From assembly GCA_017942025.1 (NCBI GenBank), contig JAGAVH010000019.1, positions 1-57,308 of the forward strand: DNA of 57,308 nucleotides, written 5' to 3'. Shown here piece by piece: positions 1-57,308 of this stretch. The position numbers were made by a program, and so were the translations under genes. The notes beneath the pieces are model-generated. The model saw only the letters and a program-made list of their open reading frames with translations. It did not search any database and had not been told where the DNA came from. Position 1 is the stretch's first letter. The number at the start of each line of letters is the position of its first letter. Source of the stretch: Ruminiclostridium sp. Its GTDB lineage: Bacteria > Bacillota > Clostridia > Oscillospirales > Ruminococcaceae.

Positions 1-141
1 CTTTCATTGAAGAGCTGAACGAATATATTTATTATTACAACAACGAAAGGATTTCTTCCAAACTAAAAATGAGCCCGGTGCAGTACCGAACTCATTTTCA
101 TGTTATTTAATTATTTTGTCTAAACTTTGGGGTTCACTTCA
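1..141 (+). mobile_element. Right end of an IS3-family insertion sequence
   Basis: The end of a transposase gene is followed at 117-141 by an IS-end-like stretch that starts TGTCTAAACTTTGGGG and finishes ...TTCA. The IS3 family commonly has termini of this kind, ending in CA. The left end and most of the element lie outside the window, so the matching inverted repeat and the target duplication cannot be seen. Chromosomal sequence resumes about 48 bp before the stop codon of the convergent lipoprotein gene. Confidence 0.7.
3..110 (+). CDS. IS3-family transposase (OrfB), C-terminal fragment
   Basis: The frame opening at position 3 encodes the last 35 residues of a DDE transposase: an EYIYYYNNERI segment, then SKLKMSPVQYR, and a stop at 108-110. 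This YI-x-YYN-x-x-R-I ... K-L-x-x-x-S-P-x-x-Y-R tail is the standard C-terminus of the IS3-family OrfB integrase domain, just after the last catalytic Glu. The gene is cut only by the window edge; nothing visible shows it to be broken. The IS right end follows directly. Confidence 0.8.
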   Translation, partial: FIEELNEYIYYYNNERISSKLKMSPVQYRTHFHVI

Positions 142-189
142 ATCTTCCACGGGGTATTTTTTATCCATCGATATATCAAGTATAAGATT

Positions 190-2805
190 TTATTGTAACG
201 AGTATAACTCAGTATTCTTTAATGCAAGCATAGAAACTGAAGGCATTTCACCGCTCTTTGATAAAAGGATTGTACTATAGCTTTCGTAAACGTAATCTTC
301 TATCAAGGTTGACGATATAAGATCGTACACCATTGCTCTTGATGTGTGTGTATAAAGTTTTTTTGCTCCATCTGCATCGCTCTTTGAAGATGATGAGTGA
401 GAACTTCCCACGGTAGCATCTGAGCAAATAAGGTATCTTATATCTGATATTTCAAAACCTACTGATAAAAGTTCGTCTCTCAAAGTTACTCCCTCGGGGA
501 GCATATTTACAAGCTGTGATATCTGAGCCGAGGTTATACCCTCCAGATTGCTGTGATGATTATGCATATCAAGACTGAAACTTCTGCCAAGTGTGTTACA
601 GAATATTTTATCGCCACCCATTGGTTTGATTATATTCTTAACAAAATAATCGGCTATATTGTGAGCGCTGTTGCTTATAGCGATGTATGATTCGTTATCG
701 GAAGCGATTTCTGAATCCATAGCAAGCGAGAATGCAGATATCAGATACGCCTTTGAAAGAATACCATTTACATAATATCTGAACTCACTTTTGGGTGTTA
801 TAGTCTGCGGCTGCCAGTTATGAGAACAATCTGTAAGGTAATCAAAACTGTACAATGCCCCATTTTCAGCCATATAAGTATCAGCTATTCCGAGAATAAG
901 CTCTGCATAGGATTTTCCCTTTATTTTACTGTTGAAAAGCGTTCTGATATAATTTACAGACCTTCTGTATTCATCCGTCAGCTTATCAATCTCTTCTTGT
1001 ACCATATTATCAATATCTGACGTTTCATACTTCATAATGGTTTTGATGTGAATATCTGCCATCATAACAACAGCCCTGAGCATTTCGGTATCACTAAGAA
1101 ATGTCTCCAGTTTATTAACCGCATCGGATATACAATGCTTTTTTCCTGACATTTTATTAAAATGTACTGAATTATTTATCTTGTTATATAAATTATCAAA
1201 ATAAACTGTATTTTCATCCAGCAAGTCAATATAAGCAGAAAGTTTTTTTGCATCCTGATAGCTTATATCCATTATATTGCTGAGTTTCGACATATCGTCA
1301 GTGAACAAACCTTCAAAGCTTTTCGAAACAAGGGTTATCAGATGTTCCATATCATTCTGTGACAGTTCTGCATTTTCAAGTTCAGCAGCTCTTTCCACCG
1401 CACTATAGCGTAACGGAAACGCCGGGATAGAGTCATTTTCGCCCCATCTGTTGAATAAGCTGCTTGATTTTAAGGCAACAGTTCCATAAAGTTCAGCAGA
1501 TTTAATATCAGATGTTTTAGGTATCGTGAACTCGACAACGGCATTGTCATCCTGGAGCTGAATAGAATCTACTACTGCTCTCGAATAATCACCGCCAAAA
1601 ACAAAACTGGTTTTGCTCATAACGTTAAAGCTACCGTTAATTACCGAAAAGCTCGCTGTAACCCTGAAGTCCGAGCCTTCTTCTGTGACCGAAAGTATCT
1701 GTGCAGATATATCGGGCTTACTTGGTTTTATGTAAAAGTCAAGCTTATCATTTATGTTCAGAGCCGCTTCGCTTATTTCAAAGCTACTTTTGGATATTTC
1801 GTATATTGCTTCTTCTACAGTTTTAAAATCAAAGCTAAAATATATCATAGCTTCGTCTGAAGAAAGCCTGCTGACTCTACTTATTTTTATCTGTGGGTTA
1901 TCACTGATTATCATATCCGCAGATACCGAATCATTGAAGGTAGCGTCTTTAAGACTTATCGGAATACAGGAAAAATTAAACGTTGCTTCAAAGCCGCTCA
2001 TATCAGTTATTACTTTAGGAGAAGCGATTTTTATTTCTGCTGTTGCATTCTCTGAACTGTCTGCTATTACACTTTTATCGACTGTTATATACCCGTACTG
2101 TGAATTATCATTGTACTTGCAAAGTAATTCCAGAGTCAGGGTATTTTCACCTGTTCTCTCAACCTTCTCAATGCTACAGGAAGAAAAGCCACCCGACAAA
2201 GTAATATCGTTTTCGGTTATTTTATCAGAGAAGCTGGTTTTGTCAAGTGTTAGTTTAAGTGTTACTCTTTCATGTTCCTTTATGATATGTGCCGTATCCG
2301 AAACCAGCGAATAGGATGAATATCTGACAGGTGCATAACAATAAAGCAATTTATTCTCTCTGCTGCTGTCCTTATCCAGAATAAAAATATAACCGCATGG
2401 TCTGTTCTCTATAAAGTACATATCTCTGAAAGAAATGGTTAACGAGCTCGCAGAGTTTACCGTTACCTCCAAAGGAGTAATCTCAGACAGTTCGTATTCA
2501 TCCTCGTGAAGAAGTATCCCCTCTTTACTGTCAATCTGAGAAAGCTTGTCCTCATCTGCCGTAACATAGCATATTTTCACATCTTCTTCACTGATGTCGT
2601 CTGAGAAATCTGATATACCGCTGATATTGACGCTGAAATTTCCCTGCTCATTATAGTTTATTTCATTATCACATTTCAGTTCTGTGTAAACTTCATTTAT
2701 TTCTGCAGGCTTCTCCTGTGTACCGCTACAACCGGATATAACCGACAACAAAGCAGAAAAAGCGAAAATTACAGCCATTTTCTTATATTTATTAAGTTTT
2801 TTCAT
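190..2805 (-). CDS. Large secreted lipoprotein of unknown function
   Basis: This 871-residue protein starts with a lipoprotein signal: two-lysine N-terminus, hydrophobic core, and an SVISGC lipobox (Cys at about residue 26), so it should be anchored outside the cytoplasmic membrane. Residues 30-480 look like repeated beta-rich segments with alternating short hydrophobic stretches, as in stacked Ig-like modules; residues 480-870 are mostly helical and include a Ser-rich stretch near 800. I recognise no catalytic motif or family. A good RBS (AAAGGTGAGG) precedes the ATG. It is the last gene of an apparent dnaD - dnaC - transglutaminase-like - lipoprotein operon, 24 bp after the transglutaminase gene, which suggests that the two secreted proteins act together. 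Confidence 0.75.
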   Translation of the reverse strand: MKKLNKYKKMAVIFAFSALLSVISGCSGTQEKPAEINEVYTELKCDNEINYNEQGNFSVNISGISDFSDDISEEDVKICYVTADEDKLSQIDSKEGILLHEDEYELSEITPLEVTVNSASSLTISFRDMYFIENRPCGYIFILDKDSSRENKLLYCYAPVRYSSYSLVSDTAHIIKEHERVTLKLTLDKTSFSDKITENDITLSGGFSSCSIEKVERTGENTLTLELLCKYNDNSQYGYITVDKSVIADSSENATAEIKIASPKVITDMSGFEATFNFSCIPISLKDATFNDSVSADMIISDNPQIKISRVSRLSSDEAMIYFSFDFKTVEEAIYEISKSSFEISEAALNINDKLDFYIKPSKPDISAQILSVTEEGSDFRVTASFSVINGSFNVMSKTSFVFGGDYSRAVVDSIQLQDDNAVVEFTIPKTSDIKSAELYGTVALKSSSLFNRWGENDSIPAFPLRYSAVERAAELENAELSQNDMEHLITLVSKSFEGLFTDDMSKLSNIMDISYQDAKKLSAYIDLLDENTVYFDNLYNKINNSVHFNKMSGKKHCISDAVNKLETFLSDTEMLRAVVMMADIHIKTIMKYETSDIDNMVQEEIDKLTDEYRRSVNYIRTLFNSKIKGKSYAELILGIADTYMAENGALYSFDYLTDCSHNWQPQTITPKSEFRYYVNGILSKAYLISAFSLAMDSEIASDNESYIAISNSAHNIADYFVKNIIKPMGGDKIFCNTLGRSFSLDMHNHHSNLEGITSAQISQLVNMLPEGVTLRDELLSVGFEISDIRYLICSDATVGSSHSSSSKSDADGAKKLYTHTSRAMVYDLISSTLIEDYVYESYSTILLSKSGEMPSVSMLALKNTELYSLQ

Positions 2806-2829
2806 AACCTCACCTTTTCTGAAAAACTA

Positions 2830-4125
2830 TCAATAATAAAAGTCCTGAGAATAATAAATTTCAAACACATAATTACTATGACTTGCTTTTGGTATCGGAT
2901 AATAATTGAATTCGGTATAAAGAGTTCGTGACGTATCCTTATCATCTATCATAGGATATACAGAGCGATTGTTTTCTTTCTTCATCATTTCATCGTTGAA
3001 GTTGAAATAATCATAATATATTTCATTTTTACCAACGCCGTCATCCCACGTAAGGTCACAATGATACCACTCATTGTCAATACTTATCATATTCCACATA
3101 TGACCTATATTTTCAGATTCGCCGACAATAATAAGGTTTTCGACGCCTATTCTCTGACAGATATACTGAAAAGCTCTCGAATAAGATTCACATACGCCTA
3201 CCTTATCAACAAGTACACCAAATGCCTCATAATCGCCTGTCTTATCCATCGTATCAGAATACTTGCAATTATAAAGTATTTCGTTATGTACTGTCAGAAG
3301 ATAATCCATAAGAGTATAACTACCATCTGCTTTCTGCAATATTTCATCTACTCTTTCCTTTGTCTTTTTTTCGTAATAGCTGACATCATTTTCTTTGAAG
3401 TCAAAGCCAAGAGAGAGAGAAGTAATATTGTTGTTTGGTCCTTCGCAGTTAAGACTTACGAGTGGAAGCTGGAACATAAGCGGATTATCATAATTTACGC
3501 AGAATAATATTTTCTGTATCTTTGAATTTGTAAGATTCTGAGAACCGAAATTTATTTTTGACTGATAATTCTTTGCAGCCTCATATATTTTGGTATAGAT
3601 GTATTTTTCATCATTATCAAGAGAATTGTATCCGTAGGCATAATGATAATCCGTAGCATCTTTAAGAATAACATAAGAATAAAAAAGGATATCACTGAGC
3701 TTGTCACCGTCGACAGCACAAACGCATAAAAATGTTGTTTCGTTTATGTCAATCCCCTTTGACGAATCATAAAGCAGCGAATTTTTATCAGGTATTGACC
3801 CGTCAAGTGTGTAACGTATCTCAGAATATTCGCTGTCAAAGAAGAGCCTCTGAGCTCTGCTGTAAAATCCCGGTGCAACAGATGCTATTATCTCTGTAAA
3901 AAAATCCCTTACATCATGTTCTTCCCCGAACGTAGCAAGAAAAGGAAGATGCCCGGGCGCGTCAACAGACCTTCTGAGCTCTTCGTAGTCCTGCGTAAGG
4001 TCCTGTGACAGCACCTTGCTGGTTATAGCGGTAAACCGGTTACCAAAGGTTTCTCCTGGTATAAATAAACTGACTATAATACCAAGTATAAGTATCATGC
4101 TGAACGCCGCAGTACTTTTGTTCAT
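2830..4125 (-). CDS. Secreted transglutaminase-like protein with chitobiase C-terminal-type domain
   Basis: The 431-residue protein has an N-terminal signal or anchor (hydrophobic residues 7-23). Residues about 97-150 (IRYTLDGSIPDKNS...) match the chitobiase/beta-hexosaminidase C-terminal repeat (CHB_HEX_C type), a beta-sandwich often linked to surface polysaccharides. Residues about 290-375 form a transglutaminase core with a visible triad: Cys312 in GVCESYSRAF, His342 in GHMWNMI, Asp357 in YHCDLTWDD. In bacteria this core usually acts as a peptidase or a cross-linking enzyme on the cell surface; the substrate is unknown here. The gene lies 15 bp after dnaC and 24 bp before the lipoprotein gene, so it is probably co-transcribed with both. 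Confidence 0.8.
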   Translation of the reverse strand: MNKSTAAFSMILILGIIVSLFIPGETFGNRFTAITSKVLSQDLTQDYEELRRSVDAPGHLPFLATFGEEHDVRDFFTEIIASVAPGFYSRAQRLFFDSEYSEIRYTLDGSIPDKNSLLYDSSKGIDINETTFLCVCAVDGDKLSDILFYSYVILKDATDYHYAYGYNSLDNDEKYIYTKIYEAAKNYQSKINFGSQNLTNSKIQKILFCVNYDNPLMFQLPLVSLNCEGPNNNITSLSLGFDFKENDVSYYEKKTKERVDEILQKADGSYTLMDYLLTVHNEILYNCKYSDTMDKTGDYEAFGVLVDKVGVCESYSRAFQYICQRIGVENLIIVGESENIGHMWNMISIDNEWYHCDLTWDDGVGKNEIYYDYFNFNDEMMKKENNRSVYPMIDDKDTSRTLYTEFNYYPIPKASHSNYVFEIYYSQDFYY

Positions 4126-4140
4126 AATAATCTGCCCTTC

Positions 4141-5130
4141 TTATTTAATCTGTTTGATTGCCATTCTTATATCATCGCCGCTGAATACCATACATTTCAT
4201 AGAAAGCAATCTGGATGCTATTCTGTCACTATAGCGTTCTCTGATTTCAGCAACGGAAAAATTGGTGCTTACTATAATCGGTTTCCGGTTATTTATTCTT
4301 GAATTTATTATCTCATACAAATTAGATATATTGTATTTTGATTCATGCTCTGCGCCAAGATCGTCAAGCACGAGCAGATCGCATTCCTTCAGAGTCTGAA
4401 GGACCTCTCCGTCATCGTCACCCTGTCCAAAGCTTTCTTCCTTTATTTTTCGTAAAAGATCAGGCACAGAGCCATATACAACAGAGAATCCTTTTTCGAT
4501 AACTACTTTTGCTATAGATAAGGAAAGATGCGTCTTGCCGAGTCCTGTTCCTCCAATCATAAATATACCGTCACAAGGAAGGTGAAAATCGTCAGCATAG
4601 TTTTTGCAATAATCAAAATTCTGCTGCATTATAAATTTTGCAGATTTACCTTTCAGCTCTGTCCTTGGTGTGTCGCTGTAGTATTTCATATCAAAGGTAT
4701 CAAAAGAAATAAGACCGATAGGCATCTGTTCACTGAGTTTTCTTCCTGCTATCTGTTTTATAACACTATTAAAGCACTCGCATCTTGTGCTTTCTACTCT
4801 GCCGGTATCTTCACATTTTTTGCAGGTATAGATAGTATCAAGATAATCTTCGGGATAGCCGTTTTTCACCAGTTCTTCTGAAAGTGCTTTCTGTGTGGCA
4901 AGATTTTCTTGTTCAAGTAGCTTTATTTTCTCTTTGATGTCACCGTCTTGAGATATTATAAGCTGTGCTAATCTGCCGATAGTTTCCGCTAAAGCTTCGA
5001 TATACTTTTTTGCAAGAGGAAGCTTTGATTTGATTTCTTCATAGCGACGGTCAAGTATTGCGCTGTTTTTGTTCTTTCTTTCGTCGATTATCTGCTGAGC
5101 TTCTGATATGTAAGACTTGGGATAATTCAT
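4141..5130 (-). CDS. dnaC: DnaC/DnaI-type replicative helicase loader, AAA+ ATPase
   Basis: This 329-residue ATPase should load the replicative DNA helicase at origins and restarting forks. The N-terminal 100 residues are helical and probably contact the helicase. A Cys103-x2-Cys106 ... Cys117-x-Cys119 cluster is likely to bind zinc. The AAA+ core has Walker A GGTGLGKT (193-200), Walker B LLVLDDLGAE (252-261) and an arginine-rich C-terminal end (SDRIASRLL). The start has an AGGAG RBS and lies 12 bp after the dnaD-type gene, the usual Firmicutes pairing of primosome genes. IstB transposition helpers share the fold, but the zinc cluster and the neighbour favour a helicase loader. Confidence 0.88.
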   Translation of the reverse strand: MNYPKSYISEAQQIIDERKNKNSAILDRRYEEIKSKLPLAKKYIEALAETIGRLAQLIISQDGDIKEKIKLLEQENLATQKALSEELVKNGYPEDYLDTIYTCKKCEDTGRVESTRCECFNSVIKQIAGRKLSEQMPIGLISFDTFDMKYYSDTPRTELKGKSAKFIMQQNFDYCKNYADDFHLPCDGIFMIGGTGLGKTHLSLSIAKVVIEKGFSVVYGSVPDLLRKIKEESFGQGDDDGEVLQTLKECDLLVLDDLGAEHESKYNISNLYEIINSRINNRKPIIVSTNFSVAEIRERYSDRIASRLLSMKCMVFSGDDIRMAIKQIK

Positions 5131-5142
5131 CTGATTTCTCCT

Positions 5143-6126
5143 TTACATATAATCATCAAGAATGATATTGTCAATTTCCTTTGTATCGAAGGATGGCACA
5201 ACACTGCCGGACTGTCTGTTTTCCTGTTCTGCCATAATGCTTTCCTTGGTATGAAGCCCCTTCTGATGCCAGGTTTCAAGAATTTTGCTTATATAAGGGA
5301 AGGTAAACTTTCCTTTTGCGTTTACATTTATATCGTAGGCAAGACGTATAATTTCGGCATTGAAACCCCAGTCATTCACCCACTGTACAGCAAAATCCTT
5401 TTCCTTTTGAGATAATGCTCTGTTGCCTATTCCAAATACTGATTTCACTATATTTTCTGCGCCGAATTTTGCTTGCAATCCTGATATATATTCCTCTGCG
5501 GCATGTAGTGTTGTAACACCGTTTTCCATCCACTCAACCGCCATATTCTTCATAAATGCGGGCGTCGGTTTATCGATAGAAAAACAATAATCGACCAGCA
5601 TCAATGTCACTTCAGAAGGTAAGCCGATTTCATCAACAATAGTAACAAGTGCGTTCTGTTCTGTATGCTTTAATGGTCTGCCGTACAAAGCCTCACAGGT
5701 TTTGAACAGATAACTTACTTCGTCATTTCCCTTTACCGTGTCAGCTATTTGTATAGGTGAGAAATGAGGTGATCTCAAAGCGGCAGTCTTTACAGCTGTA
5801 AAACGAGCCTTCTCCTCAGTAATTTCATTGGCGTATGCTTTTTCGGACACAAGCGCAATCTGTTCAGCTACGGGCGTATATGTATCGTTATTTTTCTTAA
5901 TAAGGCCAAACTGCTCCCAGAACATAAGCGAATCCTTTACATCCTCTTCACTTATCGAAAGAGCCTGTGACACCTGTGCAGTTTCAATACTATGACCACT
6001 GTATCTGAGGAAGTACAAAAGCACTTTTATGGATATACCGCTTGCTATTCTCATATATTTGTCTACTACATCTGTAGGGACAGCAAAAATACCGTTCCAT
6101 CCGCCGAGGTCTATTTTATAATTCAA
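5143..6126 (-). CDS. DnaD-domain primosome protein
   Basis: The 327-residue protein has an N-terminal winged-helix region (residues 1-100, beginning NYKIDLGGWNGIFAVP) and a DnaD-like C-terminal region with the YxxC/W-type helix pattern (AVEWMENGVTTLHAAEEYI, then AVQWVNDWGFNAEIIRLAYDI). DnaD-type proteins remodel DNA at replication origins and recruit the helicase loader, which fits the dnaC gene 12 bp downstream. I chose the TTG at 6126 because a GGTGAT stretch lies just upstream and the protein then starts at the family's conserved NYKIDLG; GTG codons at 6138 and 6135 are alternatives. The gene heads a four-gene minus-strand operon with a TATAAT box at 6170-6175. Confidence 0.85.
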   Translation of the reverse strand: MNYKIDLGGWNGIFAVPTDVVDKYMRIASGISIKVLLYFLRYSGHSIETAQVSQALSISEEDVKDSLMFWEQFGLIKKNNDTYTPVAEQIALVSEKAYANEITEEKARFTAVKTAALRSPHFSPIQIADTVKGNDEVSYLFKTCEALYGRPLKHTEQNALVTIVDEIGLPSEVTLMLVDYCFSIDKPTPAFMKNMAVEWMENGVTTLHAAEEYISGLQAKFGAENIVKSVFGIGNRALSQKEKDFAVQWVNDWGFNAEIIRLAYDINVNAKGKFTFPYISKILETWHQKGLHTKESIMAEQENRQSGSVVPSFDTKEIDNIILDDYM

Positions 6127-6169
6127 TATTATCACCACTTATATATAAAATTCAAATTTACAGATATAT

Positions 6170-6195
6170 ATTATAGTATATCATAATTTGCAACA
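6170..6195 (-). promoter_or_regulatory. Probable promoter of the dnaD operon
   Basis: On the minus strand a perfect -10 TATAAT lies at 6170-6175, with TTGTTG about 15 bp upstream as a poor -35. It sits between the terminator of the upstream RNA and the dnaD-type gene, so the operon probably has its own start here. Confidence 0.45.
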
Positions 6196-6227
6196 ATTTG
6201 CACTACTTTTTTACGATTTTTTATAAA

Positions 6228-6264
6228 ACAAAAAAACCTTACGGCAAAACATACCGTAAGGTTT
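6228..6264 (-). terminator. Terminator of the large non-coding RNA
   Basis: An 8-bp stem CCTTACGG/CCGTAAGG (6237-6244 and 6254-6261), extended by A-T pairs, is followed on the minus strand by TTTTTTTG. This is a textbook intrinsic terminator. It separates the RNA candidate from the dnaD operon. Confidence 0.8.
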
Positions 6265-6614
6265 ATATTATTAAGTTATTACATCAGCTAAGCTGAACTC
6301 TTAGTATCAATCAGTACATTGGTATATACCCCGCTAAATAATATTTTATTCTGCAGTTTATTGATAATTTATCACCTTAAACACATCCTTAATCTTTTAC
6401 AACTGCCTATTCAAAACTACCTCTGACTGAAAGAAAACTAATCATATCAATCACCTTGCCTTTATAGGTCTATGTAAACGCTTTAAGCGGTAGGTCTGCA
6501 TTGTTACAATGCAATTAAGGTTCTTATGTCCTTTTAACCCATGGCGTCTAAGTAAATCTTAAGATTTCGGGTTTTCGCTTGATACCGTTTGAGTATCCGG
6601 ATAAATACCCCTCT

Positions 6615-6671
6615 TTATCGTATGCCACGAGTCCTTACGGACTGTGCTTCAATAACTGGCTCCTTACCCAT
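6615..6671 (-). other. Possible 18-residue reading frame inside the large RNA
   Basis: An ATG at 6671 has an AAGGAGG Shine-Dalgarno sequence 8 nt upstream and opens an 18-codon frame (MGKEPVIEAQSVRTRGIR) ending at 6615. The spacing is ideal, but the same bases take part in the CGAGTCC/GGACTCG pairing, so it may be chance or a small peptide within a structured RNA. Confidence 0.25.
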
Positions 6672-6805
6672 CGGACTCGCCTCCTTCTCGACTATTATTT
6701 GTACACCTCGCCATCTTGTGTACACCGTGAATAAACCTACTTTATTATATTGAAACGTTAGCAGCAAGTTGTTTATTCTGTCTGGGGTTTGTTTTCCTTG
6801 ATTAA

Positions 6806-6834
6806 ATAATACCACATATATGCACAAATGTCAA
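6806..6834 (-). promoter_or_regulatory. Consensus promoter of the large RNA
   Basis: On the minus strand TTGACA (6829-6834) and TATTAT (6806-6811) are separated by exactly 17 bp, predicting a start near 6799. No coding gene follows before the terminator at 6228-6264. Confidence 0.8.
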
Positions 6835-6971
6835 CAATAGAGTTGAAAAATAATATACAAATTGCATAAATATTATTTGTGTATTTTGCATATCGTTACA
6901 TTTCATTTTCACAAAGCAACAAAAAATCGTCATAATTTGTACCAGAATTCAGTTAATATAACATTTTCCAC

Positions 6972-7000
6972 TTGACATCAGGAATATTTTCGTGTAAAAT
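6972..7000 (+). promoter_or_regulatory. Promoter of the DUF1292 gene
   Basis: TTGACA (6972-6977), a 17-bp spacer and TAAAAT (6995-7000) precede the gene by about 40 bp. The 135 bp between this site and the divergent RNA promoter are A+T rich and show nothing else. Confidence 0.75.
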
Positions 7001-7048
7001 TATAATCATAAAAGAGAGATATTTCTCTGTGACGGAAAGGAAAACATT

Positions 7049-7369
7049 ATGTCAGAGCTTGAAAAAAACATAAACGAAGAAGAAGAATTCGCTCCCGAGC
7101 TTATCGATCTCGAAGATGAAGAAGGAAACACAGTTACCTTTGAAATAATCGATGGTCTTGAGTTTGAAGGTTGCGGATACTATGCACTTATCCCCTACAA
7201 TGATAACGATGACGAAGAAGTGGACGAAGACGAATTCGTAATCTTAAAAGAAACAGAAAAGGACGGCGAAACATATCTTGCTACCATCGACAATGATGAA
7301 GAATATGATCGTGTCGGTGCCGCTTTCCTTGAAAGATTCTCCGAGTTACTCGGCGAAGACGCTCAGTAA
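7049..7369 (+). CDS. DUF1292 family acidic protein
   Basis: This 106-residue, strongly acidic protein matches the DUF1292 (YrzB-like) pattern: a short acidic N-terminus, then ITLEDEEGN-like strands (DLEDEEGNTVTFEIIDGLEFEG), YYALIPY and an FVILKE stretch. It should be a small soluble beta-rich cytoplasmic protein. The family is widespread in Firmicutes, often near alaS/ruvX-type genes, and has no settled function. The start has a GGAAAGGAAAA RBS. The probable 6S RNA begins about 10 bp after its stop codon, so the promoter at 6972 may serve both. Confidence 0.85.
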   Translation: MSELEKNINEEEEFAPELIDLEDEEGNTVTFEIIDGLEFEGCGYYALIPYNDNDDEEVDEDEFVILKETEKDGETYLATIDNDEEYDRVGAAFLERFSELLGEDAQ

Positions 7370-7378
7370 AAGTTTAAT

Positions 7379-7560
7379 CACTGCCTTGTGCGTTTAAGTA
7401 TGATTGTTATGATCCAACACTTAAATAATAGGGATTTCTACTCCGGGTGCGGATTGCAGACCTCCCGCTTTCAGCGGACGAAGGGAGCGTGAACCATTCG
7501 GGTGATCTTACCCACCGTGCTTATGTACGGGTTTTATCGTCATACCACGGCAAGGTGGTA
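7379..7560 (+). ncRNA. ssrS: Probable 6S RNA
   Basis: About 182 nt fold as one long rod. The ends pair as ACTGCCTTG (7380-7388) with CAAGGTGGT (7551-7559), then GTATGA with TCATAC. A large asymmetric central bubble follows; its 3' side has a small CCGT...ACGG hairpin. The far arm pairs CCGGGTG with CATTCGG and is capped by CCGC-TTTCA-GCGG. The GATCCAAC stretch on the 5' side resembles the GAACCAAC of the 6S consensus. This design imitates an open promoter and binds sigma-A RNA polymerase. A strong terminator lies 13 nt downstream. A cis-regulator of the TSUP genes is the main alternative. Confidence 0.6.
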
Positions 7561-7572
7561 CATAAAAATTAT

Positions 7573-7612
7573 AGCCTTACTGTCAAAAGCAGTAAGGCTT
7601 TTTGTATTTTCA
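7573..7612 (+). terminator. Terminator after the probable 6S RNA
   Basis: A 10-bp stem AGCCTTACTG/CAGTAAGGCT (7573-7582 and 7590-7599) with a 7-nt loop is followed by TTTTTGTATTTT. It ends the structured RNA and lies 35 bp before the TSUP start, so it could also attenuate those genes. Confidence 0.85.
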
Positions 7613-7646
7613 TAGCTTTCCTTCGCATAATAAAACGGGTGATATT

Positions 7647-7994
7647 ATGAAAAATAAAATGTCTTTTATATTCGGACTTTTATGTGGTTTTTTGAACGGA
7701 CTTTTCGGGTCGGGAGGCGGAACAGTAGCTGTCCCGTGCCTTGAAAAAAGCGGACTTGAAGTAAAAAAGGCTCATGCTTCTTCCGTACTGCTGATTTTCG
7801 TTTTGAGCATTTTTACCGCAATTATCTATTTCCTGAACGGAAATCTGGATTTAGGCTTGGCTATGGATTATATTCCGTATGGAATCGTCGGAGCAGTTAT
7901 AGGTTCGCTTACTCTAAAAAAAATATCGTCCGATATACTGAAGAAAATATTTGCCATTATAATCATTATCAGCGGAGTAAGAATACTTTTATGA
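7647..7994 (+). CDS. TSUP-family transporter, N-terminal half as a separate protein
   Basis: The 116-residue membrane protein has about four hydrophobic segments and a FGSGGGTVAVP motif near residue 22, the glycine-rich signature of one TauE/SafE (TSUP) repeat. Standard TSUP transporters have about 250 residues with two such repeats and move sulfite, sulfoacetate or other small organic anions. Here each repeat is its own gene: this one overlaps the next by 4 bp (ATGA), so the two are probably translated together and form a heterodimer. I chose the ATG at 7647, preceded by GGGTGAT; an upstream in-frame ATG at 7602 lies in the preceding terminator. Confidence 0.8.
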   Translation: MKNKMSFIFGLLCGFLNGLFGSGGGTVAVPCLEKSGLEVKKAHASSVLLIFVLSIFTAIIYFLNGNLDLGLAMDYIPYGIVGAVIGSLTLKKISSDILKKIFAIIIIISGVRILL

Positions 7995-8359
7995 ATATCA
8001 TAATCGGAATTTTATCAGGTATAGCCGCATCAATGGGACTTGGCGGTGGATTTATACTGCTTATATATCTTTCTGTTTTCACGGAAATCACTCAGAATGT
8101 AGCGCAAGGAATAAATATATTGTTCTTTCTGCCTATTGCATTCATTTCTGTTATCATACATCTGAAAAACAAGCTTATCGATATCAGAACTGTTATCCGA
8201 TACAGTCTTGCAGGACTGATAGGAGCTGTTGCAGGCAGTTTTCTATCAGCTTATCTTGATACCGGGATTTTAAGAAAGCTGTTCGGAGCTTTTCTGATAA
8301 TCATAGGATTAAAGGAGTTTTTTGGCAGCAAAATAAAAAAGAAGCCACAGGAAAATTAA
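7991..8359 (+). CDS. TSUP-family transporter, C-terminal half as a separate protein
   Basis: The 122-residue membrane protein carries the second TSUP repeat: an MGLGGGFILLIY motif near residue 16, four hydrophobic segments, and a lysine-rich end. Its ATG overlaps the stop of the first half by 4 bp. The two halves together have the length and motif order of a single TauE/SafE transporter. The substrate cannot be read from the sequence. The stop codon lies within the stem of a terminator shared with the convergent rarA gene. Confidence 0.8.
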   Translation: MNIIIGILSGIAASMGLGGGFILLIYLSVFTEITQNVAQGINILFFLPIAFISVIIHLKNKLIDIRTVIRYSLAGLIGAVAGSFLSAYLDTGILRKLFGAFLIIIGLKEFFGSKIKKKPQEN

Positions 8360-8371
8360 AACTCCTGTGGC
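8344..8371. terminator. Bidirectional terminator between TSUP genes and rarA
   Basis: GCCACAGGA (8344-8352) pairs with TCCTGTGGC (8363-8371). It lies between two convergent genes and overlaps the stop codon of the second TSUP gene. Confidence 0.65.
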
Positions 8372-8378
8372 ATAAATT

Positions 8379-9629
8379 CTATTTCTTACCTTTTATCATT
8401 TCTCGATAAGCTTTCGCCTGCTGTTCCATTTTGTTATCACCAAACTGATAATATACTCTGTCCTTTAAGATATCGGGCAGATACTGCTGTTCAACATAGT
8501 GATTGGGAAAATCATGAGGATAAAGGTAATGCTGGCCCTTGACTGCGGCACCTTCTCCATCACAATGCTTATTCTGAAGATGTCTTGGAATATCACCTAC
8601 CCTGCCGGCTTCTATATCCTCCATTGCCGCCGCAAGCGCCATATAAGCGCTATTGGATTTCGGAGATGTTGCAAGAAGAACAGTAGCTTCGGCAAGAGGT
8701 ATTCTGGCTTCGGGAAGTCCAAGCTGTAAAGCGCTGTCTACGCAAGCCTTCACTATCGGTACTGCCATAGGGTAAGCAAGTCCGATATCCTCACTCGCAA
8801 TCACAAGAAGTCGTCTGCACAAACTGGTTATATCCCCCGCTTCGATAAGTCTTGCCATATAGTGCAGAGCGGCATTTTCATCAGAACCACGGATGGATTT
8901 CTGCAGACCTGACAGAATATCATAGTGCTTATCTCCGTCACGGTCATAATTCATATTGCTTTTCTGTGTCAGAACCTCAGCAATATCCATTGTGATTTTG
9001 TTGTCATCGGAAGATAAGGCGCAGAGCTCAACTGTATTTACAGCCTTTCTGACATCTCCTCCGCAACCATAAGCAATATGCTCCACTACGCCATTCTCTA
9101 TTTCAAAGCTACAGTCAAGCTCCTCTTCCATAAGACGAAAAGCTCTTTCCACAGCAGGAACTACATCCTCTGCGGTTATCGGTTTGAATTCGAAAACCGT
9201 AGAACGGGATAGTATAGCATTATACACATAGAAATACGGGTTTTCTGTTGTGGATGCTATAAGAGTTATCTCTCCTGTTTCGAGATATTCCAGTAGGGTT
9301 TGCTGTTGCTTTTTATTTAGATACTGAATCTCATCGAGAAAAAGAAGTATTCCGTTAGCCGCCGCAAAGGTACCGAGACTTGATACTATATCCTTTATAT
9401 CCGCAGTTGAAGCCTGTGTTCCATTCAGCTTATACAGCGTCATACTTGTCTGCTTTGCTATTATATTCGCAACTGTAGTCTTGCCTACACCTGAGCTGCC
9501 ATAAAATATCATATTCGGAATTTTTCCTTTGTTTATGATATTGTAAAGCGGTCTGCCCTTTGCAAGTATGTGTCGTTGTCCGACTACCTCGTCAAGCGTG
9601 GTAGGTCTTATTCTGTCTGCGAGTGGCAT
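8379..9629 (-). CDS. rarA: Replication-associated recombination protein RarA (MgsA) AAA+ ATPase
   Basis: The 416-residue ATPase of the clamp-loader clade acts at stalled replication forks. It starts with the family signature PLADRIRPTTLDEVVGQ and has Walker A GSSGVGKTT (44-52), Walker B LLFLDEIQ (95-102), a sensor-1 segment ASTTENP, and a C-terminal tetramerisation region with HYMARLIEAGD and the late NHYVEQQYLPD stretch. Its length is close to the normal 420-440 residues. The start ATG has an AGGAG RBS. It lies 61 bp after prs with a terminator between, and I see no clear own promoter, so it may rely on read-through. Confidence 0.93.
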   Translation of the reverse strand: MPLADRIRPTTLDEVVGQRHILAKGRPLYNIINKGKIPNMIFYGSSGVGKTTVANIIAKQTSMTLYKLNGTQASTADIKDIVSSLGTFAAANGILLFLDEIQYLNKKQQQTLLEYLETGEITLIASTTENPYFYVYNAILSRSTVFEFKPITAEDVVPAVERAFRLMEEELDCSFEIENGVVEHIAYGCGGDVRKAVNTVELCALSSDDNKITMDIAEVLTQKSNMNYDRDGDKHYDILSGLQKSIRGSDENAALHYMARLIEAGDITSLCRRLLVIASEDIGLAYPMAVPIVKACVDSALQLGLPEARIPLAEATVLLATSPKSNSAYMALAAAMEDIEAGRVGDIPRHLQNKHCDGEGAAVKGQHYLYPHDFPNHYVEQQYLPDILKDRVYYQFGDNKMEQQAKAYREMIKGKK

Positions 9630-9651
9630 ATTGTTACTCCTTCATTCAAAA

Positions 9652-9680
9652 TTACCTCTGAAGCTATACTTCAGAGGTAA
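9652..9680 (-). terminator. Terminator after prs
   Basis: TTACCTCTGAAG (9652-9663) and CTTCAGAGGTAA (9669-9680) form a perfect 12-bp stem with a 5-nt loop, followed on the minus strand by TTTTG. Confidence 0.8.
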
Positions 9681-9690
9681 GATTTATTTA

Positions 9691-10839
9691 TCAGCCGTTG
9701 TTGTGCTTTTCTAAAAGCTGGCTTATCTTCAGATGGGGATCGATAACCTTGCTTGTTGACATATCGTGGTTAAGTGCCGCAATAAGATATGCGATGTACT
9801 TAGAAACGTCAACTTCACAGAACCAATCTCTTGCAAGAAGCTCAGGTGTTCTGTATGTAAGGTTTGTACCAAATACATAGTCGATTATACCCTGCTCATA
9901 AGCCATATCAAACTTTTCAAGACCATTTGTGAAAATGGGATATGTAGCATAAGCGAATATTCTCTTTGCCTTACGCTTTTTAAGTTCGTAAGCAATATCA
10001 AGCATAGATTCGCCTGAAGAAATGATATCGTCAGCAATAAACACATCCTTGCCTTCCACGGAATTGCCTAAGTATTCATGTGCTACGATGGGGTTACGTC
10101 CGTTTACAACCTGAGAATAATCTCTTCTCTTGTAGAACATACCAAGGTCAACACCAAGAACAGAAGTGTAGTACATATTTCTGTTCATAGCACCTTCGTC
10201 AGGGCTTACTGCCATAAAGTGTTCCTTATCAAGCTTTAAATCCTTTACATTGTTGAGCATAGCCTTGAGAACCTGATATGTAGGAATTACATTATCAAAG
10301 CCCATTAAAGGAATTGCATTGCAAACTCTTGGATCGTGTGCATCGAAAGTAATAACATTTGATACGCCTAAGTTTTCGAGCTCCTGAAGCGCTACTGCAC
10401 AGTCGAGGGATTCTCTGTAGTTTCTTCTGTGCTGTCTGCCGCCATAAAGGATAGGCATAATAACATTTATTCTGTGAGCCTTACCGCCGATAGCCTGGAT
10501 GATACGCTTTAAGTTCTGGAAGTGATCATCGGGTGACATTGCATTTTCTCTGCCGAATAACTCATAAGTACAGCTGTAGTTACCTACGTCTACGATGATG
10601 AATATGTCATCACCTCTTACTGAACTCTTGATAAGGCCCTTACCATCACCGGATGAAAATCTGGGGCATTCATTTTCAATTAAGAATGTGTCAAAATTAA
10701 ATCCTGCGGCAGATGACCATTTTACTAAATACTGGTCAATCTTTGCTCCTAATTCTTCTGCACCGGGAAGAGCGATAATGCTCATAGGTGCTACTCTTTC
10801 AGAAGTAGAAAACAGGATTTCACTTGCTTTTGCTGTCAT
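9691..10839 (-). CDS. prs: Ribose-phosphate pyrophosphokinase (PRPP synthetase)
   Basis: This 382-residue enzyme makes PRPP from ribose 5-phosphate and ATP for nucleotide, histidine and tryptophan synthesis. Visible are the tandem phosphoribosyltransferase-type domains, the HRINVIMPILYGGRQHRR segment (flexible ATP/catalytic region) and the PRPP-binding loop VFIADDIISSGESML. It is longer than the usual 315 residues, as in a Clostridia-type long form. I chose the ATG at 10839 (MTAKASE...), with GAAAGGA 8-14 nt upstream; a GTG at 10857 would absorb that RBS. It follows glyA by about 100 bp and probably has its own promoter. Confidence 0.92.
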   Translation of the reverse strand: MTAKASEILFSTSERVAPMSIIALPGAEELGAKIDQYLVKWSSAAGFNFDTFLIENECPRFSSGDGKGLIKSSVRGDDIFIIVDVGNYSCTYELFGRENAMSPDDHFQNLKRIIQAIGGKAHRINVIMPILYGGRQHRRNYRESLDCAVALQELENLGVSNVITFDAHDPRVCNAIPLMGFDNVIPTYQVLKAMLNNVKDLKLDKEHFMAVSPDEGAMNRNMYYTSVLGVDLGMFYKRRDYSQVVNGRNPIVAHEYLGNSVEGKDVFIADDIISSGESMLDIAYELKKRKAKRIFAYATYPIFTNGLEKFDMAYEQGIIDYVFGTNLTYRTPELLARDWFCEVDVSKYIAYLIAALNHDMSTSKVIDPHLKISQLLEKHNNG

Positions 10840-10869
10840 ATTTATATTTCCTTTCACTTTGGCTCATGC

Positions 10870-10898
10870 CATTATATCTTTTCTTGATAAACATCATA
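10870..10898 (-). promoter_or_regulatory. Possible prs promoter
   Basis: A perfect TATAAT (minus strand, 10870-10875) lies 30 bp before the prs start; the -35 (TTATGA, 17 bp upstream) is poor and overlaps the glyA terminator hairpin. Confidence 0.4.
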
Positions 10899-10925
10899 AA
10901 CGAGGGATAAAATCTCTCGTTTATG
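10895..10925 (-). terminator. Hairpin after glyA
   Basis: CATAAACGAG (10895-10904) and CTCGTTTATG (10916-10925) form a 10-bp stem 15 bp after the glyA stop. The following sequence lacks a clean T run, so it may be a weak terminator or an RNA-stabilising stem. Confidence 0.5.
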
Positions 10926-10940
10926 ACTGGTTAAATGATA

Positions 10941-12197
10941 TTATTCGTAAAGAGGGTACTTGTTGCAGATGTCTGTAACCATACCTCTTACCTTTTCTGC
11001 ACTTGCGTCAAAGTCAGTTGCTGTAAGATAGATGCACTCTGCAATAGTCTTCATATCTTCCTCTACAAGACCTCTTGTTGTAACAGCAGGTGTACCGATA
11101 CGAACACCGCTTGTTACGAAGGGACTCTGGGGATCGTTGGGGATAGCATTCTTGTTAACTGTGATGTAAACCTCATCAAGCTTCTTTTCAAGCTCCTTAC
11201 CTGTAATATTGAAGGGCTGGAGGTCAACTAACATAAGGTGGTTATCTGTACCGCCGGATACAAGGTTGAAGCCCTTTTCTAAAAGTGAAGAAGCAAGAAC
11301 GGATGCATTGCTTACGATCTGCTTTGCGTAAGCCTTGAATTCAGGCTTTAATGCTTCGCCGAAGCATACTGCCTTTGCAGCGATAACGTGCATTAAAGGA
11401 CCGCCCTGTGTACCAGGGAAAATAGCCTTGTTTATCTTGAGAGCAAGCTCTTCGTTGTTTGTAAGGATAAGACCGCCTCTGGGTCCTCTTAAAGTCTTGT
11501 GAGTTGTTGTTGTAACGATATCAGCATAAGGAACGGGAGACATATGCATTCCGCCTGCTACAAGACCCGCAATGTGTGCCATATCTACCATGAGATATGC
11601 GCCTACTTCCTTTGCGATAGCGGAGAGCTTTTCAAAGTCGATAGCTCTGGGATATGCGCTGGCACCTGCTACGATGAGCTTGGGCTGGTGTTCCTTTGCT
11701 AAAGCTAAAACTGTATCGTAGTTTATCATACCTGTTTCGTCATCAAGACCATAGGGTACGAAGTTAAAATACTTACCTGAAATATTTACAGGTGAACCAT
11801 GTGTGAGGTGACCACCGTGCGCAAGGCTCATACCAAGAACTGTATCGCCGGGATTTAAAAGTGCAAAATAAACAGCTGTGTTAGCCTGTGCACCTGAGTG
11901 AGCCTGAACGTTTGCAAACTTTGCACCGAAAAGCTCACAAGCACGGTTGATTGCGATATTTTCAACAATATCAACGTCTTCGCATCCGCCGTAGTAACGC
12001 TTACCGGGATAACCTTCAGCATACTTGTTTGTGAGTACGCTACCCATTGCAGCCATAACTGCAGGAGATACGATATTCTCACTTGCGATAAGCTCGATAT
12101 TTCTTCTCTGACGTCCGAGCTCAAGGTTCATAGCGTCTGCTACATCGGGATCAAAGCCCTTGAGGTAGCCGATTGTGTCAACTAAATCTTTGTACAT
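10941..12197 (-). CDS. glyA: Serine hydroxymethyltransferase
   Basis: This 418-residue PLP enzyme converts serine and tetrahydrofolate to glycine and 5,10-methylene-THF, the main source of one-carbon units. Motifs: [14 protein letters not shown] near the N-terminus, [15 protein letters not shown], the PLP-lysine stretch [14 protein letters not shown] (Lys about 233) and the [11 protein letters not shown] loop. I chose the ATG at 12197 because GGAAAGGA lies just upstream; the longer frame from 12239 would put that RBS inside the gene. Its consensus promoter overlaps the 3' end of xylB. Confidence 0.93.
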
Positions 12198-12266
12198 GTT
12201 ATAAATTTCCTTTCCGGTATATTTGAAGTCCGACTGCATTACAGCCGTCTAAAAGATACTTTGGTT

Positions 12267-12296
12267 ATTATACATCAAGGTTTGCAAGAAGGTCAA
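12267..12296 (-). promoter_or_regulatory. glyA promoter inside the end of xylB
   Basis: On the minus strand TTGACC (12291-12296), an 18-bp spacer and TATAAT (12267-12272) lie over the last codons and stop of xylB. It predicts a glyA leader of about 60 nt. Confidence 0.65.
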
Positions 12297-13797
12297 AGTT
12301 CTCCTTCATTGCGGGGTAAAGCTTCTTATAAAGCTCGTAAACCTTTTCGTACTTTGCAGAGTTTTCTGCAACAGGTTCCTGAATTCTTTCAGGCTTGATT
12401 ACAGCCTTGCACGCCTCGGGAACTGAGCTGTAAATACCTGTACCAACTGCGGCAAGAAGTGCAACGCCGAGTGCGGGACCTTCCTTGTTAGCAGTCGTCT
12501 TTACCTGGCAGCCATATAAATCAGCGAGCATCTGACGCCATAAGGGTGATGTACCGCCACCACCGCAAGCCATCATATCGTCAATGCTGATATTCATTTC
12601 ACGCATTACCTCTACACAGTCACGGAGCGAATAGGAAACGCCCTCCATAACTGCACGGAGCATATCCTTTTTCTTGTGCATTGAGGAAAGACCTACAAAG
12701 GCACCTCTTACGTTAGGATCAAGGTGAGGAGTTCTTTCGCCGTTGAGATAGGGCATATAAAGGAGTCTGTTAGCACCGATAGGCACGCTGTCAGCCTCTT
12801 TATCCATAAGGTAATAGGGATCAACTCCCATAGAGATTGCAGTTTCCATCTCCGCCCAGGCGAAATTATCTCTGAACCACTTGAGGGAAAGACCTGCTGA
12901 CTGGGTAACGCCCATAACGTGCCAGCAACCCGGAACTGCACAGCAGAAGGTGTGTACTCTTCCCTTGCTGTCAATGGAAATATCAGATGTGTGAGCAAAT
13001 ACAACACCGCTTGTACCGATTGTAGTGAATGCCTTACCATCTTCTACAACACCTGTACCTACAGCAGCTGCCGCATTATCACCTGCACCGCCCACAACGG
13101 GAGTACCTTCTTTAAGACCTGTAGCTTTTGCTACTTCCTTTGTGATAGTACCTGTGATATCAGGGCTTTCATAAACCTTTGCAAGAAGGCTCTTGTCAAT
13201 ACCAAGCTTCGTAAGTACCTCATCAGACCAGCAACGGTTAGGGATGTCAAGTAACTGCATACCCGATGCGTCTGACACCTCAGTTGCATATTCGCCTGTG
13301 AGCATAAATCTTATGTAATCCTTAGGGAGAAGGATATGACGGCATTTTTCATAGATATCAGGCTCGTTGTTCTTTACCCACATTATCTTTGCGGCTGTAA
13401 AGCCTGTAATTGCAGGATTTGCTGTGATTTCGATAAGTCTGTCATGACCTACCTTTTCTGTAATCTCAACAACTTCCTTACCTGTTCTCTGGTCACACCA
13501 GATAATGCTGTTTCTGAGCACCTTATTATCACCGTCAAGCATTACAAGTCCGTGCATCTGACCTGAAAGACCAACGCCCTTGATATCATCAGCAGGAACG
13601 CCGCTCTTGGCTATAACATCACGGATGCTGTTTACTGAAGCGTTCCACCAATCGAGGGGGTCCTGCTCAGCGTAGCCGTTACGGGGAGTGTAAAGGGGGT
13701 ACTCATAAAGTGCAGAGGCAACGGGTGTGCCATCTTCGCTGAAAAGGACGGTTTTGGTACCGGATGTGCCTATATCAACGCCTATAATGTACGCCAT
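12268..13797 (-). CDS. xylB: Xylulokinase (FGGY family)
   Basis: The 509-residue kinase phosphorylates D-xylulose to xylulose 5-phosphate, feeding pentoses from xylan into the pentose phosphate pathway. N-terminal phosphate motif DIGTSGTKTVLF, substrate-binding GLSGQMHGLVML (with the catalytic-Asp region GGAGDNAAAAVG further on), and the FGGY second signature near ACGGGGTSPLWRQMLADL. Start ATG with an AGGAG RBS. No xylA or transporter lies next to it, which is unusual. A consensus promoter and an 18-bp palindrome lie upstream. Confidence 0.9.
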   Translation of the reverse strand: MAYIIGVDIGTSGTKTVLFSEDGTPVASALYEYPLYTPRNGYAEQDPLDWWNASVNSIRDVIAKSGVPADDIKGVGLSGQMHGLVMLDGDNKVLRNSIIWCDQRTGKEVVEITEKVGHDRLIEITANPAITGFTAAKIMWVKNNEPDIYEKCRHILLPKDYIRFMLTGEYATEVSDASGMQLLDIPNRCWSDEVLTKLGIDKSLLAKVYESPDITGTITKEVAKATGLKEGTPVVGGAGDNAAAAVGTGVVEDGKAFTTIGTSGVVFAHTSDISIDSKGRVHTFCCAVPGCWHVMGVTQSAGLSLKWFRDNFAWAEMETAISMGVDPYYLMDKEADSVPIGANRLLYMPYLNGERTPHLDPNVRGAFVGLSSMHKKKDMLRAVMEGVSYSLRDCVEVMREMNISIDDMMACGGGGTSPLWRQMLADLYGCQVKTTANKEGPALGVALLAAVGTGIYSSVPEACKAVIKPERIQEPVAENSAKYEKVYELYKKLYPAMKENFDLLANLDV

Positions 13798-13830
13798 AAT
13801 AATTCTCCTTACAGTTTTTTTCGTTTTATT

Positions 13831-13848
13831 TGTTCCTGTGTCGGAACA
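13831..13848. promoter_or_regulatory. Palindrome in the xylB leader, possible operator
   Basis: TGTTCC and GGAACA form a perfect inverted repeat around a 6-bp centre, just downstream of the xylB start of transcription. A repressor operator or an mRNA hairpin are both possible. Confidence 0.4.
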
Positions 13849-13865
13849 TTTACAAATACAAACTT

Positions 13866-13895
13866 ATTATAATATATATTGCGCTCCTTTGTCAA
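13866..13895 (-). promoter_or_regulatory. xylB promoter
   Basis: TTGACA (13890-13895) and TATAAT (13866-13871) on the minus strand are separated by 18 bp; both boxes are perfect. The leader is about 60 nt. Confidence 0.75.
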
Positions 13896-13948
13896 TAGAT
13901 AAAGACACTTTATAAATAAAGAAAATCTATCAATTATTTCAGAAATTT

Positions 13949-13963
13949 TGGTCATTTTGACCA
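13949..13963. promoter_or_regulatory. Palindrome between xylB and pfk promoters
   Basis: TGGTCA-TTT-TGACCA is a perfect inverted repeat located upstream of both divergent promoters, a reasonable place for a shared regulator site. No regulator is known for it. Confidence 0.35.
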
Positions 13964-14009
13964 TCGTAAACAAAAATAGGCACAATTTACAATTTGTTTG
14001 TTATTTCAC

Positions 14010-14038
14010 TTGACTTTTTGGTGATTTTTGCATATAAT
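14010..14038 (+). promoter_or_regulatory. 6-phosphofructokinase promoter
   Basis: TTGACT (14010-14015), a 17-bp spacer and TATAAT (14033-14038) lie about 92 bp before the start codon. The leader of about 85 nt contains a small TCACAA...TTGTGA hairpin. Confidence 0.75.
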
Positions 14039-14130
14039 AATAAATGATACAAGTCACAATGACGTGTTTTGTGATTGTAATACCGACAAGAAATACCATT
14101 CACATTTCAAAAAAGAAAGGTCTGATAAAA

Positions 14131-15216
14131 ATGGCAAAACGCAGAATAGGAATTTTAACAAGCGGCGGCGACTGCCCCGGACTCAACGCAACAATAAGAG
14201 GTGCCGCAAAAGCGTGCTATACCTTATTCGGAGAGGATGATGTGGAGATAATCGGTATTTCCAATGGCTTTGACGGTCTTATCAGAAACAACTGCCGCAT
14301 TATGAAGCCCGAAGAATTCTCAGGAATACTTACCCAGGGCGGTACTATTTTAGGCACAAAGCGTACTCCTTACAAGATGATGCAGGTAATTGAGGACGAT
14401 AATATAGATAAAGTTGCAGAAATGAAAGCAACCTATAAAAAGCAGAAGCTGGATTGCATTCTGACTCTTGGCGGAAATGGCACTCACAAGACTGCAAATC
14501 TGCTTTCCGAAGAAGGACTCAACATAATCGGTCTGCCCAAGACAATCGATAACGACATCTGGGGTACAGACGTGACCTTCGGCTTCCATACTGCAGTTGA
14601 CATTGGTACAGAGGTTATTGACAGAATCCATACCACAGCGACTTCTCATCGTAGAATAATGGTTATCGAAATCATGGGTAACAAGGCAGGCTGGCTTACA
14701 CTTTATTCAGGTGTAGCGGGCGGTGCTGATATCGTGCTCATTCCTGAAATTCCCTACAATATTGATAAAGTCATAGACGCCTGCGAAAGAAGAATGGAAG
14801 CAGGAAAAATGTTCTCTATCATTGCTGTAGCCGAAGGTGCTATGGATAAGGATGAGGCAAAGATGAAGAAGAAGGAACGTGCTAAAAAGCGTGCAGAGGC
14901 GGGAGAAACTACCGTTACAAGCCGTATCGCAAAGCAGATAGAGGCGGCTACAGGCGTAGAGTCAAGAACTGTAGTTCCCGGTCATATTCTCCGTGGCGGC
15001 AGTCCTTCAGCCTATGACAGAGTGCTTGCGACCAAGTTCGGTGCAAGAGCGGCTATGCTCATAAAGGATGGCAAGTACGGCTACACAGTGGCAAAAATCG
15101 GTAGCGAAATCTGTGAGAATAAGCTCTCAGACGTTACAATGAAAACCAAATTTGTGCCTCAGGATGACAAGCTGGTTATAACAGGTAAGAATATCGGTAT
15201 CTCCTTTGGCGATTGA
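14131..15216 (+). CDS. 6-phosphofructokinase, long PPi-like lineage
   Basis: The 361-residue glycolytic enzyme phosphorylates fructose 6-phosphate. Motifs: ILTSGGDCPGLNA (10-21), GGNGT (114-118), PKTIDND (136-142), IEIMGNKAGWLTL, and PGHILRGGSPSAYDR. In the family, Gly at the second position of the GGDG loop goes with ATP, while Lys in PKTIDND is typical of PPi-dependent and related long forms; this protein has both, and the usual Asp of GGDG is Asn. Donor preference is therefore open. I chose the ATG at 14131 with an AAAGAAAGG RBS; the frame extends upstream to 14044 into the leader. Confidence 0.88.
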   Translation: MAKRRIGILTSGGDCPGLNATIRGAAKACYTLFGEDDVEIIGISNGFDGLIRNNCRIMKPEEFSGILTQGGTILGTKRTPYKMMQVIEDDNIDKVAEMKATYKKQKLDCILTLGGNGTHKTANLLSEEGLNIIGLPKTIDNDIWGTDVTFGFHTAVDIGTEVIDRIHTTATSHRRIMVIEIMGNKAGWLTLYSGVAGGADIVLIPEIPYNIDKVIDACERRMEAGKMFSIIAVAEGAMDKDEAKMKKKERAKKRAEAGETTVTSRIAKQIEAATGVESRTVVPGHILRGGSPSAYDRVLATKFGARAAMLIKDGKYGYTVAKIGSEICENKLSDVTMKTKFVPQDDKLVITGKNIGISFGD

Positions 15217-15237
15217 TAGATAAGTGAATATAAAAAG

Positions 15238-15269
15238 TCCCATCAGGAAGTATTCCTGATGGGATTTTT
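15238..15269. terminator. Bidirectional terminator between pfk and the hydrolase operon
   Basis: TCCCATCAGGAA (15238-15249) pairs with TTCCTGATGGGA (15253-15264), flanked by A and T runs on both sides, so it works for both convergent genes. Confidence 0.85.
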
Positions 15270-16021
15270 CAGTATATAAAGGGGGTTATTTCCTCTATCC
15301 ATTTCTGTGGCTTAAAGGATATGTAATAGCAATGGGTGCACTTCTGAAAGCATTTTAAGGTAAGACGCGAATAAAGTCCTTTCAGAGTAAAGGCGGAGGT
15401 TTCGGATATCCCCTCATTCCCTTTTGTACCAAAGCAGAAAAGTATCTTTGTTTTAGACGCCGAAGAAAAGCCTTCAAGACGATTTTTTGACAGACTGCCT
15501 ATAATATTTTCTATTGATGTATCAGACATTCTGTCTGCAATAGCAAGATAGCTATCGAGGTACTTTTCGGGTAAAAAATTCTTTTTAAAGCTTCGCATTA
15601 CACCCTTTACCCTGAGCTGTGATTTGTGTATCAGACTTTTATATTGATTTTTCATCATTACACCCATCAGCTTATTGAAGCCTACAAGAGGCGCACCATC
15701 AAGAACCAGCTTATCTATAGTGAGCTTGCCTGATTTAAAAATCTCAAAAGCAACAACCCCACCCATTGAAATACCGCACAGCACAGCTATATCACCCGAT
15801 ACATTTGCAAGGCAATAAGAGATTATTTTCTCTGACTCCTGCTCTACCGAAATGTATTCGCTTCGTGTATCTTCTTCGTGGGCGTCAAGGGCAGGTACAA
15901 TAACAAAATAATCCTCTGAAAAATGTTCTGCTACCTCCTGCCATATCCGCCACGGGGTGAGCATTCCGTGAATAAGGAGCATTGCAGGTCTTGATTTGTT
16001 ACCGAAGGTATGGAAATTCAT
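15269..16021 (-). CDS. Alpha/beta hydrolase
   Basis: This 250-residue protein has the alpha/beta hydrolase layout: an LLIHGMLTPWRIW oxyanion region near residue 16, a nucleophile elbow GISMGGV (Ser near 86) and a late His (KCTHCYYISF near 232). Enzymes of this shape are esterases, thioesterases or related; the substrate is unknown. Its ATG overlaps the last base of the upstream methyltransferase gene, indicating translational coupling. It is the last gene of a five-gene operon, ended by the bidirectional terminator. Confidence 0.8.
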   Translation of the reverse strand: MNFHTFGNKSRPAMLLIHGMLTPWRIWQEVAEHFSEDYFVIVPALDAHEEDTRSEYISVEQESEKIISYCLANVSGDIAVLCGISMGGVVAFEIFKSGKLTIDKLVLDGAPLVGFNKLMGVMMKNQYKSLIHKSQLRVKGVMRSFKKNFLPEKYLDSYLAIADRMSDTSIENIIGSLSKNRLEGFSSASKTKILFCFGTKGNEGISETSAFTLKGLYSRLTLKCFQKCTHCYYISFKPQKWIEEITPFIY

Positions 16022-16818
16022 TACTTGCTCCCCTTTCCGCAGGTGTAGACATAAATTCTGTACATTTTACTGCCGAATTTCTTCATAAACTTGAAACGGG
16101 TTTTATAAATCCCTTTCAGCTTGTTTATATATTCTTTCAGTATAATTTCTCTGGTTTCACGGTGGATAATAAGCTTTTCATCGTTCTGGAAAAGCTTTTC
16201 GTCATCCATATAAAAAGATATCTTGGCATTGACAGCATTTATGGGATTCTTCACCTTTGAAGCCTTTGCCGCAAAGGATGAATAGGCATCAAATATAAAG
16301 GTAACATTACCGAATTTTTCTGCAAAAAGCTCTGTAAGAGTACGGATATCTTCTTCTGTAAGGTACATTGTAAGACCTTCGGCTATAACAAGTATCGGCT
16401 CGCCGTTATATTCAATCTGTTCGAGCCAGGAAAAATCCGTAGCGGAAGAGCGGAGCATAGTGTAATTATCCGTTTCTCTGTAATAGATTTCTCTGAAGGA
16501 AATAACCTCGGGGAAATCAAGATCGTACCAATGCTTTGCTTTTCGGTTAACCCTGACTATTCTGCTGTCCAGTCCACATCCCAGATGTATAACTATAGCA
16601 TCAGAATTTCTATCGATAAAATCAGCCGCATAATCATCATACTGCATTGCTCTCATCGTCATATAAATTGCAAGCCTTTTTGATTTATCCACACTTTTAA
16701 GATAATCATAATTTTTCGCAATAATTTCTTCTGCCATTTTGTCTCGCCAGAAGCCTTCAAGACTCATCATCGCCTTGCCCATAAGCGGGATGAACAGAGT
16801 TCTGCTTTCGTTTTTCAT
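16021..16818 (-). CDS. SAM-dependent methyltransferase, leucine carboxyl methyltransferase (LCM) type
   Basis: The 265-residue enzyme belongs to the LCM/PPM1-like class of O-methyltransferases, which in bacteria often modify small-molecule carboxylates or polyketide-like products. Evidence: AIVIHLGCGLDSRIVRV (SAM motif I with the family GCGLDxR), WYDLDFPEVI just after it, and PILVIAEGLTMYLTEEDI, all in the expected order. It overlaps the next gene by one base and follows the TIM-barrel gene by 12 bp. The hydrolase directly after it could act on a methyl ester or related intermediate; this is inference. Confidence 0.85.
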   Translation of the reverse strand: MKNESRTLFIPLMGKAMMSLEGFWRDKMAEEIIAKNYDYLKSVDKSKRLAIYMTMRAMQYDDYAADFIDRNSDAIVIHLGCGLDSRIVRVNRKAKHWYDLDFPEVISFREIYYRETDNYTMLRSSATDFSWLEQIEYNGEPILVIAEGLTMYLTEEDIRTLTELFAEKFGNVTFIFDAYSSFAAKASKVKNPINAVNAKISFYMDDEKLFQNDEKLIIHRETREIILKEYINKLKGIYKTRFKFMKKFGSKMYRIYVYTCGKGSK

Positions 16819-16830
16819 AGATATGCCCTC

Positions 16831-18588
16831 TTACCTGCGATTTATTTTATACGCCTTCCATCTGCCTACCGTAGTCCAGAGTCTGAATGCTGCTTCTCCG
16901 TTTTCTTCATAAAGAGGCAGTATTTCCTTGTCTGTACCGATTTCCGTAATGCTTTTTGCATCCTTTATATAAATTGTTACATCACTATCATAGGTATTGT
17001 TATCCACATAAGGATAGATTATAAAGGAGTCATTATCATAAAGGAACATACTTATAGTAGATTTGCCGCTGTAACGGATTCCATTTACTACGAATTCACG
17101 TCTCATGCGGTTAAGCACTGCTTCGGGATAGTATTTGATATCTGAAAAAGCTTCGGGTACAACAAGAGTGTACATCTTGCCTTTTCCGTAGGTATCCAAA
17201 GCTAAAAGTGTGCAGGCTTCTTCTTCATTTATCGCCTTGCATGCCGCACCCCAGGTAGCGTTATTGCGAAGCTCCATAACGGAAACGGTTATATACTTGT
17301 CGGCTGTCTGTCTTGTCCATTTGCTTGCCGCTACTGCAATCTCACCCTCTGCCGCAAAATCTCTTGCGGTCATTTTTCTGTCTCTGTAGCGAAGTGACGT
17401 TATGCGTTCAATACCCTTTCCGAGTGTTGCTTTTACAAATCCGCTGGTAACTATCGCCTTGTTGCCGCTTGCGATGTAATTTTCAAGCTTTTCGATTATA
17501 TCATTATCAAAAGCTGAAGAAGCGGTAAGGAGCATTACAGGTGCATCTGATTTGAAATCAGGTGTAGGAAGCACGGGGAAACCGTTCATACCGAGGTAGT
17601 CCTGAACGTTATCATCACCCTGGGAGGCATTGGGAATATAGCAAGGTACACCTATAGGCGTGCCTAAGTTATCAAGAAGGTCATCAAGTTTATCGAGCAT
17701 AAAGCCAAGAGGAGGAACAAATATGCTGTCATTGAGTGCCTGGAAGCAGAACAGCATTATTTCTCTTGGCTTTGCAAAGGCTGTAAGATAGCCCTGTTCA
17801 AGATAATAATCAAGAATACGACAATCGAAGCAATCAAACCAGCCGCCACCGTTACGACCGGGTGCCATCTCCTCCATATAATTCATAAGAGAATATGAAA
17901 GATATCTTGGTAAATGCTGATCTGTATTGACGGGATCTCTTGTTTCGGTACCAGTATAGATAAGGTCGAAAATATCTCTCTGGGATGCGGGATCGTAGCC
18001 CGTTTCCTGATAGGATTCCATCCAGTTTGGGTATTTTATTGTTATTTTACAATCAGGATTTACCGCCTTTGCAGGATCGATTACGTATTTCTTTGACGCC
18101 TCGTAAAGAAGGTGTGTGCGGTAAGCCTGCCAGCTACCATCGGTAATACCGTGTTCCTTGTTGTACTTATCCCTTTCGCTTCTGCACTTTTCACAGGTGC
18201 AATTAGAGAAATAGAAGTCATCTAAGATAAAACCATCAAAAACTCTTGCGTTCATTTCGCAGGCTTTTTGCAAAGTAGCCATCATCTTTTCATCGTTATA
18301 GCAAAGGACGTTGAAAAGTCTATGTTTTTTGTCTTGTCCTTCGGGATCGGGAAGACAGGTAGTTATACCACCCTGAGCTTCTATACCGTTTTCTTCAAAA
18401 ATCTGTTTACAAAGACGGAGCTCATCTTCTGATACGAGGATATCTCGCATAGGCTCGATATAGACCTTATCGAGTCTTAAATAGCGCTTGAAAAAGTCGA
18501 TTTGCTGCTGAAGCTTTTCTTTGTTCAGGTTTTTTACGCCATGTGCAACGTAATACACAACAAGCTTGAAATTTCTGTAGTTTGACAT
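16831..18588 (-). CDS. TIM-barrel glycosidase-like protein with GATase-like domain, function unknown
   Basis: The 585-residue protein has no signal peptide and should be cytoplasmic. Residues about 1-290 look like a TIM barrel: strands ending LVVYYVAHGV, FDGFILDDFYFS and ITIKYPNWMES, with a CTCEKCR cysteine pair after DDFYFSN. Residues about 305-430 (VPCYIPNASQGDDNVQDYLG, APVMLLTASSAFDND, SGNKAIVTSGF) resemble the class I glutaminase-like domain of GH42-type beta-galactosidases. A beta-rich C-terminus follows. This suggests a glycosidase or a related fold, but I cannot name catalytic acids with confidence. The ATG at 18588 has AGAAAGGA upstream; the longer frame would overlap the GNAT gene. 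Confidence 0.65.
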   Translation of the reverse strand: MSNYRNFKLVVYYVAHGVKNLNKEKLQQQIDFFKRYLRLDKVYIEPMRDILVSEDELRLCKQIFEENGIEAQGGITTCLPDPEGQDKKHRLFNVLCYNDEKMMATLQKACEMNARVFDGFILDDFYFSNCTCEKCRSERDKYNKEHGITDGSWQAYRTHLLYEASKKYVIDPAKAVNPDCKITIKYPNWMESYQETGYDPASQRDIFDLIYTGTETRDPVNTDQHLPRYLSYSLMNYMEEMAPGRNGGGWFDCFDCRILDYYLEQGYLTAFAKPREIMLFCFQALNDSIFVPPLGFMLDKLDDLLDNLGTPIGVPCYIPNASQGDDNVQDYLGMNGFPVLPTPDFKSDAPVMLLTASSAFDNDIIEKLENYIASGNKAIVTSGFVKATLGKGIERITSLRYRDRKMTARDFAAEGEIAVAASKWTRQTADKYITVSVMELRNNATWGAACKAINEEEACTLLALDTYGKGKMYTLVVPEAFSDIKYYPEAVLNRMRREFVVNGIRYSGKSTISMFLYDNDSFIIYPYVDNNTYDSDVTIYIKDAKSITEIGTDKEILPLYEENGEAAFRLWTTVGRWKAYKINRR

Positions 18589-18613
18589 AGAAAAAGTCCT
18601 TTCTGTAATGATA

Positions 18614-19369
18614 TTATATTTTTTTCGCTCCAAGCTCTACCCACATCGGTTTAAAGCCGCAGTTTAAAGCTATATTTCTTGAATGATAATTTGATACGCT
18701 TGTGCCGTAGAAGGGTATATCCCTTCTTTTTATTATCTCGTTTTTTAAAAGGGTTACAAGGTACGTACCCACTCCCATAGAGCGGTACTTCGGCATTACG
18801 TCTATTCCTATCTGTTGCCAGCCCTTTGCATCCTCAGAGCAGCCTGCCATACCCATAATTTCATTGTTATCGTCATAAGCGCAGACTACGATTCTGTCAG
18901 GGCGTTGAGGAAGATATTCTTCGCAGATGGCATTCGGGAAGCGATCATCTCCGTAAAACGTATCTATTTCCCTGTCATAAAACCATTTTACCTTGTAATC
19001 CTTTTTCGGCGTTACGTCAGAGTAAGGCAAAAACATATGGTGACTGCGGTCAAAGGTGTAGCCGTATTTATTAAGCTCCTTTTCTATCGGCAGGAGATTG
19101 CACAGTTCAAAAAGCAGATGCCCCTGCTTGTCCTTTATATATTCCTCTAAAAAAGGGTGTAGCTGCTTATCCGCTGTGATAACCGTATTATTACCAAAGG
19201 TCACCATAGAAAAGAAATACTTTTCCTTTGTATACATTCTTCTGCCCTCGTTAAGGGCAGAAACAGTGACTATATTTTCGTTTTTCTCGAAATCATCAGG
19301 ATTACAGTTATATTCTATTGCCAATAAGTCTTTCAGCTTATGATAACAGGTTTTGAAATAAGAATTCAT
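18614..19369 (-). CDS. GNAT-family N-acetyltransferase
   Basis: The 251-residue protein has a C-terminal GNAT domain (about 120-250): strand NEIMGMAGCSEDA, motif A WQQIGIDVMPKYRSMGVGTYLVTLLK with the acetyl-CoA loop R-x-x-G-V-G, and the later YGTSVSNYHSRNIALNCGF motif. The N-terminal 120 residues are a variable cap, so the substrate is unknown; it may acetylate the product handled by the other genes of this operon. Its ATG overlaps the stop of the upstream gene by 4 bp and the TIM-barrel gene follows after 25 bp. Confidence 0.85.
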   Translation of the reverse strand: MNSYFKTCYHKLKDLLAIEYNCNPDDFEKNENIVTVSALNEGRRMYTKEKYFFSMVTFGNNTVITADKQLHPFLEEYIKDKQGHLLFELCNLLPIEKELNKYGYTFDRSHHMFLPYSDVTPKKDYKVKWFYDREIDTFYGDDRFPNAICEEYLPQRPDRIVVCAYDDNNEIMGMAGCSEDAKGWQQIGIDVMPKYRSMGVGTYLVTLLKNEIIKRRDIPFYGTSVSNYHSRNIALNCGFKPMWVELGAKKI

Positions 19370-20082
19370 TTTTTGTCCTTCTTTTTAAGTCTTACAAAAT
19401 AATCTACAAGGAGAAATACTCCGATTATAGCCGCCAGAATAAATCCGCCGATCATTATCGCTATTTCTATAGGCATATCCACGTGTTCGGGTAAAATCCA
19501 GATAACCAGCAAGCCTATAGCAACGGCACCAAGAATGAGTAAAAGCTCTATACCAGCCTCAGCAAGAGCATTCAGTACCGGATGGGGATTCTCCTTTTTC
19601 TGTTCCTTAACGATTTGCTTATATATAAATTTCAGCTTTTCCTTATCCTTTTTATTTCTGACCTTTACTCTGTAGCCATCCTTTGAAGAGGCTCTGTAGA
19701 CAGTCTGATACTGTTCTAAGGTAAGCAATCTGAATTTTACATCCTCCTCGGTTTTAACCCCGATTTTAGTCAAAGGTATACCTGCAAAGCTATAAAGCTC
19801 CTCGATAGATGCGTAAGAGTAGCATATGCCGTCCTTGCAGAAGGTATGCTCATGCTCGTCGACAAGTACGTAGCCTTCTTTTTCTAAAGTAGCTCTGAAT
19901 TCATCCCACCTATCTGTGAGGTATTTTTCATATATCAGAATATCTATATCATCTGAGTTCAGGTCTTCACCGGTAAGATATTCAAGTCCCAGCGAGCCAT
20001 AGAGAAGTGGAGTGATATCGAAGGACTTCTGTAAAAGGCGGGCGTTTTGGAGGAAGAGGAGGAATTTTGAAGGGGTGAACAT
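19366..20082 (-). CDS. Nucleotidyltransferase-like protein with two C-terminal membrane segments
   Basis: The 238-residue protein begins with a region like the minimal nucleotidyltransferase fold: LLYGSLGLEYLTGED (Gly29-Ser30) followed by an acidic DDIDIL stretch (Asp44, Asp45, Asp47), the usual Gly-Ser ... Asp-x-Asp arrangement. A basic stretch (135-155) follows and then two hydrophobic segments (about 172-193 and 203-228), so the enzyme domain would sit on the inner face of the membrane. Substrate unknown. A remnant of a paralogue's 5' end is found at 21.66-21.70 kb. It is the first gene of the five-gene operon; the gap to the HNH gene is only 34 bp and has no clear promoter. Confidence 0.6.
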   Translation of the reverse strand: MFTPSKFLLFLQNARLLQKSFDITPLLYGSLGLEYLTGEDLNSDDIDILIYEKYLTDRWDEFRATLEKEGYVLVDEHEHTFCKDGICYSYASIEELYSFAGIPLTKIGVKTEEDVKFRLLTLEQYQTVYRASSKDGYRVKVRNKKDKEKLKFIYKQIVKEQKKENPHPVLNALAEAGIELLLILGAVAIGLLVIWILPEHVDMPIEIAIMIGGFILAAIIGVFLLVDYFVRLKKKDKK

Positions 20083-20116
20083 TTTTTATTCCTTTGACAT
20101 TTGACATTAATTATTG

Positions 20117-21076
20117 TTACTGATTGATATTTCTGGTATATTTACAACGCGGATAGTTACTACACCCATAAAAGTTACCACGACTTCCGTGTCTTAAGAC
20201 AAGTTCCGCACCGCAATAATTGCATCTTAATGTTTGTTGAGTCTCACTTGGTTGTGTGGTTGTATAAGTCTCTATCTTATCGGATTTACCGATGTTGCAT
20301 CTTTCACAAAGTGTACGAAGATTACTTGGTATACTCTTGCCTCCTTTTGAAACAGGTACAATATGATCTATATGAAGGCGTGCGCCTTGCTTTGATGAAG
20401 CTCCGCAAATGACACATGTAAAATTATCTCTTTTAAGTATGTCATACCTTAACGAGTCACTTACTTCTCCTCGCTCGACCATCGCTAAATTAGAATAGGT
20501 TTTTCTATCAAGAAAAGAGCGAGATACACTTTCAAAGCATGAAAAAAGGTCATCAAAATTAAAAACATTATTTTTGGATAAATTTACTTTTCCTTTGGGC
20601 GAAGAATATGTCATATTTACCCTAAATGTACAGTCAACTATTGGAGATATTATATTTTTTTGAAATAATTTATTTTCATATTTTTTGTACATTCCCTGTA
20701 GAATCTTCAATCCTGAATAGTCAACAATGCATTCTCTTAGCCATATTTCTTCAACCTCATTGCGATACTCAATTAATTTTGTTCTATTTTCGTTTATTTG
20801 TTTAATATATGTAGCAAAAAAATCCAGTTTTTCTCTTATTTCAGCCGCCATTATATACGCAGGTTCTATTTTATTAAAACTACCTTTATTATCATAATGT
20901 TTATGTGTTTCAAACGCAGGATTTAATTGGTGAAAATAAACAAGTTGATTCAATTTTATCAATTCACTAATTTTCTTGCTACTTGATAATATCTTTTTTT
21001 CTATTATTTTTTCATATATAACAAATGATACGGCAACGACAATTAATACAATAAATAATATCACTAATATTTCCAT
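20117..21076 (-). CDS. Membrane-anchored HNH endonuclease-like protein with topoisomerase-type zinc ribbon
   Basis: The 319-residue protein starts with a membrane segment (residues 3-20), then a long helical region (30-200) rich in Lys, Glu and Asn. Residues 210-265 are an HNH nuclease: CVIC (221-224), LHIDHIVPVSKGG (His235, Asp237, His238), LCERCNIGKSD (Cys257, Cys260). Residues 285-315 are a zinc ribbon of the topoisomerase I C-terminal type (CNYC ... YGCSNYPRCKY). The A+T-rich, Asn-rich middle looks different from its neighbours and may have been acquired. DNA cleavage in defence or mobile-element maintenance is possible. The RBS is TAGGAG. Confidence 0.75.
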   Translation of the reverse strand: MEILVILFIVLIVVAVSFVIYEKIIEKKILSSSKKISELIKLNQLVYFHQLNPAFETHKHYDNKGSFNKIEPAYIMAAEIREKLDFFATYIKQINENRTKLIEYRNEVEEIWLRECIVDYSGLKILQGMYKKYENKLFQKNIISPIVDCTFRVNMTYSSPKGKVNLSKNNVFNFDDLFSCFESVSRSFLDRKTYSNLAMVERGEVSDSLRYDILKRDNFTCVICGASSKQGARLHIDHIVPVSKGGKSIPSNLRTLCERCNIGKSDKIETYTTTQPSETQQTLRCNYCGAELVLRHGSRGNFYGCSNYPRCKYTRNINQ

Positions 21077-21167
21077 ATTATATACTCTCCTATTAATTAT
21101 TTAATATCTTTCTTCCTATGTATCTGAAAACCTTATTTCTATAAGCGTTATTCATCTCTATATAATT

Positions 21168-21506
21168 TTATGAACAGAGCATTCCTTTTTTCAAAGAAAA
21201 CTTTCCTGACATAAATCCTTCAACATCCTTGACTGCTTCTTCTATCGTCTGCGGATGCCAATGAGTGTAACGTTTAACTGTTCTTCTGAACAACGTTCTC
21301 TTTTCATACTCCACAGAAAAGACAAATGCATAGCCGTGAGGATCAGGATCCAGATCATCTGCGTAGAGATAGAATTTCCCTTGCTCTGTTTCTCCGCAGA
21401 TAACGGGAAAATCACTTGTAAAGCGTTCATTCAACGAAAAAGTATTAGTAAGAAGCAAATCGTACTTGTCCTTTACTTTTTCGTAAATAAGTTCGATGTC
21501 ATTCAT
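21168..21506 (-). CDS. Small protein of unknown function
   Basis: This 112-residue soluble protein has no recognised family. It has an alpha/beta pattern: helix (ELIYEKVKDKYDLLL), strands around FPVICGETEQGKFYLYADD, an aromatic strand AFVFSVEYEKRTLF, and WHPQTIEEAVKDVEGFM, which recalls immunity-type or SMI1-like small proteins only loosely. I chose the ATG at 21506 with an AAAGGAG RBS 10 nt upstream. This RBS lies directly behind the stop of the rlmD remnant, so the small gene has come to sit downstream of a recombination junction. Confidence 0.65.
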   Translation of the reverse strand: MNDIELIYEKVKDKYDLLLTNTFSLNERFTSDFPVICGETEQGKFYLYADDLDPDPHGYAFVFSVEYEKRTLFRRTVKRYTHWHPQTIEEAVKDVEGFMSGKFSLKKGMLCS

Positions 21507-21520
21507 AGATGCGGCTCCTT

Positions 21521-21658
21521 TTATCTTTTTGTGAGGCACACGACGCATTCAACGTGTGCTGTTCTTGAAAACATATCAACAGGAACAACCTTTGTTGCCT
21601 TATAGCCAAGACTATCAAAATATCCGCAATCTCTGGCGGCGGTGGCGGCGTTGCAGGA
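21521..21658 (-). pseudogene. Truncated duplicate of the rlmD 3' end
   Basis: The minus strand encodes the last 45 or so residues of an RlmD-like protein (CNAATAARDCGYFD, then GYKATKVVPVDMFSRTAHVE), nearly identical to the end of the complete gene at 22708, with a stop at 21521-21523. The rest of the gene is missing. At its upstream edge the sequence changes abruptly into the 5' end of another gene at a CTCCTGCAACG stretch that also fits the end of that other gene, consistent with joining at a short shared sequence. Confidence 0.85.
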
Positions 21659-21704
21659 GGCGGGCGTTATCGAGAAAAAGAGGGAGTTTTGTGGGTGTTA
21701 GCAT
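21615..21704 (-). pseudogene. 5' remnant of a nucleotidyltransferase-like paralogue, fused out of frame
   Basis: An ATG at 21704 with an AAAGGAG RBS starts MLTPTKLPLFLDNARLLQ, clearly related to MFTPSKFLLFLQNARLLQ of the gene at 19366. After this the frame runs into the rlmD remnant in another reading frame and stops at 21615. Only about 18 original codons are left. Confidence 0.75.
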
Positions 21705-21729
21705 AACGTACTCCTTTATATCTTAATAC

Positions 21730-22686
21730 TCACTTCATCATCTTTCTCAAAATCTTCAGAGCCTTTATGAAATGTCGTGGCTTTTCGAAATGAATATCAT
21801 GACCGCTTCTGACAATCTTTCTCTTACCGATTTTTAAAATGCTCATAATTCTGTCGGCAGACTCATCGGTATTTGCCGCCCACAAAACTTTGTCCTTACC
21901 GTATTTTGTCTTAGCTTTTAAATATACTGTAGGGCATTCAACATTTTTCAGAATTTCTTCCTGATCTACGCCATTGAACCACTCACCTGTATAAAAGCTT
22001 TCAGAAAAAAGTAAATCGAATTTATTCCAGTAGGTAAAACCCTGAAAGGATTTTGCTGAAACCTTGTTCAAATCCGGTAGCTTGCCGGGATTAATTTTCA
22101 GCTTTTCCCTCGCTTCTTGCGCTAATTTATTTACCCATTCCTTACCGAAAAATCTTTCCCCAAGATAATTATAAATATAGCCGTGTTCGATATAATAAGG
22201 AATATATTCGGTTTCTTCCGTCTGACTCAGAAATCCGTGTGTAACCTGAAAGCTGTCCTTATATACAAAAGTGTTTTCAAATTCACCAGGTTGAACGTTG
22301 AAGAAAGGCGGATCTTCAAGCATAAGTCCTTTTACACACTCAGGTATTTTTCCTGCAACGTAAGCTGCAAGTATTCCACCGGAAGAATGACCGCTTACTA
22401 CACAGGGTTCTTTAATCTCACTCTCTATAAATTCTGCGATAGCGTCACCAATTACGTTACAACGATACAAAGCAGATTCCTTTTCGCTTTCTCCATGACC
22501 GAAACAATCCACAAGATAAAGTGTATAATCGTCAGTCAGTTTTTCGAAAACAGTCTCATAATCAAGTCCGCACATACCTTGACCGTGTATAAGGACAAGG
22601 GGCGTTTTGCCTGCACCTTTTACTGTAATATAGTGAAGAGATGCAGATAAGCTTGTTTTAAAGACGTTATTTGTTTTAGTGAACAT
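21730..22686 (-). CDS. Alpha/beta hydrolase
   Basis: The 318-residue protein shows the hydrolase fold of the haloperoxidase/esterase kind: LVLIHGQGMCGLDYE (oxyanion loop, 30-45), LVDCFGHGESEKES, the nucleophile elbow SGHSSGG (Ser near 99), a cap region (150-230), and a C-terminal catalytic-His stretch SGHDIHFEKP. It has no signal peptide. The substrate cannot be told. It is 21 bp downstream of rlmD and probably belongs to the prfB-rlmD transcript; a link to translation is not implied. Confidence 0.82.
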   Translation of the reverse strand: MFTKTNNVFKTSLSASLHYITVKGAGKTPLVLIHGQGMCGLDYETVFEKLTDDYTLYLVDCFGHGESEKESALYRCNVIGDAIAEFIESEIKEPCVVSGHSSGGILAAYVAGKIPECVKGLMLEDPPFFNVQPGEFENTFVYKDSFQVTHGFLSQTEETEYIPYYIEHGYIYNYLGERFFGKEWVNKLAQEAREKLKINPGKLPDLNKVSAKSFQGFTYWNKFDLLFSESFYTGEWFNGVDQEEILKNVECPTVYLKAKTKYGKDKVLWAANTDESADRIMSILKIGKRKIVRSGHDIHFEKPRHFIKALKILRKMMK

Positions 22687-22707
22687 ATGTACCCTCCCGA
22701 TATATAA

Positions 22708-24054
22708 TTACCCCTTGATAAGGAGAACAACCGTTTCAACGTGCGCTGTTCTTGAAAACATATCAACAGGAACAACCTTTGTTGCCTTATAACCGAGCTT
22801 ATCGAAATATCCGCAATCTCTGGCGGCGGTGGCGGCGTTGCAGGAAACCATAACTATTCTTTCTGCACCGAACTGTGCGATGTAGTTTACCGCCTCTTCT
22901 CCGCATCCCTTTCTTGGTGGATCGACTATTACAACGTCAGGCTTTAAGCCTTTTTCAAGTAATATCTTTGCCGCCTTGCCTGCATCGGCGCAGATGAATT
23001 CTGCATTTTCTATGCCGTTTGCTTCTGCATTCTTTTTTGCATTTTCTATTGCTTCGGGGATTATTTCAACACCGATTATCCTTTTTGCCTGCTTTGCCAT
23101 TGATAATCCTATTGTACCAGCTCCACAATATAAGTCAAGTACAATTTTGCCATCTGGCTCGGCAAATTCCTTTGCCTTGGCGTATAGCTTTTCTGCGGCG
23201 GGGGTATTCACCTGATAGAATGCCTTCGGGGCAATGGAAATCTTATTGCCGCACATTGTATCGGTGATTTCAGGTTTTCCGTACATCAGGATTTCTTCTT
23301 CTCCCAGAATAACGTTGGTATCCTTGGGATTTATATTTATTACCGCTGATACTATTTCTTTATATTCTGAGGTTATTTTATCAATAAGTGTCTTCAGCTT
23401 CTTTTCGTTATTCTTTACTACAAGGCAAAGGCATATTTCTCCGCTGTAGTGACCTTTTCGGAGATAGATATGGCGGAGATTACCTTTTCTTGTTTCTTCA
23501 TTATATAAGGATATACGAAGCTCCTTTGCAAGCGCCTTTATTCTGTCGGTGATGCTTTTAAAGATTTCCGGCTGTAAAAGACAGTTATCGCATGGTACTA
23601 TTCTATGGGAATGGGTGGCGTAAAAGCCGCTTATGATATTCCCTTCCTTATCCACTCCAACAGGCATCTGCAGTTTGTTGCGGTAGCCGTAAAGTCTGTC
23701 GTTTGCTACTATGGGGAGAAATTCGGGGGTAAGTCCGCCTATTCTTGTAAAGGCGTCAATTACAAACTGCGCCTTTGCTTTAAGCTCTGCCTCATAGCTG
23801 ATATGACGAAGGGAGCAACCGCCACACTTGCCGTAAATACTGCAATCGGGGGTTACTCTGTCGGGAGAGGGAGTTATTATTCTTTCGATTTTTCCATAGC
23901 AGTAGGTTTTATTGACCTTGAGGATTCTTACCTCTAATTTGTCGCCTATAGCAGAAAACGGCACGAATACCACCATGCCGTCTGCCTTACCTACCCCGGA
24001 GCACTCGTTTGTAAGCGAGGTTATCTCCAGCTCGATAATATCATTTTTCTTCAT
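22708..24054 (-). CDS. rlmD: 23S rRNA uracil-5-methyltransferase (RlmD/RumA family)
   Basis: The 448-residue RNA methyltransferase makes 5-methyluridine in 23S rRNA (Firmicutes members may modify U747 and/or U1939). The N-terminus is a TRAM domain (residues 1-58). An iron-sulfur cysteine set follows: CSIYGKCGGC (about 76-85) with a further Cys in VPCDNC (about 165). The C-terminal SAM domain has VLDLYCGAGTIGL, IVDPPRKGC and the catalytic-cysteine motif VMVSCNAATAARD. Length is normal. It follows prfB by 9 bp. A truncated copy of its 3' end lies about 1 kb further on. Confidence 0.9.
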   Translation of the reverse strand: MKKNDIIELEITSLTNECSGVGKADGMVVFVPFSAIGDKLEVRILKVNKTYCYGKIERIITPSPDRVTPDCSIYGKCGGCSLRHISYEAELKAKAQFVIDAFTRIGGLTPEFLPIVANDRLYGYRNKLQMPVGVDKEGNIISGFYATHSHRIVPCDNCLLQPEIFKSITDRIKALAKELRISLYNEETRKGNLRHIYLRKGHYSGEICLCLVVKNNEKKLKTLIDKITSEYKEIVSAVININPKDTNVILGEEEILMYGKPEITDTMCGNKISIAPKAFYQVNTPAAEKLYAKAKEFAEPDGKIVLDLYCGAGTIGLSMAKQAKRIIGVEIIPEAIENAKKNAEANGIENAEFICADAGKAAKILLEKGLKPDVVIVDPPRKGCGEEAVNYIAQFGAERIVMVSCNAATAARDCGYFDKLGYKATKVVPVDMFSRTAHVETVVLLIKG

Positions 24055-24063
24055 TTTTAATCC

Positions 24064-25176
24064 TTATATCTGACCTAAGCTCTTTGCCTTTAAATATGCA
24101 TTGATAAAGCCGTCAATGTCGCCGTCCATAACCGCTGTAATGTTACCCATTTCGAAGCTTGTGCGGTGATCCTTTACCATAGTGTAAGGCATAAATACGT
24201 AGGAACGTATCTGTGCGCCCCAGGCAATCTGAAGCTGTTCGCCCTTGATGTCGGAAATCTTGTCGAGATGTTCTCTTTCCTTGATTTCGATAAGCTTTGA
24301 TTTAAGCATACGGAGAGCATATTCCTTGTTCTGATGCTGTGAACGTTCTGTCTGACAAGCACATACGATACCTGTAGGGATATGAGTGATACGTACTGCA
24401 GAGGAGGTTTTGTTTACCTTCTGACCACCTGCACCGCTGGCACGGTATACCTGCATTTCGATTTCGTCTTCGCTGATTTCTACATCTATGTTTTCATCGA
24501 TTTCGGGCATAACTTCAAGAGAAGCGAAGCTTGTGTGTCTTCTTCCTGAGCTGTCGAAGGGTGATACTCTGACAAGTCTGTGTACGCCGTGTTCACTCTT
24601 TAAGTAGCCGTAGGCATTTCTGCCTTCGATAAGGATTGACGCACTCTTGATACCTGCTTCTTCACCGTCGAGGTAATCAAGTACGGTAACCTTCATGCCA
24701 TGTCTTTCTGCCCAGCGGTTATACATACGATAAAGCATTTCAACCCAGTCCTGAGCCTCTGTACCGCCTGCGCCTGCATGGAAGGTAAGAATTGCGTTAT
24801 TATTATCAAATTCACCTGATAAAAGGGTTGCAAGCTTCTGTGCATCAAGCTCATTTCTGAACTGCTGTGCCAGCTCCTCGATTTCAGGGAGCATTGACTC
24901 GTCATCCTCTTCCTGGGCAAGCTCAACCATCGTAAGAACGTCGTCGTAATTTTCCTTTAACTTCTCGTAAGAAGCTACGATGTTCTTGAGCTCACCTATC
25001 TTCTGGGAAACCTTCTGGGAATTTTCTACGTCGTTCCAGAAATCAGGCTGCGCGCTCTGTTCTTCTAATTTTGCAACCTCATCTCTTACGCTCTGAAGAT
25101 CGAGAGCGGATTCAAGCTCTTTAAGCTGTGGAGCGAGATTCTCAAATTCTATTCTTATTTCATCGTACTGAAGCAT
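24064..25176 (-). CDS. prfB: Peptide chain release factor 2
   Basis: The 370-residue factor ends translation at UGA and UAA. Visible are the SPF-type stop-codon recognition motif in LVRVSPFDSSGRRH (Ser-Pro-Phe), the GGQ peptidyl-hydrolysis motif in RASGAGGQKVNKTSSAV, and the coiled N-terminal domain. The reading frame is continuous from an ATG at 25176, so this gene does not use the programmed +1 frameshift near codon 26 found in most bacterial prfB genes. It heads a probable prfB - rlmD - hydrolase unit and has a consensus promoter. Confidence 0.94.
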   Translation of the reverse strand: MLQYDEIRIEFENLAPQLKELESALDLQSVRDEVAKLEEQSAQPDFWNDVENSQKVSQKIGELKNIVASYEKLKENYDDVLTMVELAQEEDDESMLPEIEELAQQFRNELDAQKLATLLSGEFDNNNAILTFHAGAGGTEAQDWVEMLYRMYNRWAERHGMKVTVLDYLDGEEAGIKSASILIEGRNAYGYLKSEHGVHRLVRVSPFDSSGRRHTSFASLEVMPEIDENIDVEISEDEIEMQVYRASGAGGQKVNKTSSAVRITHIPTGIVCACQTERSQHQNKEYALRMLKSKLIEIKEREHLDKISDIKGEQLQIAWGAQIRSYVFMPYTMVKDHRTSFEMGNITAVMDGDIDGFINAYLKAKSLGQI

Positions 25177-25226
25177 AAATATATATCCTTTCTTTTCTTC
25201 CGTTGTTAAATTAAATATACTGTAAT

Positions 25227-25255
25227 ATTATAACTCAAAAAAAAGTTTTTGTAAA
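25227..25255 (-). promoter_or_regulatory. prfB promoter
   Basis: On the minus strand TTTACA (25250-25255), about 17 bp, and TATAAT (25227-25232). It is back-to-back with the divergent promoter at 25259. Confidence 0.6.
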
Positions 25256-25258
25256 GGC

Positions 25259-25287
25259 TTGAAATCGTTTTCATTTTATGATATACT
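25259..25287 (+). promoter_or_regulatory. Promoter of the glycosidase-like gene
   Basis: TTGAAA (25259-25264), a 17-bp spacer and TATACT (25282-25287), 55 bp before the start codon. Confidence 0.6.
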
Positions 25288-25342
25288 AAATTTATTGAAA
25301 ATTTTTGCATAAATATAAAAAAGAAAACGAAAGGAAAATAAT

Positions 25343-26791
25343 ATGAAGGAAATACGCAAAATTCATTTAGGCGAAGCAAAATGCGCTGTTGACCTTGGTG
25401 ACGGCAGTGAAAGAGGAGAATACGTAAATCAGGATTATATTCTGAACAAGCTGGGCAGACCTCACAGAGGTATCAGCCTTATGTACTGCTACTACCCTCT
25501 TGATGAAACCTGGCCTGTAAGAGCAAGACACGCATTTCCCGACAAGGAAATTACCTTCCAGTGGGATTATCCCTACGATGACTATTTCACCTACAAGGGT
25601 GGCATCGGCGGCACCACAGATGACGAACCCTTCACCTGCATGAGAGATGTGCGTCGTCACGGTCAGGATGTTATACTTACCCTTACTATCGATCCTAATG
25701 TATCTGATGAACATCTTATAAAGATTGCGCAGGAAATGAGAACCTTCGGACGTATGCAGATGAGAATCAACCACGAAGCTACAGGTAGCTGGTTCTCCTT
25801 CAATAAGCGTGCTACATATCAGGAGGTAGCTGATTTCTTTGAGCATTGCTGTGAAATCTTCCACAGAGAAGCTCCCAACGTAAAGCTCGTTCTTTGTATC
25901 GGCGGCGTTGAACATCCCGAAAAGGGCGGAGAAATCGAAATGGAAAAGGAATTTGCAAACGCAGTAAGAGCAACGGATATCTGGTCTGTTGACAAGTATA
26001 TGGCTCTTCACTGGGGTTGGCCCTTTGATGTTGCTGAAGAAGGCGGAAACTCCTTCGGCAGAAGCAAGGTAGCTGACACCTATAATCTTACAAAGCTCTC
26101 CGAAAAGCGCTATAAAGAACTTTGCGGCGGCGTAAAGAAGCCTATGGTAATGAGCGAATTCAATGCTGATGGTGACGTTACAGGTCCCTACGAGCAGGCT
26201 GAAATGGTAAAGGAATTCTGTGATATGCTGAAAAACGACGAGGAGCAGGGCTGGTTCAACGGCTTTACCTTCTATCAGTTCAGAGACAGAGGCCGACTCG
26301 GTCTTGAAATCGAAGACCCGAACAATCCCGACTGTGGTTTTGAACAGCCTGTTATGAAGACATATAAAGAAATCATCCACGATGAATACTTCTACCCTGA
26401 AATCAAGTCAGGCGAAGAAGCAGCCTTCCCCGTTCAGCTTCGTTGGGGCGGCTCTGAGGATTCCGACGGTATTGAAATTCCTTTAAGCTTTGAAAAGAAC
26501 CCCACCTTCTGCGAGGTTTATTTTGAAGGCGAAGACGAAAACCTCAACCTTATGATGGAGCTTAACGGCAAGTGGTTCTACAAGGCGCCCGGTGCAAAGG
26601 TAATTGACTTTATGCCTGCCTTCTACGAAAAGCCCTTAGATAGCGCAAAGGAAATGACTCTCAAGATATTTGCGCCTCCCGCAAGCGGCGAAAATACCGA
26701 AGGTGCTACAGAGGACTGGATGCTCAACACCTATACTACTATGAAGAATATGCCTAACATCCGCATCCGTTTTGCGCCTGTATTAAAATAA
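25343..26791 (+). CDS. Glycoside hydrolase-like TIM-barrel protein (GH26/clan A-like)
   Basis: The 482-residue protein lacks a signal peptide. Residues about 40-350 look like a clan-A glycosidase barrel: MRINHEATGSWFSF resembles the acid/base region of GH26 and relatives (His-Glu), and MVMSEFNADGD resembles the nucleophile region at the end of strand 7 (Glu), about 140 residues later. The last 120 residues are beta-rich. This makes a cytoplasmic beta-glycosidase plausible, perhaps acting on imported mannan or xylan oligosaccharides, but the family assignment rests on motif resemblance only. An AAAGGAAA RBS precedes the ATG. It is a single-gene unit. Confidence 0.65.
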   Translation: MKEIRKIHLGEAKCAVDLGDGSERGEYVNQDYILNKLGRPHRGISLMYCYYPLDETWPVRARHAFPDKEITFQWDYPYDDYFTYKGGIGGTTDDEPFTCMRDVRRHGQDVILTLTIDPNVSDEHLIKIAQEMRTFGRMQMRINHEATGSWFSFNKRATYQEVADFFEHCCEIFHREAPNVKLVLCIGGVEHPEKGGEIEMEKEFANAVRATDIWSVDKYMALHWGWPFDVAEEGGNSFGRSKVADTYNLTKLSEKRYKELCGGVKKPMVMSEFNADGDVTGPYEQAEMVKEFCDMLKNDEEQGWFNGFTFYQFRDRGRLGLEIEDPNNPDCGFEQPVMKTYKEIIHDEYFYPEIKSGEEAAFPVQLRWGGSEDSDGIEIPLSFEKNPTFCEVYFEGEDENLNLMMELNGKWFYKAPGAKVIDFMPAFYEKPLDSAKEMTLKIFAPPASGENTEGATEDWMLNTYTTMKNMPNIRIRFAPVLK

Positions 26792-26928
26792 TATATGTTA
26801 TGGGAACTTGTTCCCATAAAGCAACCGATAGGTTGCAAGTGCGAAGCACAAACATATATAACAAGGTTCTCTCAGCCGTCGAAATCTATGATTTCGGTAA
26901 CGGCGTGAGGTTCTTATAACATATATTA
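26789..26928. repeat. MITE-like or structured element of 140 bp with 13-bp terminal inverted repeats
   Basis: Perfect inverted repeats TAATATATGTTAT (26789-26801) and ATAACATATATTA (26916-26928) enclose several small hairpins: GGGAAC/GTTCCC, GCAACC/GGTTGC, GTGC/GCAC, CGAAATC/GATTTCG and GCCG/CGGC. An ACATATATAAC stretch repeats the end motif in the middle. The left end starts in the stop codon of the glycosidase-like gene. It could be a non-autonomous transposon, a repeat family, or a multi-hairpin RNA. Confidence 0.55.
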
Positions 26929-26935
26929 TATCTTC

Positions 26936-26975
26936 GGGACAACCCTTTTATTATACGGGTTGTCCTGTTTAATTT
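26936..26975 (+). terminator. Terminator after the 140-bp element
   Basis: GGACAACCC and GGGTTGTCC form a perfect 9-bp stem followed by TGTTTAATTTC. It probably ends transcription from the glycosidase-like gene. The remaining bases up to the DegV promoter are A+T rich and show nothing else. Confidence 0.7.
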
Positions 26976-27060
26976 CTTTATTCTGCATATAATACCTTAT
27001 AAACTTTATTTACAACACACAATAAGTTAAAAATAATCAATTAACTTTATAAACTTTCTC

Positions 27061-27089
27061 TTGACACAGAAAAAAATTAGGTATATAAT
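27061..27089 (+). promoter_or_regulatory. degV-type gene promoter
   Basis: TTGACA (27061-27066), 17 bp, TATAAT (27084-27089): a full consensus promoter 37 bp before the start. Confidence 0.85.
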
Positions 27090-27125
27090 TATTTATATGG
27101 ATTTTGCGGAAAGGAAAGCAATTCA

Positions 27126-28019
27126 ATGAGTAACGAATATGTAATCGCAACTGATTCTACCACAGATATGGGCAAGGAATATTATGAAAAAAACAATATA
27201 TCATATATAGGTATGCACTATACTATAAATGATACAGAACATGTCCAATACAGCGAAAACGATCTTGAAATAAAAGAATTCTATGACAAGGTCAGATCAG
27301 GCAGTATGCCAAAGACCTCACAGGTAGCATACGACGATCTTATAAGTCTTTTCAGATCTATCACAAACGAAGGAAAGGATATCTTCTATCTTTGCTTCTC
27401 TTCAGCATTAAGCGGCTCTTATCAGACAGCGCTACTTGCCGCAAAGGATCTTATGGAAGAAAACCCCGACAGAAAGATCTCCGTTGTAGACTCTGTTTCT
27501 GCCAGCGGCGGTGAGGGACTTCTCCTTAATTTATGTGTTACAAAGCGCAATCAGGGTGCAACACTTGATGAGCTTACAGAATATGCAGAAAGAATAAAAC
27601 ACAACACCTGCCACCTTTTCACAGTTGATGATCTCAATCACCTGCACAGGGGCGGAAGAGTTTCAAAGCTCTCTGCGGTTGTAGGTGGTATGCTCGGAAT
27701 AAAGCCGATACTTTACGTAAGCGACACAGGTCATCTTATTCCCTACGCAAAGATAAGAGGCAGAAAGCAGTCTCTTGACTCTATGGCAAAGCAGATGAAG
27801 GAAAAATATTTACCCGGACAGAACGAGGAAATATACATCTGCGACGGTGACGCCCGCAAGGATTCCGAATATCTTGGCGAGCAGATAAAGAAAATGATGC
27901 CCGACGTCAAGAGAGTACGCTACGGAAACGTAGGTGCGGTTATCGGAACACATTCAGGTCCCGGTACAGTAGCATTATTCTTTGTCGGTAAGGACAGAAT
28001 CCCTACAGACGTCAAGTAA
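27126..28019 (+). CDS. DegV family fatty acid-binding protein
   Basis: The 297-residue protein belongs to DegV (FakB-like), which holds a single fatty acid for phosphorylation by FakA kinase or for transport in the cell. Evidence: N-terminal IATDSTTDMG, the TSQVAYDD segment (Thr-Ser-Gln), the SSALSGSYQTA loop, DSVSASGGEGLL, and a late RYGNVGAVIGTHSGPGTVALFF that binds the carboxylate. Length is typical. It is monocistronic, with a consensus promoter and a terminator right after it. No fakA is nearby. Confidence 0.92.
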   Translation: MSNEYVIATDSTTDMGKEYYEKNNISYIGMHYTINDTEHVQYSENDLEIKEFYDKVRSGSMPKTSQVAYDDLISLFRSITNEGKDIFYLCFSSALSGSYQTALLAAKDLMEENPDRKISVVDSVSASGGEGLLLNLCVTKRNQGATLDELTEYAERIKHNTCHLFTVDDLNHLHRGGRVSKLSAVVGGMLGIKPILYVSDTGHLIPYAKIRGRKQSLDSMAKQMKEKYLPGQNEEIYICDGDARKDSEYLGEQIKKMMPDVKRVRYGNVGAVIGTHSGPGTVALFFVGKDRIPTDVK

Positions 28020-28029
28020 TATAACGATT

Positions 28030-28060
28030 GAGGAAGACGGAAAACGCCTTCCTCATTTTA
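28030..28060 (+). terminator. Terminator after the degV-type gene
   Basis: GAGGAAG (28030-28036) and CTTCCTC (28048-28054) with an 11-nt loop, followed by ATTTTAAT. The next 175 bp are A+T rich without features. Confidence 0.6.
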
Positions 28061-28236
28061 ATAGTTGGCATAAATCTGTAAATGGAAATTCAGTCAATAT
28101 AGCAGATACTGAAACGATTTTCATACTTTTATAAATTCTTTACAAATACAAAGGAAATGTTTTTGTTATTTTGTCTAAATTATTGCAACTTTATTTGTTT
28201 GTTTTGTGGAAAAAGGTAAATAAAATGTAATAATGT

Positions 28237-28265
28237 TTGACTTTTTTTTCAAAATGTGATATTAT
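28237..28265 (+). promoter_or_regulatory. Chemoreceptor gene promoter
   Basis: TTGACT (28237-28242), 17 bp, TATTAT (28260-28265). It is a housekeeping-type promoter and not a motility sigma (sigma-D/28) site. Confidence 0.65.
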
Positions 28266-28313
28266 TATTTTATGAAATTTATTTAAAATTCCTAAATTTA
28301 CGGGGTACTTTTT

Positions 28314-30851
28314 ATGGCAAAAAATAAAAATTCAAACCAGAAAAGAACGACACTTACCGGACGAATATTCAAATGGATGTGTGCCACGGTAGGCGCTTCG
28401 CTGTTTATCGTCAGCGCGCTGAATATCGGAATGAGCTACAGCTTCCTGAATGATGCACTGGTAAGCGAACTGTCAGAGGTGTCAAACCTTTCGTCAAACA
28501 TTGTATCAAACCAGATAACCACGCTTAAGAATGCGGTTACACAGTTTACACTTGACGCAAGCTTCGTTGACATATGGGATACTGAAGCGGCTACTGCAAA
28601 GTGCGGTGCTATCAAGCAGGAATATCCTATGTACATAAATGTTGACGTTATTACAAAGCTCAAGGAAAGCGTAAACTCCGACTCGAGAGTGGATTACACA
28701 ACAAATCAGAATTTCCTTAACGCTCTTGAAAACGATATGATGGTAATCACCGATCCTTATTACGTAGAGCATAAGGAAACAATGGCAATAGATATCTACG
28801 CACCAATTCACACAATGGATATCACAAAGTCTGTTCTTGGTGTTCTTTACCTTCAGGTCGACGTAAACTATTTCTCTGACGTAGTTTCGAAGATTCATAT
28901 TGGTCAGACAGGTTACGCATTCGTAGTTGATAAGAATGGTTTTGTTATCGGTTCAAACAACCCCGAAAACGTAAAGAATCAGTTAAATTACGTTACAAGC
29001 CAGCCTGACACTCCTTTAGCAAACGCTATAACAGCTGCAACAAGAGGCGGCGAAGGTTTTGCTAATGTTACCATCGAGGGTGCAGGAAAATATATCTACT
29101 ACTCATCTGTTCCTGATTCTAACGGTTGGGCATGCATCATGGTTGCTAACCCCGCAGAACATACAAGCGCAATTTACACATCGGTTCTTGTCGGTGCTAT
29201 TGCGGCGATTGTATGCTTTGCAATTACAGTTATCATCATCCTCAAGGTTGTTAAGACTATTATCAAGCCTGTTGAGCTTTGCTCCAAGCAGATTGTCAAC
29301 CTCTCAGAAGGTAACCTTCACCAGAGACCTCTTGATTTTGGCAAGGGTGTCAGCAAGGAAATTGCAGAACTCAGCGAAAGTACAAACCAGATTGCTACAA
29401 ATATGAACGCGGTTATAGGCGACCTTATCAATATGCTCGGTGCATTTGGCAACGGCGACCTTACATATAAACCCGCTGACGTGTATATAGGCGACTTCTC
29501 TCCCCTCTACGATGCTTATGAAAGAATCCATCTGTCACTCAACAACACAATGGATAACATCAATAAAGCTGGTAAGCAGGTTTCGGACGGTGCTTCTCAG
29601 GTTGCGTCCGCCGCTAATAACCTTTCAGAAGGCGCTACAAAGCAGGCGGCTTCCATCGAAGAGCTTTCAGCCTCCATTACGGAAATTACCGATAAGGTAA
29701 ACAGAAACGCTGCAAGAGCGAACAACGCTGCTGAAAACTCCGAAACAGCTACAAGACTTGTAGAATCCGGTAACAAACAGATGAAGGTACTGCTTGAAGC
29801 AATGACCGAAATCAACGATACATCAACAGAAATTGCAAAGATTATCAGAACAATCGACGATATCTCCTTCCAGACAAACATTCTTGCTCTCAATGCTGCT
29901 GTAGAAGCCGCAAGAGCAGGTGAAGCAGGTAAGGGCTTCGCAGTAGTTGCAGACGAAGTAAGAAACCTTGCAGGTAAGGTAGCCCAGGCGGCAAGCGATA
30001 CAACAGTACTTATCAACAACTCCATTGACGCTGTTGATAACGGTACAAAGATTGCAGACGAAACTGCCAAGACTCTTGATAAGATTGTCCAGACTACAAC
30101 AGATACAACAGCACTCGTAAACGACATTTCTACCGCATCAATCGAGCAGGCTGAATCCCTTCAGCAGGTTACAGTCGGCGTAGATCAGATTTCTTCCGTA
30201 GTTCAGACAAACTCTGCTACAAGCGAAGAGTGTGCCGCATCCGCAGAAGAGCTTTCATCTCAGGCAAGCATCCTCGACAGCATGGTTGCAAAGTTCAAGC
30301 TGGATAAGGAGCTTCTGGATTCTCCCGACAGATTCACAGCTCTTGAGGCTCTTGAAAGGGGCGAAACAATTTATATTGTAAGAAACACTCCAGCAGAAGC
30401 TGATTCTGATACTGAAACAGATGTAGAAACAGATGTAGAAGCAGATGTAGAAGCAGTTGAAGAAGCTGTAACTGACGAACGAGTTTCCCCTGCAGACGCT
30501 AAGAAAGCAGCGAAGGAAAAGGCTAAAAAAGAAAAAGCGGAAAAGAAAGCCAAAGCTAAAGCCGAAAAGGAAAATGCCAAGGCTAAAGCCGCAGAAGAAA
30601 AAGCAAAGCAGAAGGCTGAAAAAGAAGTACAAGCAACAGTCGAAGCGGTAACTGAAACAGTAGAAGAGGTTGCTGAAGCAGTTACAGAGACTACAGAAGT
30701 TAAGGCTGAAGAAAAGCCTACAGAAGCTACAGAAAATACTGAAGTAAAGGAAGAAAAGGCTGAAGCTCCCGTAGAGAAAAAGCCCGTAAAGAAGTCAAGA
30801 TTCAATAAATTCAATTCAGACTTCAACGAAGACCCTAACGACAAGTATTAA
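28314..30851 (+). CDS. Methyl-accepting chemotaxis protein with a charged C-terminal extension
   Basis: The 845-residue receptor has a TM helix (about 18-38), an extracellular dCache-type sensor (about 45-280; YVFVVDKNG-like [16 protein letters not shown]), a second TM (about 287-309), a HAMP domain and a signalling coiled coil with the conserved tip [39 protein letters not shown]. After the normal end (about 680) it carries roughly 155 extra residues: Asp/Val/Glu-rich, then Lys/Ala/Glu-rich ([16 protein letters not shown]), then Thr/Glu/Val-rich, ending [19 protein letters not shown]. No CheW-binding pentapeptide is obvious. No chemotaxis or flagellar genes are nearby. Confidence 0.92.
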
Positions 30852-30861
30852 TATCTGAATC

Positions 30862-30895
30862 AAACCCCTTCGTAAAGCAATTTATGAAGGGGTTT
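30862..30895 (+). terminator. Hairpin terminator after the chemoreceptor gene
   Basis: AAACCCCTTCGTAAA and TTTATGAAGGGGTTT form a 15-bp stem just after the stop. The T run after it is poor, but the stem is strong. Confidence 0.55.
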
Positions 30896-30954
30896 AAGTA
30901 TAAAAATTCACAACAAAGCAAAACTAATATTACAGAAAAGAAAGAGGATAAACT

Positions 30955-31995
30955 ATGGAAAAGATAAAAATTGCATTCTACGATACAAAGCCCTATGACA
31001 AGGCTTCCTTTGATGCGGTAAACGAGAATTATGAGATTGAATACATTGAATCAAAGCTGAACTCCAGAACTGCCGTACTTGCCGAAGGCTGTGAAGCGGT
31101 ATGTGCCTTTGTTAATGACAACATTGACAAAAAGACTATAGACAGACTTTATGACAAGGGCGTAAAAATCATTGCGATGAGATGTGCCGGCTATAGTAAC
31201 GTAGATTTCAAAGCGGCTTACGGAAAAATAAACATAGTAAGAGTACCTGCCTACTCACCTCACGCAGTTGCCGAGCACGCTATGGCTCTACTGCTGGCAA
31301 TAAACAGAAAGGTGCATAAAGCGTTTATCAGGACAAAGGATTTCAATTTCAACATTGCAGGTCTTACAGGTATTGATTTATATGGCAAGACCGCAGGTGT
31401 AATCGGTACAGGTAAGATAGGCAGAGCCTTTATAAATATCTGCAAGGGACTTGGAATGAAGGTTATAGCCTATGACCCCTTCCCTGCCAAGGACGCTGAT
31501 TTTGAATATGCAGACCTTGATACTATCTACAGGACTGCTGACGTTATATCCCTGCACTGCCCTCTCACCGATGATAATAACCGTATGATAAACGCAGACG
31601 CCTTTTCAAAGATGAAGAAGGGTGTATTCCTGGTAAACACCTCCCGTGGTGCATTGATAGATTCTCACGCTCTTCTTGACGCACTGAACAACGGAATCGT
31701 AAGAGGTGCGGGACTTGACGTATACGAGGAAGAGGGAGATTTCTTCTTTGAGGACTTCTCAAACACCATTATACACGATGATGTACTGGCGCTTCTTATT
31801 TCAAAGCCGAACGTTATTCTGACCTCACATCAGGCATTTTTAACCGAAGAGGCATTATCAGGCATCGCAACAACCACGCTGGATAATCTTGACAAATTCT
31901 TCAATAACGGTGAATTAGTAAACGAAATCTGCTATCAATGTGACGCCGGCAGAATTGCCGAATGCAGAAAAAGCCGCAAAGGTCGCTGCTTCTGA
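30955..31995 (+). CDS. D-lactate dehydrogenase-like 2-hydroxyacid dehydrogenase
   Basis: The 346-residue NAD enzyme belongs to the D-isomer-specific 2-hydroxyacid dehydrogenases; D-lactate dehydrogenase is the best fit (fermentative pyruvate reduction). Motifs: RCAGYSNVD, NAD loop VIGTGKIGRAF, NTSRGALID (catalytic Arg), GLDVYEEE (Glu), and ILTSHQAFLTEEAL (catalytic His). It ends with a Cys- and basic-rich tail (CYQCDAGRIAECRKSRKGRC), longer than usual, running right up to the tandem repeat cluster. RBS AAAGAGG. I cannot separate lactate from other 2-oxoacids by sequence alone. Confidence 0.88.
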   Translation: MEKIKIAFYDTKPYDKASFDAVNENYEIEYIESKLNSRTAVLAEGCEAVCAFVNDNIDKKTIDRLYDKGVKIIAMRCAGYSNVDFKAAYGKINIVRVPAYSPHAVAEHAMALLLAINRKVHKAFIRTKDFNFNIAGLTGIDLYGKTAGVIGTGKIGRAFINICKGLGMKVIAYDPFPAKDADFEYADLDTIYRTADVISLHCPLTDDNNRMINADAFSKMKKGVFLVNTSRGALIDSHALLDALNNGIVRGAGLDVYEEEGDFFFEDFSNTIIHDDVLALLISKPNVILTSHQAFLTEEALSGIATTTLDNLDKFFNNGELVNEICYQCDAGRIAECRKSRKGRCF

Positions 31996-32340
31996 GGGGC
32001 GTGACGCCCCTTTCAACTCCGCCTTTGCGGCGTGTCGCCGCTGACCGTTCCCACCTTTTTATAGAAAGCGAATATACGCAGATAGCGGGACGGCGGGGGC
32101 AAACGTATCAGTTTGACTCACATTTTGTCTTAGGGCGTGACGTCGCTGACCGTTCCCGCCTTTTTATAGAAAGCGATATATAAAGATAGCGGGACGGCCG
32201 GGGGCAAACGCGTGGCGTTTGAGCCGAATTATGTCTTTGGGGCGTGTCGCTTCTGGCAGTTCCGCCTTTTTTCAGAAAGCGAATATACACAGATAGCGGG
32301 ACGGCGGGGGCAAACGCGTGGCGTTTGAGCCAGATTTATA
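31996..32340. repeat. Three tandem copies of a G+C-rich hairpin repeat (about 105 bp each)
   Basis: After a GGGGCG-TGA-CGCCCC hairpin and GCGGCG-TGT-CGCCGC, three imperfect direct repeats follow (about 32030-32132, 32133-32238, 32240-32340). Each contains CCGTTCCCGC ... GCGGGACGG around an A+T-rich centre (GAAAGCGATATATAA type), then GGGGGCAAACGC-GTG-GCGTTTGAGCC. The last hairpin is perfect in copies 2 and 3 and reduced to CAAAC/GTTTG in copy 1. Open frames here are by-products of the repeats. The base composition stands out from the A+T-rich surroundings. Confidence 0.8.
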
Positions 32341-32353
32341 GTTAAGATAACAA

Positions 32354-32388
32354 AAATCCAGAGAAGAAATTAAATCTTCTCTGGATTT
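32354..32388. terminator. Bidirectional terminator between the repeats and galM
   Basis: AAATCCAGAGAAGA (32354-32367) pairs with TCTTCTCTGGATTT (32375-32388); T runs follow on both strands. Confidence 0.8.
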
Positions 32389-32418
32389 GCTTTTGTAAAC
32401 TATTTTACGGATTATCTC

Positions 32419-33456
32419 TTACTTATTTGAAAACTTATAGATAGTTGTGAACTTGTACTGTTCGCCTGCCTTATATACGCAGGAAGGCTTAAACTGGGGC
32501 TTGTTGGGTGTATCGGGACAATACTGGCTTTCAAGACAGAAGCCCTGGTACTTACCTATTGTGCTACCGTTCTTACCCTTTTCACCGCTGAGTCCGATAC
32601 CGATATAAAGCTGGATAGCAGGCTTATCTGTATAGGTTGTCATAACTCTGCCTGATGTAGGCTCGTAAGCTTCTGCAGCCTTTCTCATTTCGATAGTTTC
32701 GCCTAAAATAAAGTTATGGTCATAGCCGTCGGGGAGTCTGCCGTTATCCATATCCGTTCTTATCTTCTTGGCTACTGTAAAATCAAAGGGAGTGCCCTTT
32801 ACATCTGCCTTTTCGCCTGTGGGAATAAGGAGAGCGTCAACGGGAGTGTACTTATCAGCGTAGAGTGTGATTTCGTGATCAAGAATCTTATCAGCGTCGT
32901 AGCCTGCAAGGTTGAAGTAAGCGTGGTTTGTGAAGTTCATTATAGTATCCTTATCACTTACCGCACTATATGCGATTTCGAGAGCGTCCTCTGTTAACGT
33001 ATAAGTAACATCTACAACTGCTGTACCGGGATAGTTTTCTTCACCGTCAACACTTGTATAGGTGAAAGTTACGTAAGGATTTTCGTTTTCGCCTAAATCC
33101 TTTATATCCCATACCTTCTTGTTGAAGCCTACGTTACCGCCGTGAAGGTGGTTTACATCGTTATCATTGGGAGCGATGTTTATTACTTCGCCGTTTAAAG
33201 TAAACTTTGCGCCGCCGATACGGTTTGCATATCTGCCGACTAAAGCGCCCTGGCAGGAGCCGCCGTTTACGTAGCCGTCAAGATCGTCGTAGCCGAGTAC
33301 CACGTCTGCCACGTTGCCATTCTTATCGGGAACAAGAAGATTTACTATTGCACCGCCGTAGCTTGTGAAAGAAGCGGTCATATTCTTATTTTTAAGTGTT
33401 ACAAGGTAGCAATCCTTACCATCGTAGCTACCCCAGAGAATTTTTTCTGTGCTCAT
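32419..33456 (-). CDS. galM: Aldose 1-epimerase (galactose mutarotase)
   Basis: The 345-residue enzyme interconverts alpha and beta anomers of aldoses. Visible: DVVLGYDDLDGYV, GRYANRIGGAKFTLNG, HLHGGNVGFNKKVWD (substrate His), TNHAYFNLAG (catalytic His), PDGYDHNFIL and GFCLESQYCPDTPN (catalytic Glu). Length is typical of the family. It fits with sugar release by the esterases and glycosidases nearby. It is a single gene with a clear promoter. Confidence 0.93.
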   Translation of the reverse strand: MSTEKILWGSYDGKDCYLVTLKNKNMTASFTSYGGAIVNLLVPDKNGNVADVVLGYDDLDGYVNGGSCQGALVGRYANRIGGAKFTLNGEVINIAPNDNDVNHLHGGNVGFNKKVWDIKDLGENENPYVTFTYTSVDGEENYPGTAVVDVTYTLTEDALEIAYSAVSDKDTIMNFTNHAYFNLAGYDADKILDHEITLYADKYTPVDALLIPTGEKADVKGTPFDFTVAKKIRTDMDNGRLPDGYDHNFILGETIEMRKAAEAYEPTSGRVMTTYTDKPAIQLYIGIGLSGEKGKNGSTIGKYQGFCLESQYCPDTPNKPQFKPSCVYKAGEQYKFTTIYKFSNK

Positions 33457-33504
33457 TTTTTACACCTTCCAAATTATGATTTTTCAGGTCACGCCTGTAT
33501 ATTT

Positions 33505-33533
33505 ATTGTATCATAAACTAAGCTTAAAGTAAA
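33505..33533 (-). promoter_or_regulatory. galM promoter
   Basis: On the minus strand TTTACT (33528-33533), 17 bp, TACAAT (33505-33510), 50 bp before the start codon. Confidence 0.6.
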
Positions 33534-33553
33534 TAGTTTTAAAGAATAAAAGC

Positions 33554-34303
33554 CTATTTTTTATTGTATTTGTACTTGGCTACAAGCGTTTTTTCTACAT
33601 CGTTGTCAGACATATCAGAAAAAAGCTCCCGAGTATAATCATAGCCTTCATAACCAAGGCAGGTTTCGAGCATAAAAAGATATATGCCAATGTCAATTCT
33701 GTTATAGTACATAACCTTATCAGTGGGCATAATACCCCTTTTACCAGGCTTTTTATATCTATAGACAGTAAGTACTTTCCCGTTATTTTCGGTTATCCAG
33801 GGCTGAGTATTGCAGGCACTGGGAGTAAATCTTACTATTTCAGCTATACCCATTGTATTTCCCTGCCATATCTCCTCTACAGACTTTCTTTTTGATTTAA
33901 ACATATCCTTTCTGAATTTATTCGCAGGCATTTTCGCTATTGCAATCATAATAACAAAATCAAGTCCGTTTTTCTGCATAGCAGGAGCTTTGCCTATCCC
34001 AAACCATAAAGCTCCTATATTTACGCTTGAAAGATATAAATCTATCTGCTCGCCTATATAACCTATATTCTGTAAATAGCCATCCTTCTTCTCACTATAG
34101 AACATCACGCAGTATTCTGCACCTCTTTTGCAGGTGGTATCGGATTCCTTTACCACTTCTATTTCTGTTCTTATGCTGTCGTCAAGTGGTTTTACATCGG
34201 TTATGAATTCCTTTAGTGCAATAAGCTCCTGCTCAGACACAGTTTCAGTTCCTCTGAAAATGTGAAATGATTTACGCTTAAAAATCTGCTTGTAATAGTC
34301 CAT
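33554..34303 (-). CDS. Nitroreductase-family protein
   Basis: The 249-residue protein matches the nitroreductase fold seen in the putative TM nitroreductase group: an N-terminal RKSFHIF segment, YLQNIGYIGEQIDLYLSSVNIGALWFGIGKA in the middle, and FTPSACNTQPWITENNG near residue 160, where FMN-binding residues would lie. These enzymes use FMN and NAD(P)H to reduce quinones, nitro compounds or flavins; the natural substrate is unknown. A consensus promoter precedes it and the gene is monocistronic. Confidence 0.8.
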   Translation of the reverse strand: MDYYKQIFKRKSFHIFRGTETVSEQELIALKEFITDVKPLDDSIRTEIEVVKESDTTCKRGAEYCVMFYSEKKDGYLQNIGYIGEQIDLYLSSVNIGALWFGIGKAPAMQKNGLDFVIMIAIAKMPANKFRKDMFKSKRKSVEEIWQGNTMGIAEIVRFTPSACNTQPWITENNGKVLTVYRYKKPGKRGIMPTDKVMYYNRIDIGIYLFMLETCLGYEGYDYTRELFSDMSDNDVEKTLVAKYKYNKK

Positions 34304-34329
34304 ATTTACCTCTTAATGTTTTTTCTGTA

Positions 34330-34358
34330 ATTTTACCACAACAAATTTTTAATGTCAA
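34330..34358 (-). promoter_or_regulatory. Nitroreductase gene promoter
   Basis: On the minus strand TTGACA (34353-34358), 17 bp, TAAAAT (34330-34335). Confidence 0.75.
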
Positions 34359-34362
34359 CAAA

Positions 34363-34387
34363 AATATCCGCTAAAAAGCGGATATCA
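34363..34387 (-). terminator. Terminator after the DUF3781 gene
   Basis: ATATCCGC and GCGGATAT form an 8-bp stem around TTTTTA, followed on the minus strand by TTTTTG, directly after the DUF3781 stop codon. It overlaps the beginning of the next promoter. Confidence 0.75.
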
Positions 34388-34389
34388 TA

Positions 34390-34638
34390 TTATTTAATTT
34401 TATGTGCAGTTATTATTGTAAAGCTGTAGGAGTTTACAGTAATTATTTCTCCGTCAATTTCGCAATAGAAATTCTTACCCTGTTTATATACTACCGACTT
34501 TTCTTCCGTAATTTTAGCCTTGCAATATTTCACTACGTCCTCGGACGAAAGACAGAGATTTCTTTTTATTCTTGCTACACCAAGCTCGGTTGTATGAAGC
34601 TTATCTAAATCTGACAGCAGAATCTGTTTATCAGTCAC
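34390..34638 (-). CDS. DUF3781 family protein
   Basis: This 82-residue protein matches the DUF3781 pattern: LDKLHTTELGVARIKRNLCL at the start, a CKAKITE segment, VVYKQGKNFYCEIDG, and a final ITVNSYSFTIITAHK. Members are small cytoplasmic proteins of Firmicutes with no known function. The gene has a consensus promoter located within the end of the upstream DUF368 gene and its own terminator. Confidence 0.85.
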   Translation of the reverse strand: MTDKQILLSDLDKLHTTELGVARIKRNLCLSSEDVVKYCKAKITEEKSVVYKQGKNFYCEIDGEIITVNSYSFTIITAHKIK

Positions 34639-34669
34639 TATGGCACTTCCCTTTTTTTAGTATAGTGCT

Positions 34670-34698
34670 ATTATATCACGGATTCTCTTTGCTGTCAA
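34670..34698 (-). promoter_or_regulatory. DUF3781 promoter within the end of the DUF368 gene
   Basis: On the minus strand TTGACA (34693-34698), 17 bp, TATAAT (34670-34675): perfect boxes overlapping the last codons and stop of the preceding gene. Confidence 0.75.
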
Positions 34699-35500
34699 AC
34701 TGTGCTTTTCTTCTTGTAATGATACACACGGTGAAAAATCCGCTTATCAGTAAAGGGAGTGCTATAAGCAGGTCAGCGCCCTTTGGAAGTCCGGGGAAAA
34801 CGTTCGGAATGCAGGAAATAACAAAGCCCCCGATTATCATATAAGTAGCTCTTTTGAATTTAGTCATCAGGTAATCCAGCATCCTTGTAAAAAGGAGTAT
34901 TCCGGCTATAACGCCTGCACCTATTGGGAGCAGATAAAGAATATCCGCTGTTTTAATAGACTCCAGTACTCTTTCGTAGATGCCAAGAATAAGAAGGGTG
35001 TAGGATACGGATATTCCCGGTAGGATAAGAGCTATAGCTATAAAAAGACCTGCCATAAAGAGAAGCAGAAAATCGGGCAAAGATGATACCGACGATATAT
35101 CAAGGAGATTTTTCGGAACAAGCTTTATCGACAAAGAAACAGTCACACCTATAGCAACAAAAAGTATATCGGTGACTTTTACCTCTTTTGCTTCAGATTC
35201 TCTGAAAATAAGCGGAATCGTACCTGCTATAAGACCTATGAAAAGAAAGCTCAGAAAGAAACCGAAGGCAGAAAGAATATAGGACAGAATATGAGAAAAG
35301 CAGAAGATACCCGCTATTCCGCCAAGTGAAAACACACACAGAAACAACAGGTTTTTCTTTATGTCAAGCCTTTTAGTGATATCGCTTACCGCCTTTAAAA
35401 GTCTTTCATAAACACCCAGCAGAATTGCCATAGTGCCACCGCTGAGTCCAGGAAGGAGCATAGAGCCACCGATAACTGCACCTTTAAAAAAATTCTTCAA
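34676..35500 (-). CDS. DUF368 membrane protein, PopT-type polyprenyl-phosphate transporter
   Basis: The 274-residue integral membrane protein has about eight hydrophobic segments and the DUF368 signatures GSMLLPGLSGGTMAILLGVYERLL (two-fold with LILPGISVSYTLLILGIYERVL later). The DUF368 family (PopT) has been shown to recycle undecaprenyl phosphate across the membrane for cell-wall synthesis. The start appears to be a TTG at 35500, with GGGATGG upstream; no in-frame ATG is close by. The RBS lies in the 3' arm of a hairpin that also looks like the terminator of the ATPase gene, so its translation may be restrained. Confidence 0.88.
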   Translation of the reverse strand: MKNFFKGAVIGGSMLLPGLSGGTMAILLGVYERLLKAVSDITKRLDIKKNLLFLCVFSLGGIAGIFCFSHILSYILSAFGFFLSFLFIGLIAGTIPLIFRESEAKEVKVTDILFVAIGVTVSLSIKLVPKNLLDISSVSSLPDFLLLFMAGLFIAIALILPGISVSYTLLILGIYERVLESIKTADILYLLPIGAGVIAGILLFTRMLDYLMTKFKRATYMIIGGFVISCIPNVFPGLPKGADLLIALPLLISGFFTVCIITRRKAQFDSKENP

Positions 35501-35550
35501 AAAACACCATCCCTTTATATAACCTTTAGATTATATTATTCGGGATGGTG
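35499..35550 (-). terminator. Hairpin between the P-type ATPase and DUF368 genes, overlapping the DUF368 start
   Basis: CACCATCCC (35542-35550 on the minus strand) pairs with GGGATGGTG (35505-35513) around a 28-nt loop, then TTTTTT, whose last bases belong to the TTG start codon. It looks like a terminator whose 3' arm holds the next gene's RBS. Confidence 0.5.
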
Positions 35551-35557
35551 AAATTTA

Positions 35558-38167
35558 TTACTTTATCTTAACGAACATTTTCTTTATAATTCTGCCAAGC
35601 TGAATCAGGGCGGTAGGAATAAATGCGAGTCCTGCGCAGATACCGAACTGTACGATATTCAGCACCTGAGTGCCGAAGAGAGTATTCAGTCCGGGGATGA
35701 ATACAGCACAGACAAGAAGCGTAAGTCCTGCGAAGAAGGCTAGCAAGGACATCTTATTTGATAAAAGTCCAAGCTCTAATATAGATTTGTCACCTCTGCA
35801 GTTGAAGCCGTGGAACAGGCGGGCAAGGCAAAGTGTTACGAATGCCATAGCGCAGGCTGTTACACCGTCACCTGTGGGAAGTGTTGAAAGACCTAAGCAA
35901 TATGCGATAATTGTGGATATTGCAATAAGCACACCGCCTATAAGGAGCCCCGTTGACATCTTCTTTGTCAGGAAGGATGCCTTGGAGTCACGGGGCTTTT
36001 CATTAAGAAGTGACTTATCCGATTCCTCCATACTGATTGCAATTGCAGGAAGCGAGTCGGTCAGCAGATTTATAAAGAGAAGCTGAACTGCAGTAAAGGG
36101 TGCGGGAAGTCCGGGGATCGCAGTATATAATACTGTAAAGATACCTGCTAAGTTACCTGAAAGCAGGAATTTGATTGCATTTTTGATATTTGCATAGATG
36201 GCTCTGCCGTTTGCAACGGATTTGATGATAGTAGCAAAGTTATCATCCATCAGAATCATAGAAGCGGCGTCCTTTGATACCTGAGTACCTGTTATACCCA
36301 TAGCAACACCAATGTCAGCCTTTTTAAGAGCGGGAGCGTCATTAACACCGTCACCTGTCATGGCAACTATCTTGCCCTTGTTCTGCCAGCGGTCTACGAT
36401 ACGGATTTTGTGATTAGGTGATACACGGGCATATACCGATACATCCTCAAGTACTTTATCAAGCTCTTCGTCACTCATCTTTTCGAGTTCTGTGCCATCA
36501 AGACTTATATCACCCTCGTGCATAATACCGATTTCCTTTGCAATAGCGCAGGCTGTAACCTTGTGGTCACCTGTAATCATAACGGGCTTGATACCTGCTC
36601 TTATGCAGTCTGCAACTGCCGCCTTACTTTCAAGTCTTGGCGGATCGGTCATAGCCGCAAGACCTATAAATATGAAGTTTTCTTCTTCTGATATATCAAG
36701 GGGATCGTTATCGTCAAGCTCACGGTACGCAAAGCCTAAAACTCTCATACCCTTCTTTGAGAAGGTATCAGCAGCTTCGAGAATATTTTTTATATCCTCT
36801 TCCGTGATATCTCTCACCACGTCATTTTCGCAGATGCCTGTGAGCTTTCTGGCAATATTATCTGTAGCGCCCTTTGTGAACATTGTCTTTACGCCGTTCA
36901 TCTCGTGGAAGGTACTCATAAGCTTTCTGTCGCTATCAAAGGGTACTTCCGCAATACGGGGATATTCTTTTCTTATCCACTCATAATCATTGCTACCCAT
37001 ATATTCAGAAAGAGCGGTTTCTGTAGGATCACCCATAACGTTGCCGTCTGTGTAGATAGCGTCGTTACATAATGCCATTGCATTTCTGAGTCTTGTGATA
37101 TTGCCGCACAAGGCTGTGGGAGCGTCGGTTATTTCACCGTTCTGATATATGGCACGGACTGTCATCTTATTCTGTGTCAGGGTACCCGTCTTATCACTAC
37201 ATACGACCGATACACAGCCAAGTCCTTCTACCGCCTTCAAATCCTTGATGACTGCGTTTTCCTCTGCCATCTTTCTTGTACCGATAGCAAGAGCAATGGT
37301 AACTATCGAGCTTAACGCCTCAGGGATTGCCGCAACTGCAAGTGCTACAGCAAACATAAGAGAATCCATTATATCCACACCGCGGATAACATATAAAAGC
37401 ATTACGATAAGACAAAGTGCAGGAATAATAATTGATAGCTGTTTTGAGAATTTGTCAAGGCTTACCTGAAGAGGTGTTTTCTTTCTCTGGGCAGTATTGA
37501 TAAGACCGGCAATCTTACCAAGCTCTGTATCCATACCTACACCTGTTACAACGAACATACCTCTGCCGCCGGTAACAAGAGAGCCTGTATATACCATATT
37601 TATTCTGTCACCCAGTGCGACATCCTCGCCGTCAATCACCTGAGTAACCTTATCGATGCTGTTACTTTCACCAGTCAGAGAGCTTTCGTTCACCTGGAGA
37701 GAGGAAGAAGAAATAACTCTACCGTCAGCCGGGATGATATCACCCTGCTCTACCATTACCACATCGCCTATTGTTATGCTTGTGGCAGGAAGAGCATATA
37801 CGTTACCGTCACGAAGTACCTTCGCTGTCGGTGAGGACATTGATTTTAAAGCTTCGAGGGATTTTTCAGCCTTGAAATGCTGAACTGTACCAAGTATTGC
37901 ATTCATAATTATAACGCTTATGATAACAATAGTACTTGCAATCTCGCCTGTAAACACGGAGATAAGCGCAGATATAATCAGAATAATTACAAGCAGATCC
38001 ATAAACTGCTCTAAGAATACCTGAAGTACACCTTTTCTTTTTCCTTCACTGATTTTGTTTTCGCCGTATTTAGCGATGTTTTCCTCTGCCTTTGCAGAGG
38101 AGAGTCCGTTTTCCGCAGTCTGTAGCTCAGACAGAACCTCGGAAACATTGTTACTGTAGTAGTTCAT
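35558..38167 (-). CDS. P-type cation ATPase (PMCA/CaxP-like), probable Mn2+/Ca2+ efflux pump
   Basis: The 869-residue type II P-ATPase has the cation-ATPase N-domain, the TGES actuator loop (SSLTGESNSIDK), the M4 motif PEALSSIVTIALAIG, the phosphorylation site CSDKTGTLTQNKMTV, KGATDN (ATP site), and MTGDGVNDAPALKKADIGVAMG, plus a C-terminal membrane block. Family annotation is usually calcium-translocating, but a yybP-ykoY manganese riboswitch with a terminator lies directly upstream, which argues for manganese export, as known for riboswitch-controlled relatives such as Lactococcus YoaB. Length is normal. Confidence 0.9.
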   Translation of the reverse strand: MNYYSNNVSEVLSELQTAENGLSSAKAEENIAKYGENKISEGKRKGVLQVFLEQFMDLLVIILIISALISVFTGEIASTIVIISVIIMNAILGTVQHFKAEKSLEALKSMSSPTAKVLRDGNVYALPATSITIGDVVMVEQGDIIPADGRVISSSSLQVNESSLTGESNSIDKVTQVIDGEDVALGDRINMVYTGSLVTGGRGMFVVTGVGMDTELGKIAGLINTAQRKKTPLQVSLDKFSKQLSIIIPALCLIVMLLYVIRGVDIMDSLMFAVALAVAAIPEALSSIVTIALAIGTRKMAEENAVIKDLKAVEGLGCVSVVCSDKTGTLTQNKMTVRAIYQNGEITDAPTALCGNITRLRNAMALCNDAIYTDGNVMGDPTETALSEYMGSNDYEWIRKEYPRIAEVPFDSDRKLMSTFHEMNGVKTMFTKGATDNIARKLTGICENDVVRDITEEDIKNILEAADTFSKKGMRVLGFAYRELDDNDPLDISEEENFIFIGLAAMTDPPRLESKAAVADCIRAGIKPVMITGDHKVTACAIAKEIGIMHEGDISLDGTELEKMSDEELDKVLEDVSVYARVSPNHKIRIVDRWQNKGKIVAMTGDGVNDAPALKKADIGVAMGITGTQVSKDAASMILMDDNFATIIKSVANGRAIYANIKNAIKFLLSGNLAGIFTVLYTAIPGLPAPFTAVQLLFINLLTDSLPAIAISMEESDKSLLNEKPRDSKASFLTKKMSTGLLIGGVLIAISTIIAYCLGLSTLPTGDGVTACAMAFVTLCLARLFHGFNCRGDKSILELGLLSNKMSLLAFFAGLTLLVCAVFIPGLNTLFGTQVLNIVQFGICAGLAFIPTALIQLGRIIKKMFVKIK

Positions 38168-38231
38168 AAAAACGCCTCCAATAAAGAATATTTGCCTTTC
38201 GACTTATTTTATTCTCTTTTTGTGTGGGCAT

Positions 38232-38276
38232 AAAAAAACAGACCTCTGCCGCACAACAAAAATGCGACAAAAGTCT
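38232..38276 (-). terminator. Riboswitch-controlled terminator ahead of the P-type ATPase
   Basis: AGACTTTTGTCGCA and TGCGGCAGAGGTCT (minus strand) form a 14-bp stem with several G-U pairs, followed by TTTTTTT. It lies between the riboswitch and the start codon, so read-through would be the regulated step. Confidence 0.8.
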
Positions 38277-38385
38277 TGCCATAAGCTATAAATCAAGCTC
38301 GGTGTGATACCGAGCCGTTAGGCTGTACTGACGATACCACACGGGAAATAATCCCCGGCTACTCCCCTTTATCTTAGAGAATATT
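38277..38385 (-). promoter_or_regulatory. yybP-ykoY manganese riboswitch
   Basis: On the minus strand the leader contains the aptamer hallmarks: AAAGGGGAGTAGC, GGGGATTATTTCCC, a CGTCA segment, and a CTCGGT-ATC-ACACCGAG arm. This RNA class binds Mn2+ and turns on manganese-export genes. The downstream terminator is of the transcriptional-control type. Confidence 0.9.
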
Positions 38386-38398
38386 CAATATGTGTTAC

Positions 38399-38427
38399 AT
38401 TTTACCACAACAAAATATAAAAGTCAA
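38399..38427 (-). promoter_or_regulatory. Promoter of the riboswitch-ATPase unit
   Basis: On the minus strand TTGACT (38422-38427), 17 bp, TAAAAT (38399-38404), just ahead of the aptamer. Confidence 0.75.
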
Positions 38428-38470
38428 TAGTATAACTTATCCTTTACCGTTTCTTAATTTTTACAGGATG

Positions 38471-38499
38471 TTGACTTTTTTATATTATAGGTGTATTAT
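38471..38499 (+). promoter_or_regulatory. cysK promoter
   Basis: TTGACT (38471-38476), 17 bp, TATTAT (38494-38499), 30 bp before the start codon. No T-box or S-box is visible in the short leader. Confidence 0.7.
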
Positions 38500-38529
38500 A
38501 TAAATAGTTTATTAAGAAAGGAACATTAT

Positions 38530-39456
38530 ATGAAAATAAATAAATCAATAACAGAGATTATCGGCTCTACTCCCCTTTTAGAGCTATGTAATATAAAGGA
38601 AAAGCTCGGACTTAAATCGAATATCATAGCAAAGCTTGAATTTATGAATCCTGCAGGAAGTGTAAAGGACAGAGTTGGAAAGGCTATGATTGAGGATGCA
38701 GAAAATAAAGGCTTATTAAAGAAGGGTGCAACCATCATTGAGCCTACGAGTGGTAATACTGGTATAGGGCTTGCCTGCTGTGCCGCCGCTAAAGGATATA
38801 AAGTGATTCTTACAATGCCCGAAACCATGAGCGTTGAAAGGAGAATGCTTCTTGCGGCGTACGGAGCTGAGCTTGTTCTTACAGAAGGAAAGCTTGGTAT
38901 GAGCGGTGCTATAGCAAAGGCAAAGGAGCTGAACAAAGAAATCGAAGGCTCCTTAATAATGGGACAATTTGAAAATCCTGCAAATCCAAAGGCGCACTAT
39001 GATACCACCGCTCCTGAAATATGGGCAGATACCGAGGGAAATATAGATATTTTCGTAGCCTGCGTAGGTACAGGCGGTACTTTTTCGGGTAATGCAAGGT
39101 ATCTGAAGGAACAGAAGTCCGATATAAAGGCGGTAGCTGTTGAGCCTGACACATCAGCCGTATTATCAGGCAAGCCTGCGGGAGCACACGGTATTCAGGG
39201 TATAGGCGCAGGCTTTATCCCCCAAAATATGGATATTTCGCTCTGTGACGAAATAATAAAGGCAAGTACGGATAATGCTTACAAAACGGCAAAGCTGTTA
39301 GTAAGAACAGAGGGTGTACTCTGCGGCATATCATCCGGTGCAGCTTTATGGGCAGCTATAGAGCTTGCAAAGCGTGAAGAAAACAAGGATAAGAATATCG
39401 TAGTTCTTCTGCCTGATACAGGCGAACGATATCTTTCAGCAGGAGTATTCGATTGA
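38530..39456 (+). CDS. cysK: Cysteine synthase (O-acetylserine sulfhydrylase)
   Basis: The 308-residue PLP enzyme makes cysteine from O-acetylserine and sulfide. Motifs: IGSTPLLEL, KLEFMNPAGSVKDRVG (PLP-lysine), EPTSGNTGIGLA (substrate loop), GTGGTFSGNARYLKE (PLP phosphate), and GVLCGISSGAALWAA. ATG at 38530 with AAAGGA upstream; the frame runs further back only through the promoter. The next gene overlaps its stop by one base (TGATG), so the two are co-translated. Confidence 0.94.
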   Translation: MKINKSITEIIGSTPLLELCNIKEKLGLKSNIIAKLEFMNPAGSVKDRVGKAMIEDAENKGLLKKGATIIEPTSGNTGIGLACCAAAKGYKVILTMPETMSVERRMLLAAYGAELVLTEGKLGMSGAIAKAKELNKEIEGSLIMGQFENPANPKAHYDTTAPEIWADTEGNIDIFVACVGTGGTFSGNARYLKEQKSDIKAVAVEPDTSAVLSGKPAGAHGIQGIGAGFIPQNMDISLCDEIIKASTDNAYKTAKLLVRTEGVLCGISSGAALWAAIELAKREENKDKNIVVLLPDTGERYLSAGVFD

Positions 39457-40529
39457 TGAAAACAAAAAGAAAAAAGCTGCTCAGAACAGTTATTATATCA
39501 GTTATATGTACTGTAATATGCTTTTCGGTGGTTTCTTTGCTGATTATAAATCACTACTTCGGCGAGGTGTTTTCAAGATCGGAACTTACCCGATATACAC
39601 CGTATATAAGATATGAGAATATAAAGGACGAGATACCAAGATACGAAATCAGTTTTAAATCGGGAGAAAACACTCTTAAAGGTAATGTTTACGGAAACGG
39701 CGGCAAGGGATTGTTATTTGCTGTTCACGGACTTAACAGCAATGAAGAAGAAACTATGGATGTTATCCATTATTTCTGCAAAAAGGGCTGGACTGTACTG
39801 GCATATAACCATTCAGGCTGTTTTACCAGCGGTGGCGAAAATCAGAAGGGGCTTGCGCAGTCGCTTATTGACCTGGATGCCGCTCTCACCTTCTGTGAAA
39901 ATGATGAACGGCTGAAAAATCTTCCTAAGGTGCTGTTCGGTCACAGTATGGGTGGCTATGCGGTATGCTCGGTGCTGAATTTTAATCACGATATAAAAGC
40001 TGTTGCCAGCTTTTCGGGATATAATACACCTTATGAAGAGTTATGCTTCTTTGTGCGTAAGTTTGTAGGAGATGTATTTGCTGTAACACAGTATCCGTTT
40101 ATGTGGATATATAACAAACTACTTTTCGGAGATATGGCTGATATAAGTGCAGTTGACGGAATAAACAAAGCAGATGTACCGATAATGATAGTGCACGGAA
40201 ATAACGACACCATTGTTCCTCATGACAGCGCAGGGATAATTTCTCACAAGGAACAGATTACAAATACGAATGTCAGATACGTACTCAGAACAGAAGAAAT
40301 CCTGAATACACACACAAAGGTAATTTATTCCGGTAACGCCGCAGAATATTCTGAAGAAGCGGATAAAAAACTGGACATGCTTCAGGACAAATACAGCGAT
40401 GAAATACCCGAAAATGAGCTTAAAGCTTACTATGAAAGCCTTGATAAATTCAGGATGTCAGAGCTTGACGAGGAAATATTTGATAACATAAACAGGATGT
40501 TTGAACAGGCAATAGCCGATAATAATTAA
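39456..40529 (+). CDS. Membrane-anchored alpha/beta hydrolase
   Basis: The 357-residue protein has a basic start and one TM helix (about 11-30), with the enzyme outside. The hydrolase core shows GLLFAVHGLNSNEEE, HSGCFTSGG, nucleophile elbow LFGHSMGGYAV (Ser near 168) and VHGNNDTIVPHD (acid Asp). A helical C-terminus follows. It looks like a peptidase S9/S15-like or esterase-type serine hydrolase; the substrate is unknown. The ATG overlaps the cysK stop (TGATG), with AGGAG inside cysK as RBS. A TTG three bases earlier is a less likely start. Confidence 0.8.
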   Translation: MKTKRKKLLRTVIISVICTVICFSVVSLLIINHYFGEVFSRSELTRYTPYIRYENIKDEIPRYEISFKSGENTLKGNVYGNGGKGLLFAVHGLNSNEEETMDVIHYFCKKGWTVLAYNHSGCFTSGGENQKGLAQSLIDLDAALTFCENDERLKNLPKVLFGHSMGGYAVCSVLNFNHDIKAVASFSGYNTPYEELCFFVRKFVGDVFAVTQYPFMWIYNKLLFGDMADISAVDGINKADVPIMIVHGNNDTIVPHDSAGIISHKEQITNTNVRYVLRTEEILNTHTKVIYSGNAAEYSEEADKKLDMLQDKYSDEIPENELKAYYESLDKFRMSELDEEIFDNINRMFEQAIADNN

Positions 40530-40548
40530 AACATACGAGGTGACTTTT

Positions 40549-40980
40549 ATGCTTACAACTAAGCCCACAGCAGAAATGATTAAAAAATGGCAAAAGACAT
40601 TTGAAGAAAACCGTGGCACTCTGTTCCCTAACAGAAAAACAGGAAAAGAAGTTGACGAATATTTCACAAGCAACTATGCCTATGAAGAGCTTGGCTCTCA
40701 GAAATATAGAGATATTATCGAATATAACATAATGCACAGCAATCACAACAAGGAAAAGCTGCCTGAAGGAGTATCACCGCAAATTACAATATACAAAGAA
40801 AAGGATTCTGATATCATTGTCGGAATAGACCGTATCAGCGGCTTTTTCCAGATTGAAGGCGACGATATTGAAAAAGTAGCGAAAATATACGACGATCTTT
40901 TCGCTTTCAGAGGACTCGACGGAATGGATATAGAAAATTATTTTCTGGTAGCGCAGTATATCGATTGTATCAACAAATAA
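40549..40980 (+). CDS. Small soluble protein of unknown function
   Basis: The 143-residue protein shows no family that I recognise. It is alpha-helical at the start (PTAEMIKKWQKTFEENR), has a short beta stretch (PQITIYKEKDSDIIVGIDRIS), and ends in two helices. No signal peptide, membrane segment or cysteine pattern. An ACGAGGTG RBS precedes the ATG at 40549; it starts 19 bp after the hydrolase gene and probably belongs to the cysK transcript. Confidence 0.65.
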   Translation: MLTTKPTAEMIKKWQKTFEENRGTLFPNRKTGKEVDEYFTSNYAYEELGSQKYRDIIEYNIMHSNHNKEKLPEGVSPQITIYKEKDSDIIVGIDRISGFFQIEGDDIEKVAKIYDDLFAFRGLDGMDIENYFLVAQYIDCINK

Positions 40981-40999
40981 ACTATCTCAGACAGCAAAT

Positions 41000-41024
41000 G
41001 CCCCGTGAAGAAGCTTCACGGGGC
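41000..41024. terminator. Terminator between the cysK unit and glgD
   Basis: GCCCCGTGAAG and CTTCACGGGGC form an 11-bp stem with a 3-nt loop between two convergent genes. The T runs on both sides are short. Confidence 0.7.
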
Positions 41025-41046
41025 AAAATGTTTGTCTTGATATTCT

Positions 41047-42168
41047 TTATACAGTAGCACCCTTATTTACAAATACGGGATATATTTCTGTACCTGAAAG
41101 TGTGCGATATTCAGAAACTACAACATTCTTATCTGTAATAACGTTGCTCATTTCAGCCTTAGCTCCTACAACTGTATCCTGCATAAGTATGCAGTTCTTG
41201 ATTACAGCGCCCTTGCCTACCTTAACGCCTCTGAAAAGTACGCAGTTTTCTACTGTACCTTCGATTACGCAACCGTCAGCGATAAGAGAGTTCTTAACCT
41301 CGGCACCGATACCATACTTTGCGGGAGCATCATCTCTTACCTTTGTATAGATAGGAGAATCGCTGTCAAATATAGCATCTCTTAAATTCTTGTTTACGAG
41401 AGCCATATTGCTCTTGATGTATGTCGAAATACCATCAATCTGGAAGAAGGGTTTATCAAACTTGTAACCCATAACCTTCATATCGTGAAGCTTGTGCTGA
41501 AGTACATCAACCTCGAAGCTGTAAAGGTTACGACTTTCTGCGTCTGTAATAAGATCGAGTAAGAACTGCTTGCCTACTACGAACATATTAAGGCTTACAT
41601 TGAATTCGCCGCTCATTTCAGGACGAACTAAAACATCATAGATTTCATTGCTCTTATTTACAGAAAGGATAGTCTTTGTAGCGCACTGCTCAGCATTGTA
41701 TGTACCCTTACCATAAACTACTGTGATATCTGCACCGCTGTTCTTGTGGAAGTCTACGATAGGACGGTAGTCGATATTTGCAATAACGTCAGCATCGGAA
41801 AGAAGAATATACTCACAGTTTGCGTTCTTTATAAAGGGCTTGATGTGAGCAAGCGCCTCAAGTCTGCCTCTGTAGATACCATAAGAATTTCCGTAGGGAG
41901 GCAGTAAGTGAAGTCCGCCCGTTTTACGGGAAAGATCCCATTCATCACCTGCACCGATATGATCGATAAGGGACTGATAGTTATCCTTTGTAACAACTCC
42001 GACTTCTTCGATATCGGAATTTACCATATTTGATAAGGGGAAGTCGATGAGTCTGTATCTTGCACCAAAGGGCACACTTGCCATCGCTCTGATTTTTGTT
42101 AAATCGGGAACAGTCTGCTCATGCATATTAGCAAAGATCAGACCAAGTACATTTGACATATTAGCCAT
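41047..42168 (-). CDS. glgD: Glucose-1-phosphate adenylyltransferase, GlgD subunit
   Basis: The 373-residue protein is the GlgD-type partner of GlgC in Firmicutes ADP-glucose pyrophosphorylases. It has the nucleotidyltransferase fold (ARYRLIDFPLSNMVNSDIEEVGVVTKDN, GNSYGIYRGRLEALAHI) and a left-handed beta-helix C-terminus (SLIADGCVIEGTVENCVLFRGVKVGKGAVI). The N-terminal GGxGxRL loop of catalytic subunits is absent (it has LGLIFANMHEQTVPDLT), consistent with a regulatory role. It lies 18 bp after glgC in the glgB-glgC-glgD operon. Confidence 0.93.
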   Translation of the reverse strand: MANMSNVLGLIFANMHEQTVPDLTKIRAMASVPFGARYRLIDFPLSNMVNSDIEEVGVVTKDNYQSLIDHIGAGDEWDLSRKTGGLHLLPPYGNSYGIYRGRLEALAHIKPFIKNANCEYILLSDADVIANIDYRPIVDFHKNSGADITVVYGKGTYNAEQCATKTILSVNKSNEIYDVLVRPEMSGEFNVSLNMFVVGKQFLLDLITDAESRNLYSFEVDVLQHKLHDMKVMGYKFDKPFFQIDGISTYIKSNMALVNKNLRDAIFDSDSPIYTKVRDDAPAKYGIGAEVKNSLIADGCVIEGTVENCVLFRGVKVGKGAVIKNCILMQDTVVGAKAEMSNVITDKNVVVSEYRTLSGTEIYPVFVNKGATV

Positions 42169-42186
42169 ATTTCATTATCCTCCTGC

Positions 42187-43392
42187 TCACACATTTTCGG
42201 AGATCATAGCCTTAGGACCGATCACTGCCTTGTCACTTACTGTAACACTGTGACCGAGAACTGCTACGCCCCAGGTATCTTTATCTTCAATAGCTTCGGG
42301 TCTCTCACCGATATGTGCGCCCTCGCCGATTACACAATCCTCACCGATGATGGCATATTCAACCACAGCACCCTTTTTGATTGTTGTGTTTGGCATTATG
42401 ATACTGTCACGTACTACAGCACCCTCTTCGATAACTACACCTGCGAAGAGTACGGAGAAGTCAACGAAGCCGTCGATTGTACAACCTTCGGAAATCATGG
42501 AGTTTTCGATAGTAGCCTTTTCGCTTGCGTAGTGAGGAGGCATAACGGGGTTACGGGAGAATATTCTCCAGTTGTGATCGTGTAAATCAAGGGGAACATT
42601 AGGATCTAAGAGGTCCATATTTGCTTCCCATAAGCTGTCGATAGTACCTACGTCCTTCCAATAGCCTTCGAAGTGGTATGCAACGAGCTTGTTGCCTTCA
42701 CCCAGCATTGCAGGGATAATGTTTTTACCAAAGTCCTTGCTTGCGCCTTCATCGTTTTCGTTGGCGATGAGGTGTTTCTTGAGGTTCTGCCAGGAGAAGA
42801 TATATACACCCATAGATGCAAGGTTTGACTTAGGCTCAGCGGGTTTTTCGGCAAATTCTGTGATAACGCCGTTTTCGTCGGCTGTCATAATACCGAAACG
42901 TGACGCTTCTTCCCACGGAACTTCGAGAACAGCGATAGTAGCATCTGCGTTGTTCTTCTTGTGGAAGTCAAGCATTGCATTGTAGTCCATCTTGTAGATG
43001 TGGTCGCCTGATAATACTGCTATATATTCAGGGTTATATCTGTCGATGAAGCTGATATTCTGATAGATTGCGTTTGCTGTACCTGTGTACCAGGACTTAC
43101 CGGATGAGGATTCGTAAGGAGGGAGAACGTGAACACCACCGTGTACTCTGTCGAGTCCCCAGGGATGACCGTTGCCTATGTATTCGTTTAATACGAGAGG
43201 CTGATACTGTGTAAGTACACCGACTGTATCAATACCTGAATTTACACAGTTTGAAAGGGGGAAGTCAATAATTCTGTACTTTCCGCCAAAAGGAACGGCA
43301 GGCTTTGCCATATCCTTAGTAAGTGCATAAAGTCTGCTTCCCTGTCCACCGGCAAGAAGCATAGCTACGCATTCTTTTTTTACATGTTTCAT
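42187..43392 (-). CDS. glgC: Glucose-1-phosphate adenylyltransferase, catalytic subunit
   Basis: The 401-residue enzyme makes ADP-glucose for glycogen. The full catalytic set is visible: [67 protein letters not shown] and [11 protein letters not shown], then the beta-helix end ([26 protein letters not shown]). It is 23 bp downstream of glgB and precedes glgD. Glycogen made here would serve as an energy store between feeding cycles in a gut-like setting. Confidence 0.95.
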
Positions 43393-43415
43393 AAAATTCG
43401 CTTTCCTCCGTGAAT

Positions 43416-45527
43416 TTATTTCTTTATCTTATCGTCTGTTTTTGCTGACGATGATTTCTTTGAGGTTGTTTTCTTTGCTGTTGCTTTAGATGCAGTTTCC
43501 TTCTTTGCTTCCGTTTTTTTAGGAGCTGCTTCTTTCTTTGCTACAGTCTTTTTTTCAGTTGCAGACTTAGCTGCAGTTGCCTTCTTTGCAGCGGTTTTCT
43601 TTGCCTTGGGTTTATCATCCTCGGGATTGCGGATGTTTTCAGGTTTTAAGAAAATTGCTGACATTGCAGGAATCTTCATAGTGATAGAGTAATCGAGGCC
43701 GTGCATACCTTCGCACTTTGCAGTAAAGGTACGGTTTGCAAGACCACTACCGCCAAATTCCTTAGCATCCGTGCTGAACACTTCCTTATAGTCTGCATAG
43801 TAAGGTACGCCGAAGCTGTAAACCTCCTGCTCCTGAGGCAAGAAATTACATACTGCTATAATCTCGTTACCCTTTGAATCCTTTCTGCGGAATACGATTA
43901 TACTGTTTTTATAGTCATCGTTGGAAATCCAGCTGAAGCCTGTCCAGTCATAATCAATTTCCCACAGAGGAGAATTATCCTTATAAAAAATATTGAGTGC
44001 CTTAACAAATTCGCTGTAACGCTTATGCTCCTCAAACTGAAGAATATCCCAGTCAAGACCCGTCTTGTAATTCCATTCTTTATACTGTGCAAATTCCTGT
44101 CCCATAAAGGTAAGCTTTTTACCGGGATGTGCTGTCATATATGAAAGGAAGGTACGAAGAGAATCAAATCTCTTGTCACGAGGTCCACTCATCTTATCAA
44201 GCATTGAGCATTTTCCGTACACTACCTCGTCGTGCGAAATAGGGAGTATGAAGTTCTCGGAGAATGCGTAATAGAATGAGAAGGTCAGCTTATCGTGATT
44301 GTACTGGCGATATTCGGGATTCATGGACATATAGGATAACATATCATTCATCCAGCCCATATTCCACTTGAAGTTGAAGCCAAGACCACCGATATCTGTA
44401 GGCTTTGTAACCATAGGCCATGCGGTAGATTCTTCAGCTATCATAAGCAGTCCCTTATGTCTTTCGAAAAGGGTTGCATTAAGCTTCTGTAAGAACTCTA
44501 CAGCCTCCAGATTTTCGTTACTACCGTATCTGTTGGGTGTCCATGCGCCATCCTGTCTGTCATAGTCAAGATAAAGCATAGAAGCAACAGCGTCTACTCT
44601 CAGGCCGTCTATGTGATATTCTGTAATCCAGTAGTTAGCATTAGAAATAAGGAAGGACTGTACCTCGGGCTTACCCCAGTCAAATACTCTTGTGCCCCAA
44701 TTGTAATGCTCACGCTTGTTGGGATCGGTGTATTCGTAACAGCATTCACCGTCAAATTCGTAAAGTCCTGCCGCATCCTTAGGGAAATGTGCAGGTACCC
44801 AGTCAAGAATAACGCCTACTTCGTGATTATGGCAGTAATCGATGAACTGCATAAAGTCTGCAGGTGTACCGAATCTTGATGTGGGTGCATAATAACCAAT
44901 CTGCTGATAACCCCATGAACCATCAAAGGGGAATTCCGCAACGGGCATCATTTCGATATGGGTATATCCCATACTCTTTACGTAAGGAATGAGCTTTTCT
45001 GCAAGCTCCATATAGCTGAACAGCTCATCTTCATCCTGTTTCTTGAACCAGGAATTGAGGTGGAACTCGTAGATATTCATAGGAGAACGATAAACATCCT
45101 TTGTTTCCTTTGCCTTCATCCACTTGTCATCTGTCCACTTATAGCAGTTGATATCATAAATTTTAGACGCTGTATTAGGTCTTGTTTCCATATGATATCC
45201 ATAGGGGTCTGCTTTGAGCTTTATCTGACCACCGGTTGTTCTGATACTGTATTTGTAGTTATCGAACTGCTTCATTCCGGGGATAAAAAGCTCCCATATA
45301 CCGCCGTCGCTTATCTTATTCATATAGTTAAGCTCACGATTCCAGTGGTTGAAATCACCTACTACACATACATCTACGGCTCTGGGTGCCCATACTCTGA
45401 AAATTATGCCATCTTGACCGCCAATGTTAGCGGTATGTGATCCGAAAAACTTATATGCCTGTGCATTGTTGCCCTGATGGAACAGATACAAAGGCACCTC
45501 GTATTCCTTTGGAATGTTAATTGACAT
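43416..45527 (-). CDS. glgB: 1,4-alpha-glucan branching enzyme with a histone-like Lys/Ala tail
   Basis: The 703-residue enzyme forms the alpha-1,6 branches of glycogen. An N-terminal CBM48-type domain ([23 protein letters not shown]) precedes the GH13 barrel with [22 protein letters not shown], the nucleophile region [25 protein letters not shown] (acid) and [11 protein letters not shown]. The last 65 or so residues are an unusual Lys/Ala/Thr/Ser-rich tail ([12 protein letters not shown] type repeats). Start ATG at 45527 with GGAGGAAA; a GTG one codon earlier is also possible. A promoter lies at 45573. Confidence 0.94.
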
Positions 45528-45572
45528 CACAATTTCCTCCTAAAGATTATAGTTTGTGAATTTTATAACTTA

Positions 45573-45601
45573 ATTGTACCATAAACTTCAAAAAAATTCA
45601 A
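45573..45601 (-). promoter_or_regulatory. glg operon promoter
   Basis: On the minus strand TTGAAT (45596-45601), 17 bp, TACAAT (45573-45578), about 45 bp before glgB. The rest of the 150-bp gap is A+T rich. Confidence 0.65.
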
Positions 45602-45677
45602 TAGTTTTGTGATTAGTTTATCATATTTGCATTATTTTTTCGCAATATTTTGTTAAATTTATACTATTTATCTGCCT

Positions 45678-46715
45678 TTATTTCCAATTTCGGATAAATG
45701 CGGCAAGCTCACCTGCCATTTCTTCCTGCTCTGTGATACGAGGATGTCCGGGTGTAGCTGCAGCGTTTCTTAAAAATCTGTAGCGTACCACATTCTTATT
45801 GTCAAGTTCATCAGCTATTTCGTCAAGAGCGTCATCCCATGTAGCTTCATGCATAAGAACAGTAGTTATAAGGATGAATCTGGTTTTATCACCATACTTT
45901 TCTATAAGTGAATTTACCATATTTTTATATGTAGTCTTCCAGTATTCTCTGTAGTCCTTTTCATAAATACGCTGAGGAGCAGGATGCGCATCATTCTGAC
46001 CGAGTGCGATGATTACATAGTCGGGAGTATAACGACTGAAATCCCACTCTGTTATCCCCATTTCGGGAACATAGGACATCTGCTTGTAAACAGTTTCCAT
46101 ACCGATATAGGAATCGGGGTTGAAATAACCTGCGCCATCAACCATAGAAATGCCGCCCTGGGCGTTGCAATGTATTTCAGCATTAAGCTTTCTGGCAAGT
46201 GATAAGGAATAGGAAAACCAACTGTTATCATAACAGGAATTATGGGAGGGATCGCAGTGTCCGTCGTAATATACCGCTTCGACCACCTCTCCTGCGGAAA
46301 CGCTGTCGCCGTATATCTCAAGCTTCATATCATATTTATGCTCATTTGCCATTACCTCAGCATTTTCATCAACCATAAGTCCGCAGAAACGGAAGTAATG
46401 ATGCGATCCTGCTGTACGCTTGAAAATAGTTATGGTATGCTCCCCTTCAGGAAGATTGTCTGCTATAGGTATATAAACAGGTACATCTGATTTGTTGAGG
46501 TCAAATTTGTACTGAATGCCATCAACAACCGCACCGATCCATGTAACAGGATATATCAGCATAGGCTGTATCATCATACCTACAGATGTTCCGGTAAACC
46601 TTGCGCTCACCATACTGCCGGCGTAGATAAATAAAGGACGTTCTTTTTCGGAAAAGTCTATTCTTCCCATATAAGAAAAGACATCTGAAGGGGTTATAAG
46701 CTTTTTGTTAAGCAT
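45678..46715 (-). CDS. SGNH/GDSL hydrolase, CE2-like carbohydrate esterase (cytoplasmic)
   Basis: The 345-residue protein has a jelly-roll-like N-terminal domain (1-125: SARFTGTSVGMMIQ, YIPIADNLPEGEHTITIFKRT) followed by an SGNH domain: IYGDSVSAGEVVEA (nucleophile Ser near 138), NAQGGI (Gly), IIALGQNDAH (Asn) and AATPGHPRITEQ (catalytic His). This order is that of carbohydrate esterase family 2, which removes acetyl groups from xylan or other glycans. No signal peptide, so it should work on imported sugars. The ATG at 46715 has a GAAAGGA RBS. Confidence 0.82.
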   Translation of the reverse strand: MLNKKLITPSDVFSYMGRIDFSEKERPLFIYAGSMVSARFTGTSVGMMIQPMLIYPVTWIGAVVDGIQYKFDLNKSDVPVYIPIADNLPEGEHTITIFKRTAGSHHYFRFCGLMVDENAEVMANEHKYDMKLEIYGDSVSAGEVVEAVYYDGHCDPSHNSCYDNSWFSYSLSLARKLNAEIHCNAQGGISMVDGAGYFNPDSYIGMETVYKQMSYVPEMGITEWDFSRYTPDYVIIALGQNDAHPAPQRIYEKDYREYWKTTYKNMVNSLIEKYGDKTRFILITTVLMHEATWDDALDEIADELDNKNVVRYRFLRNAAATPGHPRITEQEEMAGELAAFIRNWK

Positions 46716-46756
46716 AGTAAAATTTCCTTTCGATAAAGTATTTGTATGCACTATAT

Positions 46757-46785
46757 ATTGTAACATATGTAATCGTTTTTTTCAA
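46757..46785 (-). promoter_or_regulatory. Promoter of the CE2-like esterase gene
   Basis: On the minus strand TTGAAA (46780-46785), 17 bp, TACAAT (46757-46762). Confidence 0.65.
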
Positions 46786-46823
46786 TTCCAAATTAAAAAT
46801 TCGCTAAAAAAATTTATATTCTA

Positions 46824-46852
46824 TTGACATTAGGTAAATTTAGTGTTATATT
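46824..46852 (+). promoter_or_regulatory. Promoter of the secreted SGNH lipoprotein gene
   Basis: TTGACA (46824-46829), 17 bp, TATATT (46847-46852), divergent from the esterase promoter at 46757-46785. Confidence 0.7.
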
Positions 46853-46931
46853 TAGCTTGTAGTCAAGAAAATTAAAGTAAACTCTGAATTTTCTTAAAGT
46901 GTTAATCAAAATACGGAAAGGACATATTTGT

Positions 46932-48431
46932 ATGAAGAAAAAATTATTTGCTCTTATTCTTGCAGTATGTGTAACAATGAGTGTTACCGCCTGCAACAAT
47001 CAGACCACTTCTTCTGCTGTTACATCCGGTACAAGCTCTACCGAAAGCAAAGAAGACTCCAAAGCCGAATCCAGCACCGAAAGCAAAGAAGAATCAAAAG
47101 ACGAATCCGAAGCTGAAAGCAAGGAAGAAGCTTCCGCACCTGAAACATCAGACACCACAACTTCTTCTCCCGAGACATCTGATACAGCGACTTCTGCTCC
47201 CGAGACATCTGATACAGCGACTTCTGCTCCCGAGACATCTGATACAGCGACTTCTGCTCCTGAAACAACAACAGAAGATAACACTTCAGATGCTCCCACA
47301 GTAGAAACATATAAAGCAGGCGGACTGATAACCGAAGAAATGAAAGAAATCTCGGTACTCCACGAAGGTAACAGAGTAAGACTTGCAGGCTTCTTAAAGA
47401 AGATTGCTGCAGGCGAAGAGGTTACAGTAGGCTTTATCGGCGGTTCTATTACTCAGGGCACAAGCGCAGGCAACAATCTTTGCTATGCAAAGCTTACAGC
47501 CGATTGGATTCAGGACACATATCCCAACGCCAAGGTAAACTATGTAAACGCAGGTATCGGTGCTACAGGCTCATACATCGGCGTACACAGAGTTACAAAC
47601 GATCTTCTTTCAAAGAAGCCTGACCTTGTATTCGTTGAATTCTCGGTCAACGATACAACCGAACACACACAGCGCAACATTGAATCCTACGACAGCCTTT
47701 TAAGAACTATCTGGAATTATGAAACAGCTCCTGCTGTTATCACAATAGCGACTGTTCAGGAAAACGGCACAAGCTTCCAGCAGTATCACTACGATATCAT
47801 AAAGAAATATGATCTTCCTATGATTTCCTACGGCGACGCTATTCTTTCTGTTATAAAGAAGGGTGACATTGCATGGAAGGAAATTTCCGACGATAACATT
47901 CATCCCAATGTTCCCGGACACAATGCATTATCACAGATGCTTACAGCATATCTCAGCGATGCAATCGCAGACCTTGACAGCATCACAGGTGCAGAAAGTG
48001 ACTTTACGGTAAAGGCATCTCAGGCAGGTTTTGAAAACGGTACACTTTTAACTCCCATCAATTCACAGCCCACAGTAAGCGGCTTCATAAAGAAAAACGG
48101 TTACTTCGGTGGCTTTGATGGAACATGGATTGCTTTAGCAGCCGCAAAGCCTTACCCCGATGATGTAGGCCTCACCTTTGAAGTAGAAGCAAAGAGCATC
48201 GGTCTTCTTTACGGAAAACTCACAAACAGCACAGCAACAAAAGCTGATATTTACGTTGACGGCGAGCTTGTAACTACTATCGACGCTGCTTTCCCCGGCG
48301 GTTGGGGCAACTACGTTGAATGTGCACATATCAAATCATTCAATGAAACCGGCAAGCACACTGTAAAAATCGTTCCTAAAACAAGAGAAGGCGGCTCAGT
48401 CTTCTATGTAAGTGCTTTAGCTATTTCCTAA
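46932..48431 (+). CDS. Secreted SGNH/GDSL esterase lipoprotein with repetitive Ser/Thr/Glu linker
   Basis: The 499-residue protein has a lipoprotein signal (lipobox SVTAC), then a linker of about 110 residues with Ser/Glu/Lys runs and a tandem TSDTATSAPE-type repeat. The SGNH domain (about 150-345) shows VGFIGGSITQGTSAG (Ser), GATGSYIG, VEFSVNDT (Asn) and DDNIHPNVPGH (Asp-x-x-His). A beta-rich C-terminal domain follows. It should act as a surface esterase, probably deacetylating plant polysaccharide. The ATG at 46932 has GGAAAGGA upstream. Confidence 0.85.
   Translation: MKKKLFALILAVCVTMSVTACNNQTTSSAVTSGTSSTESKEDSKAESSTESKEESKDESEAESKEEASAPETSDTTTSSPETSDTATSAPETSDTATSAPETSDTATSAPETTTEDNTSDAPTVETYKAGGLITEEMKEISVLHEGNRVRLAGFLKKIAAGEEVTVGFIGGSITQGTSAGNNLCYAKLTADWIQDTYPNAKVNYVNAGIGATGSYIGVHRVTNDLLSKKPDLVFVEFSVNDTTEHTQRNIESYDSLLRTIWNYETAPAVITIATVQENGTSFQQYHYDIIKKYDLPMISYGDAILSVIKKGDIAWKEISDDNIHPNVPGHNALSQMLTAYLSDAIADLDSITGAESDFTVKASQAGFENGTLLTPINSQPTVSGFIKKNGYFGGFDGTWIALAAAKPYPDDVGLTFEVEAKSIGLLYGKLTNSTATKADIYVDGELVTTIDAAFPGGWGNYVECAHIKSFNETGKHTVKIVPKTREGGSVFYVSALAIS
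47129..47261 (+). repeat. 30-bp tandem repeats encoding a TSDTATSAPE linker
   Basis: Several consecutive 30-bp units coding for TSDTATSAPE-like decapeptides (three nearly identical, one diverged TSDTTTSSPE copy before them). In-frame units make copy number free to vary without breaking the gene. Confidence 0.85.
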
Positions 48432-48439
48432 AATCACAC

Positions 48440-48474
48440 AAATCCCCTTTTCCGCATTGCGGAAAAGGGGATTT
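48440..48474. terminator. Bidirectional terminator after the SGNH lipoprotein gene
   Basis: AAATCCCCTTTTCCGC and GCGGAAAAGGGGATTT form a 16-bp stem around ATT, between two convergent genes. Confidence 0.85.
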
Positions 48475-48477
48475 GTC

Positions 48478-49098
48478 TTACTTCTGTAAAAGAAAAATAA
48501 CTTTTTTCATTTGAGCTGTTATCGCCGAATAGTAAAGCGGAAACATTGCTTCTACACATCCGAGAAAATACAGATTGCGATTGCTTATTTCGCCGAGCTT
48601 CGGCATATAGGTGTAGATGTATCTTCTGAACCAGTCGGACGAGAAAGGTGGTACTGCAAACTGCTTTTGCTTCAGCATCTTCATATTTTCTTCGTAGTTC
48701 TCATTTATCAGACTGCCATAATTATCTGCACCCTCATTCACCGCTGAATCAAAAATCACCTTCAGTTGTTTATCCTTGATTGATAAATTATCTATCTGCT
48801 TCTTATAGAAAGGAATTCTCACTGCGAGATGATAGCATATCATATGCTGAACTCTCTGAAATTCTGCCGAATCGAATATCTCTTTTATTTCCTTTTTGTT
48901 TATATCTATACCTAAATTTTCAAGCTTTGTAGGATCTGTAGGATCGAGCAGAGCCACTCTGAAAACATCCTTTATTCCTATGTTGTAAAAATCTTTCATA
49001 GATACAGCATAAATATATTTCATTGTTGTAGCCATTGCCTTGCCTGTGTTTGTGATAATGCCCGCAAGTATCGGCAATGATTCGCTTGGAAAATCCAT
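48478..49098 (-). CDS. Protein of unknown function, partner of the EAL phosphodiesterase gene
   Basis: The 206-residue protein has no family that I recognise. It is mostly helical (IKEIFDSAEFQRVQHMICYHLAVRIPFYKKQI, LKVIFDSAVNEGADNYGSLINENYEENMKML), with a hydrophobic, aromatic C-terminus (LYFLGCVEAMFPLYYSAITAQMKKVIFLL) that may touch membrane. It starts 24 bp after the dCache-GGDEF-EAL gene, so they are likely co-transcribed and it may be an output or adaptor of that signalling protein; this is inference. Confidence 0.6.
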   Translation of the reverse strand: MDFPSESLPILAGIITNTGKAMATTMKYIYAVSMKDFYNIGIKDVFRVALLDPTDPTKLENLGIDINKKEIKEIFDSAEFQRVQHMICYHLAVRIPFYKKQIDNLSIKDKQLKVIFDSAVNEGADNYGSLINENYEENMKMLKQKQFAVPPFSSDWFRRYIYTYMPKLGEISNRNLYFLGCVEAMFPLYYSAITAQMKKVIFLLQK

Positions 49099-49122
49099 TT
49101 AATCAGTTCTCCTCATTTATAC

Positions 49123-51408
49123 TTAAATTATCTTTATTGTATCGTGCTTTTTCTTTAATATTTCTTCGAAGCCGTGAGGCGCCATCGGACGGGCGTAATA
49201 ATAACCCTGTGCCATATCACAGCCAAGCCTCTTCAGAAGGGTTACCTGTTCATTACTCTCTATACCCTCGCAGATAGTTTCCATACCCAGAGAACGAGCC
49301 ATTTTGATAACATAGGCTATAATATCATTTGCTCTCTTATTGTTTACGGATTCAGTCAGGAATGCTCTGTCTATTTTAAGCACGTCTGCAGGCAAGTCCT
49401 TCAGCATATTGAGTGACGAATAGCCTGAACCGAAATCGTCTATAGAAATATGGAAGCCCAGTGATTTCAGCTTATCAAAAACCTTTGTAAGAACTTCAAG
49501 AGATTCAAAAGCCGCACTTTCGGTTATCTCAATTTCGATTCTCGATGTTGGTATAGCATAATCGTCACAGATGCTCTTGAGAGTATCCGGGAATGCAGGA
49601 TCGGCAAGATGAACTCTTGACATATTTACCGATATCATAATATCCTTATAGCCAAGTGATTCCCAGGTTTTCATCATATAGCAGACCTGTTCCATTACGT
49701 AGTAATCAAGCTTTACAATAAAACCGTTTCTCTCAAATAATGGTATAAACTTTGCCGGGGATACCACTGTATCGTTTTTTATCCAACGGACAAGCGCCTC
49801 TGCACCCATAAGATAGGGAGTTTCTCCAAGAGAAACCTTTGGCTGGAAGTATACACAGAATTCGTGAGAATCAAGAGCGTTCTGCATCTCATTTTCAATG
49901 TGCTTTTCCTCACGTATCTCTTTCAGCATTTCTTCGTTATAAAAAGCGTATGAGCTTCGCTCACCGTATTTTACGGTTCGCTTTGCTATATCGGCAAGAT
50001 CGCCCATCTTGCGTATTGTAAGCTTGTTATCGGTTATTCTGTATATACCGAAGGATATAACAGGTGCGAAATTGGTTATCTCATATTCAAGAGCATATAT
50101 TATGCGCTTTATTCTTTCTGCCATATCCTCGTCGCTTTTATACACAAGAAGCAGATAGAAATTATCGGAATTTATTCTGGAGAAGGTTTCGTGATTATTC
50201 AGATTTCTGTTTACAACATCCGCAATCTGTTTTAAAATTCTGTTACCTTCCTCGTGTCCGAACATATCGTTTATAGCCTTGAATTTATCAATATCAAAGC
50301 TTACAAATGCATATTTTCTGTAGCTCTGGCTAAGCAGATACTGGGCATCCTTTTCAAATTTACCCCACGTGCCGTAGCCTGTGAGAGTATCCTCATAAGC
50401 AACCTTTGTGATTTCTTCGTTTGCTTTTTTCAGCGCCTTGAAGGAATTGTAAGTAAATACAAAATATGCTATCACGATAAGAGCAAGCACTCCGATAAAG
50501 AAAAGAAAAAGAATCAGCGTTTTGCTTATATATTCATCAAGCTTACCATATACCACATCTGCAGGGAAAATAACGAAATAGTGAAGATTTTCGTCGACGC
50601 TGAAAGTTGTATAATAAGACACATACTTGCCATTGTCGGTATCAACGCTCACCATTCCATGAGATTCTTTTTTATTGAATTCATCCTTCAGCAAAGTAAT
50701 TTCCTGTTCAGTAAGGTTTTTCAGGAATACTGATTCGAAGAGATTATCCTTTACAGGTACATAATCGCCGAAAAGATTATTACCTTCCATAAGTACATTA
50801 CCATTACTGTCAATGACATATCCGACTGCATTATTTTCATGCCCTTTGACGCTCAGATTAAGAACATCCTTATACACATCAGAATTGCACATACCTGCAA
50901 CAACGCCGATTACTCTCTGATAATCTCCGTAGATAGGTGCGGCTATGACATTTACCATCCGCTGATCCGGCTCGCTGTAAATGGATTCTGATATAACTAT
51001 CTCGCCATTCATAGCTTTTTTGAAATATTCTCTGTGACTGACATTTATTTTTTCGTTTCGATGAGATATAGATTCGCCCTGCTCATCTATTATAATAATA
51101 TTGAGCATACCGCTGTCTTCAGTCAGTTTTTTCAGTTCCGACATAAGATCTACACGGACTCTGTTTTTATACTTGCTACTGCAGGCTGCGTAATTGGTTA
51201 TAGTAGATACATCCGCTTTTATCATCGCATCTATCGCCTTGTGATTACCGTGCACCATATCGTGTGCAAGACTTTCTGTTTCTGTATTAAGTTTTGACAC
51301 AACTCCGTTAAGAAAAACAAGTGCTATAACTACAAAGACAGAAAACAACACAGAAATAGCAAGAGTAATGTAGGATTGTTTTTTAACCGAATGCGGCATA
51401 TATTTCAC
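49123..51408 (-). CDS. dCache-GGDEF-EAL cyclic-di-GMP phosphodiesterase with degenerate GGDEF
   Basis: The 761-residue membrane protein has TM helices at about 14-34 and 298-320 enclosing a dCache sensor, a GGDEF domain (335-490) and an EAL domain (505-755). The GGDEF signature is NSDNF (413-417), so cyclase activity is unlikely; the domain may bind GTP as a regulator. The EAL domain keeps its catalytic set: EAL (537-539), SVNMS, IEITES, IDDFGSGYSS, LKIDRAF, CEGIE and AQGYYYARP. It should break down c-di-GMP in response to an outside signal. RBS GAGGTG before the ATG. Confidence 0.9.
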   Translation of the reverse strand: MKYMPHSVKKQSYITLAISVLFSVFVVIALVFLNGVVSKLNTETESLAHDMVHGNHKAIDAMIKADVSTITNYAACSSKYKNRVRVDLMSELKKLTEDSGMLNIIIIDEQGESISHRNEKINVSHREYFKKAMNGEIVISESIYSEPDQRMVNVIAAPIYGDYQRVIGVVAGMCNSDVYKDVLNLSVKGHENNAVGYVIDSNGNVLMEGNNLFGDYVPVKDNLFESVFLKNLTEQEITLLKDEFNKKESHGMVSVDTDNGKYVSYYTTFSVDENLHYFVIFPADVVYGKLDEYISKTLILFLFFIGVLALIVIAYFVFTYNSFKALKKANEEITKVAYEDTLTGYGTWGKFEKDAQYLLSQSYRKYAFVSFDIDKFKAINDMFGHEEGNRILKQIADVVNRNLNNHETFSRINSDNFYLLLVYKSDEDMAERIKRIIYALEYEITNFAPVISFGIYRITDNKLTIRKMGDLADIAKRTVKYGERSSYAFYNEEMLKEIREEKHIENEMQNALDSHEFCVYFQPKVSLGETPYLMGAEALVRWIKNDTVVSPAKFIPLFERNGFIVKLDYYVMEQVCYMMKTWESLGYKDIMISVNMSRVHLADPAFPDTLKSICDDYAIPTSRIEIEITESAAFESLEVLTKVFDKLKSLGFHISIDDFGSGYSSLNMLKDLPADVLKIDRAFLTESVNNKRANDIIAYVIKMARSLGMETICEGIESNEQVTLLKRLGCDMAQGYYYARPMAPHGFEEILKKKHDTIKII

Positions 51409-51564
51409 CTCTTTTACGGCAAAATTTGTATCAGGGCATAATTACCCATAATCTCTTATAATCATACCACAAACTGTTATACTATTTCAATAGCTTTTAA
51501 TAAATTTGTCCCATTTGTATGTAAATCTATCTATAATCTTGTACATTTTGCATATAAAAGGCAA

Positions 51565-51695
51565 AAAAATCCCGTATCCCTAAAGGATACGGAAAAATAA
51601 AGAAATATGATAATAAGATAAAAAGGGTAATCATTCTGAAAATCAGAATGAAGAGAAATGAACTGCAAAGAAGATGTAATCTTCATCTGCAGGCT
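51565..51695 (-). ncRNA. Candidate small RNA (about 120 nt) upstream of the GTPase-NYN gene
   Basis: On the minus strand an extended -10 (TGTGTTATAAT, about 51700) is followed by two hairpins, CTGCAGATGAAGAT/ATCTTCTTTGCAG and CATTCTGA/TCAGAATG, and a terminator CCGTATCC-TTTA-GGGATACGG with TTTTTTT (ending near 51565). It contains no sizeable frame. It is divergent from the GTPase gene and could be a free sRNA or a leader that ends before the phosphodiesterase gene. Confidence 0.45.
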
Positions 51696-51741
51696 TATTA
51701 TAACACATCCTATGTCCCATAAAAAGTACAACCAGAATAAT

Positions 51742-51770
51742 TTGACATTATTCTTATTATATAGTAAAAT
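51742..51770 (+). promoter_or_regulatory. Promoter of the GTPase-NYN gene
   Basis: TTGACA (51742-51747), 17 bp, TAAAAT (51765-51770), 32 bp before the start; the leader is too short for the leader-peptide attenuation known for tet(M). Confidence 0.8.
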
Positions 51771-51801
51771 AAGAGAAAGATAAACGAAAGGAGGTAGCAG
51801 T

Positions 51802-54363
51802 ATGAAAAGACTCGGAATAGGGATAATGGCTCATGTTGACGCAGGAAAGACTACCCTCACAGAGGCTATGATGTATCTTACAGGAAACATCAGAAAGCTT
51901 GGCAGAGTTGATCACGGCGACGCTTTTCTTGATACGCACATCTTAGAAAAAAGTCGTGGCATAACCATATTTTCAAAGCAGGCGGTTATGAATACAGACG
52001 ACGCCGAAATAACACTGCTTGATACTCCCGGACACACCGATTTTTCTTCTGAGGCTGAAAGAGCCCTACAGATAATGGACTATGCCGTGCTTATCATAAG
52101 CGGTACAGACGGCGTACAGAACCATACCGAAACTCTCTGGCATTTACTAAAAAGCTATCGCGTGCCTACCTTTATATTTGTAAATAAAATGGATATATCC
52201 GAATTATCGAAAAATCTCATTATGGCAGAGCTTGTAAGAAGGCTTGATAATTCCTGCGTTGATTTTTCAGGAGTTATCAAAAACGGAATAGACGAAGATA
52301 CCGCCGAAGCTATCGCCTTATGTGACGAAGCAATTATGAACGAGCTGCTCGAAAGAGGAGAAATAAGTACGGATATAATCTCGAATAAGATAAAGCAGAG
52401 AAAAATATTCCCCTGCTTTTTCGGTTCTGCGCTGAAGCTTAACGGCGTAGAAGAATTTATAAAGCTTCTTTCAGAATACACCCTACAGCCAAAATATAAC
52501 GACGAATTCTCCGCTACTGTATATAAAATAAGCGAGGACGAACATGGTAACAGACTTACACATTTAAAAGTAACGGGCGGCACACTTAAAGTAAAGAGTA
52601 TAATTGAAAAGGGTGACAACCTTGAAAAGATAAACAGCATCAGAATATATTCAGGCGGTAAATTCAGAACGGTTGACGAAGCACCTGCAGGTACGGTATG
52701 TGCAGTCACAGGACTGTCAGACACTTACAGCGGCCAGGGACTCGGCATATCAGCAGACGCTCCCCTGCCCCTGCTGGAGCCATTATTCAACTACAGAATA
52801 ATATTACCCTCCCACATAGACGTATATAACGGATTAAATATACTGAGAAAACTTGAACAAGAGGACCCTACCCTCCGCATTGTATGGAACGAGCAGTTAA
52901 AGGAGATACACCTGCAGCTGATGGGAGAAATCCAGCTTGAAATACTGAAAAGCGTGATCCACGACCGCTTCGGCTTTGATGTGGAATTTTCCGAAGGAAG
53001 CATTTCCTATAAGGAAACGATAGAATCGGCAGTTTATGGCATAGGACACTACGAACCGTTGCGGCACTATGCAGAGGTAAGACTTTTACTTGAGCCGGCC
53101 GAGGAAGGCTTGGGACTGAGGTTTGTCAGCGAATGCAGAGAGGACAAGCTGGACAAGAACTGGCAGAGGCTGATTCTCACTCATCTTAATGAGAAAAAGC
53201 ATTTAGGCGTGCTTACCGGCTCGCCTATAACAGATATGAAAATCACTCTCGTTTCGGGAAGAGCACATCTTAAGCATACCGAGGGCGGAGATTTCAGACA
53301 GGCCACCTACAGAGCGGTAAGGCAGGGACTTATGAGTGCTAAAAGCATACTGCTGGAGCCTTATTACAGCTTTACTCTTACCGTACCTTCAGACTGTGTG
53401 GGAAGAGCTATGACGGATCTGCAGATGAAAAATGCTGAATTCTCTTCGCCTGAAACGGCAGGCGAAAACGAAATGCTGATAAAGGGTACGGCACCCGCAT
53501 CAAAGCTACGGGGCTATCAATCGGTGATAAGCTCGTATACGGGCGGCAAGGGCAGACTTATCTGCATACCTGACGGCTACAGACCGTGTACCGACAGCGA
53601 AAACGTTATAAAGGAAATCGGATATAATCCCGAAAGCGATCTTGATAATCCTGCAGACTCGGTATTCTGCTCTCACGGTGCAGGCTTTAACGTAAGCTGG
53701 GAGCAGGTTCCGTCTTATGCTCACACCATAGCGGAAAACGAGAAAAGCGAGGATACTGAAGCACAGACAAGACCTGTAAATCAGTACAAGGCAAAGCAGG
53801 CCTCCGACAAGGAGCTTATGGAGATATTTGAGCGTACTTACGGCAAGATAAACCGTGATGAAAGAAGTGCTATGCGGAGACTTCCCGAAAAGAAGGACAA
53901 GCCGTATAAGGCAAAGGAACGTCCGAAGGGGCCGCTTTATCTTCTGGTTGACGGATATAATATAATCTTTGCCTGGGAAGAACTTAACAAAATAGCACAG
54001 CAGAATCTCGATCTTGCAAGAAGCGAGCTTATAAATATATTATGTAACTATCAGGGATATAACCGCTGTGAAGTTATCGTGGTATTTGACGCATATAAGG
54101 TCAAGGGCAACAAGGGCGAGGTTGAGCGTCACGGAGGAATTACCGCAGTATATACAAAGGAAGCGGAAACCGCTGATATGTATATTGAAAAAGCCACCAG
54201 AATGCTCGGTAAGAAGCACAGAGTAAGAGTTGCTACCTCCGACAGACTGGAACAGCTTATCATCTTTGGTGCAGACGCCGAAAGAGTATCGGCAAGTGAG
54301 CTTTATGCGGAGGTCAAATATACAGAAAAACAGATACAGGCATTTTTAGACAACCAGACGTAA
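51802..54363 (+). CDS. Tet(M)-like ribosomal translation GTPase fused to a YacP/Rae1-type NYN ribonuclease domain
   Basis: The 853-residue protein starts as a ribosomal-protection/EF-G-like GTPase: G1 AHVDAGKTT (10-18), G2 RGITI (52-56), G3 DTPGH (74-78), G4 NKMD (128-131), GSA near 210, then EF-G-like domains II-V to about 640. After a charged linker (about 650-710, KDKPYKAKERPKGP) comes an NYN domain (712-850): LYLLVDGYNIIFAW (Asp717), VVFDAYKVKG, TKEAETADMYIEKA, RVATSDRLEQLIIFGAD and VSASEL. YacP/Rae1 of Bacillus cuts mRNA in the ribosomal A site, so this fusion would bring a ribosome-binding GTPase and an A-site nuclease together. RBS AAGGAGG. Confidence 0.9.
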   Translation: MKRLGIGIMAHVDAGKTTLTEAMMYLTGNIRKLGRVDHGDAFLDTHILEKSRGITIFSKQAVMNTDDAEITLLDTPGHTDFSSEAERALQIMDYAVLIISGTDGVQNHTETLWHLLKSYRVPTFIFVNKMDISELSKNLIMAELVRRLDNSCVDFSGVIKNGIDEDTAEAIALCDEAIMNELLERGEISTDIISNKIKQRKIFPCFFGSALKLNGVEEFIKLLSEYTLQPKYNDEFSATVYKISEDEHGNRLTHLKVTGGTLKVKSIIEKGDNLEKINSIRIYSGGKFRTVDEAPAGTVCAVTGLSDTYSGQGLGISADAPLPLLEPLFNYRIILPSHIDVYNGLNILRKLEQEDPTLRIVWNEQLKEIHLQLMGEIQLEILKSVIHDRFGFDVEFSEGSISYKETIESAVYGIGHYEPLRHYAEVRLLLEPAEEGLGLRFVSECREDKLDKNWQRLILTHLNEKKHLGVLTGSPITDMKITLVSGRAHLKHTEGGDFRQATYRAVRQGLMSAKSILLEPYYSFTLTVPSDCVGRAMTDLQMKNAEFSSPETAGENEMLIKGTAPASKLRGYQSVISSYTGGKGRLICIPDGYRPCTDSENVIKEIGYNPESDLDNPADSVFCSHGAGFNVSWEQVPSYAHTIAENEKSEDTEAQTRPVNQYKAKQASDKELMEIFERTYGKINRDERSAMRRLPEKKDKPYKAKERPKGPLYLLVDGYNIIFAWEELNKIAQQNLDLARSELINILCNYQGYNRCEVIVVFDAYKVKGNKGEVERHGGITAVYTKEAETADMYIEKATRMLGKKHRVRVATSDRLEQLIIFGADAERVSASELYAEVKYTEKQIQAFLDNQT

Positions 54364-54368
54364 GATAG

Positions 54369-54397
54369 AAGGCAGTCGGATTTCCGACTGCCTTTTT
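54369..54397 (+). terminator. Terminator after the GTPase-NYN gene
   Basis: AAGGCAGTCGGA and TCCGACTGCCTT form a 12-bp stem with a 2-nt centre, followed by TTTTTT. A close relative (GCAGTCGGA stem) follows the next gene at 55819. Confidence 0.9.
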
Positions 54398-54507
54398 TAC
54401 TTATAAAGTGAATATTTTTTTATTTTTCGCTGCAACAGATAATATAACCATAGAAAAAGAAGTACGGATTTTATATAATTAAATAAAAACCGAAAGGGAA
54501 ATTTTTT

Positions 54508-55812
54508 ATGAGCAGAAAATTCAGATCGATTATCGCTGTATTTTCAGCGATGGCTGTTATGTTTACTGCAGGCTGTCAGGATACGACAACAAGCAGTAGT
54601 GCATCTTCAAATGAAAGCAGTGTCACAGAGCAGACTGAAGAAAGCAAACAGGAAACTTCCTCGGAAGCTACTACAGAAAGCTCTGCACCAGAAACTGAAA
54701 AGCCCGAAGAAAACAAACCTCAGCACGTTACAGATGAATATCTGTCCAATACTTTTATTGCAACAGGTAACAATTTTATCGTACAGTCAGCGGAAAATAT
54801 CACCTACAGAGCATATTTCCCCGTTGAAGAATACGGCAAGCTCGAATATTGCTTCTATTTTTCAAACACAGTTGATTCCACATATTCAAGAGGCACTAAA
54901 GCGTATGTAGGAAAACCCGGCGGCAATTACACAATAAGCAACGCTGTTATCGCTGACGGAGGCACAGGTCCAGATGACGAAATCACAAACCGCACCCCTG
55001 TGACCTTCGGCGGTAAGGACAGCAAGGAAGTAGCTCCCGACGAAGCTTATTGGAGTGACCCTGTAGAAATGGATATTCCTGAAGGACATTATCTTGTATG
55101 GGAGTGGACAATAAACGGCACGGATATTCCCTGTATTGCAATGTCTTCGCTGACCTCTACCACTTCTTCAACCGATGGTAAGAGCTTCAGCTACTGTGAT
55201 AACATTCCCCTGCCCCAGATAATCGGTGCAAAGCGTGATGTAAAGCATACGGTGTGCGCTATTGGTGACTCCATAACCCAGGGCTGTCAGACGGAATTTA
55301 TGAAGTACGAGTTCTGGGCGGCACAGCTTGCACAGAAAATTGGAGATGACGTTAGCTTCTATAACGCAGGTCTCGGCTGGGCAAGAGCAAGCGACGCTTC
55401 TAAGTGCGGCAACTGGCTTGAAAGAGCAAAGAAGTATGAAACGGTACTTATCGCCTTTGGCACAAACGATATAGGCTCGGGAGAATATAACGGCAAAAAG
55501 AACACTGCCGAAGAAATCAAGGTATTTCTTGAGGTTCTGATTGACGAACTTAAAGAGGCTGGTTGTAACGTAATCCTCTTCAACTCTCCACCACAGGGCT
55601 ACAGCGGCAAAAACGAAAACACAAGAACTGAGCTCAACACAATTATTCCGGCACTTGCAGAGGAAAAAGGAATAGAATTCTTTGATTTTGCAGGGCTTTT
55701 ATGCGACGAATCAGATCCTGCAACTCCTCTCTACGGTGGTCATCCCAACGGTGTGGCAGGTGGAATAGTTTCCGATAAGCTTATAGAACAGTTTGCTGAT
55801 TTGCTGAAATAA
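54508..55812 (+). CDS. Secreted SGNH/GDSL hydrolase lipoprotein
   Basis: The 434-residue protein has a lipoprotein signal (MAVMFTAGC), a Ser/Thr/Glu linker (about 24-72), a beta-sandwich domain (about 75-230) and an SGNH domain: VCAIGDSITQGCQ (Ser), NAGLGWARA, IAFGTNDIGSG (Asn) and GGHPNGVAGG (His). It belongs to the GDSL lipase/acylhydrolase class and probably acts on acylated glycans outside the cell. The linker is shorter and less regular than that of the lipoprotein at 46932. RBS GAAAGGGAA; a TATAAT lies about 40 bp upstream. Confidence 0.85.
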   Translation: MSRKFRSIIAVFSAMAVMFTAGCQDTTTSSSASSNESSVTEQTEESKQETSSEATTESSAPETEKPEENKPQHVTDEYLSNTFIATGNNFIVQSAENITYRAYFPVEEYGKLEYCFYFSNTVDSTYSRGTKAYVGKPGGNYTISNAVIADGGTGPDDEITNRTPVTFGGKDSKEVAPDEAYWSDPVEMDIPEGHYLVWEWTINGTDIPCIAMSSLTSTTSSTDGKSFSYCDNIPLPQIIGAKRDVKHTVCAIGDSITQGCQTEFMKYEFWAAQLAQKIGDDVSFYNAGLGWARASDASKCGNWLERAKKYETVLIAFGTNDIGSGEYNGKKNTAEEIKVFLEVLIDELKEAGCNVILFNSPPQGYSGKNENTRTELNTIIPALAEEKGIEFFDFAGLLCDESDPATPLYGGHPNGVAGGIVSDKLIEQFADLLK

Positions 55813-55818
55813 TATTTA

Positions 55819-55846
55819 AAGCAGTCGGAGTATTCCGACTGCTTTT
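55819..55846 (+). terminator. Terminator after the SGNH lipoprotein gene
   Basis: AAGCAGTCGGA and TCCGACTGCTT form an 11-bp stem followed by TTG. The stem is very similar to that at 54369. Confidence 0.8.
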
Positions 55847-55905
55847 GTCTTGACTATCTGTCAGTAAAATGGTAAAATATAAAAAAGGCTTATAGAGGTG
55901 GATTT

Positions 55906-56415
55906 ATGATTTCTCTTACTATATCAATTCTGTTGCTTATTTTTTCCTGTATTGCTTACAAGAACGATCCTGCTCCTGCGAGAAGAAGAGCTATAAAATC
56001 ACTTACCATTGCAGACGTACCGTTGACGGTGATCTATCTTTATTTCTTCTTTGTCATACTGCTAGGTGCAATGAGGGATCATAATGCAGGACTTGGCTTT
56101 GATTCGGGTAGTATAGTTTTATTACTGCTGTTATTACTGCCGATTTCCGTGGCTTTGCCTGCAATATTCTTCGGCATAAGGGCAATAAACGATAAAACTC
56201 TGATGGCTATAGGAATGTCAAAAGCGGCAGAGGAGGAAAATCTGAAAAATACCGCTCTTAAATTCTGTGTGAAATGTCATACCTCCTCTCCCCTGCAGGC
56301 TACCGAATGTAAGCATTGCAAGGGTACGGAGTTTACAACACAAGCACCGAATGAGGTCAGCGTTATACCTCAGCAGATAAGGAATAATACGCCGTCGGAT
56401 GATGAGGTTAATTAG
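55906..56415 (+). CDS. Small membrane protein with a C-terminal zinc ribbon
   Basis: The 169-residue protein has three hydrophobic segments (about 1-17, 32-52, 66-92) and then a cytoplasmic end with two cysteine pairs, FCVKCHTSSPLQATECKHC, typical of a zinc-ribbon knuckle. The last 40 residues are polar. No family is recognised. It follows an RBS GAGGTGG and is ended by a clear terminator. Membrane zinc-ribbon proteins of this size are common and mostly uncharacterised. Confidence 0.7.
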   Translation: MISLTISILLLIFSCIAYKNDPAPARRRAIKSLTIADVPLTVIYLYFFFVILLGAMRDHNAGLGFDSGSIVLLLLLLLPISVALPAIFFGIRAINDKTLMAIGMSKAAEEENLKNTALKFCVKCHTSSPLQATECKHCKGTEFTTQAPNEVSVIPQQIRNNTPSDDEVN

Positions 56416-56426
56416 ATATACAAAAA

Positions 56427-56455
56427 GCGGAGGCAATGCCTCCGCTCGTTTTTTA
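56427..56455. terminator. Terminator between the zinc-ribbon gene and gdhA
   Basis: GCGGAGGC-AAT-GCCTCCGC forms an 8-bp stem followed by CGTTTTTTATT on the plus strand; it serves the convergent pair. Confidence 0.85.
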
Positions 56456-56468
56456 TTAAGTTATGCTA

Positions 56469-57308
56469 TTATACGCAGCCCTGAGCCTTCATAGCTTCAG
56501 CAACCTTGATAAAGCCTGCGATGTTAGCACCTGCTACGAGGTCATCGCCAAGACCGTATTCGTTGGCAGCCTTTACAGAAGAAGCAAAGATGTTCTTCAT
56601 GATCATCTTGAGCTTAGCGTCAACTTCTTCAGCTTCCCAACTGTAACGCATAGAGTTCTGTGACATTTCAAGACCTGATACGGCAACACCACCAGCGTTA
56701 ACTGCCTTGGAAGGAGCAACGATAACGCCGTTAGCCTTTAAGTATGCAACAGCTTCGTTTGTTGTAGGCATGTTAGCAACCTCAACATAGTACTTAAGAC
56801 CGTTAGCAACCATCTTTTCAGCTTCTGCCATGCCAACTTCGTTCTGTGTAGCGCAAGGCATAAGGATGTCAGCCTTAACACCCCAGGGCTTTTCGCCGGG
56901 GAAGAATTCTACGCCGAACTTGTCTGCATAATCCTTAACCTTGTTACGGCAAGAAGCACGCATTTCGAGTAAGTAATCAACCTTTTCGTCTGTGCTGATA
57001 CCATCGGGATCGTAAACGTAACCGTCAGGACCGGAGATTGTAACAACCTTACCACCCAGCTCGTTTACCTTCTTAACTGTACCCCATGCAACGTTACCGA
57101 AGCCGGAGATTGCAAAGGTCTTGCCCTTAATCGTATCCTTAAAGTAGTCAAGCATATTTACAGTGTAGTAAACCGCACCATAGCCTGTTGCCTCCGGACG
57201 GATGAGAGAGCCACCATAGGAAACACCCTTACCTGTAAGAACACCTGTAAATTCATTACGGAGTCTCTTGTATTGACCGAACATATAGCCAACCTCTCTT
57301 GCACCAAC
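56469..57308 (-). CDS. gdhA: Glutamate dehydrogenase, C-terminal part (N-terminus beyond the window)
   Basis: The frame runs off the right edge; the visible 280 residues are the NAD(P)-binding domain of an NADP-type glutamate dehydrogenase. Evidence: VGAREVGYMFGQYKRL at the edge, GVSYGGSLIRPEATGYG, FAISGFGNVAWGTVKK (dinucleotide loop), KADILMPCATQNEV, VEVANMPTTNEA and PSKAVNAGGVAVSGLEMSQNS. The enzyme joins ammonia and 2-oxoglutarate and is a main ammonia-assimilation route in gut Clostridia. The 27 or so residues at the far left end are normal. Confidence 0.93.
   Translation of the reverse strand, partial: VGAREVGYMFGQYKRLRNEFTGVLTGKGVSYGGSLIRPEATGYGAVYYTVNMLDYFKDTIKGKTFAISGFGNVAWGTVKKVNELGGKVVTISGPDGYVYDPDGISTDEKVDYLLEMRASCRNKVKDYADKFGVEFFPGEKPWGVKADILMPCATQNEVGMAEAEKMVANGLKYYVEVANMPTTNEAVAYLKANGVIVAPSKAVNAGGVAVSGLEMSQNSMRYSWEAEEVDAKLKMIMKNIFASSVKAANEYGLGDDLVAGANIAGFIKVAEAMKAQGCV

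Follow-up and report, generated by a model that had tools for sequence, protein, structure and literature searches.

A fusion between a Tet/EF-G-type GTPase and an NYN nuclease (Tet-NYN) is known from ten clostridial species, and RNase-based resistance was suggested for it in the excerpted sections of the report (Atkinson 2015, PMC4342817). As set out in those sections, its architecture, a Tet/EF-G GTPase followed by a C-terminal YacP-like NYN domain in Clostridia, is identical to that of a gene in the window analyzed here (the whole stretch of DNA, 57,308 nucleotides). The fusion is a published, uncharacterised architecture, not a new one; no experimental study of it was found in the literature searched, with the key Rae1 papers falling outside that scope. 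Relative to the excerpted sections of Atkinson 2015, the additions made here are the replacement of rae1, the domain IV tip loop, the tether motif, and a class-wide count. Part of the rae1 replacement may already be reported by Condon 2018, which concerns Rae1 distribution.

Rae1/YacP of B. subtilis (PDB 5mq8 and 5mq9) belongs to the same NYN_YacP fold family, and its residues D7, D53, D81, and D104 are all matched in the fused protein. Unlike the fusion, it is a stand-alone protein of approximately 170 aa with no GTPase and a longer C-terminal tail, usually encoded between rlmB and sigH. In the excerpted text of PMC12320835, Rae1 is described as a translation-dependent mRNA endonuclease. The ribosomal-protection proteins Tet(M), Tet(O), Tet(W), and TetB(P) have the five-domain EF-G layout, the G motifs, and the length of loop III in common with the window's protein, but their tip is SPVS or SPAS instead of HTEGG and they lack the NYN domain. 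According to the portions of the sources used here, the SPV/SPA tip of Tet loop III (Pro509) overlaps the drug site (PMC7456112), and Tet genes were counted in 20 genomes (Margus 2007, PMC1780047). Unfused HTEGG-type GTPases from Ligilactobacillus salivarius pMP118, Paenibacillus, and many Clostridia belong to the same subfamily as the fusion; at NCBI they are named "translation factor GTPase family protein" or "TetM/W/O/S family".

A single frame joins the GTPase to the nuclease

The gene encodes a five-domain EF-G/Tet-type GTPase, then a tether of approximately 65 residues, then a YacP/Rae1 NYN domain (Table 1). The first-pass annotation had read these parts as one continuous frame, and the 853-aa frame, with no internal stops and with both Pfam and PDB matches, bears this out; the motifs that it quoted (DGYNIIFAW, FDAYK, ATSDRLEQ, and SASEL) are all present. 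For comparison, we gathered 161 frames containing both parts and dropped incomplete and duplicate entries, which left 129 distinct complete proteins, the window's included. Since these 129 complete frames come from separate assemblies, we rejected a frameshift between the halves or an assembly artifact as an explanation of the fusion.

Table 1. Features of the fused gene in the window; residue numbers of the encoded protein are in parentheses.
Feature	Position	Strand	Basis
Promoter-like site TTGACA-17-TAAAAT	51742..51770	+	Consensus scan, 11/12 positions; consensus match only
Ribosome-binding site AAAGGAGG	51787..51794	+	Read from sequence
Fused GTPase-NYN gene, 853 aa	51802..54363	+	One frame, ATG at 51802, stop ending at 54363, 0 internal stops
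G domain (5-226), Pfam GTP_EFTU	51814..52479	+	K16, D74, H78, NKMD 128-131
EF-G domain 2 (235-308), Pfam EF-G_D2	52504..52725	+	Pfam
EF-G domain III (346-397), Pfam EFG_III	52837..52992	+	Pfam
EF-G domain IV (400-514), Pfam EFG_IV	52999..53343	+	Pfam
Domain IV tip loop III GRAHLKHTEGGDF (486-498)	53257..53295	+	Alignment of 129 fused proteins
EF-G domain V (517-599), Pfam EFG_C	53350..53598	+	Pfam
GTPase-family C-terminal extension (600-641, DSVFCSHGAGF...)	53599..53724	+	Unfused relatives stop just beyond
Tether (646-711)	53737..53934	+	AlphaFold2 pLDDT <50 at 646-669 and 684-704
Tether short helix motif DKELMEIFERTYG (669-681)	53806..53844	+	Strict pattern in 55/129 fused; helix 669-680 in AlphaFold2 model
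NYN_YacP (Rae1-type) nuclease domain (714-849)	53941..54348	+	Pfam; PDB 5mq8/5mq9
Asp 717 (Rae1 D7)	53950..53952	+	129/129 fused
Asp 763 (Rae1 D53)	54088..54090	+	129/129 fused
Asp 792 (Rae1 D81)	54175..54177	+	129/129 fused
Asp 814 (Rae1 D104)	54241..54243	+	128/129 fused; exception L173 = D814Y
Terminator-like stem-loop with T tail	54367..54396	+	Scan, 13 pairs

Judged by its promoter-like site, the ribosome-binding site, and a terminator with a 13-bp stem, the fused gene looks like a self-contained unit. We counted upstream sites (ribosome-binding site and promoter) over 129 loci and downstream terminators over 128; because the starts of the open reading frames were set mechanically, the presence of an RBS-like sequence upstream in 23/129 loci is uninformative. 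The five neighbors tested encode a dCache/GGDEF/EAL protein, a GDSL esterase, and a glutamate dehydrogenase, together with two proteins that match no Pfam family. As the first-pass annotation had stated, no resistance or mobile gene adjoins the fusion, at least among these neighbors as searched with Pfam. The window has no Rfam match, and no conserved neighbor or operon context was found across 119 fused loci. In one genome (G229), sigH lies approximately 3.5 kb from the fused gene, with no pattern to it.

The GTPase half compared with Tet proteins and EF-G

The residues of the G motifs are conserved throughout the fused set: K16, D74, H78, N128, K129, and D131 are kept in 129/129 proteins and T17 in 128/129, the exception being T17M (L191). 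Within the tip loop, GRAHxKHTEGGDFR, the residues H492, T493, G495, G496, D497, and F498 are identical in all 129, and the HTEGG tip recurs in 21 to 22 of 22 unfused relatives, one of which has Leu in place of F498. H489 is aligned with the EF-G histidine (exception L086, H489S). In the alignment, the tips elsewhere read YSPVSTPADF in TetO and TetW, FSPASTPADF in TetB(P), and SYHEVDSSEMAF in EF-G; KHTEGG replaces the SPVSTP or SPASTP of the Tet proteins, and the SPV/SPA feature of the Tet type is absent.

Over the GTPase part, identity is 26 to 28% to TetO and TetW, 33% to TetB(P), and 26% to EF-G, compared with 43 to 49% to three unfused members of the subfamily. Scores lie below the NCBIfam cut-offs for Tet proteins (tet_protect, 400 vs 775 bits; Tet(M), 215 vs 1420) and for EF-G (TIGR00484, 279 vs 659 bits), and the window's genome encodes EF-G elsewhere, in a frame truncated by a contig end (G000:C64). 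A quick tree of 53 rows separates TetO, TetW, and TetB(P) from 49 HTEGG rows with an SH-aLRT of 95, a value that comes with a long-branch warning and involves only three Tet rows. The fused rows group in the quick GTPase tree (92), with L. salivarius pMP118 inside the group and one fused row (L070) unplaced.

These comparisons bear on the proposal that the fusion protects ribosomes from tetracycline, the GTPase expelling the drug and an added RNase contributing to resistance (Atkinson 2015). The five-domain layout is in common, TetO is a PDB sequence match over residues 1 to 596 (E 7e-70), and TetM 3j9y is alignable over 609 residues; the NYN part is absent from the VIA-align list. Loop III is 13 residues long, as in TetO, TetW, and TetB(P), yet the SPVS/SPAS tip of these proteins is swapped for an invariant HTEGG, identity to TetO and TetW barely exceeds that to EF-G, and the scores stay below the Tet cut-offs. 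Altered loop residues are tolerated in published mutants, going by the excerpts of PMC4750697, and Tet(M) altered at S508, P509, and V510 together stays active in the excerpted account; given that activity and the equal loop length, sequence alone is insufficient as an argument against drug displacement. Some copies are named Tet by NCBI, as the first-pass annotation had anticipated, including a fused copy from Agathobacter rectalis and the unfused relative from L. salivarius, but roughly one genome in three of the class sample has the fusion, and its neighbors are not conserved. Taking these points together, we consider a resistance protein of this kind unlikely. The annotation had likened the GTPase part to ribosomal-protection proteins, which holds for the match to TetO and not at the level of the NCBIfam Tet cut-offs; its remark that this was perhaps not a resistance gene agrees with those cut-offs and with the different domain IV tip.

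The tether and the NYN domain

Some columns of the tether motif are invariant or nearly so in alignments of 39 and 56 rows. A looser form of the motif is visible by eye in other families.

Comparison of the C-terminal part with Pfam NYN_YacP, which the first-pass annotation had put forward, gave an E of 3.4e-48 (164.2 bits, exceeding the curated cut-off of 24.6), and B. subtilis YacP (5mq8, 5mq9) is the PDB match (E of approximately 2e-23 over residues 714 to 847). The domain had been called complete, which applies to the core and the four Asp residues; the profile match in the window stops at position 138/166, indicating a shorter C-terminal tail than in stand-alone Rae1, whereas fused proteins of other families match to 163 to 166. 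Retention of the metal-binding acids had been set beforehand as a point on which the reading of a working fusion turned, and these acids are kept in 129/129 fused proteins for three Asp and in 128/129 for D814. We take D7 and D81 to be the residues mutated in Rae1. Identity reaches 90% or more at 26 NYN positions, in the fused set as well as in 25 stand-alone rows, and D7, D53, D81, and D104 are among these positions.

In a tree of the NYN domain with 60 rows (34 fused and 26 stand-alone), the fused rows are set off by a branch (86/64). The fused rows together with one stand-alone row (L044) are separated at 100/99 from the other 25 stand-alone rows, which include B. subtilis Rae1. L044 lies outside the sigH row and may be a split-off. 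Unfused GTPases end 2 to 13 residues past the last conserved His motif, without tether or NYN domain. Because the pMP118 row falls inside the fused GTPase rows, L. salivarius has apparently lost its NYN part and kept the GTPase. In one genome (G247), a fused-type NYN domain occurs without the GTPase.

Distribution of fused and stand-alone forms

We found the fusion in 104/293 genomes sampled from the class, of which 99 have a frame of at least 780 aa and five were counted though broken or cut by contig ends. These genomes are spread over 24 family groups, and most carry one copy. NYN_YacP above the cut-off is present in 191/293 class genomes and absent from 102/293, and the GTPase subfamily is present in 122/293; in a sample from the phylum, the subfamily was found at E 1e-150 in 21/299. 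Among the best 80 matches listed, the best-matching titled records are Clostridia, and relatives include Ruminococcus flavefaciens, Intestinimonas butyriciproducens, Pseudoflavonifractor phocaeensis, and many gut and rumen Clostridia assemblies. In the YacP search that covered the window's genus, 17 of all 18 hits lie in frames of 850 to 1229 aa, and one lies in a frame of 477 aa on a short contig. The fused gene is widespread yet dispensable, the latter because only 14/25 genomes of that genus have YacP of any kind.

Fused and separate YacP occur together in 1/104 genomes (G322), compared with stand-alone YacP in 87/189 genomes without the fusion (frame length, 168 to 216 aa, determined for 59; the other 28 by match). 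The Fisher p for this near exclusion is 1e-19, a statistic that ignores kinship, and the association is confounded by kinship. Before cut-off correction, the raw tally was a second YacP in 4/103 fused genomes and 89/190 others; three of the second matches score under the cut-off, as does G299, and G223 carries a fusion that is cut. In one genus, 7/11 genomes are fused and 4/11 stand-alone, with none having both. A functional link between GTPase and YacP before fusion is barely supported: separate YacP was found in 13/19 genomes with an unfused GTPase of the subfamily vs 74/170 without (p 0.05).

The first-pass annotation had also raised a defense system, and a ribosome-targeted nuclease could indeed shut off translation on infection, as an antiviral or abortive-infection system would; occurrence within a genus is patchy as well. 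PADLOC, however, gave no hits for five proteins (E 0.001), no neighbor is conserved in the 119 loci, and the gene, mostly present as one copy per genome, replaces a housekeeping gene. Phage defense has no support, and we regard this explanation as very improbable.

Another possibility is that the halves were fused for co-expression only and act separately on the ribosome. The long tether, modeled by AlphaFold2 with low confidence, would allow this, as would the L. salivarius GTPase without NYN and the fused-type NYN alone in G247, but the fusion is maintained over the 24 family groups and the helix motif within the tether is partly conserved. We give this account little credence.

Absent or decayed rae1 beside sigH

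Stand-alone genes have SigH downstream in 24/25 loci and RlmB upstream in 20/25, with both names verified on two loci, where both proteins score above NCBIfam cut-offs. The gene preceding rlmB encodes an RNase III domain and is presumably MrnC. In the four stand-alone genomes of the 11-genome genus, the gene lies directly before sigH. The window gene encodes no small stand-alone protein and lies in no rlmB-sigH row.

The surroundings of sigH were inspected in 19 fused genomes, drawn from a batch of 12 (three of the window's genus were dropped) and from a second batch in which 10 of 14 were fused. No sigH was found at E 1e-25 in those three genomes, the window's own (G000) included. Intact rae1 is missing beside sigH in 18/19, the exception (G322) having both forms. 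The rlmB-sigH row is kept without rae1 in 16 fused genomes, and rlmB is apart from sigH in two (G205 and G173). In 5/16 rlmB-sigH gaps, we detected a rae1-like remnant on the coding strand (four clear, one borderline), a fraction that is no class-wide rate, since the gap sample is non-random and mostly from two family groups. The remnant in G062 extends over 88 + 46 residues in two frames (E 1e-23); those in G136, G624, and G627 have E of 3e-9, 2e-8, and 9e-7. In one gap, fused-type queries gave chance matches with E as low as 1e-4 on the wrong strand, and the remnant in G114 (L262, E 3e-5) is therefore borderline; the best of 80 shuffled gaps had an E of 0.07. All five remnants match stand-alone queries better than fused queries. 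Because rae1 is intact in G322, which belongs to the same genus as G627, rae1 must either have decayed repeatedly or have been regained by G322.

The position of stand-alone yacP between rlmB and sigH, beside the RNase III-domain gene, would suit an rRNA or tRNA maturation enzyme directed to ribosomes, the function first proposed for NYN_YacP in 2006 (quoted in the excerpts of PMC4342817). Rae1, however, is now described as an endonuclease of mRNA that depends on translation, and no YacP above the cut-off exists in the 102/293 genomes noted above; a maturation role is hardly probable.

Proposed role as a GTPase-carried Rae1

Decay of rae1 in genomes that carry the fusion is most simply explained if the fusion has assumed the work of rae1. 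We think it rather probable that the fused protein is this lineage's Rae1, carried by its own translational GTPase and cutting the A-site mRNA of ribosomes that have paused; we rate tetracycline resistance as less likely. The Rae1 role is based on the unbroken protein, the conservation of its catalytic residues, the NYN grouping, the near exclusion, and the missing or decayed rae1. The GTPase part would confer GTP hydrolysis and ribosome binding, and the NYN part would be the nuclease responsible for A-site cutting and rescue. Ribosome-directed mRNA cutting, the activity proposed in the first-pass annotation, would fit the replacement of stand-alone rae1. Overall, the interpretation in the first-pass annotation is partly supported.

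The proposed mechanism would begin with the HTEGGDFR-tipped GTPase binding the factor site of ribosomes with an open A site, that is, paused or stalled ribosomes, and putting domain IV into the decoding region. The NYN domain, on approximately 65 flexible residues, would then cut the mRNA in the A site or close to it; the cut message would decay, and ribosome rescue would become possible. A single fusion event would have produced the architecture, and the fusion would have replaced rae1, which would then have been lost from the sigH side. A GTPase reaching the A-site region would be a natural carrier for Rae1, but B. subtilis Rae1 works without a fused GTPase, which counts against the need for one. 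Simultaneous occupation of the A site by domain IV and the Rae1 domain is hardly possible, and their order of events is guesswork; the long tether would allow the two to take turns there. More tentatively, the fusion might be a GTP-clocked A-site nuclease, in which the HTEGG GTPase would sample ribosomes and only those holding it for long enough (stalled, with an empty A site) would have their mRNA cut after GTP hydrolysis.

If the GTP-clocked reading holds, the subfamily, at present classed with drug-resistance proteins, would instead serve translation quality control, with the unfused members acting as partners of free Rae1. The presence of Rae1 and an EF-G-type GTPase in one protein, with free rae1 decaying, suggests that a translational GTPase can deliver or time mRNA cutting, which bears on how Rae1 picks ribosomes; the fusion would offer a simple system for GTPase-delivered mRNA cutting. 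Resistome surveys call for caution, since a common gut-clostridial gene and its unfused L. salivarius megaplasmid relatives are called Tet while lacking the Tet tip and scoring below the Tet cut-offs.

Phage and plasmid records

Two of 112 matching phage records cover the fusion, both of them UNVERIFIED scaffolds. On one phage-labeled scaffold (MT835514), 5/5 neighbors tested belong to bacterial families; on the other, a family was found for 1/5. IMG/VR contained two relatives among 50 pattern matches, both covering only residues 1 to 242 of the 454-residue query. On the grounds of the UNVERIFIED scaffolds, the bacterial neighbors, and the partial IMG/VR matches, we rejected an origin as a phage gene. 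Of 1249 plasmid records with a match, two contain the complete fusion (replicons of 251 to 518 kb labeled as plasmids) and a third covers 82% of it. The fused gene can sometimes be carried on large replicons.

Unfused and interrupted relatives and the surroundings of the fused gene

Because the unfused GTPase of L. salivarius pMP118 is nested among the fused rows in the GTPase tree, its NYN part seems to have been lost. In the NYN-domain tree, the stand-alone NYN gene of L044 clusters with the fused NYN domains; it is located outside the rlmB-rae1-sigH row, and its genome also encodes an unfused GTPase of the subfamily. The two-frame layout at L193, where we searched the GTPase and NYN parts separately, represents either a broken frame or a split gene. 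The TAG-interrupted GTPase frame comes from a single-contig genome.

GenBank record MT835514 (L225) looks like bacterial chromosome despite its label, "Bacteriophage sp.": it carries genes for UvrD, FeoB, a tRNA synthetase of the Glu/Gln type, a sugar kinase and a radical SAM protein.

The esterases flanking the fused gene in the window form a pattern that fits a polysaccharide degrader. In G229, sigH lies ~3.5 kb upstream of the fused gene, which is near the ancestral place of rae1.

Coordinates of features within each locus
Feature	Locus	Position	Genome	Annotation
GTPase and NYN parts, two adjacent frames	L193	21-2426		
GTPase frame, single internal TAG	L089	5541-8255	G228	
Stand-alone NYN gene	L044	1483-2004	G247	
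Unfused HTEGG-type GTPase	L097	5986-7920	L. salivarius pMP118	TetM/TetW/TetO/TetS family
GDSL/CE2-type esterase	window	45678-46766		
GDSL/CE2-type esterase	window	46899-48431		
GDSL/CE2-type esterase	window	54508-55812		
Fused gene; sigH	L230	2780-5428; 8912-9556	G229
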